This document shows positions 1 through 37,318 of a stretch of 37,318 bases of DNA, piece by piece. Numbering within the stretch: position 1 is the first letter of the stretch; each line of letters opens with the position of its first letter. The notes below the pieces were generated by a model that worked only from the letters and a program-made list of their open reading frames with translations, was not told the origin of the DNA and searched no databases. The translations under genes were made by a program, and so were the position numbers. The stretch is from the IMG/VR virus record IMGVR_UViG_3300021091_000192, positions 1-37,318 of that record. One strand, given 5' to 3'. The DNA is from a virus.

Positions 1-86
1 CCTGTGTCAATCATTGCCCCACCGTCTTTATTCAGGTAGGAATCAATAATTTCCTTCAGTCGAGCCTTGGCATCACCTGCAGCCAT
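1..86 (-). CDS. Partial protein of unknown function (N-terminus only)
   Basis: Only the first 28 codons are inside the window (MAAGDAKARLKEIID..., start ATG at 86-84); the gene continues past the left edge. The start shares a base with the stop of the upstream gene (TAATG), the usual tight junction of this leftward arm, so it belongs to the same operon. The fragment is a charged, probably helical N-terminus. No function can be assigned. Confidence 0.6.
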   Translation of the reverse strand, partial: MAAGDAKARLKEIIDSYLNKDGGAMIDT

Positions 87-322
87 TAACTATTTTCCCC
101 TTTATCTTTATTGATCTTAGCAGTCTTATAGGCTTTGGAGGCCCTTGCGGCTTTACCTGCTTTTTTGGCAGTTTCTGTATTTGCAACGAATTGTTTGCCC
201 TCTTTGCTACCTTCTCTTTTTTTACGATCCGTCTTTTCCCTTTCTTCTTTCGACAAAGAGGCCCAGGCTTTTTCCGGCAAATAACGCTTTGTGTATCCCT
301 TTTGTATTGCCTTGTCTGCCAT
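86..322 (-). CDS. Small basic protein with RYLPEKAW motif
   Basis: A 78-aa lysine-rich protein containing RYLPEKAWASLSKEE at about residues 13-27 and GKQFVANTETAKKA further on. From memory, similar short motifs (RYLPxxAW...GxKxGKQFVPNT) occur in small basic proteins of large algal viruses and some phages, sometimes beside DUF5872 proteins such as the one encoded three genes away. High Lys/Arg content suggests nucleic-acid binding or a packaged basic protein. This is inference, and no catalytic motif is visible. It lies 3 nt downstream of the ADP-ribosyltransferase-like gene. Confidence 0.75.
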   Translation of the reverse strand: MADKAIQKGYTKRYLPEKAWASLSKEEREKTDRKKREGSKEGKQFVANTETAKKAGKAARASKAYKTAKINKDKGENS

Positions 323-325
323 AAT

Positions 326-1504
326 TCACTCGCCAAGATAAGGAATCTTGCCTTTTAATAATCGGCCAAAAGCATAACTAGCTTCGTTTGTAAGCGCCCT
401 TCCTGCTCTTGCGCCCAGGTCTGTTTTGGGGTTCGGCTTAACAGATGGAAGCCAAAGCACAGGATTAACCGCAGCTTTGCGAGTAACTATGTCAGTCAAC
501 GAGCCTGGTTTCCCTTGCATAAATAGTGCAGTTCCGGCTGCAACAGGAGCCGCAATTTGTACTGCGGGTGCTACTACTCTACTAAGCATTGGTGCATATC
601 TACCTGCCATGCTTGTGACAGCCTCTGTGCCCGCTCCCAAAACAACATCTTTTGCTGTTGCCATTGTTGCTTTTCTGTAGTCATTTTGCTCAACTGCTTT
701 TGCAACTTCAGGGGTTAAGGCTGAAAATGCTGCACCAATTGTTGCACCCGGAATATTTTCTTTTAAAAGATTTATTCCTCCTTGAACAGCGGCGCCAACA
801 GGATCTAAACCGTACAGTTGACGTAACCTTACAAGCTGAACATTGCCTCCCATTTCTCTTTGATTAAAAGGAAGCTTTAATTTATCTTCTACTAAGTATT
901 CTGCTGAAGGACGAGATAAGACCTCAGGCTCTCCTGCGCCAGGTGTAATTAAATAATTAAATTTATCTGAAGGTTCTTGTTGTATTTGAAATAGTGTTTT
1001 AACTTTTCCTGGGTCTGTGTTTCTAAAAGAACTTGGATCGTTAAGGTCAAAAGGTTTTAAGCCTTTCGTAAAAGGCACAGCAGTAAGAATATCGGGAGTA
1101 AATGATTTAAACCGACCAAAAGAAAATGTTTCGCCTATTGATGGTATGGCTGAAGGATCAATTTTTGCTCCACGATATAAAGGGGATTCTTTAGTGCTGT
1201 ACGAATATACAGTTGAAGGATTTGATTGTGCAATCTCTGTTAATTGATTAATTGCTTCAATAGAATTTTGGGATTTCCAGTCAATATCAAAACCAATATA
1301 ATTCTGAAGCTGTTTTAATGCCTCGGGTTGTATGCCTTGTTTGGCAAACGCATTCTCATAATTGCCAGGTATATCAGCTAACCCTAAACGAGCAACAAGG
1401 TTTCTTATATGCGTTTGTCGAATACTTGGATCTATTTGTTCAGGAGTAATTTTTAAAAACTTTTGTATTTCTGGAGAGCTTAAGTTATATTTTTTTTCTT
1501 CCAT
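326..1504 (-). CDS. Virion-arm protein with ADP-ribosyltransferase-like domain
   Basis: A 392-aa protein starting at ATG 1504-1502, which overlaps the upstream stop as ATGA. Residues about 100-230 carry the three signatures of R-S-E mono-ADP-ribosyltransferases in order: LYRG (Arg about 111), FGRFKSFTPD (Ser about 134, the STS-like strand) and GEPEVLSRPSAEYLV (the ExE pair, Glu about 192 and 194). The C-terminal third is Ala/Gly-rich with hydrophobic stretches (VVAPAVQIAAPVAAGTALF) and contains DPVGAAVQGG, resembling a segment of the 221-aa protein at 7528-8193. Phages such as T4 package ADP-ribosyltransferases and inject them. The position among putative virion genes makes an injected effector plausible, but activity is unproven. 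It could also be a structural protein with a degenerate domain. Confidence 0.7.
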   Translation of the reverse strand: MEEKKYNLSSPEIQKFLKITPEQIDPSIRQTHIRNLVARLGLADIPGNYENAFAKQGIQPEALKQLQNYIGFDIDWKSQNSIEAINQLTEIAQSNPSTVYSYSTKESPLYRGAKIDPSAIPSIGETFSFGRFKSFTPDILTAVPFTKGLKPFDLNDPSSFRNTDPGKVKTLFQIQQEPSDKFNYLITPGAGEPEVLSRPSAEYLVEDKLKLPFNQREMGGNVQLVRLRQLYGLDPVGAAVQGGINLLKENIPGATIGAAFSALTPEVAKAVEQNDYRKATMATAKDVVLGAGTEAVTSMAGRYAPMLSRVVAPAVQIAAPVAAGTALFMQGKPGSLTDIVTRKAAVNPVLWLPSVKPNPKTDLGARAGRALTNEASYAFGRLLKGKIPYLGE

Positions 1505-1788
1505 CACTTACTCTCTTTATATTTCTTGGCTGCGGCTTTAGCTTTACCGCGCTTCTCATATTCATCTTTGGTCATCCACTTTTCTTTCCCCCACTTCTCC
1601 AGAGATTTTTGTTTTTCTCCTTTGCCGCCTTTGTATCCACCGCCAGCTTTTTCATACTCTTGTGCGACAAGCTGAGCCTTGCGTGCGCTCCATTGGCCTG
1701 CTTTACCGCCACGAGTACCAGCCATTACGCGATCTTTGATGCGTTCTCGTAACTCTGGTTTTGTATATTTACTGTCTTCTTGTGCCAT
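1504..1788 (-). CDS. DUF5872-like small basic protein
   Basis: A 94-aa very basic protein with YTKPELRERIKDRVMAG, GGKAGQWSARKAQLVAQEY and AGGGYKGGKGEKQKSLEKW, the pattern I associate with DUF5872 (PxLRERIK...GxPGQWSARKAQL...GGGYKG...QKSLxxW), found in phages and algal viruses. The biochemical role is unknown. The charge suggests DNA association. The gene starts at 1788 in a TAATG overlap with its upstream neighbour and overlaps the ADP-ribosyltransferase-like start by ATGA, so the three are probably translationally coupled. Confidence 0.75.
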   Translation of the reverse strand: MAQEDSKYTKPELRERIKDRVMAGTRGGKAGQWSARKAQLVAQEYEKAGGGYKGGKGEKQKSLEKWGKEKWMTKDEYEKRGKAKAAAKKYKESK

Positions 1789-2264
1789 TACGAAACATAC
1801 TTATTGTGAAACCCAACAGGAACTTCTGCCTTACGCAAGTAATCTTGAAGATTGAAGTCAGGCGGGGGCGGCGTGCCGGGTTGCATTAATTTTGATTTTT
1901 GTTCTGGAGTTAAGGGAACATTAGGTGCGCCACCGTAGGGTTGTTGCGGTAATCCTTGAGGCTGTGCTTGACCAAGTTGGGGGCCTTCAAAAAATTGAGC
2001 ATTCGCAACACCTGCCATATTACCAATGGCCCCTGGTAAATTGCTAGACCCACCCGCCTGGGCTGATTGAAGTCCAAATGCGCCTGGATATTGTTGACGA
2101 ATTTCTTGAATGCGTTGTTGAATTTGTTGACCGCGTGGTGTTTGCTCCATGCCATAACGAAACAAACGATCTTGAATCTCTTGTTCCGATAAACGAGATC
2201 CAGGGCTTCCTGCTAAAAGATTGCCAGCTGCACCCGGCACATTTACTTCGCCACCGTAAAACAT
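1788..2264 (-). CDS. Gln/Gly/Pro-rich protein, unknown function
   Basis: A 158-aa low-complexity protein with a GGEVNVPGAAGNLLAGSPGS N-terminus, a short helical Gln/Arg-rich section (residues about 25-60) and a Pro/Gln-rich C-terminal half. The composition matches the other putative virion proteins of this arm rather than an enzyme. It sits between the AbrB-like gene and the DUF5872-like gene. Function not recognised. Confidence 0.7.
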   Translation of the reverse strand: MFYGGEVNVPGAAGNLLAGSPGSRLSEQEIQDRLFRYGMEQTPRGQQIQQRIQEIRQQYPGAFGLQSAQAGGSSNLPGAIGNMAGVANAQFFEGPQLGQAQPQGLPQQPYGGAPNVPLTPEQKSKLMQPGTPPPPDFNLQDYLRKAEVPVGFHNKYVS

Positions 2265-2287
2265 GTCAACATCTCTTTTTATTTATT

Positions 2288-2470
2288 CTACTCCTCTATA
2301 ACTTCGTATCCTGCCGGGTCGTTAACCTTAGTCAAAACAATCCCATTGGCACGAACATCCCAATCGAGAAGATCTCCTTCTTGCCATCCCAATTCTTCCA
2401 GTACTTCATCGGGGAAGACAATAAATTGATCACCGTTTTCGTCTTCTTCAACTTCAAGAATGTAACTCAT
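2288..2470 (-). CDS. AbrB/MazE-like small protein
   Basis: A 60-aa acidic protein (FPDEVLEELGWQEGDLLDWDV followed by GIVLTKV). The pattern 'P-x2-h-h-x2-L-x-W-x2-GD-h' followed by a short strand is that of swapped-hairpin AbrB/MazE-type folds, which are common as orphan small proteins in phages. It lacks an obvious toxin partner. The start ATG overlaps the stop of the upstream membrane/coiled-coil gene as ATGA. A regulatory or virion-accessory role is possible. Confidence 0.7.
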   Translation of the reverse strand: MSYILEVEEDENGDQFIVFPDEVLEELGWQEGDLLDWDVRANGIVLTKVNDPAGYEVIEE

Positions 2471-2760
2471 TTTGACAAAAGCTTTTCCATAAGCTTATCA
2501 AGCTTATCGTTGATCTGCCTAAAATTTTCATGCATTTCTTGAATTTCTCTCAGGAAGTCGACTTTTAAAACGTAATCTAACGGCATGCGATTAATTTGGT
2601 CTTCCAAAAAATCAATCCTTCTTTTTTGGGAATCAATGTATTTAAAGGCTTGTTGAACTCGTTCGTTTTGCCTATCTAGTATTTTATTTGCAACCCAACT
2701 TCCACCTGTAATGGCAGATACAATTGAAGTGATTGCAATAGCGACGTACTCGGGACCCAC
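2467..2760 (-). CDS. Membrane-anchored coiled-coil protein
   Basis: A 97-aa protein with one hydrophobic N-terminal segment (YVAIAITSIVSAITGG, residues about 5-20) followed by a long charged helix (residues 28-97, heptad-like I/L spacing). The start appears to be GTG at 2760, as no in-frame ATG lies upstream. This topology is seen in phage i-spanins, holin-associated proteins and small tail proteins; nothing in the sequence separates them. It lies between TerL and the AbrB-like gene. Confidence 0.7.
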   Translation of the reverse strand: MGPEYVAIAITSIVSAITGGSWVANKILDRQNERVQQAFKYIDSQKRRIDFLEDQINRMPLDYVLKVDFLREIQEMHENFRQINDKLDKLMEKLLSK

Positions 2761-2789
2761 AACGCAAAAGCTTTTTTATCATTCTAAAT

Positions 2790-4316
2790 TCAATAATCAA
2801 TATGCAATTGACCTTTTCTTGCTAAACCAGTAACAAGCCAGACGAGAGCATCGACACAATCGTCGTGTCCACTAACTCCGAAGTTAGTCAGCTCTTCAAA
2901 CATATTGGTAAAGTTACGAAAACGATTAAAAATAATTTTTCGATCTTCAAACATTCCCATAATTCCACGGAAACGGGCTAGTTTGTCTGCGCGAAATCCT
3001 TTAACAGGATGCCAAATTAAGTTGTATAGTCCTTCATTGTTTAAACAAACCCGTTTAAAGTCAGCCTCCAACGACGCCTGATATTGAACGGCTTCACTCC
3101 AGATATCGCACGTTGAGTATGTCGGAAAATAATGATCGTTATCGTCTTTGCCAATAACAGACCAATCATTTAACAATTCTTTTAAGGCATCGAGTTTTTC
3201 AAGATTACCCATAACGCGGAGCCTGCGGTAATCAATAATGTGAATACGATCTCCAATGCGTCCACCAAGAACCATAACGGTGTAATCGTTTCTTTCTTTA
3301 GTGCCAGCAGATAGGTCAACCCCCACACCAAGCGTGTCAAACTCCGTTGCAATTTCAGCTTTAACGATTAACTCCGGAGCAAGAGACAATTCGTTTTGGC
3401 GAATAATTTGATTCATGTACTGAAACGAAAAAGCGATAGGAGCTTGTCGTTTCTTTTCTTTTAAATAGTCCAAAGACCACATTTCTGGCCAATAGGATTC
3501 TTCATCCCCTGTTTTGGGATTAGAAGAAATCGCAGACAACACAATTTGACTCCAGTTATTTTGCTCATTAAATGTTGTAGCGTGAATATCATCGTGCCTA
3601 AAGCGAGTTCCAAGGCAAATAGCCCTAGCGCCTTCAAACATTGTTGGCGCAATCACTGCGTTCCAGTTCTCCTGCATTTGTTTACGAATATCTGGATTGG
3701 CAATATCAGCGGCTGATTTAATTGCGTCATCAATCATTACTAAGTGAGAGCGTTTGGAGGTCACCGAACCTTTGAGACCTGCGGCACAAAGAGTAAATTG
3801 TTCGTCACCAGTAGTATCAATGCCTGCAAACTTGTGATCAATAGACCAGTACTCATTGCTTGTCACGTTTTTCATTAAACGTACGCTGGGAAAAACTTCC
3901 TGGTAACGTTTACTTTCAATGATGCGTTTAATGGTTGCCGATTTGGACCGTGCAATATCAACCGTATAAGACAAGTAAAGAATCTGTAACGGCAGTTTAG
4001 CTTGCGTGTGAATGCCGATGGCCCATGCCGTCAAAAGACCAAGTACCGTTGATTTAGCAGACCCTCGTGGCGCTAAAAGGTCAACATTCGGTCCGGCAAT
4101 TTTAATTAAACAGCTACTGTCTTCATTCGTGACAAAATGGCGATGCCAATCAAGATGGTGTTGTGCCGGAGGTTTATCTGCAACATACTCGCAAAAAAAG
4201 CCAAAATCTTCTCGTGCACGTGCCAGAGACGCTGCGTTACGTGGAACACGGATTTGCTGTTGACGCGCAGCAGCGCGAGCGTTGCGCCTGTAAGCAAGGT
4301 GCGTATAACTTGGCAC
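2790..4316 (-). CDS. terL: Terminase large subunit (packaging ATPase/nuclease)
   Basis: The 508-aa DNA-packaging motor, which hydrolyses ATP to translocate DNA into the prohead and cuts the concatemer. Visible motifs: Walker A APRGSAKST at residues 82-90, Walker B HLVMIDDA at 191-198 with Asp196/Asp197, and an RNase H-like nuclease with GVGVDLSAG (Asp334) and C-terminal GHDDCVDALVW (Asp485/Asp486/Asp489). Length is normal for the family. The start is GTG at 4316. Upstream lie two tiny genes and the candidate small subunit, the usual TerS-TerL proximity. Divergence makes the packaging strategy (cos, pac or T7-like) unreadable here. Confidence 0.95.
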   Translation of the reverse strand: MPSYTHLAYRRNARAAARQQQIRVPRNAASLARAREDFGFFCEYVADKPPAQHHLDWHRHFVTNEDSSCLIKIAGPNVDLLAPRGSAKSTVLGLLTAWAIGIHTQAKLPLQILYLSYTVDIARSKSATIKRIIESKRYQEVFPSVRLMKNVTSNEYWSIDHKFAGIDTTGDEQFTLCAAGLKGSVTSKRSHLVMIDDAIKSAADIANPDIRKQMQENWNAVIAPTMFEGARAICLGTRFRHDDIHATTFNEQNNWSQIVLSAISSNPKTGDEESYWPEMWSLDYLKEKKRQAPIAFSFQYMNQIIRQNELSLAPELIVKAEIATEFDTLGVGVDLSAGTKERNDYTVMVLGGRIGDRIHIIDYRRLRVMGNLEKLDALKELLNDWSVIGKDDNDHYFPTYSTCDIWSEAVQYQASLEADFKRVCLNNEGLYNLIWHPVKGFRADKLARFRGIMGMFEDRKIIFNRFRNFTNMFEELTNFGVSGHDDCVDALVWLVTGLARKGQLHIDY

Positions 4317-4349
4317 GAAAATTTAGTAACGTTCTAATTGAATGTTATC

Positions 4350-4502
4350 TTATTTTTCGTTTTTTTGTTCCTTGTATTTGCGAGCCTTATCTAAGGCAGC
4401 TTTACGCTTCTCTTTGTCAGACATCTCAGTACCGTCTTCTTTTTTAGCTTCTTTCTTTTTAAAGTGCTCCAGAAGCTCGGGAGGCATTTTGTTTTTAGTC
4501 AT
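4350..4502 (-). CDS. 50-aa lysine-rich protein
   Basis: Translates as MTKNKMPPELLEHFKKKEA... ending KYKEQKNEK, a highly charged helical peptide. The start shares a base with the preceding gene's stop (TAATG). The PPELLEHFKKKEAKKEDG pattern, a short hydrophobic motif followed by a Lys-rich tail, recurs in small terminase-adjacent proteins of phages. Function unknown. Confidence 0.6.
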   Translation of the reverse strand: MTKNKMPPELLEHFKKKEAKKEDGTEMSDKEKRKAALDKARKYKEQKNEK

Positions 4503-4639
4503 TACGATGCAAGTTTGTCAAGAGCAGTGGATTGAAGCTGAGGGTTTTTCGTGGGAATGCTTTGGGACTTTGCAGCATTAACAGCACCCGAATACTTACC
4601 AGCCATTGGCTGACCTGGTATTTTCTTCCCTGCTCCCAT
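4502..4639 (-). CDS. 45-aa protein, unknown function
   Basis: Translates as MGAGKKIPGQPMAGKYSG... and ends KLAS. It fills the gap between the candidate TerS and the 50-aa gene, with TAATG overlap to the latter, which supports its being translated. Small, basic and Gly/Ser/Ala-rich, without recognisable domain. It is supported mainly by operon packing. Confidence 0.5.
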   Translation of the reverse strand: MGAGKKIPGQPMAGKYSGAVNAAKSQSIPTKNPQLQSTALDKLAS

Positions 4640-4676
4640 TGCAATTTGTTTTACTATAGATATTTTATAACAAAGG

Positions 4677-5294
4677 TTATTCTTCTAGCTGCATGCGAGC
4701 CCACACACTCATTGTTGCTTCTTCGAGAGGAATTTCAATAGGATCATCTTTAAAAATAAACATTAGCTCACGAATTGCTCTATCCGCACCAGCCATCAAC
4801 AAACCTTTGCGGTCCTTGGTATTCGTAAATTTTTCTACTTGATCAATATGGCCACGAATTTCTTTTTGCATAGAAGCAATTCTTGCCACGCCCGCATCTC
4901 GTTTAACGACTCCGTTTTCTACATCTTCGCGTAATTTTCTTACGTCCTCCTGCATTTCATCTATTTCATACAGAAGTTTTTTGCGATGATCCGGCTTTTT
5001 GTAATGGTCTTTAACCCAGAGATCGCATGCAGAAATGCTTCCTTTATACCCGAGAAAACGAGAATAAAGGTAGATTTCAATTACTGAATAATTATCTGCG
5101 GCGAAAGCGCAAAATGACTCTTGAGTAGATGCGTCAAGATTGTCTACCCAAGTATCAAATAGCTCAATATCGATAAGCTCGTTGGGCCTGGGCGTAATCT
5201 CTGGCTTCGTCTTGTTGCTTAAACTTCTGCGCTTGTTCAGCGGAAGTGCGCTGTTCTTCAGCGCCCTTTCCGATGCTTTCTCGTTCTTGTTCAC
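4677..5294 (-). CDS. Candidate terminase small subunit
   Basis: A 205-aa protein with a Lys-rich N-terminus, a helical region (ELFDTWVDNLD...SVIEIYLYSRFLGYKGS, residues about 42-90) that could form a DNA-binding domain, and a long coiled coil (residues about 105-160). It ends with an acidic helix. This domain order and its place just before TerL fit a small terminase subunit, but no diagnostic motif is present. The only ATG is at 5294 and overlaps the upstream 81-aa gene by 131 nt in another frame, which is unusual. The mature start, or a frameshift fusion, is uncertain. Confidence 0.55.
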   Translation of the reverse strand: MNKNEKASERALKNSALPLNKRRSLSNKTKPEITPRPNELIDIELFDTWVDNLDASTQESFCAFAADNYSVIEIYLYSRFLGYKGSISACDLWVKDHYKKPDHRKKLLYEIDEMQEDVRKLREDVENGVVKRDAGVARIASMQKEIRGHIDQVEKFTNTKDRKGLLMAGADRAIRELMFIFKDDPIEIPLEEATMSVWARMQLEE

Positions 5295-5409
5295 CAGCGA
5301 CCTCCGCTTTTTTCTTGGAAAATTCGTAAGCCACTCCAGCAGCTTGCTTATACTTTTCTAAATCAAACCAATCGTCTGGATTGGTAGGAGCAGCAGGAGT
5401 GCTGGTCAT
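5164..5409 (-). CDS. 81-aa protein, paralogue of the adjacent 58-aa protein
   Basis: MTSTPAAPTNPDDWFDLEKYKQ... continues into a Lys/Glu/Gln-rich helix ending RAYRY. The N-terminus aligns with that of the neighbouring gene at 5435-5611 (short Thr/Ala stretch, then D-D/Y-W/F-FD-h-x-K-h-x-Q), suggesting duplication. The last 131 nt overlap the start of the candidate TerS in a different frame. It may be a separate protein or the N-terminal part of a +1-frameshifted product. Confidence 0.6.
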   Translation of the reverse strand: MTSTPAAPTNPDDWFDLEKYKQAAGVAYEFSKKKAEVAGEQERESIGKGAEEQRTSAEQAQKFKQQDEARDYAQAQRAYRY

Positions 5410-5434
5410 GACTTATGAATCCTACAAGAAAAAA

Positions 5435-5611
5435 TCAGAAGTTGCTCATCATTTGAGCAAGGCCAGTAGCAAAGATGTCTTTGCGACCTTCGGTTGACTT
5501 TTGCGTCTGCTGCTTCATTTTAGAAGCTTCAAGTTTGTCAAGCAATTGTTGAAATTTATTAATGTCAAAATAATCGCTATCTGCAGCAGCAGTCGTGGTC
5601 GAAGCGGTCAT
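5435..5611 (-). CDS. 58-aa protein with paralogous N-terminus
   Basis: MTASTTTAAADSDYFDINKFQQLLDKLE..., ending AQMMSNF. Helical and charged. The SDYFDINKFQQ block resembles PDDWFDLEKYKQ of the downstream gene. It lies between the 290-aa structural-type protein and the terminase cluster, with short spacers both sides. Function unknown. Confidence 0.6.
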   Translation of the reverse strand: MTASTTTAAADSDYFDINKFQQLLDKLEASKMKQQTQKSTEGRKDIFATGLAQMMSNF

Positions 5612-5656
5612 TTGTTTTTTAAAGAACTAAAATAATTATAACAAATTGATATTCAA

Positions 5657-6529
5657 TTAGAAACTAAACGCACCAATCAAAGAGCTATAAAGTCCGCCAG
5701 CCTGTTGCAGCTTCGCGACTTCTTTAGTCCCTTCGTTTTTAAGTTTTTGCGTTTCTTTGTCAATAGCGCCTTGAAGATTGGTTAAACCCGCACTGTAGAT
5801 AAACTTTTTAGTTTCATTAATAGCCTTAAGATTGGCTTCAATTTCGCCAGCGGTGCCAGTAAATTCTGTTTTAAAGGTCGGCATTTCAACGCCGGTGGCA
5901 GTTTTAAGGTCTCCGGCGTATGTAGGAAGCGTTTCTTGAAGTTTGAAATTATATTTTTTAGTGCCCGTCGAGTCTTTGGTGGCCTTGCCATACATTGTCT
6001 CGTAGTAGTTATCAAGATAGCTTTTATTAAACTTTTCTTGATATTCGTCACTAAGTTTTAAGGCGTCTTTAAGATCACCAACTGATTTGTAATAGCCAGA
6101 TTTAAATCCTTTCTGTGCTTTTTCAAGTTGTTCAGCGCTTGGGCCTTTACCAAGCAGTTCTTGATACGCACTTTCAATTTGACTGGTTTGTTGACCAGGT
6201 TGAATATCTTTTAAATAATAATCAGTAAGTTCTTGCAGGGCTCCGGTTTGTGGGCCAATATCATATTTACTAGCGTAATCTTTAATTTCAGCTTGTGCTT
6301 CTGTATAGCTTAAAAGTCCTTGAGCAAGTTGCTTTTGAATAGTTTGTTTAAAAGGAGCAAACCCCGATTGTGCTGCAGCTTTTTTCGCCGCATCAGCAGT
6401 TTTCTTTTCTTCTTTTTCTTTTGCGGTTTCTTTTTCAGTTTTTTTCAGTTGTTCTAACTGATATTTTTTTAACGCATTACCATACGGATCTGTTGGTTGT
6501 TGATATGAAACAGTAGTTCCGCCGCCCAT
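5657..6529 (-). CDS. Coiled-coil virion-type protein with DUF4214-like segment
   Basis: A 290-aa protein with a Gly/Gln N-terminus, a Lys/Glu/Ala coiled coil (residues about 20-55) and a central stretch, YQELLGKGPSAEQLEKAQ...DLKDALKLSDEYQ (residues about 120-170). This central stretch resembles the DUF4214 pattern (Y-x2-hLGR-x-P...S-x-EY). DUF4214 occurs in surface and structural proteins. The C-terminus ends in a small hydrophobic tail (GGLYSSLIGAFSF). A minor virion or internal protein is likely but unproven. Confidence 0.75.
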   Translation of the reverse strand: MGGGTTVSYQQPTDPYGNALKKYQLEQLKKTEKETAKEKEEKKTADAAKKAAAQSGFAPFKQTIQKQLAQGLLSYTEAQAEIKDYASKYDIGPQTGALQELTDYYLKDIQPGQQTSQIESAYQELLGKGPSAEQLEKAQKGFKSGYYKSVGDLKDALKLSDEYQEKFNKSYLDNYYETMYGKATKDSTGTKKYNFKLQETLPTYAGDLKTATGVEMPTFKTEFTGTAGEIEANLKAINETKKFIYSAGLTNLQGAIDKETQKLKNEGTKEVAKLQQAGGLYSSLIGAFSF

Positions 6530-6540
6530 GTCTTATCTCC

Positions 6541-6975
6541 TTATGAAAAATCAGAAGCAATAGGACCAAAAAGTCCGCTATACGCCCCACGAGATTTAGC
6601 GCGTTCAAGGCGTTCTTGAAACATAGCAGCTTGACGGGCCGTATCGCGACCTAAAGCTGAAGTAGCAAAAGCTGCTTGACGCTTTAAATCTTCTTGGCGT
6701 CCGGCACGTTGCAATCCCCCCAGCTCGCCAAATTGGAAACGTTGAGCTTCTTTTTGGCGCTCAAGTTGACGAGGGGCAAACTGCTCTTGAAGAAACGGAC
6801 CCATAAGTCCGTAAGCGGCTTCAAGCGCTTTTTGATTTGTAGCTAATTGTGCTGCAAAATTTGCGCCCGCAACCTGCGACTGAATGGCTTTATCGGACGC
6901 ACTTTGTCCTAGTAGCCCACCAAAAAGACTTGCGCCTGTTTCGAGTAAAGAGCCATAAAAAGGATCAATCGCCAT
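6541..6975 (-). CDS. Candidate internal virion protein
   Basis: A 144-aa Ala/Gln/Arg-rich protein with a Gly-rich hydrophobic N-terminus (LLETGASLFGGLLGQSASDKA) followed by a long amphipathic helical region. This organisation is seen in small internal or ejection proteins of T7-like and P22-like phages. The assignment rests on composition and neighbours only. The 118 bp upstream (6976-7093) hold no gene that I can see. Confidence 0.7.
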   Translation of the reverse strand: MAIDPFYGSLLETGASLFGGLLGQSASDKAIQSQVAGANFAAQLATNQKALEAAYGLMGPFLQEQFAPRQLERQKEAQRFQFGELGGLQRAGRQEDLKRQAAFATSALGRDTARQAAMFQERLERAKSRGAYSGLFGPIASDFS

Positions 6976-7093
6976 ACCGCCACCTGAAGTTAAATTACCT
7001 GTTCCACCAGCAAAATTTTAAGGTAGAAAAATTTGTTCCACCGTTTGAAAATACGTTGGAGTAATTAGGAAAGGACACTATGGTTATTCTATA

Positions 7094-7525
7094 TCAAGTA
7101 AAGTAACTAAATTGTTGAAGCGCACCATACGGAATAAATTGTCCACGTGACACAGCATCCACGCCGCGTAATGCAGCCTCAGTGCCACGCTCTGCGCCAA
7201 GAAGACGAAGCGCATTGGCAGCGCCAAAAGCCTGAGACATTGTTTCAGGAATTTGACGTGCAAGCAAATAAGGGTATGCCTGCTTCATTTGTTCTTTTTG
7301 GAACTCTAAAGCATTTTGAAGTTGTTGTTTTTGAAATGCAGGATCCCTTTCTTCTTTACGAATTTGATTGAGAGCATCAATAGCTTGAGCTAACTCGCTT
7401 TGCCCAGGAGGTTTGAACTGAGCGGCAAAAAGATCCCGTTGCGCCCACTCCGGAATGTTCTTGGTCTGTTGAAAAAACCTAGTTGCAGCTTCCGGATCGT
7501 ATTTAAATTGTGTCAGATCGGCCAT
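7094..7525 (-). CDS. Candidate structural/internal protein, unknown
   Basis: A 143-aa predominantly helical protein (MADLTQFKYDPEAATRFFQQ...), Gln/Ala-rich, with an Ala-Leu-rich region near residues 100-125. It is separated by 2 nt from the upstream 221-aa gene, so probably co-translated. No domain recognised; by position it belongs with the virion proteins. Confidence 0.7.
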   Translation of the reverse strand: MADLTQFKYDPEAATRFFQQTKNIPEWAQRDLFAAQFKPPGQSELAQAIDALNQIRKEERDPAFQKQQLQNALEFQKEQMKQAYPYLLARQIPETMSQAFGAANALRLLGAERGTEAALRGVDAVSRGQFIPYGALQQFSYFT

Positions 7526-7527
7526 GA

Positions 7528-8193
7528 TTACCCCCGATATTGGAAGGCAGAAGAGGCGTAGGGATTCGGAGCAGTCAACATTGTCCGTACCGTTTCACCA
7601 GCTTGTGCTTGAGCGCCACCAGCAAGCTGAGCCATGTACATCTGACGATTTAATGCGCCAGTAAGTTGACTGGTCTGCTGATTAATTTGCATTTGGCGTT
7701 GTACAGCAGCATCGAGACCACGTTGCTGAAGTGGATACAAAGCTTCTGTAACCTCTACTTGCGTTTTACCTGTTGCCCTGGCAATACGCTCAATTTCACC
7801 TGCATCTAAACCACCAAGATCTTTAGCACCTAAGCCAGGGATACCAAGAACACCCGGAGATTCTCCACGGGCCATTTCCTGTCGTTCACCTTTGCCTAGA
7901 AGATTTTGTGCCAGCTGACCTGTAGCAGCTAAAGCAGGTGGCGCTAGCAGAGAGGTAGCTATACCTGCAATTGATTTAGCCCCCATACCACCTGGGGTTA
8001 GTTTAGTGACACCCGCAGTAACAGCGGCGCCCAGAGGGTCTTTATTAAAGACTTGACCTAGGGCGGGCAAATAAGGCAGCAAGCGGCCAGCAAATTGCGT
8101 TGTCTGACCAGCGACATCCGCAGCGGCAGACATAACTCCTGCGCGGCCTACCGCAGGAAGCAAAGCTTGTAGCGCCGGTCCAGCAAGAGCCAT
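7528..8193 (-). CDS. Candidate ejection protein with hydrophobic glycine-rich segments
   Basis: A 221-aa protein. Residues 1-90 are Ala/Gly/Leu-rich and membrane-prone (PALQALLPAVGRAGV..., DPLGAAVTAGVTKLTPGG, SIAGIATSLLAPPALAA). The C-terminal half is Gln-rich and helical. The DPLGAAV block resembles DPVGAAV in the ADP-ribosyltransferase-like protein. Hydrophobic patches without a signal peptide are typical of proteins that leave the capsid and insert into host membranes. The role is inferred. Confidence 0.7.
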   Translation of the reverse strand: MALAGPALQALLPAVGRAGVMSAAADVAGQTTQFAGRLLPYLPALGQVFNKDPLGAAVTAGVTKLTPGGMGAKSIAGIATSLLAPPALAATGQLAQNLLGKGERQEMARGESPGVLGIPGLGAKDLGGLDAGEIERIARATGKTQVEVTEALYPLQQRGLDAAVQRQMQINQQTSQLTGALNRQMYMAQLAGGAQAQAGETVRTMLTAPNPYASSAFQYRG

Positions 8194-8231
8194 GATTACT
8201 TTTACTTCTTTAATAAATTAATTTTACCAGC

Positions 8232-9293
8232 CTACATGTTCTGCTGGTACTCCATTGTAGAGGGCAGTTTTTCTGGATTATTTTGTGCTGATGCAATTGC
8301 TTTATTGGTCAGATTGCCAAGTAGAGCACCAGCCAAAGAACCTGCCAGGGTAAGAGCTGCAGTTTTTCGTGTGCCTCCTGGGGCAATCTCAGTAAGTGTT
8401 TGGTTGCCTAGCTGTTTAGTAATAGTTTGAGACTTTAAACCCTGTTGAAGTCCCAGGGTTCCTCCTGCTAACGCACCAACAGATTGAAGCCCAATCGGAA
8501 AACCAACAATACGAGCCTCTGGTTCACCTTGTAAATTTTCTGGAGTGAACTTAATCAAACCCAATCCCGTAATGCCTTTATCTTGATAAAACCCTTTCAT
8601 ATATTGACCATATCTTTCGGGAGTTAAGTCGGGAATATCTTGTTTAGCAGTTTCATATTTTAAGGGACGACCTTGACGCCCCAGAAACATACGTTCAACA
8701 AGTTCAAGACCTGGTTGAGAAGTTTTACGCCGATCTTCTTCTCCTAACTCAGAATAAGTCTGAGCAAATCCCTTAGGACGAAACAACTCGCCAGGATTTG
8801 TAATATCAAAGACTCCCAGAGAAGCAGCGGTAGGAGCGCCAACAGCTAAACCGATGGTTGCTTTTTGCGTTGGATTTAACTGTTGATATGTTGGGCCAGC
8901 AGCTTTTTCAACAATTGCATCAGCAATGGCCATCGGATGATTGTATCTCCAATACAAATGACGAGTTGAATCCGTTCCCACATCTGTTAACAAACGAGCT
9001 GCGTAAGCACCCACAAATTCTTGTGGTGTTTCTCGAAATGTAATTCCTTTCGTTTCTGCTAACTCTTTTTTAAATCGCGGTGCAAAAGTACTGTAATTAG
9101 AAATTGAACTTAAAATACGTTCTCCACCTTCATCCACAAGTTCTTTTTGTGCCTGGGGAGACATAAGCTCAACGCCAGCCTGAAAACCTTTCTTAACTCT
9201 TTCGGGGAATAAGTTCCCAACGCCAGTCATCAAATTTTGATAGGCGTTACCTAAAAAAGATTGAGCTTGTTGTCGTTGAGCCGGTGTAACCAT
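8232..9293 (-). CDS. Candidate internal/ejection protein, 353 aa
   Basis: The N-terminal half is helical (AQSFLGNAYQNLMTGVGNLF; QEFVGAYAARLLTDVGT). Two Gly/Ala-rich hydrophobic segments follow near the C-terminus (LQSVGALAGGTLGLQQGLKS and TAALTLAGSLAGALLGNLTN), resembling glycine-zipper membrane helices. The stop overlaps nothing, and the start ATG is in TAATG contact with the upstream 183-aa gene. No enzymatic motif was seen. Probably virion-associated. Confidence 0.7.
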   Translation of the reverse strand: MVTPAQRQQAQSFLGNAYQNLMTGVGNLFPERVKKGFQAGVELMSPQAQKELVDEGGERILSSISNYSTFAPRFKKELAETKGITFRETPQEFVGAYAARLLTDVGTDSTRHLYWRYNHPMAIADAIVEKAAGPTYQQLNPTQKATIGLAVGAPTAASLGVFDITNPGELFRPKGFAQTYSELGEEDRRKTSQPGLELVERMFLGRQGRPLKYETAKQDIPDLTPERYGQYMKGFYQDKGITGLGLIKFTPENLQGEPEARIVGFPIGLQSVGALAGGTLGLQQGLKSQTITKQLGNQTLTEIAPGGTRKTAALTLAGSLAGALLGNLTNKAIASAQNNPEKLPSTMEYQQNM

Positions 9294-9844
9294 TAGTAAA
9301 CCCTCGGCGGCAAACCTTGCGTTTGATATAAAGTTCCGTCAGCTGTTTGAGGGTAATAAAAATTATTTAACATTTCTTGTTGCCCTAATTGTTGTTGTTG
9401 CGTTACAAGTTGATTTATATTTTGCGCTTGTTGCATTTGCAAAAACAAAGGCTCTAAAACCATTGGCGCTCCGACACTTCCTGCCAACATTGCTGCGTTT
9501 TGCGCGACGCTTGGTTCGTAAACTTGTTTTAAGTCTTTTACATCAATTGGGACACCTTCTTTCATCTGTTCAGGCGTTACGTATGCACGATATTTACCTG
9601 CGTACTGTGGAGCAAATTTAGAAATAGCACGGGCGCCTCCATAGCTGGCGCCAAGATCTGCCGCACCAATCGTCAAACCTGCTAAGGGATTGCCAGTGGT
9701 AAGTGTACCAAGAACGGTGGTCGCTACTGCGCCGGGTACGGAAGACGCTAATAGCTGCCCGCGTCCTTCTTGACTTAAATAGCTGCGACCAAGCCGTTGC
9801 AGCAACGCTGGTTTTGACAACAGTCGTCCTGCTAATTGAAACAT
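9293..9844 (-). CDS. Candidate internal virion protein, 183 aa
   Basis: Basic N-terminus, then an Ala/Gly-rich hydrophobic region (VPGAVATTVLGTLTTGNPLAGLTIGAADLGA, read as two neighbouring blocks, residues about 35-68), a mixed central domain and a Gln-rich stretch (QLVTQQQQLGQQ) near the C-terminus. It shares the composition of its neighbours, and its stop overlaps the next start (TAATG). Function inferred from context only. Confidence 0.7.
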   Translation of the reverse strand: MFQLAGRLLSKPALLQRLGRSYLSQEGRGQLLASSVPGAVATTVLGTLTTGNPLAGLTIGAADLGASYGGARAISKFAPQYAGKYRAYVTPEQMKEGVPIDVKDLKQVYEPSVAQNAAMLAGSVGAPMVLEPLFLQMQQAQNINQLVTQQQQLGQQEMLNNFYYPQTADGTLYQTQGLPPRVY

Positions 9845-9878
9845 TTCTTCTACTTCAATAACAATATTCTATCTTTTG

Positions 9879-10511
9879 TTATCCAACGGCTTGCCGCTGT
9901 TCTTCTTCTGTTTTAACACCTTGTTGTTCTTCTGCTTTTTCTTTTTCTTTAGACGGTGTTTTTTCTTCTGCTAACAATTGAGAAACAGATTGTTTATTTT
10001 CTATCTCATTTTCAACTCGAACTTCAGCGGCCTTCATCATGTAACCATTTGGATCAGGATTACGTAAACGAGGCATAGGATTTTTAGCGGCTTTGCCCGG
10101 AGCTATGGTAGGGCTAATATTATATGCTTCTACCCAACCAGGGTTAAAGTCTGGTTGGTCTTCGGGGCGTTGACGAGTGTTAGGGCGTCCCTTGTCAAAG
10201 TCATAATCTATTGGCCGATTAAAACGTCCAATTCCTTCAAAAACTTCGTATTCTGAAGTAACTTCCTTACTGTCATCAAAAAACGGTGCATTTGAAACAA
10301 AGTTAAGAACAGGATTCTCAACCAGTTTTCGCGTCATTGCGCGATTTAAAAGATCTTGTTGATCAAAACGAGAAGGGTTCCATGGGTAATCTCCTGTTTC
10401 GGGTTTGGCACGAAACAACTCATTAAAATCAAGACGCTTGGTAACAGTTCCTTGATTATTAAAAGGATTAGTAATATAACGACCTAAGTCCAACCTGGCG
10501 TCTTTGGCCAT
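9879..10511 (-). CDS. Virion-arm protein, 210 aa, unknown
   Basis: Starts MAKDARLDLGRYITNPFNN; Asn/Asp/Pro/Arg-rich and likely extended or partly disordered, with a Lys/Glu/Gln-rich tail (residues about 175-210). No hydrophobic segments, unlike its neighbours. It lies 6 nt upstream of a small basic gene's stop in the same operon. It could be a tail or head accessory protein; I do not recognise it. Confidence 0.7.
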   Translation of the reverse strand: MAKDARLDLGRYITNPFNNQGTVTKRLDFNELFRAKPETGDYPWNPSRFDQQDLLNRAMTRKLVENPVLNFVSNAPFFDDSKEVTSEYEVFEGIGRFNRPIDYDFDKGRPNTRQRPEDQPDFNPGWVEAYNISPTIAPGKAAKNPMPRLRNPDPNGYMMKAAEVRVENEIENKQSVSQLLAEEKTPSKEKEKAEEQQGVKTEEEQRQAVG

Positions 10512-10517
10512 AACTTA

Positions 10518-10736
10518 TTAACCTTTTTTTTCAGATTTTTTCTTTTTTAATCCTACTAAAGTTTGACGGAGACGAGCTTGTTTAACCGTTTTTTCGTCGT
10601 ATTTTTCCGGGTTTGCTAAAACGTTTTCTTGCAATTGCGCAGTAGTAATTCCTTTCTTTTTGGCTTTGGCAGTGAAGGCGCCCTCCTTCATTTCCATGCC
10701 TTGAATCCACTTTTTATCTTTCTTTTTTTCAGCCAT
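10518..10736 (-). CDS. 72-aa very basic protein
   Basis: Lys-rich throughout, with a middle section GAFTAKAKKKGITTAQLQEN...KQARLRQTLVGLKKKK. The arrangement 'KWIQ...GAFTAKAKKKG...KQARLAxTL' is a pattern I associate with small basic proteins of phages and algal viruses that probably bind packaged DNA. No other function is suggested. Confidence 0.75.
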   Translation of the reverse strand: MAEKKKDKKWIQGMEMKEGAFTAKAKKKGITTAQLQENVLANPEKYDEKTVKQARLRQTLVGLKKKKSEKKG

Positions 10737-10738
10737 GA

Positions 10739-12511
10739 TTAACGTCCAATGCCAAATTGACGAAGAATTGCTTGCGGATCGCGTCCCTCGATTCTAGCTC
10801 GACGTAATGCCTCACTTGCCTCCAGGCTTGCTTTAGTCGTGGTGCGGCGTGCAGCCTCTTGTTCAAACGCAGAACGAAGAGCGGGGGACTTTGCTTGTTC
10901 TGCGCCGGAAATCAACTGTTGAGACGTTAAACCTTCAAAACCAGTTTTACGTTCTTTAAATGTAGGTTGTGAAGGAATGCGTTCAGCAGCTGCAGAATAT
11001 TCACCAGTTGCTTTGCTCATGGCCCCTGGTACATAACCGGGTTCCAGCCCATATACCCCAATACCCGCAGAACCTCCCGCAATTTCTTCAGGAGCGGGGC
11101 GATCGACTGCACTATAAACAATTTCTTGTTTAGATAATTGTCCTGGCGCCGCTTGCGGTTGAATGCCTCCACGTAAGCGACCCCGGATATCAGGGGTCAT
11201 TTCTTCTGGCGCTCCGGGAACTAAAGGCTCAGCTGTTCCGTAAAGAAGGCGAGTTCGTTCTTTAGGCATTGCTTCGTGATAACTGGGCGATGCCCCACGA
11301 ATTGCTGTGCCTGTTGGAGTTTTAGTTACGACAGCTTCAGGCCCAACATTAGGAACCGCTCTTTCAATTAAAGGTTCAGTTGCAGAAACGCCTTGCACGG
11401 TTTGACGAATTGGCCCCGCAGGAAGTGCGATGCTTGCCTTGCCAGTTCCACGGACTTGTGCACCAGCAGAAGTACGGAAAGGCTGGGCAAGAGCACGTTC
11501 AAACCTAACCGTTCCCGGCCGCAAACCCGCTTCTTCCAACTTAGCGCGACGAGAAATCATTTCTTGTTTTGCCATCTCTACCATTTCTTGCGAAGAAACA
11601 GGACCAATGGTTCTTTCGGCCTGGTCGATAGGTAAACCATCTTCTAACTGAGACGCGGCTTGGTTGATAGCGGCGTCAACTTCTACCAAGCCTGCGGTTT
11701 CAGGTGACTGTTGTGCCATGCGTGCCAGCTGAGAATCAACCGCATCCTCTGCCATCTCAACGGCAGCGAGGTTTGCATCTTCGTTCCTTTGAATAGCGGC
11801 TTTAACGCGACCAGTAGTTTGATCTTCTGCTGAATTAACCGCATTAGCAAAGTGATCAACTTGTCCAAGAATACGTCCTTGCTGTTGATCAACTAAGGTA
11901 TCAGCTGCAAGATAACCTTGATTGCGTAAATATTGACTAGAAAAATCTTCTTGTGCTGCAGCTTGTGTTACGTTAGCTTCTTTACGTAAAGCGTCAATTG
12001 CTTCCTCAGCACGCGCTGAAAGCAAATTACGATATTCCGCTTGTGCTTTAGATTGATAGCTACGAGCTTCCGAAAGTTCTTGCGCACGTTGTTGCTGGAC
12101 CAATGCCTGCATTTCTGGATCGGCAAGCACACGTTCAGCCGCATTAATTTGCTCGGCAATTTCTGATGACTCACGCTGAAGCGTTGAAAGATCGGTTTGA
12201 ATTACACCACGGGGTCGTTCAGCTCTGGCTTGGCGAGTCAATTCGATTCCACGTTGCTGGCGAGCTACATCAGCAGGAACTGCACCAGCGGCACGGCGCA
12301 CTTCTGTTGGTGAGGGCGCAACTTTAGACGGGGCCACAGCCCCTGGCTGTAACATGCGACGAACACCATATGCGCCTGCGGCTACTGCGCCAGCACCAAG
12401 AGCTAACTTACCCAGGGCATCGATCAAATTAGGTTGATTTTGTTGTTGTTGCTCTGTTTGGCGCCGTTTTTCTGCTTCATAAGCGGCGTAAGCGGCAAGA
12501 TTGGAGTCCAT
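10739..12511 (-). CDS. 590-aa membrane/coiled-coil candidate ejection protein
   Basis: First gene of the leftward arm. A Gln-rich N-terminus leads into one Gly/Ala hydrophobic helix (LGKLALGAGAVAAGAYGV, residues about 33-50). A long Ala/Glu/Gln/Arg coiled coil follows (residues about 100-300), then a Pro/Gly-rich, probably disordered C-terminal half with an Arg/Ala helix at the end. A large helical, partly hydrophobic protein encoded with similar proteins suggests an internal virion (DNA-ejection) protein. No lytic transglycosylase or peptidase motif was found. Its start lies just left of the divergent promoter region. Confidence 0.75.
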   Translation of the reverse strand: MDSNLAAYAAYEAEKRRQTEQQQQNQPNLIDALGKLALGAGAVAAGAYGVRRMLQPGAVAPSKVAPSPTEVRRAAGAVPADVARQQRGIELTRQARAERPRGVIQTDLSTLQRESSEIAEQINAAERVLADPEMQALVQQQRAQELSEARSYQSKAQAEYRNLLSARAEEAIDALRKEANVTQAAAQEDFSSQYLRNQGYLAADTLVDQQQGRILGQVDHFANAVNSAEDQTTGRVKAAIQRNEDANLAAVEMAEDAVDSQLARMAQQSPETAGLVEVDAAINQAASQLEDGLPIDQAERTIGPVSSQEMVEMAKQEMISRRAKLEEAGLRPGTVRFERALAQPFRTSAGAQVRGTGKASIALPAGPIRQTVQGVSATEPLIERAVPNVGPEAVVTKTPTGTAIRGASPSYHEAMPKERTRLLYGTAEPLVPGAPEEMTPDIRGRLRGGIQPQAAPGQLSKQEIVYSAVDRPAPEEIAGGSAGIGVYGLEPGYVPGAMSKATGEYSAAAERIPSQPTFKERKTGFEGLTSQQLISGAEQAKSPALRSAFEQEAARRTTTKASLEASEALRRARIEGRDPQAILRQFGIGR

Positions 12512-12527
12512 GAGCTACCTGTGGGGT

Positions 12528-12554
12528 TTATTAGCCGATTATTTTGTCTGTCAA
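12528..12554 (-). promoter_or_regulatory. Candidate sigma70-type promoter for the leftward arm
   Basis: On the minus strand a perfect -35 TTGACA (12554-12549) is followed after 15 nt by TAATAA (12533-12528), about 16 nt before the ATG of the 590-aa gene. The -10 and the short spacer are imperfect, so the exact start point is uncertain, but it is the only obvious promoter in the divergent region for this strand. Confidence 0.4.
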
Positions 12555-12561
12555 CATTCTA

Positions 12562-12596
12562 TTGTTGATGAATCCAAGAAAAAGAGGCGTTATAGT
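12562..12596 (+). promoter_or_regulatory. Candidate promoter for the rightward arm
   Basis: A -10-like TATAGT at 12591-12596 lies 26 nt upstream of the first rightward ATG. Possible -35 elements (TTGTTG at 12562, TTGATG at 12565) are too far away (20-23 nt) for a standard spacer, so this may be an activated or phage-specific promoter. Confidence 0.3.
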
Positions 12597-12622
12597 AAAA
12601 GAATAAACAAAAAACAGGTCGA

Positions 12623-12835
12623 ATGGATCCCAATGTTCGTGCACAACGCGTTGAAGCATTAGAAGCGATTAAAAACAAAGCGCTTACTATGGCAAATGAA
12701 GGCGCTGATTCTTTAGAAGTACGTAATTTTGTAATTGATGCACGAAAAGAATTAGCATATGAACTTCCAGATCAAGAAGCTTTTGACAAAGCTATGAAAG
12801 CGACGCTCGCATACAAGGCAAAGAAGGGAAGTTGA
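12623..12835 (+). CDS. 70-aa protein, unknown, first gene of the rightward arm
   Basis: MDPNVRAQRVEALEAIKNKALTM..., an acidic to neutral all-helical protein with a Lys-rich end. It stands alone: a strong intrinsic terminator follows 25 nt after the stop, so it forms a monocistronic unit next to the divergent promoters, as expected of a very early or highly expressed small gene. No SD is obvious (AAAAAACAGGTCGA before ATG). Function not recognised. Confidence 0.75.
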   Translation: MDPNVRAQRVEALEAIKNKALTMANEGADSLEVRNFVIDARKELAYELPDQEAFDKAMKATLAYKAKKGS

Positions 12836-12860
12836 TAAATTTTTGACAATTTAAATTTAA

Positions 12861-12887
12861 CCGGGGAGAAAAGCCTCGGTTTTTTTG
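12861..12887 (+). terminator. Intrinsic terminator
   Basis: CCGGGG-agaaaag-CCTCGG forms a 6-bp stem with one G-U pair, directly followed by seven T residues. It closes the single-gene unit at 12623-12835. Confidence 0.85.
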
Positions 12888-13194
12888 TCTAAAAATTTGG
12901 GCAATTAGTAGTTTTTTACTACAAAAACACACTTTTGTTTACTTTTAAAGCCCCTTGTAGGGGCAAAAAGGGTACAAAATTACCTGACGCATCTGACACC
13001 ACCCATCCGAATGTGAACCTGGTAGGAAAAAAAAGAAAGGGTGGAGTTGGTTAGTAGAGAGTAGCGAAGGGAACGCTCACTGCGTTCGCTGAGCGAGCAA
13101 AGAACCACTCACTGCGTTCGTTTGGATAACACGAAGCGCAAAGTTTGTCAAGTAAATCGAACAATTTGTTCTGATTTCGTAACAATTTCTTTGT
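12888..13194. other. Non-coding intergenic region with short hairpins and repeats
   Basis: No convincing gene. Contents: TAGTA/TACTA hairpin (12907-12922); GCCCC-ttgta-GGGGC hairpin (about 12950-12964) with T-rich sequence on the minus-strand side; overlapping GAACGC/GCGTTC and GCTCA/TGAGC inverted repeats (13071-13094); and a direct repeat CTCACTGCGTTCG at 13076-13088 and 13108-13120. It could hold regulatory sites or part of a replication origin; nothing proves either. Confidence 0.5.
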
Positions 13195-13214
13195 TTGATA
13201 CGAATTCGTATCGC
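13195..13214. promoter_or_regulatory. Operator-like palindrome, copy 1
   Basis: Contains GATACGAATTCGTATC (13197-13212), a perfect 16-bp palindrome with GATAC half-sites separated by 6 bp. The identical palindrome recurs at 15330-15345, and a relative with the same half-sites lies at 15299-15318. Placement upstream of the small-gene cluster suggests repressor or activator binding. Confidence 0.55.
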
Positions 13215-13234
13215 GCCCTAACTTAGGGAGCGCC
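13214..13234. repeat. Short inverted repeat
   Basis: CCCTAA-c-TTAGGG flanked by GCGC on each side, directly abutting operator copy 1. It could be an extra protein-binding site or a DNA hairpin. Confidence 0.4.
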
Positions 13235-13270
13235 CCCGCCCACAACACTGTTCACATAAGGACTGTAAAG

Positions 13271-13309
13271 CGCTTGGCTCTGTGGTTTTCCACAGGTAAG
13301 TCCAAGGCG
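13271..13309 (+). promoter_or_regulatory. Leader hairpin of the 45-aa gene
   Basis: A two-part stem: CTGTGG-tttt-CCACAG inside CGCTTGG...CCAAGGCG with a small internal loop. It sits 27 nt before the ATG at 13337, as do structured elements in front of many rightward genes here. Confidence 0.5.
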
Positions 13310-13336
13310 TTCATTCATTCTATAGGAGACAATCCA

Positions 13337-13474
13337 ATGCTTCGCCATCATCTATCTCTTGCTTTGGTTAAAGCTGCACACATTGTTGCAGAGGACCGCA
13401 GCAAGGAGAACATCCAGGCTTTCGTGAAGAAAACACGGGTAAAGATCGCCAAGGTGATCGAGCCTAAAGATTGA
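13337..13474 (+). CDS. 45-aa helical protein, unknown
   Basis: MLRHHLSLALVKAAHIVAED..., basic. The start ATG at 13337 is chosen over an upstream TTG (13274) because it is preceded by a real Shine-Dalgarno (TAGGAG, about 9 nt upstream), one of the few in this arm, and because the upstream part lies in the leader hairpin. The stop codon TGA (13472-13474) lies at the edge of the acceptor-like strand of the following tRNA-like element. Confidence 0.65.
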   Translation: MLRHHLSLALVKAAHIVAEDRSKENIQAFVKKTRVKIAKVIEPKD

Positions 13475-13545
13475 CCGTAACCAGGCGGTACCAGGGGTTC
13501 AAGTCCCCTGGCAATCATTGCCTCCAGCGGAGATAGGCACCGCAC
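13469..13545 (+). ncRNA. tRNA-like intercistronic element A plus hairpin module
   Basis: Outer stem GATTG/CAATC (13469-13473 with 13512-13516), a D-like hairpin ACCG-taaccagg-CGGT and a T-arm CCAGGGG-TTCAAGT-CCCCTGG whose loop has the canonical T-loop order T-T-C-A-A. The T-stem abuts the outer 3' strand with no linker, as in tRNA. The anticodon arm is absent. A module follows in which TGCCT can pair with AGGCA, or GCGG with CCGC. The upstream stop codon straddles the acceptor-like strand. No named RNA family recognised. Confidence 0.6.
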
Positions 13546-13557
13546 AACTACAAGACA

Positions 13558-13728
13558 ATGCAACTTACTTACCAACAACTGTTTAAGTTTATGGGTACAT
13601 TTAGTAACCAAGATTTAAGTGATGCTCAAACCATTGCTGAACATGTTCATCAAAAGCTTGGCAAAAGCTACAATCAAACGTTGCTAGACGTTTTAATTGA
13701 AATGCGTCAGCATCAAATAGCAAGCTGA
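13558..13728 (+). CDS. 56-aa protein, unknown
   Basis: MQLTYQQLFKFMGTFSNQDL..., helical, ending HQIAS. No Shine-Dalgarno; the ATG follows tRNA-like element A by 12 nt. The stop (13726-13728) lies in the outer stem of element B. The regular unit structure (element, short gene, element) supports its being real despite the small size. Confidence 0.65.
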   Translation: MQLTYQQLFKFMGTFSNQDLSDAQTIAEHVHQKLGKSYNQTLLDVLIEMRQHQIAS

Positions 13729-13797
13729 TCCGTTAAAGCGGGTGACCAGGTGCGAACCCTGGTCCAGTTATTGCCTTCAGCGGAGATAGGCACCGCA
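13723..13797 (+). ncRNA. tRNA-like intercistronic element B plus hairpin module
   Basis: Outer stem AGCTG/CAGTT (one G-U), D-like hairpin CCG-ttaaag-CGG, T-arm GACCAGG-TGCGAAC-CCTGGTC, again with no linker to the outer 3' strand. The downstream module differs from A by one base (TGCCTTCAGCGGAG), compatible with both alternative pairings. The stop codon of the 56-aa gene is inside the outer 5' strand. Confidence 0.6.
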
Positions 13798-13824
13798 CAG
13801 CAGGAGATTCCTGTGTTTAAGACT

Positions 13825-14139
13825 ATGGCTCACAGAGGGTTTCAAACAACTTTCCCGAACGGTTATACCGTTTCGGTAATGTTTGGTGCTGGTAGCTATT
13901 GTCAACAGCGCCATAATAAAGATATTCTGCCTGATCCCTGGGCATCAACTATTAAATGGGGAGAAATGCATCAATCAGTTGATGCTGAGATTCAGGTTTT
14001 TGGTCCAGACGACTGGGTTGTTTGCGGTTGGCCCGGTTGCCCCGATCTTGATATGGATCCGGATGTGGATCTGGTTAGAGGTTGTATTACTCCAGAGCAA
14101 ATGCTGGAAGTAATGAACTGGGCAGCATCTCAAAGCTGA
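13825..14139 (+). CDS. 104-aa acidic protein, unknown
   Basis: MAHRGFQTTFPNGYTVSVMFGAGSY... looks like a mixed alpha/beta domain with a C-terminal helix (TPEQMLEVMNWAASQS). The ATG at 13825 is preferred to an upstream ATG (13750), which would lie in the T-arm of element B. PNGYTVSV plus a later DDWVVCGWPGCPD resembles small conserved phage proteins, but I cannot name the family. The stop TGA is the start of element C's stem. Confidence 0.7.
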   Translation: MAHRGFQTTFPNGYTVSVMFGAGSYCQQRHNKDILPDPWASTIKWGEMHQSVDAEIQVFGPDDWVVCGWPGCPDLDMDPDVDLVRGCITPEQMLEVMNWAASQS

Positions 14140-14218
14140 ACTGTAGTACTTCACTTGTTGGAGGGCCAGGTGCAACTCCTGGCTTCAGTTATTGCCTCCA
14201 GCGGAGATAGGCACCGCA
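14134..14218 (+). ncRNA. tRNA-like intercistronic element C plus hairpin module
   Basis: Outer stem AGCTGAA/TTCAGTT (7 bp with one G-U), a smaller hairpin CTTC-acttgtt-GGAG in the D-arm position, T-arm GCCAGG-TGCAACT-CCTGGC abutting the outer 3' strand. The downstream TGCCT...AGGCA / GCGG...CCGC module is identical to that of A. The stop codon lies in the outer 5' strand. Confidence 0.6.
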
Positions 14219-14235
14219 CAACTCAACTCAATTCA

Positions 14236-14424
14236 ATGTCTACTCCTGACAAGACCGTTGCTGTTGAAACTGCACAAGCCATCTATTTCTTCTTTGTTTA
14301 CACAGAAGCAGATACGGTGCAGGTAACTAAACGGATACTGAAAGGACAGAAGGGTTACGACAAGAGCACCAGCCTTTCACTCGCTGGCGCTCGTAAGTTG
14401 TACGCCCAACTTTCAGCAAGCTGA
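14236..14424 (+). CDS. 62-aa protein, unknown
   Basis: MSTPDKTVAVETAQAIYFFFVYTEADTV..., small alpha/beta protein. The start at 14236 follows element C by 17 nt of unstructured CA/U-rich sequence without a Shine-Dalgarno. The pattern VQVTKRILKG...GYDKSTSLSLAGARKLYAQL suggests one conserved compact domain; family unknown. The stop is in element D. Confidence 0.65.
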   Translation: MSTPDKTVAVETAQAIYFFFVYTEADTVQVTKRILKGQKGYDKSTSLSLAGARKLYAQLSAS

Positions 14425-14484
14425 CAGGTAAAGCCTGTGGGGAGGTGCAAGTCCTCCCTCAGCTATTGCCAGGTAACACTGGCA
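14419..14484 (+). ncRNA. tRNA-like intercistronic element D plus hairpin
   Basis: Outer stem AGCTGA/TCAGCT (6 bp), D-like hairpin CAGG-taaag-CCTG, T-arm GGGAGG-TGCAAGT-CCTCCC with no linker. All stems are perfectly paired yet differ in sequence from A-C. The downstream hairpin is a simple TGCCAG-gtaaca-CTGGCA here instead of the A-C module. Confidence 0.6.
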
Positions 14485-14516
14485 TTCATTCAACTCAACT
14501 CCAACTGGACTCAACC

Positions 14517-14759
14517 ATGACTCCTAAAGCCGTTGAACGTTTACTCACACAAGAAGCACGCCTGCTTGCCAGGAGGGATGCGCCTGTCATCGATGAAGAA
14601 CTGGAGGCACAGCGTCAAGCTGCCCTCGAAGTATTCTTCAAATGGCAGGATCAACTGTGTGAGTTCCAAGATCTGGTTCCATTTTGTGCTGTGATTGAAC
14701 GCAAAGTTCAACTCAACAAAGCACTCATTGAATGGGAACTAGATCATCTGATTGATTGA
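14517..14759 (+). CDS. 80-aa helical protein, unknown
   Basis: MTPKAVERLLTQEARLLARRD..., Glu/Gln/Leu-rich helices throughout, suggesting a coiled-coil or helical bundle. Start at 14517 with CA-rich, SD-less leader, 32 nt after element D. Followed by two hairpins. Function not recognised. Confidence 0.7.
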   Translation: MTPKAVERLLTQEARLLARRDAPVIDEELEAQRQAALEVFFKWQDQLCEFQDLVPFCAVIERKVQLNKALIEWELDHLID

Positions 14760-14771
14760 TTTCTGCACTTT

Positions 14772-14811
14772 CCCATCGGCAACGATGGGTTTCTGCAGGA
14801 TTCACTCCTGC
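14772..14811 (+). promoter_or_regulatory. Two tandem leader hairpins
   Basis: CCCATCG-GCAA-CGATGGG (7-bp stem with a GNRA tetraloop) followed by GCAGGA-ttcac-TCCTGC. They lie between the 80-aa and 125-aa genes, the second ending 23 nt before the ATG. There is no strong U-tract, so a leader or processing element is more likely than a terminator. Confidence 0.55.
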
Positions 14812-14834
14812 TTGTCCCTTATTTCACATCAACC

Positions 14835-15212
14835 ATGTTCAGTAACACCATTGTCGGCAACGTTGCTCACCTAGAAGTGGCAACACATGAAGGCCGTGAG
14901 TTCCTTGCAGTCACCATGTACGTCAAGGACCAGGCCGATGGTATTTGCCGCATCAAATTCAATACTGCCAACGGACTTCTCACTGCGTACACCAACGGTA
15001 CGTTGACGGTTGGCCAGCAACTTATCCTTAACCAGTGGGACGTGCGGATCAATACAATTCGTACGCACTACACCAAGGATAACAAGCTGATTCCTTTCAA
15101 GTATCCGGAGGTTTCACTTACGCGTGTCCGTGCAGTAATTGGTTCATCACCAGAGGCTAAGCCTGTGGTCAAGACCGAACTCAAGCCTACGCTGGAAGAA
15201 GTCTTGTTCTAA
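14835..15212 (+). CDS. 125-aa protein with OB-fold-like pattern
   Basis: MFSNTIVGNVAHLEVATHEGREFLAVTMYVKD... shows alternating hydrophobic strands, a central GQQLILNQWDVRI segment and a charged tail (KPTLEEVLF). The strand pattern and the NTIVGNVA...GREFLAVTMYV start resemble small OB-fold/SSB-type proteins, but the resemblance is weak and a second, clearer SSB exists at 29522-30340. It could be an early single-strand-binding or inhibitory protein. Confidence 0.65.
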   Translation: MFSNTIVGNVAHLEVATHEGREFLAVTMYVKDQADGICRIKFNTANGLLTAYTNGTLTVGQQLILNQWDVRINTIRTHYTKDNKLIPFKYPEVSLTRVRAVIGSSPEAKPVVKTELKPTLEEVLF

Positions 15213-15219
15213 AGAGAAC

Positions 15220-15267
15220 TTACGAGTAAATACGAGCATGCGTGTAAATTTACTAGCGTGCTCGTAA
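15220..15267. repeat. Dense nested inverted repeats after the OB-like gene
   Basis: ACGAGCATGC (15232-15241) pairs with GCGTGCTCGT (15256-15265) with one G-U. Between them GTAAATTTAC (15244-15253) is a perfect palindrome. TTACGAG (15220-15226) can alternatively pair with CTCGTAA (15261-15267). No U-tract follows, so an operator or alternative-fold regulator is as likely as a terminator. Confidence 0.55.
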
Positions 15268-15298
15268 CTCTTGTAATGGTTGCACTTAACCTTTCCGT

Positions 15299-15318
15299 TT
15301 GATACACAACAGTATCAA
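15299..15318. promoter_or_regulatory. Operator-like palindrome, copy 2
   Basis: TTGATAC-acaaca-GTATCAA: the same half-sites and 6-bp spacing as copy 1, with a longer symmetric arm but a different spacer. Confidence 0.5.
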
Positions 15319-15327
15319 GTTTATTTC

Positions 15328-15347
15328 TTGATACGAATTCGTATCGG
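15328..15347. promoter_or_regulatory. Operator-like palindrome, copy 3
   Basis: Contains GATACGAATTCGTATC at 15330-15345, identical over 16 bp (19 bp including the flank TTG...G) to copy 1 more than 2 kb away. Copies 2 and 3 are adjacent (centres about 29 bp apart), suggesting cooperative binding of a dimeric regulator. Confidence 0.55.
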
Positions 15348-15362
15348 ACGGTAGGTTTTCTG

Positions 15363-15381
15363 CAGCTCTTACTTAGAGCTG
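15363..15381 (+). promoter_or_regulatory. Leader hairpin before the 65-aa membrane protein
   Basis: CAGCTCT-tactt-AGAGCTG, a perfect 7-bp stem ending 28 nt before the ATG at 15410. No Shine-Dalgarno lies between them. Confidence 0.5.
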
Positions 15382-15409
15382 TTAATCCATTTACCCAACA
15401 TCTCAACAT

Positions 15410-15607
15410 ATGAAACGAATTGTTCGACTCGATCCAAACAAGTATGTGCACCTTGATTCTTACGGTGAGTCTCATTTGTCTCACTACGTAGGTCAAGCTC
15501 TTTGTGCAATTGTCGTGCTCGCCATTGCATCACTCACCGTAGGTGCAATGCTTGGTGTCGACATTTCAAATCCAAGTCCTGTGCCTACTCAACATGAACC
15601 TCGCTGA
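15410..15607 (+). CDS. 65-aa single-pass membrane protein
   Basis: A basic N-terminus (MKRIVRLDPNKYVHL) is followed by one clear transmembrane helix (ALCAIVVLAIASLTVGAML, residues about 30-48) and a Pro-rich tail. Probably an early host-membrane protein; function unknown. Its 3' end overlaps the next gene's start by 14 nt. Confidence 0.7.
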   Translation: MKRIVRLDPNKYVHLDSYGESHLSHYVGQALCAIVVLAIASLTVGAMLGVDISNPSPVPTQHEPR

Positions 15608-15950
15608 GCACACACAAACTCTTGAAGGTCGCATCGATGCTTGGATCAAAGCATTGGAAGACAATTACTACAAGAGTTATCCCGCCAGATGCGAAACACC
15701 TGACTACTTGAAGTATGAGGTACGTCCTGGTCAGAAGTATTACAAGCTCTGCATGCTGACTTCTAAGGGCAACGGTGAGTACGGCGCATCTGTCCACGCC
15801 TTTATTCATAGGCAGACAGGTGCTGTCTTTAAACCTGCCTCATGGAAACAACCGGCTAAGCATGTGCGCTACAACCTAATGGACGATGCCTCGTACCAAG
15901 ACTGTCTCGAAAGAGCTGATTGGGCAGGCTCCGACCTCTACATCAGATAA
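15594..15950 (+). CDS. 118-aa conserved phage protein, unknown function
   Basis: Contains GQKYYKLCML..., SVHAFIHRQTGAVFKPASWKQPAKHVRYNLMD and ADWAGSDLYIR. This arrangement (GxKYxKI, then SVHAFVDxxTGxVYKPASWKxPAKxxRYNL) is shared by a family of small proteins in phages of several bacterial groups. It has never been given a function as far as I know. ATG 15594 is chosen over an upstream ATG (15543) inside the membrane-protein gene. Confidence 0.8.
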   Translation: MNLAEHTQTLEGRIDAWIKALEDNYYKSYPARCETPDYLKYEVRPGQKYYKLCMLTSKGNGEYGASVHAFIHRQTGAVFKPASWKQPAKHVRYNLMDDASYQDCLERADWAGSDLYIR

Positions 15951-15963
15951 CACCACTCACGCT

Positions 15964-16032
15964 GGGGGTGAAACGACTCACATCCTGAGTAGTTTTATCC
16001 CCTTATCCCCTGCCCACCACCGCCGGTGTGGG
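15964..16032 (+). promoter_or_regulatory. Very stable double-hairpin leader
   Basis: First hairpin: GGGGGTGAAACGACTCA (15964-15980) pairs along 17 positions with 15986-16002 (two G-U, one mismatch) around loop CATCC. Second: CCCAC-c-ACC with GGT-GTGGG (16013-16032). The first could act as a terminator for the 118-aa gene or as an RNase III-type processing site before the HTH gene. It lacks a clean U-tract. Confidence 0.6.
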
Positions 16033-16098
16033 AGTGGGTGCGTGGTACTTGCATCGGCTACACAACCAGCTATCCTTTTCTAGGTCTCTATCCATCCC

Positions 16099-16524
16099 AT
16101 GGAACTTCTATCTCAACTCGACGTTCAGAACCCTGATCACGTCTCAATCATCACGCGTGAAAACCGTGTCATCATCTCTGTCCGTAAGGATGGAGCTGAC
16201 GTAACTGTCGGCTTTCCTCTCAACGAAAGAGTCTTCGATACCACATCAAGACTTCCTTTGCAACAGGCTGTAACAGCACTTAAGATAACCACGTCTTCTG
16301 CCACGGACAGCCTTTCGAAAAGGCGTGTAGCTCTTGCTAATCGCTTTAATCCCAAACTGAATGCTGCCTCAGCACGTCAGATTAAAGACATGCTAAAAGA
16401 CAAGGAGCTTATGAAGAAGTTCCGTTCTAAACACCAAGCCCATCTACAGATTGGACAAGCGTTTAACGTTAGTGTTCACACGGTTCGAGCTATCGCTCAA
16501 GGCAAAGCCTGGAAAGATGTTTAA
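16099..16524 (+). CDS. 141-aa protein with C-terminal helix-turn-helix
   Basis: The N-terminal half is beta-rich (VSIITRENRVIISVRKDGADVTVGF...). The C-terminal half has AHLQIGQAFNVSVHTVRAIAQGKAWKDV, a convincing HTH in which GQAFNVSVHTVRAI is the turn and recognition helix and GKAW-V matches the tail seen in NUMOD/HNH-associated HTH segments. No nuclease motif is present. It is a candidate regulator, possibly the binder of the operator-like palindromes 0.8-2.9 kb upstream, but that link is speculative. Confidence 0.7.
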   Translation: MELLSQLDVQNPDHVSIITRENRVIISVRKDGADVTVGFPLNERVFDTTSRLPLQQAVTALKITTSSATDSLSKRRVALANRFNPKLNAASARQIKDMLKDKELMKKFRSKHQAHLQIGQAFNVSVHTVRAIAQGKAWKDV

Positions 16525-16528
16525 CCGT

Positions 16529-16557
16529 ATTCTTGATAATTGACATTTATCGAGAAT
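16529..16557 (+). promoter_or_regulatory. 11-bp hairpin downstream of the HTH gene
   Basis: ATTCTTGATAA-ttgacat-TTATCGAGAAT, fully paired with one G-U, starting 5 nt after the stop codon. There is no U-tract. It is the first of three structures (hairpin, pseudoknot, hairpin ATTCGC-aaata-GCGAAT at 16606-16622) ahead of the 46-aa gene. Confidence 0.5.
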
Positions 16558-16564
16558 CCAACTA

Positions 16565-16595
16565 AACGTCCTGGGTATGACGTTAAACTGCCCAG
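16565..16595 (+). promoter_or_regulatory. Leader pseudoknot, copy 1
   Basis: Stem 1 AACGTC (16565-16570) with GACGTT (16579-16584). Stem 2 CTGGGT (16571-16576) with GCCCAG (16590-16595). Loop 2 is AT and loop 3 AAACT, an H-type pseudoknot. It lies 53 nt before the ATG at 16648. Confidence 0.6.
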
Positions 16596-16647
16596 TCCAT
16601 TCGCCATTCGCAAATAGCGAATACAACTCACTATCTCAATTCAAACC

Positions 16648-16788
16648 ATGAATCAACTCGACCAGAACTACAATGCTGACTTGCTTGATGCCATGGCCGA
16701 CATGGTTTACGAACAAGAGCAAGCCATGCGTGAAACCCAACAATCAGATTGGGAGGGCGTCATTTATGACGACGAAGACGCATCGTAG
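16648..16788 (+). CDS. 46-aa acidic protein, unknown
   Basis: MNQLDQNYNADLLDAMADMVYEQEQ... ending DDEDAS. Too short for confident family assignment. It is supported by its conserved pseudoknot leader and by the fact that its start overlaps the end of a 24-codon reading frame beginning at the pseudoknot's own ATG (stop TGA overlaps ATG). Function unknown. Confidence 0.55.
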   Translation: MNQLDQNYNADLLDAMADMVYEQEQAMRETQQSDWEGVIYDDEDAS

Positions 16789-16863
16789 TACATCAGTACT
16801 AACAGATGACATCATCATTGTCATCCTTGCAATCATCTCTATCCTCATCACAGAACTAATCTC

Positions 16864-17199
16864 ATGCTTCACCCAATCACCCAAGAAATTGCCGAGTCCT
16901 TTGGCTACGTCCCCTTCTCGCCAGAAGAAGGTGAGCAACAGTACCAAGTCGAGGTCAACTACGACGGTAAGCAAGGCGAACGTCCAAAAAACGGCAGTGT
17001 CTACCGCAACAAACAAGGCATCCTCCGGTGCTACTGGAAACCTAAGTACGGCGACAAAGAACTCCAAGGATGGTACGACGTGCCAACCAACGAGGACATC
17101 GAAGAGTGGTCGTTCGACTCCATCGCGTTCACCCCGGACGAAGAAGAAGTTGAACCAGACCATCCCGACAGCTGGCTTAGGCTTCTCGGTTTGATTTAA
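16864..17199 (+). CDS. 111-aa acidic protein, unknown
   Basis: MLHPITQEIAESFGYVPFSP... with a beta-rich centre (YQVEVNYDG...GSVYRNKQGILRCYWKPKYG...GWYDV) that looks like a small SH3-like or beta-barrel domain, and an acidic C-terminal segment (TPDEEEVEPD). A long Ser/Thr/Lys-rich frame overlaps it on the same strand and is judged a shadow. Function unknown. Confidence 0.7.
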   Translation: MLHPITQEIAESFGYVPFSPEEGEQQYQVEVNYDGKQGERPKNGSVYRNKQGILRCYWKPKYGDKELQGWYDVPTNEDIEEWSFDSIAFTPDEEEVEPDHPDSWLRLLGLI

Positions 17200-17217
17200 G
17201 TATTGTTTGCCTACAAG

Positions 17218-17250
17218 AAACTGTCAATACTGCCTATGTATTGGCAGTTT
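17218..17250 (+). promoter_or_regulatory. 13-bp leader hairpin
   Basis: AAACTGTCAATAC-tgcctat-GTATTGGCAGTTT pairs along all 13 positions with one G-U. It lies 19 nt before ATG 17269, which has no Shine-Dalgarno. Confidence 0.6.
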
Positions 17251-17268
17251 ATCCAATACAACAAGTCA

Positions 17269-17559
17269 ATGTCTTCTTCTAAGAGAAACATCGTTGGTCT
17301 AACAATTAACCAACGCAATATCCTTCAGTATTACTACAATCACAAACGCAAACACAAGGATCTTCCTTGCTTTGTACCAAGGCTTGTAATACGTGGTGGT
17401 TGCATTGACAACTACATACGAGCCTTGGAAGCACTTGAAACTATGGGTGCCATCTCATTGGATCGCACCTCGCCTCATTACACAGCTTGGATCATTAAAG
17501 ATCCGGTTGACTCTTCCAAATTCCAACGCACTTCCGACAATGCAACAGTATTTAAATGA
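17269..17559 (+). CDS. 96-aa winged-helix-like protein, unknown
   Basis: MSSSKRNIVGLTINQRNILQYYYNH...VIRGGCIDNYIRALEALETMGAISLDRTSPHYTAWIIKD. The order 'helix - helix with NYIRALEALE - MGAISL - strand pair' resembles a small winged-helix (MarR-like) DNA-binding domain. Start at 17269 was chosen because the upstream in-frame ATG lies before the leader hairpin. Candidate regulator; unverified. Confidence 0.65.
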   Translation: MSSSKRNIVGLTINQRNILQYYYNHKRKHKDLPCFVPRLVIRGGCIDNYIRALEALETMGAISLDRTSPHYTAWIIKDPVDSSKFQRTSDNATVFK

Positions 17560-17818
17560 GTACCAAGCCGTTGGCCAAGTCTTAGCTGATCTCAAAGCTA
17601 TTGTCCAACGTGAAAGTCAACGCCATGAAATGGATCAACACCTTGTTCCATCCATGCGTGATCTAATTGAAAACGAAATTATTCCTTTGCTTGAGAATGA
17701 GATTGATGCAGATCCAACTCCTCAATATCTCTACGACGACACCGGTGGTGAACCTCCGATGACTGCAGCGGAAATACATCACGTTGCATGGGTGCAACAC
17801 CAGGCTTTGCACTCGTGA
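17540..17818 (+). CDS. 92-aa acidic helical protein, unknown
   Basis: MQQYLNEYQAVGQVLADLKAIVQRES..., helical with an acidic middle (LLENEIDADPTPQYLYDD). It starts inside the previous gene (20-nt overlap), so probably coupled. No recognised family. Confidence 0.65.
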   Translation: MQQYLNEYQAVGQVLADLKAIVQRESQRHEMDQHLVPSMRDLIENEIIPLLENEIDADPTPQYLYDDTGGEPPMTAAEIHHVAWVQHQALHS

Positions 17819-17821
17819 ACA

Positions 17822-18016
17822 ATGCATGTAACTAAAAATACACGTGCAGGGAAAAGTGGTAAAGACATTATTTGTCCTATCTGTAGCAATGTGTCGCACG
17901 TTTATCATTTTGCGTGGACAACTTTGACTTGTCCTCATTGTTTCTTTGACATATCAAAGCTTGAATACAAACTTGCACCCAAGATTTCATCTACCGCAAA
18001 GTTAAGAAACCATTAA
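17822..18016 (+). CDS. 64-aa zinc-ribbon protein
   Basis: Two CPxC knuckles, CPIC (about residue 18) and CPHC (about residue 37), separated by about 16 residues, typical of a small zinc ribbon; the tail is basic. It starts 3 nt after the upstream stop. Phage zinc ribbons often bind DNA, RNA or host polymerase; nothing shows which applies here. Confidence 0.7.
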   Translation: MHVTKNTRAGKSGKDIICPICSNVSHVYHFAWTTLTCPHCFFDISKLEYKLAPKISSTAKLRNH

Positions 18017-18047
18017 GAAGTAAGGGCTGGTTCGCATTAGAACCTAA

Positions 18048-18266
18048 GTCTGGTGCGGCCAGACGCCCTTTGCTTCATCATTATTCCGGTTGGGCCTGAA
18101 CCAAGCGGAATCCCCTTAAACAATCCACTGGCCAGTGGGTACACGTATGTGAAACCCCATGAGTACCAAGGGCGTCCCCTTGTAATCATGAAAGACACTC
18201 CGTGGACTTGCTCATTGTACATACGCTACAGAACTAAAGGAATACCCCCTGGACCCCCGCAGGGGG
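18048..18266 (+). ncRNA. Candidate structured RNA in a 355-bp gap
   Basis: The gap 18017-18371 has no convincing gene but several perfect stems. These are GTCTGG-tgcgg-CCAGAC (18048-18064), ATTCCG-g-TTGG/CCAA-g-CGGAAT (18083-18111), the palindrome CCACTGG/CCAGTGG (18125-18138) and CCCCCT/AGGGGG (18245-18266). A long-range pairing ACGCCCTT (18063-18070) with AAGGGCGT (18168-18175) would enclose the second and third hairpins. A GTG-started reading frame (18053-18397) runs through it and cannot be fully excluded as coding. Confidence 0.35.
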
Positions 18267-18371
18267 AGTACCAGGAAATCCTTTATCTTCTATTAGATAT
18301 CCTTATGTACATGTCCATAGCCATTCTCCTTCATCCCTTCTATACTTCTTCTTCTACCCTCAACTCATTCC

Positions 18372-18590
18372 ATGCCTTCCTTCAACGACGCACCTAAACC
18401 TCGTATCCCAGACTCCATTGATTCCCAACGTCTTCAAGCAATGCAAATCGTTGCAAAGATGAAGGAATCAGCTGATAAATATGGTGTTGGTTTCGTTGGT
18501 GGTTTTGTATCACCCAACGGAGAAAAGTTTGTTATGTCCAACATGACAGACGAAGACACCAACATGCTTCTTCCTGAGGATCTCCAATGA
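18372..18590 (+). CDS. 72-aa protein, unknown
   Basis: MPSFNDAPKPRIPDSIDSQRLQAMQIVAKMKESADKYGV..., with a small Gly/Val-rich centre (GVGFVGGFVSPNGEKFVMSN) that suggests a short beta-hairpin. The ATG follows a CU-rich SD-less leader. Its stop overlaps the next start (ATGA), so translation is probably coupled. Confidence 0.7.
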   Translation: MPSFNDAPKPRIPDSIDSQRLQAMQIVAKMKESADKYGVGFVGGFVSPNGEKFVMSNMTDEDTNMLLPEDLQ

Positions 18591-18751
18591 AAGAAGTTAT
18601 TTACTACAAAATCATTTCAATTGATGGACGTGATCACACAATTAGTTGCTGTGATTATTCGGAGTCCATCAATGAATTAATTAAAGACAACATTCTTGAA
18701 GACAATGATTCAGAAATTGTTGACCACATTTTTGAAGATGTTTGCTCATGA
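18587..18751 (+). CDS. 54-aa acidic protein, unknown
   Basis: MKEVIYYKIISIDGRDHTISCCDY... continuing into an acidic helix and ending FEDVCS. ATGA overlaps at both ends (18587 with the upstream stop, 18748 with the downstream start) argue strongly that it is translated in a three-gene chain. Confidence 0.7.
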   Translation: MKEVIYYKIISIDGRDHTISCCDYSESINELIKDNILEDNDSEIVDHIFEDVCS

Positions 18752-19047
18752 CTAATGCTCAGTCTGAACTCATCGATGAAATTATTGATGACTTTAATTT
18801 CGAACGTGTGTTAATTGCCATGACAGCATTGGATTGGCAATGGCAAACCACCAAAGATGACGGGATGGAACTACCATCCATCTCCAGGCTCAAGGCAACG
18901 GCTCGTTATTTCCTCAAAGAATCTATCAAGCTTGGCACAACAGGCAGCGGTGGATTCGAAGCTAAATACTTTGCATCAAAAGGTAACGCGCCTGAGTACT
19001 TCGTTCTTAAATTTGTACTGACCGAATCATGTACTTGGTATGACTAA
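18748..19047 (+). CDS. 99-aa protein, unknown
   Basis: MTNAQSELIDEIIDDFNFERVLIAMTALDWQW..., alpha/beta, with GTTGSGGFEAKYF and VLKFVLTESCTWYD. The pattern 'DWxWxxxxxxMPSxxxLxxTARxLL...GTGGFxAxxxxxxxLxLxFVLE' is recurrent in small phage proteins of unknown function, in my recollection. Starts in ATGA overlap; ends overlapping the next gene by 8 nt. Confidence 0.75.
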   Translation: MTNAQSELIDEIIDDFNFERVLIAMTALDWQWQTTKDDGMELPSISRLKATARYFLKESIKLGTTGSGGFEAKYFASKGNAPEYFVLKFVLTESCTWYD

Positions 19048-19237
19048 GAAATCACCAATTAATTTTGATCGTACTATCGCTGGATTTAATATCACAGAAC
19101 GTGGTGTTAAATCGTATACCAAGTCAATCAAACTTGGTCCATTCCAAGTAACACTTAATGCACGCCAATCTGGCTTGCATGGATCAATCAGTATTCCTGG
19201 CACAGGTTTGAGCAAACGAAATATTAAATTAATCTAA
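19040..19237 (+). CDS. DUF4236-like small protein
   Basis: A 65-aa basic protein ending YTKSIKLGPFQVTLNARQSGLHGSISIPGTGLSKRN, read here as adjacent blocks: SIKLGPFQVTLN, then SISIPGTGLSKR. The ending matches the DUF4236 pattern (SIKxGP...SIPGTGLSYR), a short beta-rich module of unknown function in bacteria and phages. It ends 5 nt before pseudoknot copy 2. Confidence 0.65.
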   Translation: MTKKSPINFDRTIAGFNITERGVKSYTKSIKLGPFQVTLNARQSGLHGSISIPGTGLSKRNIKLI

Positions 19238-19242
19238 AGATT

Positions 19243-19270
19243 CGTCCTGGGCATGACGTTAAACTGCCTG
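19243..19270 (+). promoter_or_regulatory. Leader pseudoknot, copy 2
   Basis: Stem 1 CGTC (19243-19246) with GACG (19255-19258); stem 2 TGGGC (19248-19252) with GCCTG (19266-19270), three Watson-Crick and two G-U pairs; loop 3 TTAAACT. It begins exactly 5 nt after the upstream stop and ends 21 nt before ATG 19292. This is the weakest stem 2 of the set. Confidence 0.55.
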
Positions 19271-19291
19271 CGTTTTATTGTAATTCAAACC

Positions 19292-19489
19292 ATGAACACA
19301 GCTCAGCTCACTACCATGATCTGCCTCATGCAGTCCCATGGTGGTTCATTTGTTAGCTCTATTGCTCAAGCATTGCGTTACGCAGATCCAGTGAATCGCC
19401 AACGATTGCTTGATGCTTTTCCTGATCTTGTGGAAAAGTATGGTCCCACTTCTCAATTCCTGCAACCTAAACAACTGACTGAGGTATGA
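19292..19489 (+). CDS. 65-aa protein, unknown
   Basis: MNTAQLTTMICLMQSHGGSFVSSIAQALRYADPVNRQRLLDAFPDLVEKYGP (helical). Start 19292 is preferred; the ATG inside the pseudoknot (19253) is in frame and would add 13 residues. Patterns such as GGSFVSALAEALRxADPxNRxRLLxAFPDLxExYGP are common in small phage proteins of unknown function, as I recall. Confidence 0.75.
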   Translation: MNTAQLTTMICLMQSHGGSFVSSIAQALRYADPVNRQRLLDAFPDLVEKYGPTSQFLQPKQLTEV

Positions 19490-19492
19490 CTT

Positions 19493-19750
19493 ATGTCTGT
19501 CCTTGCAATTGAAAACTTTTATCAAGAAGGATCTGATGTCACAGTTACAGCAGTGGTTGAAGACATGCGTTTGCTTTATCGGGCAACACGCTTTGAACCT
19601 GAAGAATGGTGTCCTGCACTTTGTTCAGCGTCTTTCCAATTGGATGACAACGAATCAATCCCTCTTGATGAAGATGGCTTCTGTAGTTATCTTAATGAGC
19701 GGGATCTCAACTGGCAACTCGTTGACACCTCTGACTACAACATAGACTGA
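19493..19750 (+). CDS. 85-aa acidic protein, unknown
   Basis: MSVLAIENFYQEGSDVTVTAVVEDMRLLYRATRFEPEEWCPALCSASF..., beta-rich and acidic, ending DYNID. Starts 3 nt after the previous stop and ends 5 nt before pseudoknot copy 3. No known domain. Confidence 0.7.
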   Translation: MSVLAIENFYQEGSDVTVTAVVEDMRLLYRATRFEPEEWCPALCSASFQLDDNESIPLDEDGFCSYLNERDLNWQLVDTSDYNID

Positions 19751-19755
19751 TTAAC

Positions 19756-19783
19756 TGTCCTGAGTATGACGTTAAACTGCTCA
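19756..19783 (+). promoter_or_regulatory. Leader pseudoknot, copy 3
   Basis: Stem 1 TGTC (19756-19759) with GACG (19768-19771), one G-U; stem 2 TGAGT (19761-19765) with GCTCA (19779-19783), one G-U; loop 2 AT, loop 3 TTAAACT. It starts 5 nt after the upstream stop and ends 21 nt before ATG 19805. Confidence 0.6.
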
Positions 19784-19804
19784 ATACTGTTTTTTTTAAT
19801 TCCA

Positions 19805-20197
19805 ATGTCTCACTTTTTCAAACGCAATCCCAACGCAAGCCGAACAGATGCTTTAATTCAGGCAAGAAATTTTTTGGCAAAAGCCGAACCTTTTAATGAC
19901 AATGAAAATCTTTTCTTTTTTCAAGCGGCTACTTTGTTTTTAACTTATCAAGATGACAATGAGTTGTCTATGTCTGGTCAAGAAGAAATAACGAAGCTTG
20001 CAAAATACCTTGAAGAATTAACTTTTCAAGCAGCAATTTATGAAGGAATAAATAACGGTTTATTTATTCCATCGGTCGACGAAGATAATGAGCTCTGTTT
20101 AAAAGCAATTCCACAAGAAGAGTTTGCAGAAACAGGAGTATCCTCAGAAGTTCAAGCTGAATATAAACAGTTAAAAGATAATTATTTTAATGATTAA
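19805..20197 (+). CDS. 130-aa acidic helical protein, unknown
   Basis: MSHFFKRNPNASRTDALIQARNFLAKAEPF..., all-helical and acidic, with repeated Asp/Glu-Asn stretches. ATG 19805 preferred; the pseudoknot ATG at 19766 is in frame and would add a hydrophobic 13-residue extension. Ends 5 nt before pseudoknot copy 4. Function unknown. Confidence 0.7.
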   Translation: MSHFFKRNPNASRTDALIQARNFLAKAEPFNDNENLFFFQAATLFLTYQDDNELSMSGQEEITKLAKYLEELTFQAAIYEGINNGLFIPSVDEDNELCLKAIPQEEFAETGVSSEVQAEYKQLKDNYFND

Positions 20198-20202
20198 GTT
20201 TG

Positions 20203-20230
20203 CGTCCTGAGCATGACGTTAAACTGCTCA
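20203..20230 (+). promoter_or_regulatory. Leader pseudoknot, copy 4
   Basis: Stem 1 CGTC (20203-20206) with GACG (20215-20218); stem 2 TGAGC (20208-20212) with GCTCA (20226-20230), all Watson-Crick; loop 2 AT, loop 3 TTAAACT. Starts 5 nt after the upstream stop and ends 28 nt before the PcfJ-like gene's ATG. Compared with copy 3, T765-G pairing is replaced by C-G. Confidence 0.65.
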
Positions 20231-20258
20231 ATACTCTGAACTCAACTCCGAACTCACT

Positions 20259-21980
20259 ATGGAATTTCGACTCCCAACTAATCTTCAATCTGAACTGTTG
20301 GCGTATGACCCACAGCTCAAAGCATTGGCTCGTCAACAGAAAACAAATAACAAACCAGTTAAGAAATCTAAATATCCTCTTGGTAATGTTCCTCACCTTA
20401 TTCCGTATTCGGTAGTGAGAGAATCATTGCAGCAAGATGCAATCGATAATATCAATGCCAATCAAGCAAAACATCGATTCCAAAAATTTACTACGCCTGT
20501 GGATGTTGCTACTCCGCAGGCTCGCATTATTACAAAAGCCATCCTTTATCACTACGAGCAGTGCTGGTATGCAGCATGGCTTCCACGGCAGGGTGAAGAT
20601 TATGTGTATGGTTTTGCAACTGCGTTTAAGGATACGGCTACTGCGCGTAAAGCTCTTTCTCGTTCGATTAGTAACGACATTCAAGACTGCATGGAAATAG
20701 CTGTTGGCCGTACCAAGTTTTTGGTTTATCGGAAACTTGTAACTAAAGCTGACATTCAAGCTGGTCTTACTCAGCATCGTTGGCGTGCTGAGCACGTTGC
20801 TTCTTATTACGAAAAGGCTCGTGAACTTGCGCCAGCAATTGATTCATTTCGTGAAGCATTGCAAGAAACTATTCCCACCTGGGATGATCATCGTGAAATG
20901 TTTTCACGTATGTGTTGCAGTGAACTTTATGACGCTCTTGAAATCAACAAAGAATTAATTCCTGAACACAAACGTGTGGGCTGGGAGCTAACTATTGATA
21001 ACTTGTTGGAAGCTTTTGGTAGACGTGATGAAGCCTATGGTGCTAACTCGTATCGTGATATTGAATACGGTTATGTAATTAACAACTTGCGTGTATTGAA
21101 CACGCCGTTCTTTCGTAAGTGGATTCAACAAGAACTAAATAGTTGTATTGAAACCTATAACAATCCACTTAACCGTAAACATCGTGAAGTAAAGCGTGGT
21201 TTGATGCGTATCCTAAAACTTGCGGCTGCTGTGGAATACGTCAACGCTATTTGGCCAGATTGTCCGGTTGATTATTACCAGCGGCACATGGATCAGTTGG
21301 TAAAACTTCAGTTGCGTGATCGTAGTTATGACGTTACTCGTGAATGGCTGAGGCAACATATGCCTGTTGCTTCTTTCTTTAAAATCGTTGATAAGTATTG
21401 TGAAGAACAGGAAGCTTTGCAAACAAATACTCGTTCATCTATTAGTGATTCCACTGGCTACAAAGTCTTTTGGTTTTCAGATTGGAACGACACGCTTTCT
21501 ATGATTACTCGTGTTTTAAACAATGACAAGCCATTGACTCCACCTAAGCGTTGGCGCTTGGCTGAGTTCCATGATTATGTTCAGGCTGAGTCTTGGAAAA
21601 TTCAAAATCCAAACGAAGGTTTGCCCCAAGATTTGTTCCCTGAACCAATTAAGGTTGAGTATAACAACAAGTCGTGGTCATTCTTCCAGCCACATGACAC
21701 ACATCAACTGGCAGCCTGGGGAAAAGCCGTACGTAATTGCGTTGGCTCTGCATCTGGTTACGCCGAAGGCGTGCGCAAAAAGCAACACTTCATTGTGTTG
21801 TGCATGGTTGATGGTCAGCCACAGTTCACCATTCAATTACGCGTCAGTAATGGTCTGATGTCTGTTGAGCAAATCCGTGGGCTGTGTAATGCCGTACTCA
21901 ATACGGATCTCAAGGAACAATACACAGAAGCCTTTAGGCTTGCGCTGCAAACTCGTGAAGCTGCGCTAATATCTGCGTAG
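20259..21980 (+). CDS. PcfJ-domain-like protein
   Basis: A 573-aa protein. The C-terminal part (residues about 485-555) has AAWGKAVRNCVGSASGYAEGV, KKQHFIVLCMVDGQPQFTIQLR and VEQIRGLCN. This is the PcfJ-type arrangement (hxxCVxxYxxxhxxGxxxIhxhxxxGxPxhThEh...hxQxxGxxN). PcfJ-like proteins occur on conjugative plasmids and in many phages, with unknown biochemical function. The N-terminal 450 residues are helical without a recognised domain. Upstream is leader pseudoknot copy 4; a hairpin follows the stop. The position among replication genes suggests a DNA-related role. Confidence 0.65.
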   Translation: MEFRLPTNLQSELLAYDPQLKALARQQKTNNKPVKKSKYPLGNVPHLIPYSVVRESLQQDAIDNINANQAKHRFQKFTTPVDVATPQARIITKAILYHYEQCWYAAWLPRQGEDYVYGFATAFKDTATARKALSRSISNDIQDCMEIAVGRTKFLVYRKLVTKADIQAGLTQHRWRAEHVASYYEKARELAPAIDSFREALQETIPTWDDHREMFSRMCCSELYDALEINKELIPEHKRVGWELTIDNLLEAFGRRDEAYGANSYRDIEYGYVINNLRVLNTPFFRKWIQQELNSCIETYNNPLNRKHREVKRGLMRILKLAAAVEYVNAIWPDCPVDYYQRHMDQLVKLQLRDRSYDVTREWLRQHMPVASFFKIVDKYCEEQEALQTNTRSSISDSTGYKVFWFSDWNDTLSMITRVLNNDKPLTPPKRWRLAEFHDYVQAESWKIQNPNEGLPQDLFPEPIKVEYNNKSWSFFQPHDTHQLAAWGKAVRNCVGSASGYAEGVRKKQHFIVLCMVDGQPQFTIQLRVSNGLMSVEQIRGLCNAVLNTDLKEQYTEAFRLALQTREAALISA

Positions 21981-21993
21981 CCCCCACAGGCGT

Positions 21994-22023
21994 GGTGGTC
22001 TTAGCCTCGTAACTAGGGCCACC
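21994..22023 (+). promoter_or_regulatory. 11-bp hairpin between PcfJ-like and 72-aa genes
   Basis: GGTGGTCTTAG (21994-22004) pairs completely with CTAGGGCCACC (22013-22023), two G-U, around loop cctcgtaa. It ends 9 nt before ATG 22033. It may act as a weak terminator or leader structure. Confidence 0.5.
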
Positions 22024-22032
22024 TTTGAATCT

Positions 22033-22251
22033 ATGACTGACTATACCGATGATCAACTCCTTGCTATGGCACTTGGAAACATCGGAGACTTTATCCATGA
22101 CAACTCTCCTCACTACGTCTTAATTGAAGAAGATCCTCGCAACGAAGAGGACTATGACAGTTGGACGTATGGAATGGAAGTGTTGCCTCAGGATCACACT
22201 TGGCGTTCATCTTCAATAGAAGTTGAAGTAAGTCCAAGTGAGCCCGAGTAG
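22033..22251 (+). CDS. 72-aa very acidic protein, unknown
   Basis: MTDYTDDQLLAMALGNIGDFIHDNSP..., rich in Asp/Glu, ending SPSEPE. The stop codon TAG (22249-22251) is inside the tRNA that follows, whose 5' end is at 22242. No family recognised. Acidic DNA-mimic proteins occur in phages, but nothing specific supports that here. Confidence 0.7.
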   Translation: MTDYTDDQLLAMALGNIGDFIHDNSPHYVLIEEDPRNEEDYDSWTYGMEVLPQDHTWRSSSIEVEVSPSEPE

Positions 22252-22318
22252 CCCAGCGGTAGTAGGCAAACGACTTAAAATCGTTCCAGCGTGAGTTCGA
22301 ATCTCACCTCGGGTACCA
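22242..22318 (+). tRNA. tRNA with anticodon UAA (Leu-type) on a class I scaffold
   Basis: Acceptor GCCCGAG (22242-22248) with CTCGGGT (22308-22314), discriminator A and encoded CCA. D stem GCC/GGC with GG in the loop. Anticodon stem AACGA/TCGTT with loop CTTAAAA, giving anticodon TAA at 22276-22278. T-arm GTGAG-TTCGAAT-CTCAC. The variable loop is only 5 nt (CCAGC), whereas bacterial tRNA-Leu normally has a long variable arm. It overlaps the stop codon of the upstream gene, and the next ATG follows 22 nt after CCA. Confidence 0.9.
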
Positions 22319-22340
22319 ACTCGTTTATTTAATTCACATC

Positions 22341-22703
22341 ATGAAAATTCTTGCTGCTTTCAAATCAATCATCCCTGAGTTCCATGCATTCAGTGATGAA
22401 GACAACCGTTACAACTTAGGTGCAACCTGGACTTCACCAGATGGTCTTAAAGACTATCACAATCTAGAGCTGCGTTACGTCCACAACTCTGAGCGGCTTG
22501 CGCTCCAGGGAGAACCCCAGCCCGATGGAAGCTGGAAGTATGTTGAACCCTCAGGTGCAACACACGTTATCACTGCTGAACGTGCCAAACATTTCATGGA
22601 GCAGACTCAAGCCCACGCCACCATCATGTGTGGAATGCTTGACAAGCTTAAGGAAACTGGAATTGTTGGCCCAATGGTAGACGCGCAGGCGCAAACAGCC
22701 TAA
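22341..22703 (+). CDS. 120-aa protein, unknown
   Basis: MKILAAFKSIIPEFHAFSDEDN..., with a beta-rich middle (LELRYVHNSERLALQGEPQPDGSW, in part) and a helical C-terminus (ERAKHFMEQTQAHATIMCGMLDKLKE). It lies between the tRNA and a strong terminator, so it is the last gene of its transcript. Not recognised. Confidence 0.7.
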   Translation: MKILAAFKSIIPEFHAFSDEDNRYNLGATWTSPDGLKDYHNLELRYVHNSERLALQGEPQPDGSWKYVEPSGATHVITAERAKHFMEQTQAHATIMCGMLDKLKETGIVGPMVDAQAQTA

Positions 22704-22723
22704 ACTATGCGCGGAATGTTTGG

Positions 22724-22749
22724 CCCCTGGGCAACCAGGGGTTTTTCTT
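22724..22749 (+). terminator. Intrinsic terminator
   Basis: CCCCTGG-GCAA-CCAGGGG, a perfect 7-bp stem with a GNRA loop, followed by TTTTTCTTT. The next ATG (22751) is 4 nt beyond the T5 tract, so the next gene's start is in the terminator tail. Confidence 0.85.
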
Positions 22750-22750
22750 T

Positions 22751-23080
22751 ATGATTAGCTCGACTCCTAATGCAATTGACCTTACTCTTGTTGAGGAAGT
22801 ATGTAATCGTATTCCAGGCCATACGTGGTCTGTGGTTAAAACTGCAATCATTACAAACATTGTGGACAACATGACTAGCGATGTGGTTCAACAATTAACT
22901 AACAAGCCTGATGACTTTGATCGTGTCGAAGAAATTCTTGTGGAGTACTACAAGCCTGAAAACAAACAACAAGAATTAATTGAAGACAGCTTTAAAATCT
23001 TAGGTTCAGAAAATACTTTGTATCTTTTGGAATCGTTGCAATTAGACAGCATTAAGCAGCCAATTAACTCTGAAGATTGA
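22751..23080 (+). CDS. 109-aa acidic helical protein, unknown
   Basis: MISSTPNAIDLTLVEEVCNRIPGHTWSVVKTAIITNIVDNM..., helical. The only purine-rich SD-like sequence (AGGGG) is locked in the 3' arm of the terminator hairpin, so translation may depend on read-through transcripts with that hairpin opened. Function unknown. Confidence 0.7.
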   Translation: MISSTPNAIDLTLVEEVCNRIPGHTWSVVKTAIITNIVDNMTSDVVQQLTNKPDDFDRVEEILVEYYKPENKQQELIEDSFKILGSENTLYLLESLQLDSIKQPINSED

Positions 23081-23093
23081 TTGATTATTTTCA

Positions 23094-23441
23094 ATGACTT
23101 TTCAGAAGCAAGTATTGCAAACTTGTCCTAATTGCAAGGAAGATCGACTGATTACCATTGAAAGCCGTAAGACAAAAGACTCAACTCGCAGAAGAAAACG
23201 CTGTGAGTTTTGTGGTTATCGTATTACAACTCATGAAGTTAATGAGGAATTTTTTAAACAAGCAAGGCAAAATGCATTGCTGCTTCAACAGGTTTGTAAA
23301 CTGTTGAATGTATTGCCAACATCCATTGCTTTGGAAGAACCTAAATGCAATGACTGCCAGTACAACAAAGGTAGTCATTGTGAATATGGTTTTCCTGAGT
23401 ACAACACACCTGAATCTATTGATTGCAACTGGCACGACTAA
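23094..23441 (+). CDS. NrdR-type zinc-ribbon protein
   Basis: A 115-aa protein. Residues about 10-50 read CPNC...ESRKTKDSTRRRKRCEFCGYRITTHEV, the zinc ribbon of NrdR repressors (CPxC...DSR...RRRRxCxxCxxRFTTYE). The ATP-cone that follows in NrdR is missing. Instead a second Cys cluster occurs near the end (KCNDCQYNKGSHCEYG). NrdR senses nucleotides and represses ribonucleotide reductase genes. A phage protein with only the DNA-binding half could alter such regulation, which is inference. Its stop shares a base with the next ATG (TAATG). Confidence 0.75.
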   Translation: MTFQKQVLQTCPNCKEDRLITIESRKTKDSTRRRKRCEFCGYRITTHEVNEEFFKQARQNALLLQQVCKLLNVLPTSIALEEPKCNDCQYNKGSHCEYGFPEYNTPESIDCNWHD

Positions 23442-23740
23442 TGAAACCCAAAGCTGAATTTGTTTTTAAAATTGGTGATCGTGTTGCAGAACGTCCCAAA
23501 GCTCATGGGATTTTTGCAATACGCGAAGATGTAAAGCAACGCATTGCACAATACCGTACGCAACGGTATGGCACTGTGATTGACATTAGCTACAAAAGAA
23601 TTAGCAATGGAAGAAAGCAGCGCATGCTTAAAATCCAATGGGACCACCTTAAAAGTCCAATGGATCATGCACAAATGCGCATCTGTCACGAGCGGGATCT
23701 TGAACAAATGATGAACAATGTAATTGTGCCAGGAGAATAA
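23441..23740 (+). CDS. 99-aa basic SH3-like protein, unknown
   Basis: FKIGDRVAERPKAHGIF...RYGTVIDISYKRISNGRKQRMLKIQWDHLKSP. The 'h-x-h-GDRVxx...GTVhxhxxxxxxx-hxhxWD' pattern is that of a small SH3-like or KOW-like barrel. Starts in TAATG overlap with the zinc-ribbon gene and ends in TAATG overlap with the next. Role unknown. Confidence 0.7.
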   Translation: MKPKAEFVFKIGDRVAERPKAHGIFAIREDVKQRIAQYRTQRYGTVIDISYKRISNGRKQRMLKIQWDHLKSPMDHAQMRICHERDLEQMMNNVIVPGE

Positions 23741-23946
23741 TGGACCGCATTAAAACAACAGTGTTACTTATTATTGCAATCTCCGGATCGATCCTTTTGC
23801 TATATGGAATTTTTGGAAAGACTTATGTTCCTTCTCCACAATCACAGTTTGTAGTTGTTGATAAATATGAAGGATGTGATGTAGTGCGGTATACAAACCA
23901 TAGCGACGCGTTGTATCATTACTTTCTTCATTGCAACCACACATGA
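23740..23946 (+). CDS. 68-aa membrane-anchored protein
   Basis: One N-terminal hydrophobic helix (TVLLIIAISGSILLLYGIF, residues about 7-25) and a short outside domain with two Cys (GCDVVRY...LHCNHT). No lipobox. Its stop overlaps thyX by ATGA. Function unknown. Confidence 0.7.
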   Translation: MDRIKTTVLLIIAISGSILLLYGIFGKTYVPSPQSQFVVVDKYEGCDVVRYTNHSDALYHYFLHCNHT

Positions 23947-24572
23947 CTGTCAACTTGGTCTGGGCTACGCCTGACGCTGAAAAAATGATTGTCATGATGG
24001 CAAGAGTTTCAGCGCCAAAGAATCAAAACAACATGGACACTGCTCCAAAGTTGTTGCAGTATTTAATCAACAACAAACATTGGAGTCCATTCGAAATGGC
24101 AAACCTTTGTGTTGAAATAAACACAACGCGTGCCATTGCTCCTCAAATACTGCGACATCGTTCTTTTAGTTTTCAGGAATTTAGTCAACGCTATGCAGAT
24201 GTCATCGAGCTTGGTGGTGCACGTGTTCCACACTTGCGCAGGCAAGATGTAAAGAATAGACAGAATAGTTTTGATGACTTGTCTCCTGATTTAATTGCGC
24301 ACTACTACAGAAGAATTGCTGAATTGTTTGAAGACTCAGACCATCTGTATCGGGAAATGGTAAGCAATGGTGTCGCCAAAGAATGTGCCCGCGCTATTCT
24401 TCCTTTGGCAACTAAAACTCGTTTGTACATGAACGGGACTCTCCGTTCTTGGATCCATTACTTACAACTGCGCATTGACAATGGAACTCAATCTGAACAC
24501 CGACAAATTGCAGAAGACATCAAGCAAATCTTCTGTGAACAATTCCCAATCATTGGACAGGCTGTCTTCTGA
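23943..24572 (+). CDS. thyX: FAD-dependent thymidylate synthase
   Basis: The 209-aa ThyX makes dTMP from dUMP using methylene-tetrahydrofolate and reduced FAD, supplying thymidine for phage DNA. The signature RHRSFSFQEFSQR (RHRxxSxxxxSxR, residues about 70-82) is intact. SPFEMA upstream and the C-terminal LRSWIHYLQLR...QSEHRQIAEDI are typical. Length is normal. The ATG at 23943 overlaps the upstream stop (ATGA). ThyX is common in cyanobacteria and their phages. Confidence 0.95.
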   Translation: MTVNLVWATPDAEKMIVMMARVSAPKNQNNMDTAPKLLQYLINNKHWSPFEMANLCVEINTTRAIAPQILRHRSFSFQEFSQRYADVIELGGARVPHLRRQDVKNRQNSFDDLSPDLIAHYYRRIAELFEDSDHLYREMVSNGVAKECARAILPLATKTRLYMNGTLRSWIHYLQLRIDNGTQSEHRQIAEDIKQIFCEQFPIIGQAVF

Positions 24573-24753
24573 AGATGTTGAGAGTTTTTTAAATAGGTAT
24601 CGTGATCCAACCGAAGCTCGAAACTTACTGATAGAAATAGGAATCATTGACGAAAACGGTGAGCTTGCTGGTCCATACAAAAAATCCTCCGAAGAAACGG
24701 ATGATGCAATAACACAATGGAGATCAGAAGGTCGCGGCGTATTGTTTTTTTGA
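24535..24753 (+). CDS. 72-aa acidic protein, unknown; start uncertain
   Basis: The conserved-looking part is LSSEDVESFLNRYRDPTEARNLLIEIGIIDENGELAGPYK. The in-frame ATG at 24481 would overlap thyX by 92 nt and encode an Asn/Ser/Lys-rich extension that looks like a frame shadow. GTG 24535 (or TTG 24553) is therefore preferred. Ends just before a promoter. No function recognised. Confidence 0.55.
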   Translation: MNNSQSLDRLSSEDVESFLNRYRDPTEARNLLIEIGIIDENGELAGPYKKSSEETDDAITQWRSEGRGVLFF

Positions 24754-24771
24754 TTTTTATTTTGCTACACT
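24742..24771 (+). promoter_or_regulatory. Candidate sigma70-type promoter for the SET gene
   Basis: TTGTTT (24742-24747), an 18-bp T-rich spacer, and TACACT (24766-24771) with the extended -10 TG (TGC). The predicted start is about 18 nt before the ATG at 24796. It would give the methyltransferase its own short-leader transcript. Confidence 0.5.
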
Positions 24772-24795
24772 GTGCGGGTTAAAGATATTATTTCA

Positions 24796-25950
24796 ATGAC
24801 CGAATCCACTGTTTGTCGTTCAGAAAAAAATCGTCAACTGTTTTTTAAACACGTTGATAACTGTTATTGGAACCCTAAGCTAGTCATTACAGAACTGCCT
24901 TCTGGTGATCGTACTGTTATCGCCACGGATCCCATTGAAGCTGATGAGCTTCTTGTTGTTCTAAATCAAAATTCTTCTTTTACAGAAGAAAATGCTGTTT
25001 CTTTTTCAAAAGAAAACATTTCTCAATTGGAATCTGGGTTGACCTTGCCCGCATATCTATATCAGTTTTATGTGGATTATGGAGTTCATTGTCCGCATGG
25101 GTACGAACATTATTTCCATTCACTTCCTACCTATGAATGGTATGCAGAAAATCATGCGTTACTAAAACTGTATTTGTCGTTGTCAGAAGTTCAAAGGAAA
25201 AAGCTGGCTACTCAATTCTTTTTAATTGGTCGAATTAATGTCATGCTGGAATGGCTTGACACAATTCCTGACCATGAAGCTCAGCCTAAAGAAGCAATCC
25301 GTGCTGTAATTGCATGTTCAACACGTGCATGGTCACGTGCTGGATTGGTTCCATGGATTGATTTTTTTAATCATGCTTATGACGGAAGCATGTTGTCAAA
25401 TAATGGTACGTCAATTAAAGCGACTCATCATTATGCAAAGGGGGCAGAAGTTAATACAACTTACGGCTTAAAAGATAGCTTGCAACTGCTTACTATTTAT
25501 GGATATGAAACTAAAGAGAAAACTCTATTGGTTGCCCGTCCTCCCATTAGTACTCTTTTGGTTGCTGCTAACCCAGACCTTGAAGACTACCACGCGTTTT
25601 CAAAAGAGCATCCTTTTCTTTTCCGTGACGAACTAAATGGATTTGAGCATTTTCTATCTCATTTTCGTTTAATGGTTTTTGATAAAAATGATTTAGCAAT
25701 TACAAATCGTACGGTTGGAATTGATACTCCGTTTGTTAATGGGGACAATGAGTACAAAGCAGTTAAGTCTGCGTTAATGGCTGTCAATGAAACAGAAAAA
25801 TATTTTAATAAAATGTTTGAAACTTTTAAAGAAATTGTTCCAGATGTCCCAGAGCATTTCTGGAAAGAATATGAAGTTAAAACAAAAATTCTTCTAGCGC
25901 TAAGGGAGAAAATCCATCAGCACTGGAAGAATTTGGTAATTGAAAATTAA
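24796..25950 (+). CDS. SET-domain protein lysine methyltransferase (RuBisCO LSMT/SETD3-like)
   Basis: A 384-aa protein with the split SET domain of the LSMT/SETD3/SETD6 class, which transfers methyl groups from S-adenosylmethionine to lysine or histidine in proteins. The N-terminal SET part is RTVIATDPIEADELLVVL (residues 39-56). The insert domain runs about 75-180. LVPWIDFFNH (184-193) matches the conserved DxxNH strand. YAKGAEVNTTYG (213-224) supplies the probable catalytic Tyr223, and LLTIYGY (231-237) matches the NAELLLxYGF element. Residues about 250-384 resemble the helical substrate-binding domain of LSMT. The gene is preceded by its own promoter and followed by convergent minus-strand genes. 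The substrate is unknown. Confidence 0.85.
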   Translation: MTESTVCRSEKNRQLFFKHVDNCYWNPKLVITELPSGDRTVIATDPIEADELLVVLNQNSSFTEENAVSFSKENISQLESGLTLPAYLYQFYVDYGVHCPHGYEHYFHSLPTYEWYAENHALLKLYLSLSEVQRKKLATQFFLIGRINVMLEWLDTIPDHEAQPKEAIRAVIACSTRAWSRAGLVPWIDFFNHAYDGSMLSNNGTSIKATHHYAKGAEVNTTYGLKDSLQLLTIYGYETKEKTLLVARPPISTLLVAANPDLEDYHAFSKEHPFLFRDELNGFEHFLSHFRLMVFDKNDLAITNRTVGIDTPFVNGDNEYKAVKSALMAVNETEKYFNKMFETFKEIVPDVPEHFWKEYEVKTKILLALREKIHQHWKNLVIEN

Positions 25951-25951
25951 A

Positions 25952-26068
25952 TTAAAATGTAGCGCTTTTTTGTTTTTCTAATTCTTTAATGGCTCGCACA
26001 GACTCTACATTTGTGCGGGTCGTTTTCTTTTTCTTATCTATTAAATATATAATCAATGCTTTGTTCAT
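25952..26068 (-). CDS. 38-aa basic peptide
   Basis: MNKALIIYLIDKKKKTTRTN... ending KQKSATF. Its ATG overlaps the stop of the upstream DUF4278-like gene (ATGA), and GGAGG lies about 11 nt before it, a good Shine-Dalgarno. It runs against the rightward arm and converges with the SET gene at a 1-nt distance. Function unknown. Confidence 0.55.
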   Translation of the reverse strand: MNKALIIYLIDKKKKTTRTNVESVRAIKELEKQKSATF

Positions 26069-26217
26069 TTGATTTGACCTCCAGTAACAAAAGGAAAATA
26101 ACAAACGTTGCGATAAGTCAAACAAAGCCAAGGACGATGAGCAAAGTTCCACCATTCACGATCACTTTTAGCTTGTTGTTCTTGGTCGTACTTGCAGCCA
26201 CGATACGTTAGAGTCAT
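26065..26217 (-). CDS. DUF4278-like small protein
   Basis: A 50-aa protein MTLTYRGCKYDQEQQ... with a second LTYRNVCYFP near the C-terminus. LTYRGxxY is the hallmark of DUF4278, a short module mainly known from cyanobacteria. Two Tyr-Arg repeats are present here. It is the first gene of a two-gene minus-strand cassette. This supports a cyanobacterial host. Function unknown. Confidence 0.6.
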   Translation of the reverse strand: MTLTYRGCKYDQEQQAKSDREWWNFAHRPWLCLTYRNVCYFPFVTGGQIK

Positions 26218-26235
26218 GAGTTCTGTAGCGATTTA

Positions 26236-26300
26236 TACGGAAAGTATATGACGATTGTCGTATATGATGTCGTTCACGCTGTAACATTCCCGCACGGGAA
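26236..26300. promoter_or_regulatory. Divergent regulatory region with repeats
   Basis: Between the minus-strand cassette and the GP88 gene. ACGA-ttg-TCGT lies inside flanking GTATATGA/GTATATGA direct repeats (about 26245-26270). TTCCCG-ca-CGGGAA (26287-26300) is a perfect inverted repeat directly before pseudoknot copy 8. Probably holds promoters and a regulator site for both directions; no clean -35/-10 pair was found. Confidence 0.4.
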
Positions 26301-26303
26301 CAT

Positions 26304-26331
26304 GGACCTAAGTAAGTCCTAAAACTGCTTA
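26304..26331 (+). promoter_or_regulatory. Leader pseudoknot, divergent copy 8
   Basis: Stem 1 GGAC (26304-26307) with GTCC (26316-26319); stem 2 TAAG (26309-26312) with CTTA (26328-26331); loop 3 TAAAACTG. Both stems differ in sequence from the other copies but keep pairing, length and A-rich loop 3. It ends 34 nt before ATG 26366. Confidence 0.45.
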
Positions 26332-26365
26332 TTAGTTTTTCTAATCATTCAATTCAATTCAAACC

Positions 26366-27127
26366 ATGAAAGTCCTTAAGTTTTCCACTGGAAACGGTAA
26401 GCTCAAGAATCGTTTGATCTTTTCATTGCCAGCGGGTTACGCCTGCCCTAACGCAGGTGTTTGCAAAACCTTTGCCGATAGAACAACAGGTGCTATCACT
26501 GACTTGCCTCAGACAACTGGGACCACAGCAGATGAGTTTCGTTGTTTTGCTGCCATGGCAGAAGTTCGTCCTAACGTACGTGAGGCTCGTTGGTACAACT
26601 GGGATCTCATCCGTGAAACAATGTATTCCAATGGGAACCAGGTTATCCTGCTTACTAATTTGATCGAGACATCTTTGCTAATGCAGCCGCCTAAAGAGTT
26701 GGTTCGCGTCCACGAGTCAGGTGATTTCTGGACGGAGAACTATTTGAAGGCTTGGCTTATGACAGCTCGTCATCGTCCCAATCAAAAGTTCTACGCTTAC
26801 ACCAAGTCTCTTGGTATGTGGCTGAATCTTGCCGATCAAATCCCAGACAACTTTTATCTCACTGCTTCTGTTGGCGGAACTCTTGATTACTTAATCCCCA
26901 AGCACCCCAATGTCTTTAAGCGCGTTGCTTATGTGGTGTACACAGAAGAGCAGGCTAATGCCAAGGGACTTGAGATTGACCATGACGACAGCCACTGCCT
27001 TGGTGATAAACCGTTTGCGCTGCTGGTCCATGGCAGCCAGCGGGCTGGTACAGAAGCAAGCAAGGCTTTGTCCCAACGCAAGAAAGAAGGTGGATTCATT
27101 GGATATGGCAAATCAAATGTGAAATAA
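26366..27127 (+). CDS. GP88-family protein
   Basis: A 253-aa protein of the phage 'gene product 88' family: LIFSLPAGYACPNAGVCKTFAD (as LPAGYACP and GVCKTF), EFRCFAAMAE, LVRVHESGDFW, YLKAWLMTARHRPNQKFYAYTKSL. The conserved Cys triad and HxSGDF motif are intact, suggesting an enzyme or metal/nucleic-acid-binding protein, but the family has no established function that I know of. It is spread among actinobacterial phages, cyanobacteria and plasmids. Leader pseudoknot copy 8 precedes it. Confidence 0.8.
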   Translation: MKVLKFSTGNGKLKNRLIFSLPAGYACPNAGVCKTFADRTTGAITDLPQTTGTTADEFRCFAAMAEVRPNVREARWYNWDLIRETMYSNGNQVILLTNLIETSLLMQPPKELVRVHESGDFWTENYLKAWLMTARHRPNQKFYAYTKSLGMWLNLADQIPDNFYLTASVGGTLDYLIPKHPNVFKRVAYVVYTEEQANAKGLEIDHDDSHCLGDKPFALLVHGSQRAGTEASKALSQRKKEGGFIGYGKSNVK

Positions 27128-27138
27128 TTTCATGGCTA

Positions 27139-27166
27139 TTGCATTGGGTAAAAAATCATATATCAT
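27139..27166 (+). promoter_or_regulatory. Candidate sigma70-type promoter for the polymerase operon
   Basis: TTGCAT (27139-27144), a 16-bp spacer and TATCAT (27161-27166, 5/6 match to TATAAT), 24 nt before ATG 27190. Confidence 0.45.
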
Positions 27167-27189
27167 CTGATCGTTCTTGTTTTGTTTAA

Positions 27190-27423
27190 ATGAGCTACGT
27201 CATTGCTACTTGGAAAGAGGGAGTTCCGCACGCTATTACCGCATGTGCTGGAACTAAACAATTCGTACTTGTTCCGTTAGACTCTGACGTAGCTTTGAAC
27301 AAGATCTTTTCTCATCCGTATCGTGCGGGTGCGCAATCGATCTTGACTTGGATTAATAAGAACGATGAACTCCTGTCTTGCCAAGAACTCTCAATTCAAG
27401 ATGAAGCCCGATTCCGCAAATGA
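27190..27423 (+). CDS. 77-aa protein, unknown
   Basis: MSYVIATWKEGVPHAITACAGTKQFVLVPLDSDVALNKIF..., small alpha/beta. It overlaps the start of the DNA polymerase by about 23 nt, suggesting coupling. No domain recognised. Confidence 0.7.
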   Translation: MSYVIATWKEGVPHAITACAGTKQFVLVPLDSDVALNKIFSHPYRAGAQSILTWINKNDELLSCQELSIQDEARFRK

Positions 27424-29224
27424 GTCTTGGCTCATCTTTGATCTTGAGACGAATGGCCTTTATAACCAGGTTGAAACAACCTATTGTGTTGTAATTTATG
27501 ACATTGGACTCCAGCAAACTTTTACTTATGGGCCTGATTGCATTGCTGATGCTGTTACTCGTTTGGCAGCCGCTGATGTTCTCATTGGCCACAACATAAT
27601 TTTCTATGACATTCCTGTATTGGAAAAGCTGTATGACTTCAAGCATTCAGCGCGTGTCATTGACACACTCATTTGTACTCGTTTGATCTGGCCCAAAGAA
27701 CTTCTCTATGATCTCGACACAGAACAATATCCGCAAGTTCCAAAGGACAAACGTGGGGCTGCCTCACTTAAAGCCTGGGGTTACAGGCTGGCGGATCACA
27801 AAATTGAATTCAAAGATTTCTCGCACTACTCAAAAGAAATGTTGGCCTATTGTGTCCAGGATGTGGAGGTCACTAAGAAACTTTGGGAACATATTTGCAG
27901 ACAACACTATCCAGAGCCAGCGCTCAAACTTGAACACAACTTTGCTCTGGCAATTAACAAACAAATTCGAGCAGGTGTTCCTTTTGATATTGATGCAGCT
28001 CTTGATCTTGTGGATGTACTTAGAGCAAAACAAACAGAACTTGAAGCAAAGCTAAAAGAAATTTTTCCACCAATTAAACATGAATCTGTATTCATACCAA
28101 AGGTCAACAACGCCAAGCGTGGTTATGTCAAAGGGCAACCGTTCACTAAAGTCTCGTATGAGGAGTTTAATCCTGGATCTCGTGCACAAATTGTGGAACG
28201 ATTGCAACAGAAGTATGGATGGAAACCAAATAAAAGCACGGAGAAAGGCAATCCGACTCTTGATGATGATGTACTCGCGGCACTTCCTTATCCAGAAGCA
28301 CAACCTTTAGCTGAATACATGCTGATCAAGAAACGCCTTGGTCAAATTGTAGAAGGTAAAAATGCTTGGTTGAAGTTGGTTAATAATGAAGATCAACGGA
28401 TGCACGGTGATGTTGTTACCAACGGTTGCATTACGGGTCGTTGTGCTCATCGTTATCCAAACATGGGTCAGGTGCCAGCAAGTTACTCGCCTTATGGTCA
28501 TGAATGCCGTAATTTATTTCATGCCCCACAAGGTTGGGATTTAATTGGCATTGACGCCAAAGCACTTGAGCTTCGTTGTTTAGCTGGGTATCTTGCTTTA
28601 TGGGACGACGGAGAATACGCATCTCTTGTAGTTAATCCAGAAGTTGATATTCATACGTATAACCAAGAACAGTTTGGTGTTGCTACTCGTGATATCAGTA
28701 AGAGATTGTTGTATGGAATGCTGTACGGATGTGGTGCTGCCAAAGCAGGAACCATTATTGATCCGGATGAAAAAGATGAAGCAGTTCTGCGTCAACTGGG
28801 AAGTAATGCAATTAATTCATTCATGAAGGGTGTGCCAGCTTTAAAGAAACTTAAACAACAAATTGATGAAACTATTGGATCCAGGGGTTATTTGCGTGGT
28901 CTTGATCGTCGCATTTTACATTGTCGCTCAGCTTTCAAAGGATTGAATGTGCTCCTACAGTCAGCAGGTGCCATCTTAATGAAACAAGTTGTGACGTTTA
29001 CACACAACAACATTGAATTAAATCTAGGCTTGGTGCATGGACACTATTGGGAACAACTCCTTATGGTGCACGACGAAATTCAAATTGCTTGTCATCCTGA
29101 CTACACCAATGCCATACGAGAACAGGCTATGCTTGCTTTTCCTCAAGCACAAAAGTTTTTTGGATTTCAGTGTTTGATTGAAGGTGACTCTCGCGTTGGT
29201 AAGACGTGGGCCGAAACCCATTAA
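27401..29224 (+). CDS. T7-type DNA polymerase (family A, 3'-5' exonuclease)
   Basis: A 607-aa replicative polymerase. Exonuclease: IFDLETNG (Exo I), GHNIIFYDIPVL (Exo II), YCVQDVEVTKKLW (Exo III). Polymerase: motif A GIDAKALELRCLAGYL, motif B RDISKRLLYGMLYGCG with Lys and the dNTP-selecting Tyr as in T7, motif C MVHDEIQIAC. The thumb insert before EEFNPGSR is about 35 residues, versus about 75 in T7, where it forms the thioredoxin-binding domain. The processivity factor may therefore differ. ATG 27401 is chosen; ATG 27365 would add 12 residues and more overlap. No helicase or primase is seen nearby. Confidence 0.95.
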   Translation: MKPDSANESWLIFDLETNGLYNQVETTYCVVIYDIGLQQTFTYGPDCIADAVTRLAAADVLIGHNIIFYDIPVLEKLYDFKHSARVIDTLICTRLIWPKELLYDLDTEQYPQVPKDKRGAASLKAWGYRLADHKIEFKDFSHYSKEMLAYCVQDVEVTKKLWEHICRQHYPEPALKLEHNFALAINKQIRAGVPFDIDAALDLVDVLRAKQTELEAKLKEIFPPIKHESVFIPKVNNAKRGYVKGQPFTKVSYEEFNPGSRAQIVERLQQKYGWKPNKSTEKGNPTLDDDVLAALPYPEAQPLAEYMLIKKRLGQIVEGKNAWLKLVNNEDQRMHGDVVTNGCITGRCAHRYPNMGQVPASYSPYGHECRNLFHAPQGWDLIGIDAKALELRCLAGYLALWDDGEYASLVVNPEVDIHTYNQEQFGVATRDISKRLLYGMLYGCGAAKAGTIIDPDEKDEAVLRQLGSNAINSFMKGVPALKKLKQQIDETIGSRGYLRGLDRRILHCRSAFKGLNVLLQSAGAILMKQVVTFTHNNIELNLGLVHGHYWEQLLMVHDEIQIACHPDYTNAIREQAMLAFPQAQKFFGFQCLIEGDSRVGKTWAETH

Positions 29225-29242
29225 CGAAAGCGACTAATTACC

Positions 29243-29398
29243 ATGACTGAAGAACAAATTGAAATGCTTCGCTTCTTAATCAAAAACGAAATCGAAGCTG
29301 CTGGTATTGATGGCATGGAGCACGGCGCATGGGGCTGGGCGGAAAAACAGCTAGATGAAGACTGGAAAAAATTTAAAGAATCTTTTAAAACCTTTTAG
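29243..29398 (+). CDS. 51-aa acidic protein, unknown
   Basis: MTEEQIEMLRFLIKNEIEAAGIDGMEHGAWG..., helical, ending FKESFKTF. It fills the gap between polymerase and SSB leader. The composition is protein-like; no known family. Confidence 0.6.
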   Translation: MTEEQIEMLRFLIKNEIEAAGIDGMEHGAWGWAEKQLDEDWKKFKESFKTF

Positions 29399-29473
29399 TG
29401 CGATCAACTTGTAAATTTTATTTACCAGTTCAATTATTTCAACATTTGTTGAAACACCTGTATTTACTGAAAT

Positions 29474-29501
29474 ACGTCCCAGGTATGACGTTAAACTGCC
29501 T
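29474..29501 (+). promoter_or_regulatory. Leader pseudoknot, copy 5, before SSB
   Basis: Stem 1 ACGTC (29474-29478) with GACGT (29487-29491); stem 2 AGGT (29481-29484) with GCCT (29498-29501), one G-U; loop 3 TAAACT. It ends 20 nt before the SSB ATG. T4 gene 32 (an SSB) also has a pseudoknot operator, though unrelated in sequence. Confidence 0.6.
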
Positions 29502-29521
29502 TACACCTTATTTCTTTTACA

Positions 29522-30340
29522 ATGAATTTCTTTGCTGGCTGCGCTCAACTTCTGGAAGATCCCAGGGAGGTTTACACCGGCGCCAATTCAACTGCAATTC
29601 GTTGCATGATTAGTCTTCCTGCCGTAGGCATCAAGAAGGCTGATACTCCCATTGAATTAAACGTCTATGGGAAGACAGCAGAACGTTTTACGAAACTTAA
29701 AAAGAACTCTGGAATTTACTTGCATGATGCAACGTTGCGTTATGACCTTGAGTCAAAACAATTTTCATTGCACGGAGGTGTGATTGGTTTAGTTAATGCT
29801 GAAACTTTTCCCATTTTGAATACCATTATTCTTAGTGGTCGTTGCGTAAAAGACGTTCACCAAGAAGATGAGCGGGCATTTAGAACCACCGCATCTGGTT
29901 TGATGATTTGCAATCAAACCTTGGCGGTAAGCACTGGTCGTAATCAATCTGATTTGTTTAACTTCTATGCAATTAACAGCGCAGAAGATAAGCCTAATTA
30001 TGCAGAACTCCTGTGTAATTTCACCCGGAAGGGTACGGGTTTGACAATTAAAGGTCGATTGGTCACTGACTCTTGGATTGATAAAGATTCTAAAGAGAAG
30101 AAGATACAAACGAAAATTGAATTGAAGAAGATGACACTTGCGCCCAAGGGGGGAGAAAGTGGTGCTTCTTCTATTCAACCGCAAACAACAATGACTTTTT
30201 CTGCGTCAGCCTCTACATCTTTGTGGGGTGGTCGCACCATGGACGAACAACAGGATCCTTGGAATCAAGCATCGTCCGGATTGCCGGATCTTCCTGGCCA
30301 ATACGGTGCTCCTGTTGAAGATGACAACGAACCTTTCTAA
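29522..30340 (+). CDS. Single-stranded DNA-binding protein, probably two OB folds
   Basis: A 272-aa protein. Residues about 1-60 and 85-210 both show SSB-like strand patterns (MNFFAGCAQLLEDP...IRCMISLPA; FPILNTIILSGRCVKD...LLCNFTRKGTGLTIKGRLV...IQTKIELKKMTL). A Gln/Ser/Pro-rich linker ends in DDNEPF, equivalent to the DDDIPF tip through which bacterial SSBs recruit partners. It coats single strands during replication and recombination. The length, about 100 residues more than a bacterial SSB, fits a tandem OB arrangement. Located right after the polymerase. Confidence 0.8.
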   Translation: MNFFAGCAQLLEDPREVYTGANSTAIRCMISLPAVGIKKADTPIELNVYGKTAERFTKLKKNSGIYLHDATLRYDLESKQFSLHGGVIGLVNAETFPILNTIILSGRCVKDVHQEDERAFRTTASGLMICNQTLAVSTGRNQSDLFNFYAINSAEDKPNYAELLCNFTRKGTGLTIKGRLVTDSWIDKDSKEKKIQTKIELKKMTLAPKGGESGASSIQPQTTMTFSASASTSLWGGRTMDEQQDPWNQASSGLPDLPGQYGAPVEDDNEPF

Positions 30341-30352
30341 CCAGAAATCATC

Positions 30353-30601
30353 ATGCCTATTCAAAGTTGCTTCACGGATGAGTATGTTTTTCAACACAAG
30401 ACAGATGAAATGGAATTAAAAGTTCTTGTTAAAGATGTGTTCACTGACAAAATTATTGAACACTTTGTAGATTTCCTAAGAGGTTGTGGGCACTACGACA
30501 AATGCATTTATGAAAACATGCGGGAACTAGCTGACCATTACTTTGAACTTGAAGAAAAAAGAACGGAAAAAGAAAATCAACCTCAACCTGTACTAGACTG
30601 A
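30353..30601 (+). CDS. 82-aa acidic protein, unknown
   Basis: MPIQSCFTDEYVFQHKTDEMELKVLVKDVFTDKIIEHFVDFLRG..., helical with a Lys/Glu-rich tail. It lies 12 nt after SSB, so co-transcribed and probably replication-associated; ends 5 nt before pseudoknot copy 6. Not recognised. Confidence 0.7.
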   Translation: MPIQSCFTDEYVFQHKTDEMELKVLVKDVFTDKIIEHFVDFLRGCGHYDKCIYENMRELADHYFELEEKRTEKENQPQPVLD

Positions 30602-30606
30602 GCCCC

Positions 30607-30633
30607 CGTCCTGGGATGACGTTAAAAGCATCC
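30607..30633 (+). promoter_or_regulatory. Leader pseudoknot, copy 6
   Basis: Stem 1 CGTC (30607-30610) with GACG (30618-30621); stem 2 GGAT (30614-30617) with ATCC (30630-30633); loop 3 TTAAAAGC. One nt shorter between stems than other copies. Stem 2 is entirely different in sequence but paired. It begins 5 nt after the upstream stop, 22 nt before ATG 30656. Confidence 0.55.
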
Positions 30634-30655
30634 GTTGTTCCACTACGAACTAACC

Positions 30656-31756
30656 ATGACAGCGACTCCGACTGACATGATGAGCGACACCTGGATGGAT
30701 AACATCGAGGCTGAAACTCAATCTAAACCCATCACGAAAACCACTACGACAATGACTGTGAAAAAAACTTCTGCTATTGCCACGCGGAACCTTGACTCTT
30801 TCAAAATTTTTCAAGACAAAAAGTTTGTTTCCGGATACAAGAACCTCGTCACAATTCAACCCCTCAACAAGTCCAAGACACGAGGTTGGTTCGTGCGGAA
30901 GTCAGATCTGGACACTTGCGGATGGAGTGCCACTGAAGATCAGTTTGCTAAAGGTTCAGTTATCTGGGACTACAAGCAAACTTTTGGTATGACTCCCAAT
31001 ACTTCAGTGGAAGAAGGACTTAATTTTGTTGAGCCTCGAATTCAAATCCTTCTGCGTTCCCCGCTTATGGTAGAAGAAGCTAAAGGAATGAGGCAGATAA
31101 TTGGTACCTTTGATAATCCAGAGGTTAAAGAACTTTGGGAAGCTGACAAGATTGCAGCTGATCTTGAAAAAAGTAAGGGTAAAATGCATGATCGTAAGTA
31201 CAGTGTACGGACAAAATACTTGGTGTACGTTCTGACCCAGGACAATAAGCGGGCCCATAAGATCCCAATGGTTCTTACCTTAAAAGGATTGAATGGTACT
31301 GATATTTCCGAAAAGGTTCGGATGTATGAAAAAGAAATGTCCAAGTGTTTAAGCAAAGCTTTGGATTCAGAAATTCCTCTTGCATTCAATGAAAAGTTCT
31401 ACGCCACTACCGTATTTGCTCCGGTACTTGCCAATGAGATGCGTGGCGCCAACAACGTTGAGATCTGCGCAATTGAATCTTTTGACATCCCTGATTACAG
31501 CTCACAAGATGAAGCGATTGCTTCCTTGAATCGCCTCAGCATTCCCGATGAAGATCGTGAATCTACCTGGAAATTCCAGGATATGTTTGCGGACTACATC
31601 AATCAACATGCACGGCAAGATGCTGAAAAGCTAGGTGGTGCTTATGGAATCAAAGAGGGCGTTGAGATTCTGCCTGTTACGCGCACCATGGAAACTGAAG
31701 TCAAGGCTTTGCCTGGTCGTGATGCAGTAACAGGAGAAGACGACTCACTCCTTTGA
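30656..31756 (+). CDS. DUF5895-like protein, possible DNA-metabolism factor
   Basis: A 366-aa protein: a low-complexity Thr/Lys N-terminus (residues 1-45), then a mixed domain with GWFVRKSDLDTCGW, GSVIWDYKQTFGMTPN, EPRIQILLRSPLMVEE, YLVYVLTQDNKRAHKIPMVLTLKG and FAPVLANEMRGANN. The arrangement reminds me of DUF5895 proteins found mainly in cyanobacteria and their phages, next to replication genes; identity is tentative. ATG 30656 is chosen over TTG 30635 inside the leader. The conserved neighbourhood (polymerase, SSB) suggests a role in replication or recombination. Confidence 0.65.
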   Translation: MTATPTDMMSDTWMDNIEAETQSKPITKTTTTMTVKKTSAIATRNLDSFKIFQDKKFVSGYKNLVTIQPLNKSKTRGWFVRKSDLDTCGWSATEDQFAKGSVIWDYKQTFGMTPNTSVEEGLNFVEPRIQILLRSPLMVEEAKGMRQIIGTFDNPEVKELWEADKIAADLEKSKGKMHDRKYSVRTKYLVYVLTQDNKRAHKIPMVLTLKGLNGTDISEKVRMYEKEMSKCLSKALDSEIPLAFNEKFYATTVFAPVLANEMRGANNVEICAIESFDIPDYSSQDEAIASLNRLSIPDEDRESTWKFQDMFADYINQHARQDAEKLGGAYGIKEGVEILPVTRTMETEVKALPGRDAVTGEDDSLL

Positions 31757-32008
31757 TTTGATTGGGGGGTTAGCCAGATCGTCTTCATTAATGGAAACGT
31801 TATTGAAGATAAACATGTCTTGGACTAATCCCCTTATTACTCCTTGTCTGTTAGTAGCGATCTGCGCAAGCATGGTCGCTATTTCTTTTAAAGTACTAAC
31901 TGAATTACATTCATCAATCGTACGTTTGACTGTTTCATGCCAGAACTTATCGTTAAGCGAAGGTTCTATTTGAAACCTAGTCAACGGTACATACTTAATT
32001 TCTTCCAT
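31745..32008 (-). CDS. 87-aa minus-strand protein, unknown
   Basis: MEEIKYVPLTRFQIEPSLNDKFWHETVKRTIDECNSVSTLKEIATMLAQIATNRQGV... has a well-formed helical pattern and normal composition, unlike frame shadows. It is isolated on the minus strand, convergent with the DUF5895-like gene (12-nt overlap) and divergent from the next gene. It may be a separately regulated accessory gene. I suspect relatives in cyanobacteria from the PLTRFQIEPSL...RQGVIRGL phrases but cannot name a family. Confidence 0.65.
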   Translation of the reverse strand: MEEIKYVPLTRFQIEPSLNDKFWHETVKRTIDECNSVSTLKEIATMLAQIATNRQGVIRGLVQDMFIFNNVSINEDDLANPPIKSKE

Positions 32009-32088
32009 TGTTTGTATTCAGTTGTACTTAATTTTACTTCCATAGTAAACAACAATTTTTTTCTTTTAAATGTATTAAGAATTACACC

Positions 32089-32292
32089 ATGAAATCAGAA
32101 TACAAAGCTGCATTAAAAGCAGCGGCTCCTCTTGGCTTGGTTGGTGCAGGGGTTCTTGCTTTAATAGGCAATCCTGCTGCCTGGGCGGTGCTTGCTTACA
32201 GCACGTATCGACTTGGTAAAAACGCGTACCAAGAAGAACAACTTCGTGGTAGGCTGCGCCAGTCAGGAAAAGACTACGACCTTTTCATCTGA
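32089..32292 (+). CDS. 67-aa hydrophobic protein
   Basis: MKSEYKAALKAAAPLGLVGAGVLALIGNPAAWAVLAYSTYRLGKN..., with one or two hydrophobic stretches (residues 12-26, 29-41) and a charged tail. Possibly membrane-associated; too small for two confident helices. Function unknown, holin not supported by position. Confidence 0.6.
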   Translation: MKSEYKAALKAAAPLGLVGAGVLALIGNPAAWAVLAYSTYRLGKNAYQEEQLRGRLRQSGKDYDLFI

Positions 32293-32317
32293 CTTTTATT
32301 ACTATTTCAACTTAACC

Positions 32318-33271
32318 ATGACAACAACTTTAACTGAATTAAATGAAGCTCAAAAACTTATTTACACACGTTCAAGCATCGCTCGGGCATTCCCTGAGTT
32401 CGATGATACGAATGTCGCCGGAATCTATCTACATCAAGATTCTTGCCGTGTGGCTTATCGCGACGGTGCTGAGGTTGATTATCCACGTCAACAAATAAAA
32501 AATTCTTATCAAGACTTTACTACCAGGCTTAAAAATTTCTTTTCGTATTTGGGACCTAACTATCGTGGGCCCAGCATCTGGCACCACAATGCCTACATCA
32601 TGTTTAAAGGATGGTCTTATGCACACTCGTTGGGGCATCGTTCGTTTAATGCGCAGCTTCAAGCTCAGTGGGCTGATAAGTTTATTCATTTATCAGACCA
32701 AGCTAAACTTCGTGCACTATTGCAATCTGATCAAACTGATCTGGGATATTTGGTTGCCCCTGATGGTTTCCAAATTATTGAGCAGGCTCGCCTTGGCAGC
32801 TGCGCAGATGGCGAGGAAGACTCAGATTCGGCCTCGCAAAAAACTGCGTCATTACCATCGTGTACTTGCGGCTCATTTCAACGACAACTAAACAATTTGT
32901 CTGAACTTCAACAAGAAATTCCTGGGTACCAGCCATCTTGTATCCACTTGACTTGGTTTAAAAAGTACAGGGAATTGCTTTGTCGTCGTACTGAAATCAG
33001 AAACGCATGCCCTGCGTATGCTCCTGATAAATGCGTGGCTTGGTGGTATGCGCCACCATCTGAGGCAACCGGTCATGGTCGATTCCTTTTGCTTCATACC
33101 AAGCATGGGGCGCAGGCTCCGATTACTCATTGGCGAACTTACAAACCAAACGACATCTTTACAGAAGATGATGCTTGGTCTTTGTTTGACAACATGATGG
33201 AAGCAGGCTATGTTCCTTTCCCAGGAACTTCATTGCCTCAACTTAAAGCCGCAACCAACAAAGATGGATGA
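32318..33271 (+). CDS. 317-aa protein with SWIM-type zinc-binding motif
   Basis: The only clear motif is CTC-x23-CIH (CTCGSFQRQL...CIHLTWF, about residues 188-216), matching the SWIM consensus CxCxnCxH used for zinc-dependent DNA or protein binding. The N-terminal part (SIARAFPEFDDTNVAGIYLH...; DGAEVDYPRQQIKNSYQDF) and the C-terminal part are unassigned. SWIM domains occur in recombination partners and DNA-binding proteins. The start ATG is at 32318; an upstream in-frame start lies in the previous gene. Overlaps the next gene by 8 nt. Confidence 0.65.
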   Translation: MTTTLTELNEAQKLIYTRSSIARAFPEFDDTNVAGIYLHQDSCRVAYRDGAEVDYPRQQIKNSYQDFTTRLKNFFSYLGPNYRGPSIWHHNAYIMFKGWSYAHSLGHRSFNAQLQAQWADKFIHLSDQAKLRALLQSDQTDLGYLVAPDGFQIIEQARLGSCADGEEDSDSASQKTASLPSCTCGSFQRQLNNLSELQQEIPGYQPSCIHLTWFKKYRELLCRRTEIRNACPAYAPDKCVAWWYAPPSEATGHGRFLLLHTKHGAQAPITHWRTYKPNDIFTEDDAWSLFDNMMEAGYVPFPGTSLPQLKAATNKDG

Positions 33272-33566
33272 ACGCGTCCAACGTCTATTAGAGTCAGGAA
33301 TGGCCGAACCATTTCCCACAACCAACACCACCCTTAAACGCACTCACAAAACTATGGATCAAACAAGCGACGGTCGTTATCGTTACGATGTCTATATCGA
33401 TGAAGATGTACATTGGATTCTTGTTGAACTTGGCGCTCGTAGCAAGATGCACCAGGAGGATTATGTTGAGCAAATCTTGACTGAATATGCTTGCCTTGCA
33501 TTAGAAAGGCGATCCACTACAACGGAGGCTGACCATGACGAGCTGGGTGAACAAACTAAAGATTGA
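33264..33566 (+). CDS. 100-aa acidic protein with a ribbon-helix-helix-like segment
   Basis: MDERVQRLLESGMAEPFPTTNT..., then RYRYDVYIDEDVHWILVELGARSKMHQEDYVEQILTEYACLALE. The latter is a strand-helix-helix pattern similar to small RHH DNA-binding proteins, not certain. Overlaps neighbours on both sides (8 and 32 nt), so coupled. Function unknown. Confidence 0.6.
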   Translation: MDERVQRLLESGMAEPFPTTNTTLKRTHKTMDQTSDGRYRYDVYIDEDVHWILVELGARSKMHQEDYVEQILTEYACLALERRSTTTEADHDELGEQTKD

Positions 33567-33732
33567 CGTTGTCGATGAAGAAGATGGGTCTTGTACTATT
33601 CACATCGAATGGGACGAAACAGATCCGGACTTAACCCTATGGACTAGCTGGGGCAAAGACGGGCAAAAATCTTTTGTTCTTGAAGCTTTACAAAATGCCA
33701 TTGACAATGCGCTTTCCAATCATGACTCTTGA
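33535..33732 (+). CDS. 65-aa acidic protein, unknown
   Basis: MTSWVNKLKIDVVDEEDGSCTIHIEWDETDPDLTLWTSWGKDGQKSFVLEALQNAID..., two strands followed by a helix. Such IHIEWDETDPDLxxW...FxxEALxxAL proteins are widespread in phages as small orphan proteins. Starts 32 nt inside the previous gene. Confidence 0.7.
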   Translation: MTSWVNKLKIDVVDEEDGSCTIHIEWDETDPDLTLWTSWGKDGQKSFVLEALQNAIDNALSNHDS

Positions 33733-34123
33733 AACTTACGGACTTCAGTTTGATGCGTACAAAGAGCTCTTCTTGTCTGAAGCAGCTCACTTACTTTATT
33801 TGTACTACGAGTTTGAAAAAGCAAATGAGCAATCTCAACATCTGTATGGATGGTCAAAGCTATGTGAAAAAACAAGGTACGATTTATTTTCCGATGCCAT
33901 ATATTCAACCAATGATAGAGCCCGTGCAAAACAAAAGAAAGAAAACCCAGAAACGGTCAGGGAAGATTATGAGTTTATGTCTCTTGGTACAAAAGAAATA
34001 AAGGAGGAGATCCAGGCGATCAATGCCAAGATCGAAGCCTTGGTCGATTACGTTGGCAATCTAACTAACGTAATTAAAGCTGGGCTTACGGACTTGGCTG
34101 ACACCCCCGAGGGTGGGGCTTGA
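33722..34123 (+). CDS. 133-aa helical protein, unknown
   Basis: MTLETYGLQFDAYKELFLSEAAHLLYLYYEFEKANEQSQ..., helical throughout, with a heptad-like coiled coil near the C-terminus (KEIKEEIQAINAKIEALVDYV). ATG 33722 is chosen over ATG 33674 because it leaves a short overlap (11 nt) with the upstream gene. Function unknown. Confidence 0.65.
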   Translation: MTLETYGLQFDAYKELFLSEAAHLLYLYYEFEKANEQSQHLYGWSKLCEKTRYDLFSDAIYSTNDRARAKQKKENPETVREDYEFMSLGTKEIKEEIQAINAKIEALVDYVGNLTNVIKAGLTDLADTPEGGA

Positions 34124-34145
34124 CACGCACTATAGACTAGACACG

Positions 34146-34173
34146 CGTCCTGGTCACGACGGTAAACTGACCG
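34146..34173 (+). promoter_or_regulatory. Leader pseudoknot, copy 7
   Basis: Stem 1 CGTC (34146-34149) with GACG (34158-34161); stem 2 TGGTC (34151-34155) with GACCG (34169-34173), one G-U; loop 2 AC, loop 3 GTAAACT. The internal ATG seen in most copies is lost (ACG), showing that pairing rather than a start codon is conserved. It ends 20 nt before ATG 34194. Confidence 0.6.
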
Positions 34174-34193
34174 CAACTCAATCCAACACCATT

Positions 34194-34307
34194 ATGTTCG
34201 AAGCCATTTTTTCTTCTGTTTTTCCCTTGCTTAAAGATCTTCTCTGGACAGCAGCCGCAGCGCTGCTGGCCTACACACTCAACAAACTTCAACTTCAATT
34301 CAATTGA
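34194..34307 (+). CDS. 37-aa single-pass membrane peptide
   Basis: MFEAIFSSVFPLLKDLLWTAAAALLAYTLNKLQ..., a hydrophobic, amphipathic helix with a short basic tail. Phage genomes carry such peptides as holin-like, toxin-like or membrane-perturbing factors. It is supported mainly by its pseudoknot leader. Function unassigned. Confidence 0.55.
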   Translation: MFEAIFSSVFPLLKDLLWTAAAALLAYTLNKLQLQFN

Positions 34308-34318
34308 TTCATTGAACC

Positions 34319-35020
34319 ATGACTCAAATTACGCACACTAAACTCAAAGAGTTAAATGTCATCCAGCTTTACGAGCACTATGGTGCCTTGGAAAGGTCTC
34401 TTCCTTTACTCACTCCTGAGTCTCAAGAGCTGGCAAAGGCTGAATTGGAGGCTTGTGTTTCCTTACGGTCTGAAAAAATTGATCGTATCTACTATGCAAT
34501 GGCGTCCCATGAAGACGCGGTAGAGCGTATTAAAAAAGAAAAGGTTCTTATTTTCCAGGCGCAAAAACATCATGAGTCTCAAGTTGATAGCCTAAAGGGG
34601 CTACTTAATTACCTAAAGCGTTCTTTGCCTGCAGACACTACTAAAATCACAGGCAAGAACTACCAATTTACCTTGGTAAAGAAAAAAGACTTGACTGTTG
34701 AAGTCAAATCAAGCGTGGACGATTGGTCCTCAGAAGAACAACAAAGTTTTTGTATTCAAGAAGAAGTCACCACAACCAAGCAAATTGTGGTACGTTCTAT
34801 GTCAGGGGATGTTCTTGAAGAAAGAACTGAGCCCACCACAAAAACAACCGTACTTCCGAACCTTGATGCAATACGCCACGCCCACCAAACAGGTAAAGCA
34901 CTTCCAACTGGAGTCAAAGTCTTTCAAGAATATGGCATACGTTCAAAACGAATCTACAGCAAGTCTTCAGTGGAACTGGAAGCATCCGAGTATCCAGGAC
35001 AATTTCTTCCTGAAGATTGA
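34319..35020 (+). CDS. Gp157-like coiled-coil protein
   Basis: A 233-aa protein, mainly coiled coil (residues about 30-115: LEACVSLRSEKIDRIYYAMASHEDAVERIKKEKVL...GLLNYLKRSL), then a beta segment KITGKNYQFTLVKKKDLTVEV and a mixed tail. The pattern 'helix - KxDxxxxxI - ExxxxxIKxE - LKxYLxxxM - ht-TxxFxhxhxK' is that of siphovirus Gp157 proteins, reported in phage resistance or host interference contexts, with unclear mechanism. Identity moderate. Confidence 0.6.
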   Translation: MTQITHTKLKELNVIQLYEHYGALERSLPLLTPESQELAKAELEACVSLRSEKIDRIYYAMASHEDAVERIKKEKVLIFQAQKHHESQVDSLKGLLNYLKRSLPADTTKITGKNYQFTLVKKKDLTVEVKSSVDDWSSEEQQSFCIQEEVTTTKQIVVRSMSGDVLEERTEPTTKTTVLPNLDAIRHAHQTGKALPTGVKVFQEYGIRSKRIYSKSSVELEASEYPGQFLPED

Positions 35021-35054
35021 TGCACCAACATGTGCAGAAGACGCATCAATCAAA

Positions 35055-35273
35055 ATGAGTTGTCATCAACATGCCGTCAAAGACTTTGAACTTCAAATTG
35101 AAATGAATGAGTTAGAGATGAGCATGCTTAAAGATGGAGACGATGTGCTTCCGTACAACGAGTCCAAGATGGAGGAATTAGAACAAAAAAAACTAAAGCT
35201 GCTTTTGGGTAAGAGGTTTCACCAAAACGCCATGAATGCCTATTGGTATTACTTGGAACGGTCTGGTAAATAA
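35055..35273 (+). CDS. 72-aa helical protein, unknown; start uncertain
   Basis: MSCHQHAVKDFELQIEMNELEMSMLKDGDDV..., ending YWYYLERSGK; helical and charged. An in-frame ATG at 34932 would add 41 residues but overlap the Gp157-like gene by 89 nt. The shorter form is therefore listed. Function unknown. Confidence 0.55.
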   Translation: MSCHQHAVKDFELQIEMNELEMSMLKDGDDVLPYNESKMEELEQKKLKLLLGKRFHQNAMNAYWYYLERSGK

Positions 35274-35309
35274 ACCAAACTACAATAAAAGTAACTAAGC
35301 ACAAGTCCC

Positions 35310-35567
35310 ATGACAGAAGATAACCTTACCCAATTAATGGCAGGTTTCACCTGTGATGGGACTCCTCTTTCTGCTTTGATTGGATCCAAGCTGGAATGGG
35401 GTGTAACCGTCTTAACGGCAGCAATGTTGGCCAATGAAAACTTGGCTTCTCAAATGACAGCAGAAGAAATGGTTGATGGCGCAATCAATTATTACAATGT
35501 AATTCAAGAACGGCTTGGGTTTTACCAGCAGCATCAAGCTCATTCTTTAGAGCGACTGCTGCAATAA
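35310..35567 (+). CDS. 85-aa protein, unknown
   Basis: MTEDNLTQLMAGFTCDGTPLSALIGSKLEWGVTVLTAAMLANENLASQMTAEEM..., helical, slightly hydrophobic in the centre. Ends immediately before an intrinsic terminator. Not recognised. Confidence 0.65.
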   Translation: MTEDNLTQLMAGFTCDGTPLSALIGSKLEWGVTVLTAAMLANENLASQMTAEEMVDGAINYYNVIQERLGFYQQHQAHSLERLLQ

Positions 35568-35568
35568 T

Positions 35569-35600
35569 AAAAACCTGGTACACTAACAAGGTTTTTATTT
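35569..35600 (+). terminator. Intrinsic terminator
   Basis: AAAAACCT (35569-35576) pairs with AGGTTTTT (35589-35596), A-tract upstream and T-tract downstream, ending 11 nt before ATG 35607. It is symmetric, so it may act in both directions. Confidence 0.65.
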
Positions 35601-35606
35601 CCATCA

Positions 35607-35804
35607 ATGGAAGCACCACCTGTTGCAAAGCTCACACTTAATTTCCAAGTTGAATTGGAACTTGAATACGATTCGTTTAAGGGCCGCACTGCCGAGCAAT
35701 TAGCTGAAGGTATCCAAGACGAGCTAGACGATTTACTATTTGATGCAGCTCCTAATGTTGTGGCTGTATTTACAACCCTTACTTCAATTGATTCCAATGA
35801 GTGA
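35607..35804 (+). CDS. 65-aa acidic protein, unknown
   Basis: MEAPPVAKLTLNFQVELELEYDSFKGRTAEQLAEGIQDELDDLLFDAAPNVVAVFTTLTSI. The strand-helix-strand layout, with FKGRTAEQLAEAIxDELDDLLxEA-PNV, is a frequent small phage protein type; function unknown. Starts just after the terminator and overlaps the next gene by 8 nt. Confidence 0.7.
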   Translation: MEAPPVAKLTLNFQVELELEYDSFKGRTAEQLAEGIQDELDDLLFDAAPNVVAVFTTLTSIDSNE

Positions 35805-36078
35805 TCGCTTTGACTACCAGCAGATCTTGAATAGCTGGAGCGTGACCAAGGAGCAGCAAAAAGCTGACTTTATGGAACACATGTACAACTGCTCTGGCAG
35901 GCAGTATCCCCACCATCCTATGCACGGTCTTTACACGGGTTTGTGGCAAGACTTCTGCATTAAAGAAGCTGGGCCAGTAATGAGGGATCGGTATTTTGAA
36001 ATGCTTGAGGCTGTTCGTCTTTATGAAGAAAAGCAACTTCAACAAGTAAATCCGAATGAAGTGACAATCGCTGCTTGA
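35797..36078 (+). CDS. 93-aa protein, unknown
   Basis: MSDRFDYQQILNSWSVTKEQQKADFMEHMYNCSGR...HPMHGLYTGLWQDFCIKEAGPVMRDRYFEMLEAVRLYE. The 'DMxEHxYxxSGRxxPxHPxxGLYTGLWQ-FC...G' pattern recurs in phage proteins without a known role. Short overlap with the previous gene; followed by a terminator. Confidence 0.7.
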   Translation: MSDRFDYQQILNSWSVTKEQQKADFMEHMYNCSGRQYPHHPMHGLYTGLWQDFCIKEAGPVMRDRYFEMLEAVRLYEEKQLQQVNPNEVTIAA

Positions 36079-36104
36079 TTCTTCCGTAAAATCCACTATG
36101 CTTT

Positions 36105-36138
36105 GGGGGTAAGCCACAACGTGGCATGCCCCTTTTTT
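36105..36138 (+). terminator. Intrinsic terminator with internal hairpin
   Basis: GGGG (36105-36108) with CCCC (36129-36132), enclosing GCCAC-aac-GTGGC (36113-36125), followed by six T. ATG 36143 lies only 4 nt after the T-tract. Confidence 0.75.
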
Positions 36139-36142
36139 ATTT

Positions 36143-36562
36143 ATGTCAAATCAAAAAGAACCTCAAGACACTATCAAAGAATGGCAAGAGTGGTACCGAA
36201 ATCATCGTGTTGTAGCAGAAATGGATGAGCCTTTAGTTTCCAAGGAATCCAGAGAAAACTTACACGATACCAGTAATGCAATAAGTGAAATGCCAAATTG
36301 GCGTGAATTCTTTAAAGAAATATTAAATGAAACTGAAGAAAAAGAACCAACGCCTCGTGTAAGTAACAGTGTTTATGTCAACAAAGCTATTGAACATTTT
36401 GCAGATACAATTGCAGAGTTTCAAAACGAAATGACCGGAGAAGAATTATATGTTTGTTTTGTAGAAGCTGCGCGAGAAAACTTAGCTTATGCAACGGCTG
36501 AGTACGATCGCGCCAAAGACCTTTTTGATCTTGCCAACAACAAAAAACATGTCAAGTACTAA
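36143..36562 (+). CDS. 139-aa acidic helical protein, unknown
   Basis: MSNQKEPQDTIKEWQEWYRNHRVVAEMD..., helical, acidic, with SNSVYVNKAIEHFADTIAEFQNEMTGEELYVCFVEAARENLAYA, suggestive of a helical bundle. Starts in the terminator tail, resembling the arrangement at 22751. Function not recognised. Confidence 0.7.
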   Translation: MSNQKEPQDTIKEWQEWYRNHRVVAEMDEPLVSKESRENLHDTSNAISEMPNWREFFKEILNETEEKEPTPRVSNSVYVNKAIEHFADTIAEFQNEMTGEELYVCFVEAARENLAYATAEYDRAKDLFDLANNKKHVKY

Positions 36563-36628
36563 GACGTATCCAACGTGGATCTGCGAAGAAATTACCAAGT
36601 GATAAACTAAAACTATCGCTGTAAAAGT

Positions 36629-37180
36629 ATGTATACCCCCGGTCCTCAACTGGTACAAGAGCTGCAAACCCCTCCCCTTCAAGCGGTGCCTCAGGCACAA
36701 GAGAAGCCCAAAGCCCCTGCTAAATCAAAGAATGGTGATGTCGGGGCCTTCATTCAACAGTGCATCTCCCTCGCCTCCTATATCAAGGAACTTCAGACAC
36801 AAGCCCATCTCATTCACCTGAACTACGAGGGGTCTAACTTCCTCGGGGTGCATGGGTTCCTTAAAGACCAATACGAGGCTCATCAGGATCAGTTTGATAA
36901 GTTGGGGGAATTCATTCGGTCGATGGATTATCTTCTTCCAATGTGCGCCAAGGGATTAGCCGATGCTGGGCCTGGAATTCAGCATGTTACCAGCTACAAG
37001 GGAAATGATCAGCTCGCTGTGTACTATAAAAACTTAGAAGAATTTGGAATGAAGACCAAAAAACTGGAGCCTATTGCTGCCAAAGTTGGTGCTATTGATA
37101 TTCAAAATTACATGGCAGAGTTGTGTGGTGAAGCGTTTAAAGCAGCATGGATGATTAAAGCCTCTCTTAGGAATGGGTAA
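36629..37180 (+). CDS. Dps/ferritin-like miniferritin
   Basis: A 183-aa protein: a 40-residue Pro/Gln/Lys-rich tail, then a four-helix bundle. QAHLIHLNYEGSNFLGVH with D90 and E94 reproduces the Dps ferroxidase spacing: His63 and His75 (12 apart), Asp90 (15 further), Glu94 (4 further), as in E. coli Dps H51, H63, D78, E82. The equivalent of D67 is Lys79, with Asp80 adjacent. Dps oxidises and stores iron and protects DNA from hydrogen peroxide. The basic N-terminal tail could bind DNA. Its activity is inferred. It overlaps the next start (TAATG) and is the last complete gene. Confidence 0.75.
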   Translation: MYTPGPQLVQELQTPPLQAVPQAQEKPKAPAKSKNGDVGAFIQQCISLASYIKELQTQAHLIHLNYEGSNFLGVHGFLKDQYEAHQDQFDKLGEFIRSMDYLLPMCAKGLADAGPGIQHVTSYKGNDQLAVYYKNLEEFGMKTKKLEPIAAKVGAIDIQNYMAELCGEAFKAAWMIKASLRNG

Positions 37181-37318
37181 TGGGAGAATTGTTTCAACAA
37201 TTTTTAAACCGCGCAAAGCGTGGTTATGGTCAGATAGATAAAAATGTTTTTGGTGGTTTGCTGCCAGGGGGCGCAGCTACTCCTATTGGAGCCGCGTTTC
37301 AAGGTGTTACTTTTCCAA
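37180..37318 (+). CDS. Partial protein, Gly-rich N-terminus
   Basis: Starts at ATG 37180 (TAATG overlap with the Dps-like gene) and runs off the right end: MGELFQQFLNRAKRGYGQIDKN... then GGLLPGGAATPIGAAFQG. The Gly/Ala-rich stretch recalls the virion-type proteins of the left arm, so structural genes may resume beyond the edge. No function can be assigned. Confidence 0.6.
   Translation, partial: MGELFQQFLNRAKRGYGQIDKNVFGGLLPGGAATPIGAAFQGVTFP

Follow-up and report, generated by a model that had tools for sequence, protein, structure and literature searches.

Small genes separated by repeated, apparently folded segments that reach into their stop codons raise the question of what such segments are and what they do to the mRNA that carries them. 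This arrangement is present in IMG/VR virus record IMGVR_UViG_3300021091_000192, whose 37,318 nucleotides were analysed in full (hereafter the window) and whose terminase region displays ≈72% DNA identity to that of the freshwater Synechococcus phage S-EIV1. Five small genes (13337-14759), for which no significant PHROG or Pfam family was found, constitute here the start of a rightward gene set adjoining a long non-coding stretch, and the initial annotation had described the segments following the first four of them as tRNA-like elements devoid of an anticodon arm (elements A to D; Table 1).

Architecture of the elements

The positions, T-loops and following ATTGCC claimed for elements A to D were all found as described. 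In the plan that emerges from the window and its relatives, an outer stem (P1) of 4-8 bp encloses an insert, most often a short D-like hairpin, and a T-arm; the 3’ strands of T-arm and P1 join without linker, and an anticodon arm is absent from the parsed elements. Such a D-like hairpin, initially ascribed to every element, is clear in A, B and D, whereas element C carries a different, longer insert. Similarly, ATTGCC indeed follows each of the four, but it does not mark the end of the conserved structure, because a conserved pseudoknot (A, B and C) or a plain hairpin (D) directly adjoins.

Table 1. Positions of genes and structured elements in the window, and of a hairpin in loci of T7-like cyanophages
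Feature	Position	Strand	Details
Gene 1, 45 aa	13337..13474	+	Stop TGA at 13472, within element A; no PHROG/Pfam family
Element A	13469..13517	+	Outer stem GATTG/CAATC; D-like hairpin ACCG(TAACCAGG)CGGT
Element A T-arm	within 13469..13517	+	CCAGGGG-TTCAAGT-CCCCTGG; discriminator-like A at 13517
Pseudoknot 3’ of A	13518..13543	+	Stem 1 13519-13523/13535-13539; stem 2 13527-13530/13540-13543; two-sided covariation in relatives
Gene 2, 56 aa	13558..13728	+	Stop TGA at 13726, within element B; no PHROG/Pfam family
Element B	13723..13770	+	Outer stem AGCTG/CAGTT; D-like hairpin, GTTAAAG loop
Element B T-arm	within 13723..13770	+	GACCAGG-TGCGAAC-CCTGGTC; discriminator-like A at 13770
Pseudoknot 3’ of B	13771..13796	+	
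Possible hairpin	13799..13815	+	CAGGAG-ATT-CCTGTG; contains ribosome-binding sequence and GTG start of gene 3; from sequence only
Gene 3, 108 aa, GTG start	13813..14139	+	Stop TGA at 14137, within element C; no PHROG/Pfam family
Element C	14134..14191	+	Outer stem AGCTGA(A)/(T)TCAGTT; long divergent insert replaces D-like hairpin
Element C T-arm	within 14134..14191	+	GCCAGG-TGCAACT-CCTGGC; A at 14191
Pseudoknot 3’ of C	14192..14217	+	
Gene 4, 62 aa	14236..14424	+	Stop TGA at 14422, within element D; no PHROG/Pfam family
Element D	14419..14465	+	Outer stem AGCTGA/TCAGCT; hairpin CAGG(TAAAG)CCTG
Element D T-arm	within 14419..14465	+	GGGAGG-TGCAAGT-CCTCCC; A at 14465
Plain hairpin 3’ of D	14466..14484	+	TGCCAG-GTAACA-CTGGCA, in the pseudoknot’s place; z -4.11
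Gene 5, 80 aa, final cluster gene	14517..14759	+	No tRNA-like element 3’ of gene
Scaffold-capsid hairpin	L161 about 17170-17190		
Scaffold-capsid hairpin	L163 about 19890-19910		
Scaffold-capsid hairpin	L162 about 20690-20715		
Scaffold-capsid hairpin	L158 34605-34780		
Scaffold-capsid hairpin	L160 about 22220		

A covariance model trained on relatives, with A, B and D among its training sequences, matched elements A to D (E 8.7e-11, 2.1e-15, 1.5e-5 and 1.1e-12, respectively) and zero further full-length copies in the whole window. Folding z-scores were -3.83 (A), -3.13 (B) and -3.40 (D); that of element C, only -1.14, is on its own no better than shuffles, and the same subtype occurs in three related loci (L001, L022 and L023). 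Elements A to D go undetected by the tRNA models applied to the window (ARAGORN and Rfam RF00005).

The dimensions of the fold recall the top half of a tRNA. Twelve base pairs for P1 and T-arm together, with a 7-nt loop and one unpaired base, represent the commonest outcome (25/51) of a parse that imposed no length, in a set made up of the first relatives, which had been found via the pseudoknot and not via the tRNA-like part. The 12-bp stack with a 7-nt T-loop is also commonest in a larger, preselected set (126/204), in which the division between P1 and T-stem varies (5+7, 6+6, 7+5) and the sum stays near 12. In class 2 elements, characterised by an ATCGAAT loop, pairing of bases 54 and 60 is always possible, which makes a stack of 13 bp closed by a 5-base loop an equally good reading. 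The outermost P1 pair is weak, being A-U, G-U or, in class 2, mismatched.

The unpaired, discriminator-like base is an A in 250 of 281 elements and is followed by T-T, which was itself part of that search. An anchor-free search (n=233) yielded TTGCC (143) or TTACC (30) right after this base, with 20 more one base later, and no CCA among the junctions tabulated. The junction is followed 3’ by either a pseudoknot of the form TGCCY-loop-GCGG-AGAT-RGGCA-CCGC or a plain hairpin, the latter behind 130 of the 281 relatives, and then by the next start codon. The layout of the possible hairpin around the start of gene 3 is also seen again in relatives.

Several further sequence features surround the cluster. 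A perfect palindrome, GATACGAATTCGTATC, flanks it on both sides (13197-13212 and 15330-15345); a third, less exact copy lies at about 15301-15316, and these copies are possible operator sites. The sole tRNA recovered from the window by ARAGORN (run for tRNA and tmRNA) and RF00005 is a tRNA-Leu(UAA) at 22242-22318, with its CCA encoded; its leader GTAAGTCCAAG, nearly constant among relatives, reappears with the same 11 bases at 13296-13306, in the 5’ leader of the cluster’s first gene. A different structured stretch, located 3’ of the last cluster gene (14757-14820), comprises CTGCA, a CCC..GGG hairpin and TGCAGG-7 nt-CCTGC, and recurs in locus L014 (about 2450-2520), where a pseudoknot follows without a tRNA-like element.

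A widespread family in freshwater and marine phages

The search for more copies that the initial annotation had suggested confirmed that elements A to D belong to a widespread family of structured RNA that is not represented in Rfam and is far larger than had been reported. A descriptor retrieved 281 distinct elements from 153 fetched loci (1.4 Mb) and 4 from the reversed-sequence control; an exact 19-base piece of the pseudoknot was present in 62 IMG/VR stretches, and two tRNA-like patterns in 108 and 27. Whole-record searches (37 records) revealed one cluster per phage with up to about six copies, and the window’s terminase is common to 30 of 36 viral records.

The family is carried by S-EIV1-like freshwater Synechococcus phages and by isolated T7-like cyanophages. 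S-EIV1 possesses two copies, one with a TACC/GGTA pseudoknot stem. NATL2A-133, 9515-10a, P-SSP10 and S-CBP2 together gave 7 descriptor matches (0 in reversed controls), every one followed by a hairpin, and in Syn5, P60 and P-SSP7, where elements were found by model, one element is situated 5’ of the major capsid gene, at a place without an annotated RNA feature. The layout is the same in these distant isolates. The isolates searched were few, and nine further phages, run with the class-1 model only, gave no match (T7, lambda, Syn9, P-SSM2, P-SS2, S-RIP1, S-CBP4, Pf-WMP3 and S-CBS2).

Pseudoknots without a tRNA-like element directly upstream were seen in L012, L013, L014, L027, L056 and L059, and the records of L012 (G005) and L027 (G010) contain no class-1 or class-2 match at all. 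The two parts are thus not strictly linked, because the pseudoknot stands alone in some loci.

A cellular origin was rejected, since the exact main-class pattern had two matches only in 84,980 bacterial genomes, both in a shared protein-like reading frame and without the fold. Membership of a known RNA family or riboswitch was likewise rejected, nothing in Rfam reaching the gathering score, and no earlier description of these elements was found among the open-access papers and Rfam families searched.

Other structured RNA was noted in the T7-like cyanophages. P-SSP7 (L162, 20522-20679) and 9515-10a (L158, 35862-35917) carry a Glutamine-II riboswitch in the vicinity of psbA and the capsid gene, and in P-SSP7 the short reading frame MKVTFVYRGVAYTRVIG 3’ of this riboswitch ends within a tRNA-like element. 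The scaffold-capsid stretch contains a common short hairpin with a GGATACC-like or similar tail (Table 1), which is not an Rfam family where searched.

Covariation and the tRNA elbow

Homologues with conserved folding, whose absence would have spoken against the proposed fold, were abundant. In 35 class 1 relatives 96.4% of cells were paired, against 35-51% when the partner was slid, and two-sided change was observed at 14 of 16 pairs. The corresponding values were 98.2% and 9 of 15 pairs for class 2 (15 sequences), and 99.1% and 5 of 9 pairs for the pseudoknot (26 sequences), for which the ‘further types’ measure was not above shuffles. Because the sequences are related, p-like values obtained from them overstate independence. 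A chance fold is ruled out by compensatory change and the reversed-sequence control (281 versus 4; named phages 7 versus 0).

Coupling between the loops extends the resemblance beyond the stems. T-loop bases 55-56 covary with the two bases at the 3’ end of the D-like loop: GC is associated with AG in 180 cases (CG in 4), TC with GG in 24 of 24, 17 of these being a GGT linker, and GT with CA in 5 of 5. Fisher tests on distinct combinations gave p values of 8e-15 (55/18) and 6e-4 (56/19); the T.G pair was left out of the stem after a first version of the test, which counted that pair, had failed, so that the final test was shaped by the first outcome. In real tRNA, base 56 pairs with base 19 and base 18 contacts base 55 (PMC4810234). 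Considering this pairing, the GC/AG and GT/CA loops imply that 19-56 switches here from G-C to A-U. The elements would thereby make, as the loop covariation indirectly suggests, the D-loop/T-loop elbow contacts 18-55 and 19-56 of tRNA, and this covariation is the strongest evidence for a tRNA-like fold rather than a mere three-way junction. It also indicates the range over which a tRNA elbow can vary and still form. Together with the usual 12 bp, elbow covariation sharpens the claim of tRNA-likeness without an anticodon arm, which is strongly supported.

Stop codons and generic use

The claim that each element spans the preceding stop codon holds for all four elements of the window, in which the first nucleotide of the stop is outer-stem base +3 (4/4), and for most relatives, but is not universal. 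Among 123 genes lying between two elements, from which the stop and start statistics derive, the stop codon overlaps or abuts P1 in 101, begins at +2/+3 in 94 and is TGA in 104; where TAA takes the place of TGA at this site, the base paired with the altered position is T instead of C. Of the 29 genes ending at other positions, 26 nonetheless keep a stop triplet at +2/+3 of P1, and retention of the triplet even where it is not the gene’s stop argues against a strict need. The annotated stops of the isolates are at +3 for four elements and at +0, +11, +11 and +13 for others; in P-SSP7, by our reading, the stop of a 17-codon frame just 3’ of the Glutamine-II riboswitch is situated at +11.

The next start codon mostly follows TT by 42-44 nt behind pseudoknots and by 30-37 nt behind hairpins, and leaders contain a ribosome-binding-like sequence in 52 of 92 cases after pseudoknots and in 1 of 31 after hairpins. 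The 123 genes fall into 33 families. Homologous genes in different phages are flanked by differing element classes on both sides, almost like unrelated genes, with identities of 0.77 versus 0.72 for the TLS and 0.78 versus 0.77 for the 5’ stem (homologous versus unrelated or random genes). Since homologous genes swap element types, the function is generic, and pseudoknot and hairpin, as well as the tRNA-like classes, are exchangeable. A gene-specific riboswitch was rejected, because homologous genes change T-loop class and pseudoknot or hairpin (TLS 0.77, random 0.72). An intrinsic terminator (a G+C-rich hairpin with a U run) was also rejected, as no terminator-like site is present at A to D.

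Proposed processing and alternative readings

RNase Z grips CCA-less tRNA precursors at the elbow and along the acceptor/T-arm. RNase P, RNase Z and CCA-adding enzymes read the acceptor/T-arm stack, the T-loop and the elbow, not the anticodon (PMC4810234, PMC4919913); RNase Z recognises the elbow and the 3’ region, with CCA acting as an antideterminant (PMC4919913), and is activated by downstream uracils according to a title cited in the same paper. Pre-tRNA without the D or anticodon arm is still a substrate of archaeal RNase Zs (PMC7479834), and cyanobacteria possess RNases Z, P, E and J (PMC10989914). The elements display the features of an RNase Z substrate, namely the tRNA top half, a discriminator base and no downstream CCA. 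We infer processing by RNase P or RNase Z, and assign a probability of approximately 0.5 to the reading in which recognition of the elements by host RNase Z, possibly aided by RNase P, leads to cutting of the viral mRNA, which would make them candidate punctuation marks.

Under this reading, anticodon-less tRNA mimics would punctuate a polycistronic phage mRNA, and host RNase Z would cut after the discriminator-like base (13517/13518, 13770/13771, 14191/14192 and 14465/14466). The upstream mRNA would then end in a compact, possibly CCA-tailed, tRNA-like structure, and the downstream mRNA would begin with UU and a stem, resisting 5’-end-dependent decay by RNase E/J. As the predicted cut would leave the downstream mRNA with a single base ahead of its first stem, and the upstream mRNA with a tRNA-like 3’ end, it would explain why pseudoknot and hairpin interchange even before homologous genes. 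A ribosome terminating at the embedded stop would have to open the outer stem, so that the element could fold and be cut only once ribosomes have cleared the upstream 3’ end. That a host tRNA-maturation enzyme has in this manner been turned into an mRNA cutter, with a mark that includes the upstream stop and cutting timed by termination, is proposed only tentatively.

The same folds could instead act uncut, as structural insulators that remain with the following stem in one mRNA, block exonucleases and separate translation without tRNA enzymes. The folding z-scores indicate stable folds, the pseudoknot and hairpin stems are interchangeable, and mRNA protection matters to such phages: according to a review of earlier work (PMC9692554), P-SSP7 infection alters host RNase E expression and antisense RNAs shield phage transcripts from RNase E. 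An insulator would not need the exact acceptor/T-arm length, the T-loop or co-evolving elbow bases, which makes this explanation unlikely.

Cleavage at the 5’ side by RNase P, alone or in combination with RNase Z, would free a small RNA and leave an upstream mRNA without its stop, serving as a switch or quality-control trigger. RNase P gauges both elbow and acceptor/T-arm stack, and its substrates include tRNA-like RNAs that are not tRNAs (PMC4919913); that 94 of 123 genes have their stop at +2/+3 would suit this role. No RNase P-type 5’ preference was apparent at the class 1 outer stem (U-1 20%, G+1 30%), this being a preference and not a strict requirement; the outer pair is weak, and loss of the stop codon would be costly, so that we regard this scenario as rather improbable. 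One base followed by UU, and no CCA, fit RNase Z better than RNase P as judged from sequence features, which do not call for RNase P; a cut by it at the 5’ side may also occur, with non-stop mRNA, as the initial annotation had envisaged, a possible consequence. Base -1 of class 1 is enriched in C (51%) with G nearly absent (4%), though it is usually a third codon position, and shared gene ancestry may explain this.

A ribosome-directed role, in which the elbow mimic holds the terminating ribosome or ribosome parts and aids re-initiation at the next gene, seems more doubtful still. The stop inside the element, the narrow distance to the start (42-44 nt after TT for most pseudoknots) and the reading of the elbow by the ribosome (PMC4810234) agree with it, but an anticodon arm is lacking, 52 of 92 downstream genes after pseudoknots have their own ribosome-binding sequence, and the terminating ribosome must itself open the outer stem. 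Finally, that the repeats are mainly recombination cassette borders shuffling small genes, with RNA folding secondary, is very improbable: gene order and element type have been reshuffled from phage to phage and each genome has one cluster, but pairs, those of pseudoknot and elbow included, persist through compensatory change, at the expense of DNA identity.

Significance and comparison with known systems

If processing by RNase Z is confirmed, this enzyme (and perhaps RNase P) would gain a role in viral mRNA maturation, the manner in which such phages separate the genes of one transcript would be explained, and a compact, exchangeable part for mRNA processing in cyanobacteria would become available. 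Such elements would represent a new class of gene-expression element used by freshwater and ocean phages; even without cutting, they constitute a structured RNA family of wide occurrence that Rfam lacks. The idea is directly testable, since the elements are present in isolated cyanophages (P-SSP7, Syn5).

Mimicry of tRNA is known from RNA viruses and a few cellular RNAs, and to our knowledge no bacterial DNA virus places tRNA mimics between genes. In plant RNA viruses, tRNA-like structures occupy the 3’ end of the RNA genome and can be aminoacylated, whereas the phage elements are internal, intercistronic, repeated and carried by DNA phages. Both mimic the tRNA elbow in viral RNA (e.g. TYMV; PMC4810234), the topology of the plant-virus structures differing elsewhere through pseudoknotting (PMC4810234). 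The mascRNA/menRNA of MALAT1 and MEN-beta is likewise a tRNA-like RNA inside a longer transcript, and mascRNA-menRNA (RF01684) is the best tRNA-like Rfam match of element A, though not a significant one (15.7 bits, E 5.9, cut-off 42.5). These RNAs, released by tRNA enzymes, are candidate functional counterparts; unlike them, the phage elements lack an anticodon-side arm and lie between protein genes, over a stop codon, in a bacterial DNA virus. The tRNA-like domain of tmRNA also combines an acceptor and a T-arm with an elbow and no anticodon arm, but the phage elements have neither a CCA end nor a tag reading frame, and ARAGORN reports no tmRNA in the window. RNase III sites between T7 genes are intercistronic structures that divide T7 mRNAs; they are long hairpins and not a branched tRNA-like fold, and the class-1 model finds nothing in T7. 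The punctuation of mitochondrial polycistronic RNA, in which a tRNA fold between genes is the cutting signal, resembles what is proposed here from sequence, the mitochondrial marks being tRNA genes and the phage marks anticodon-less mimics without CCA.
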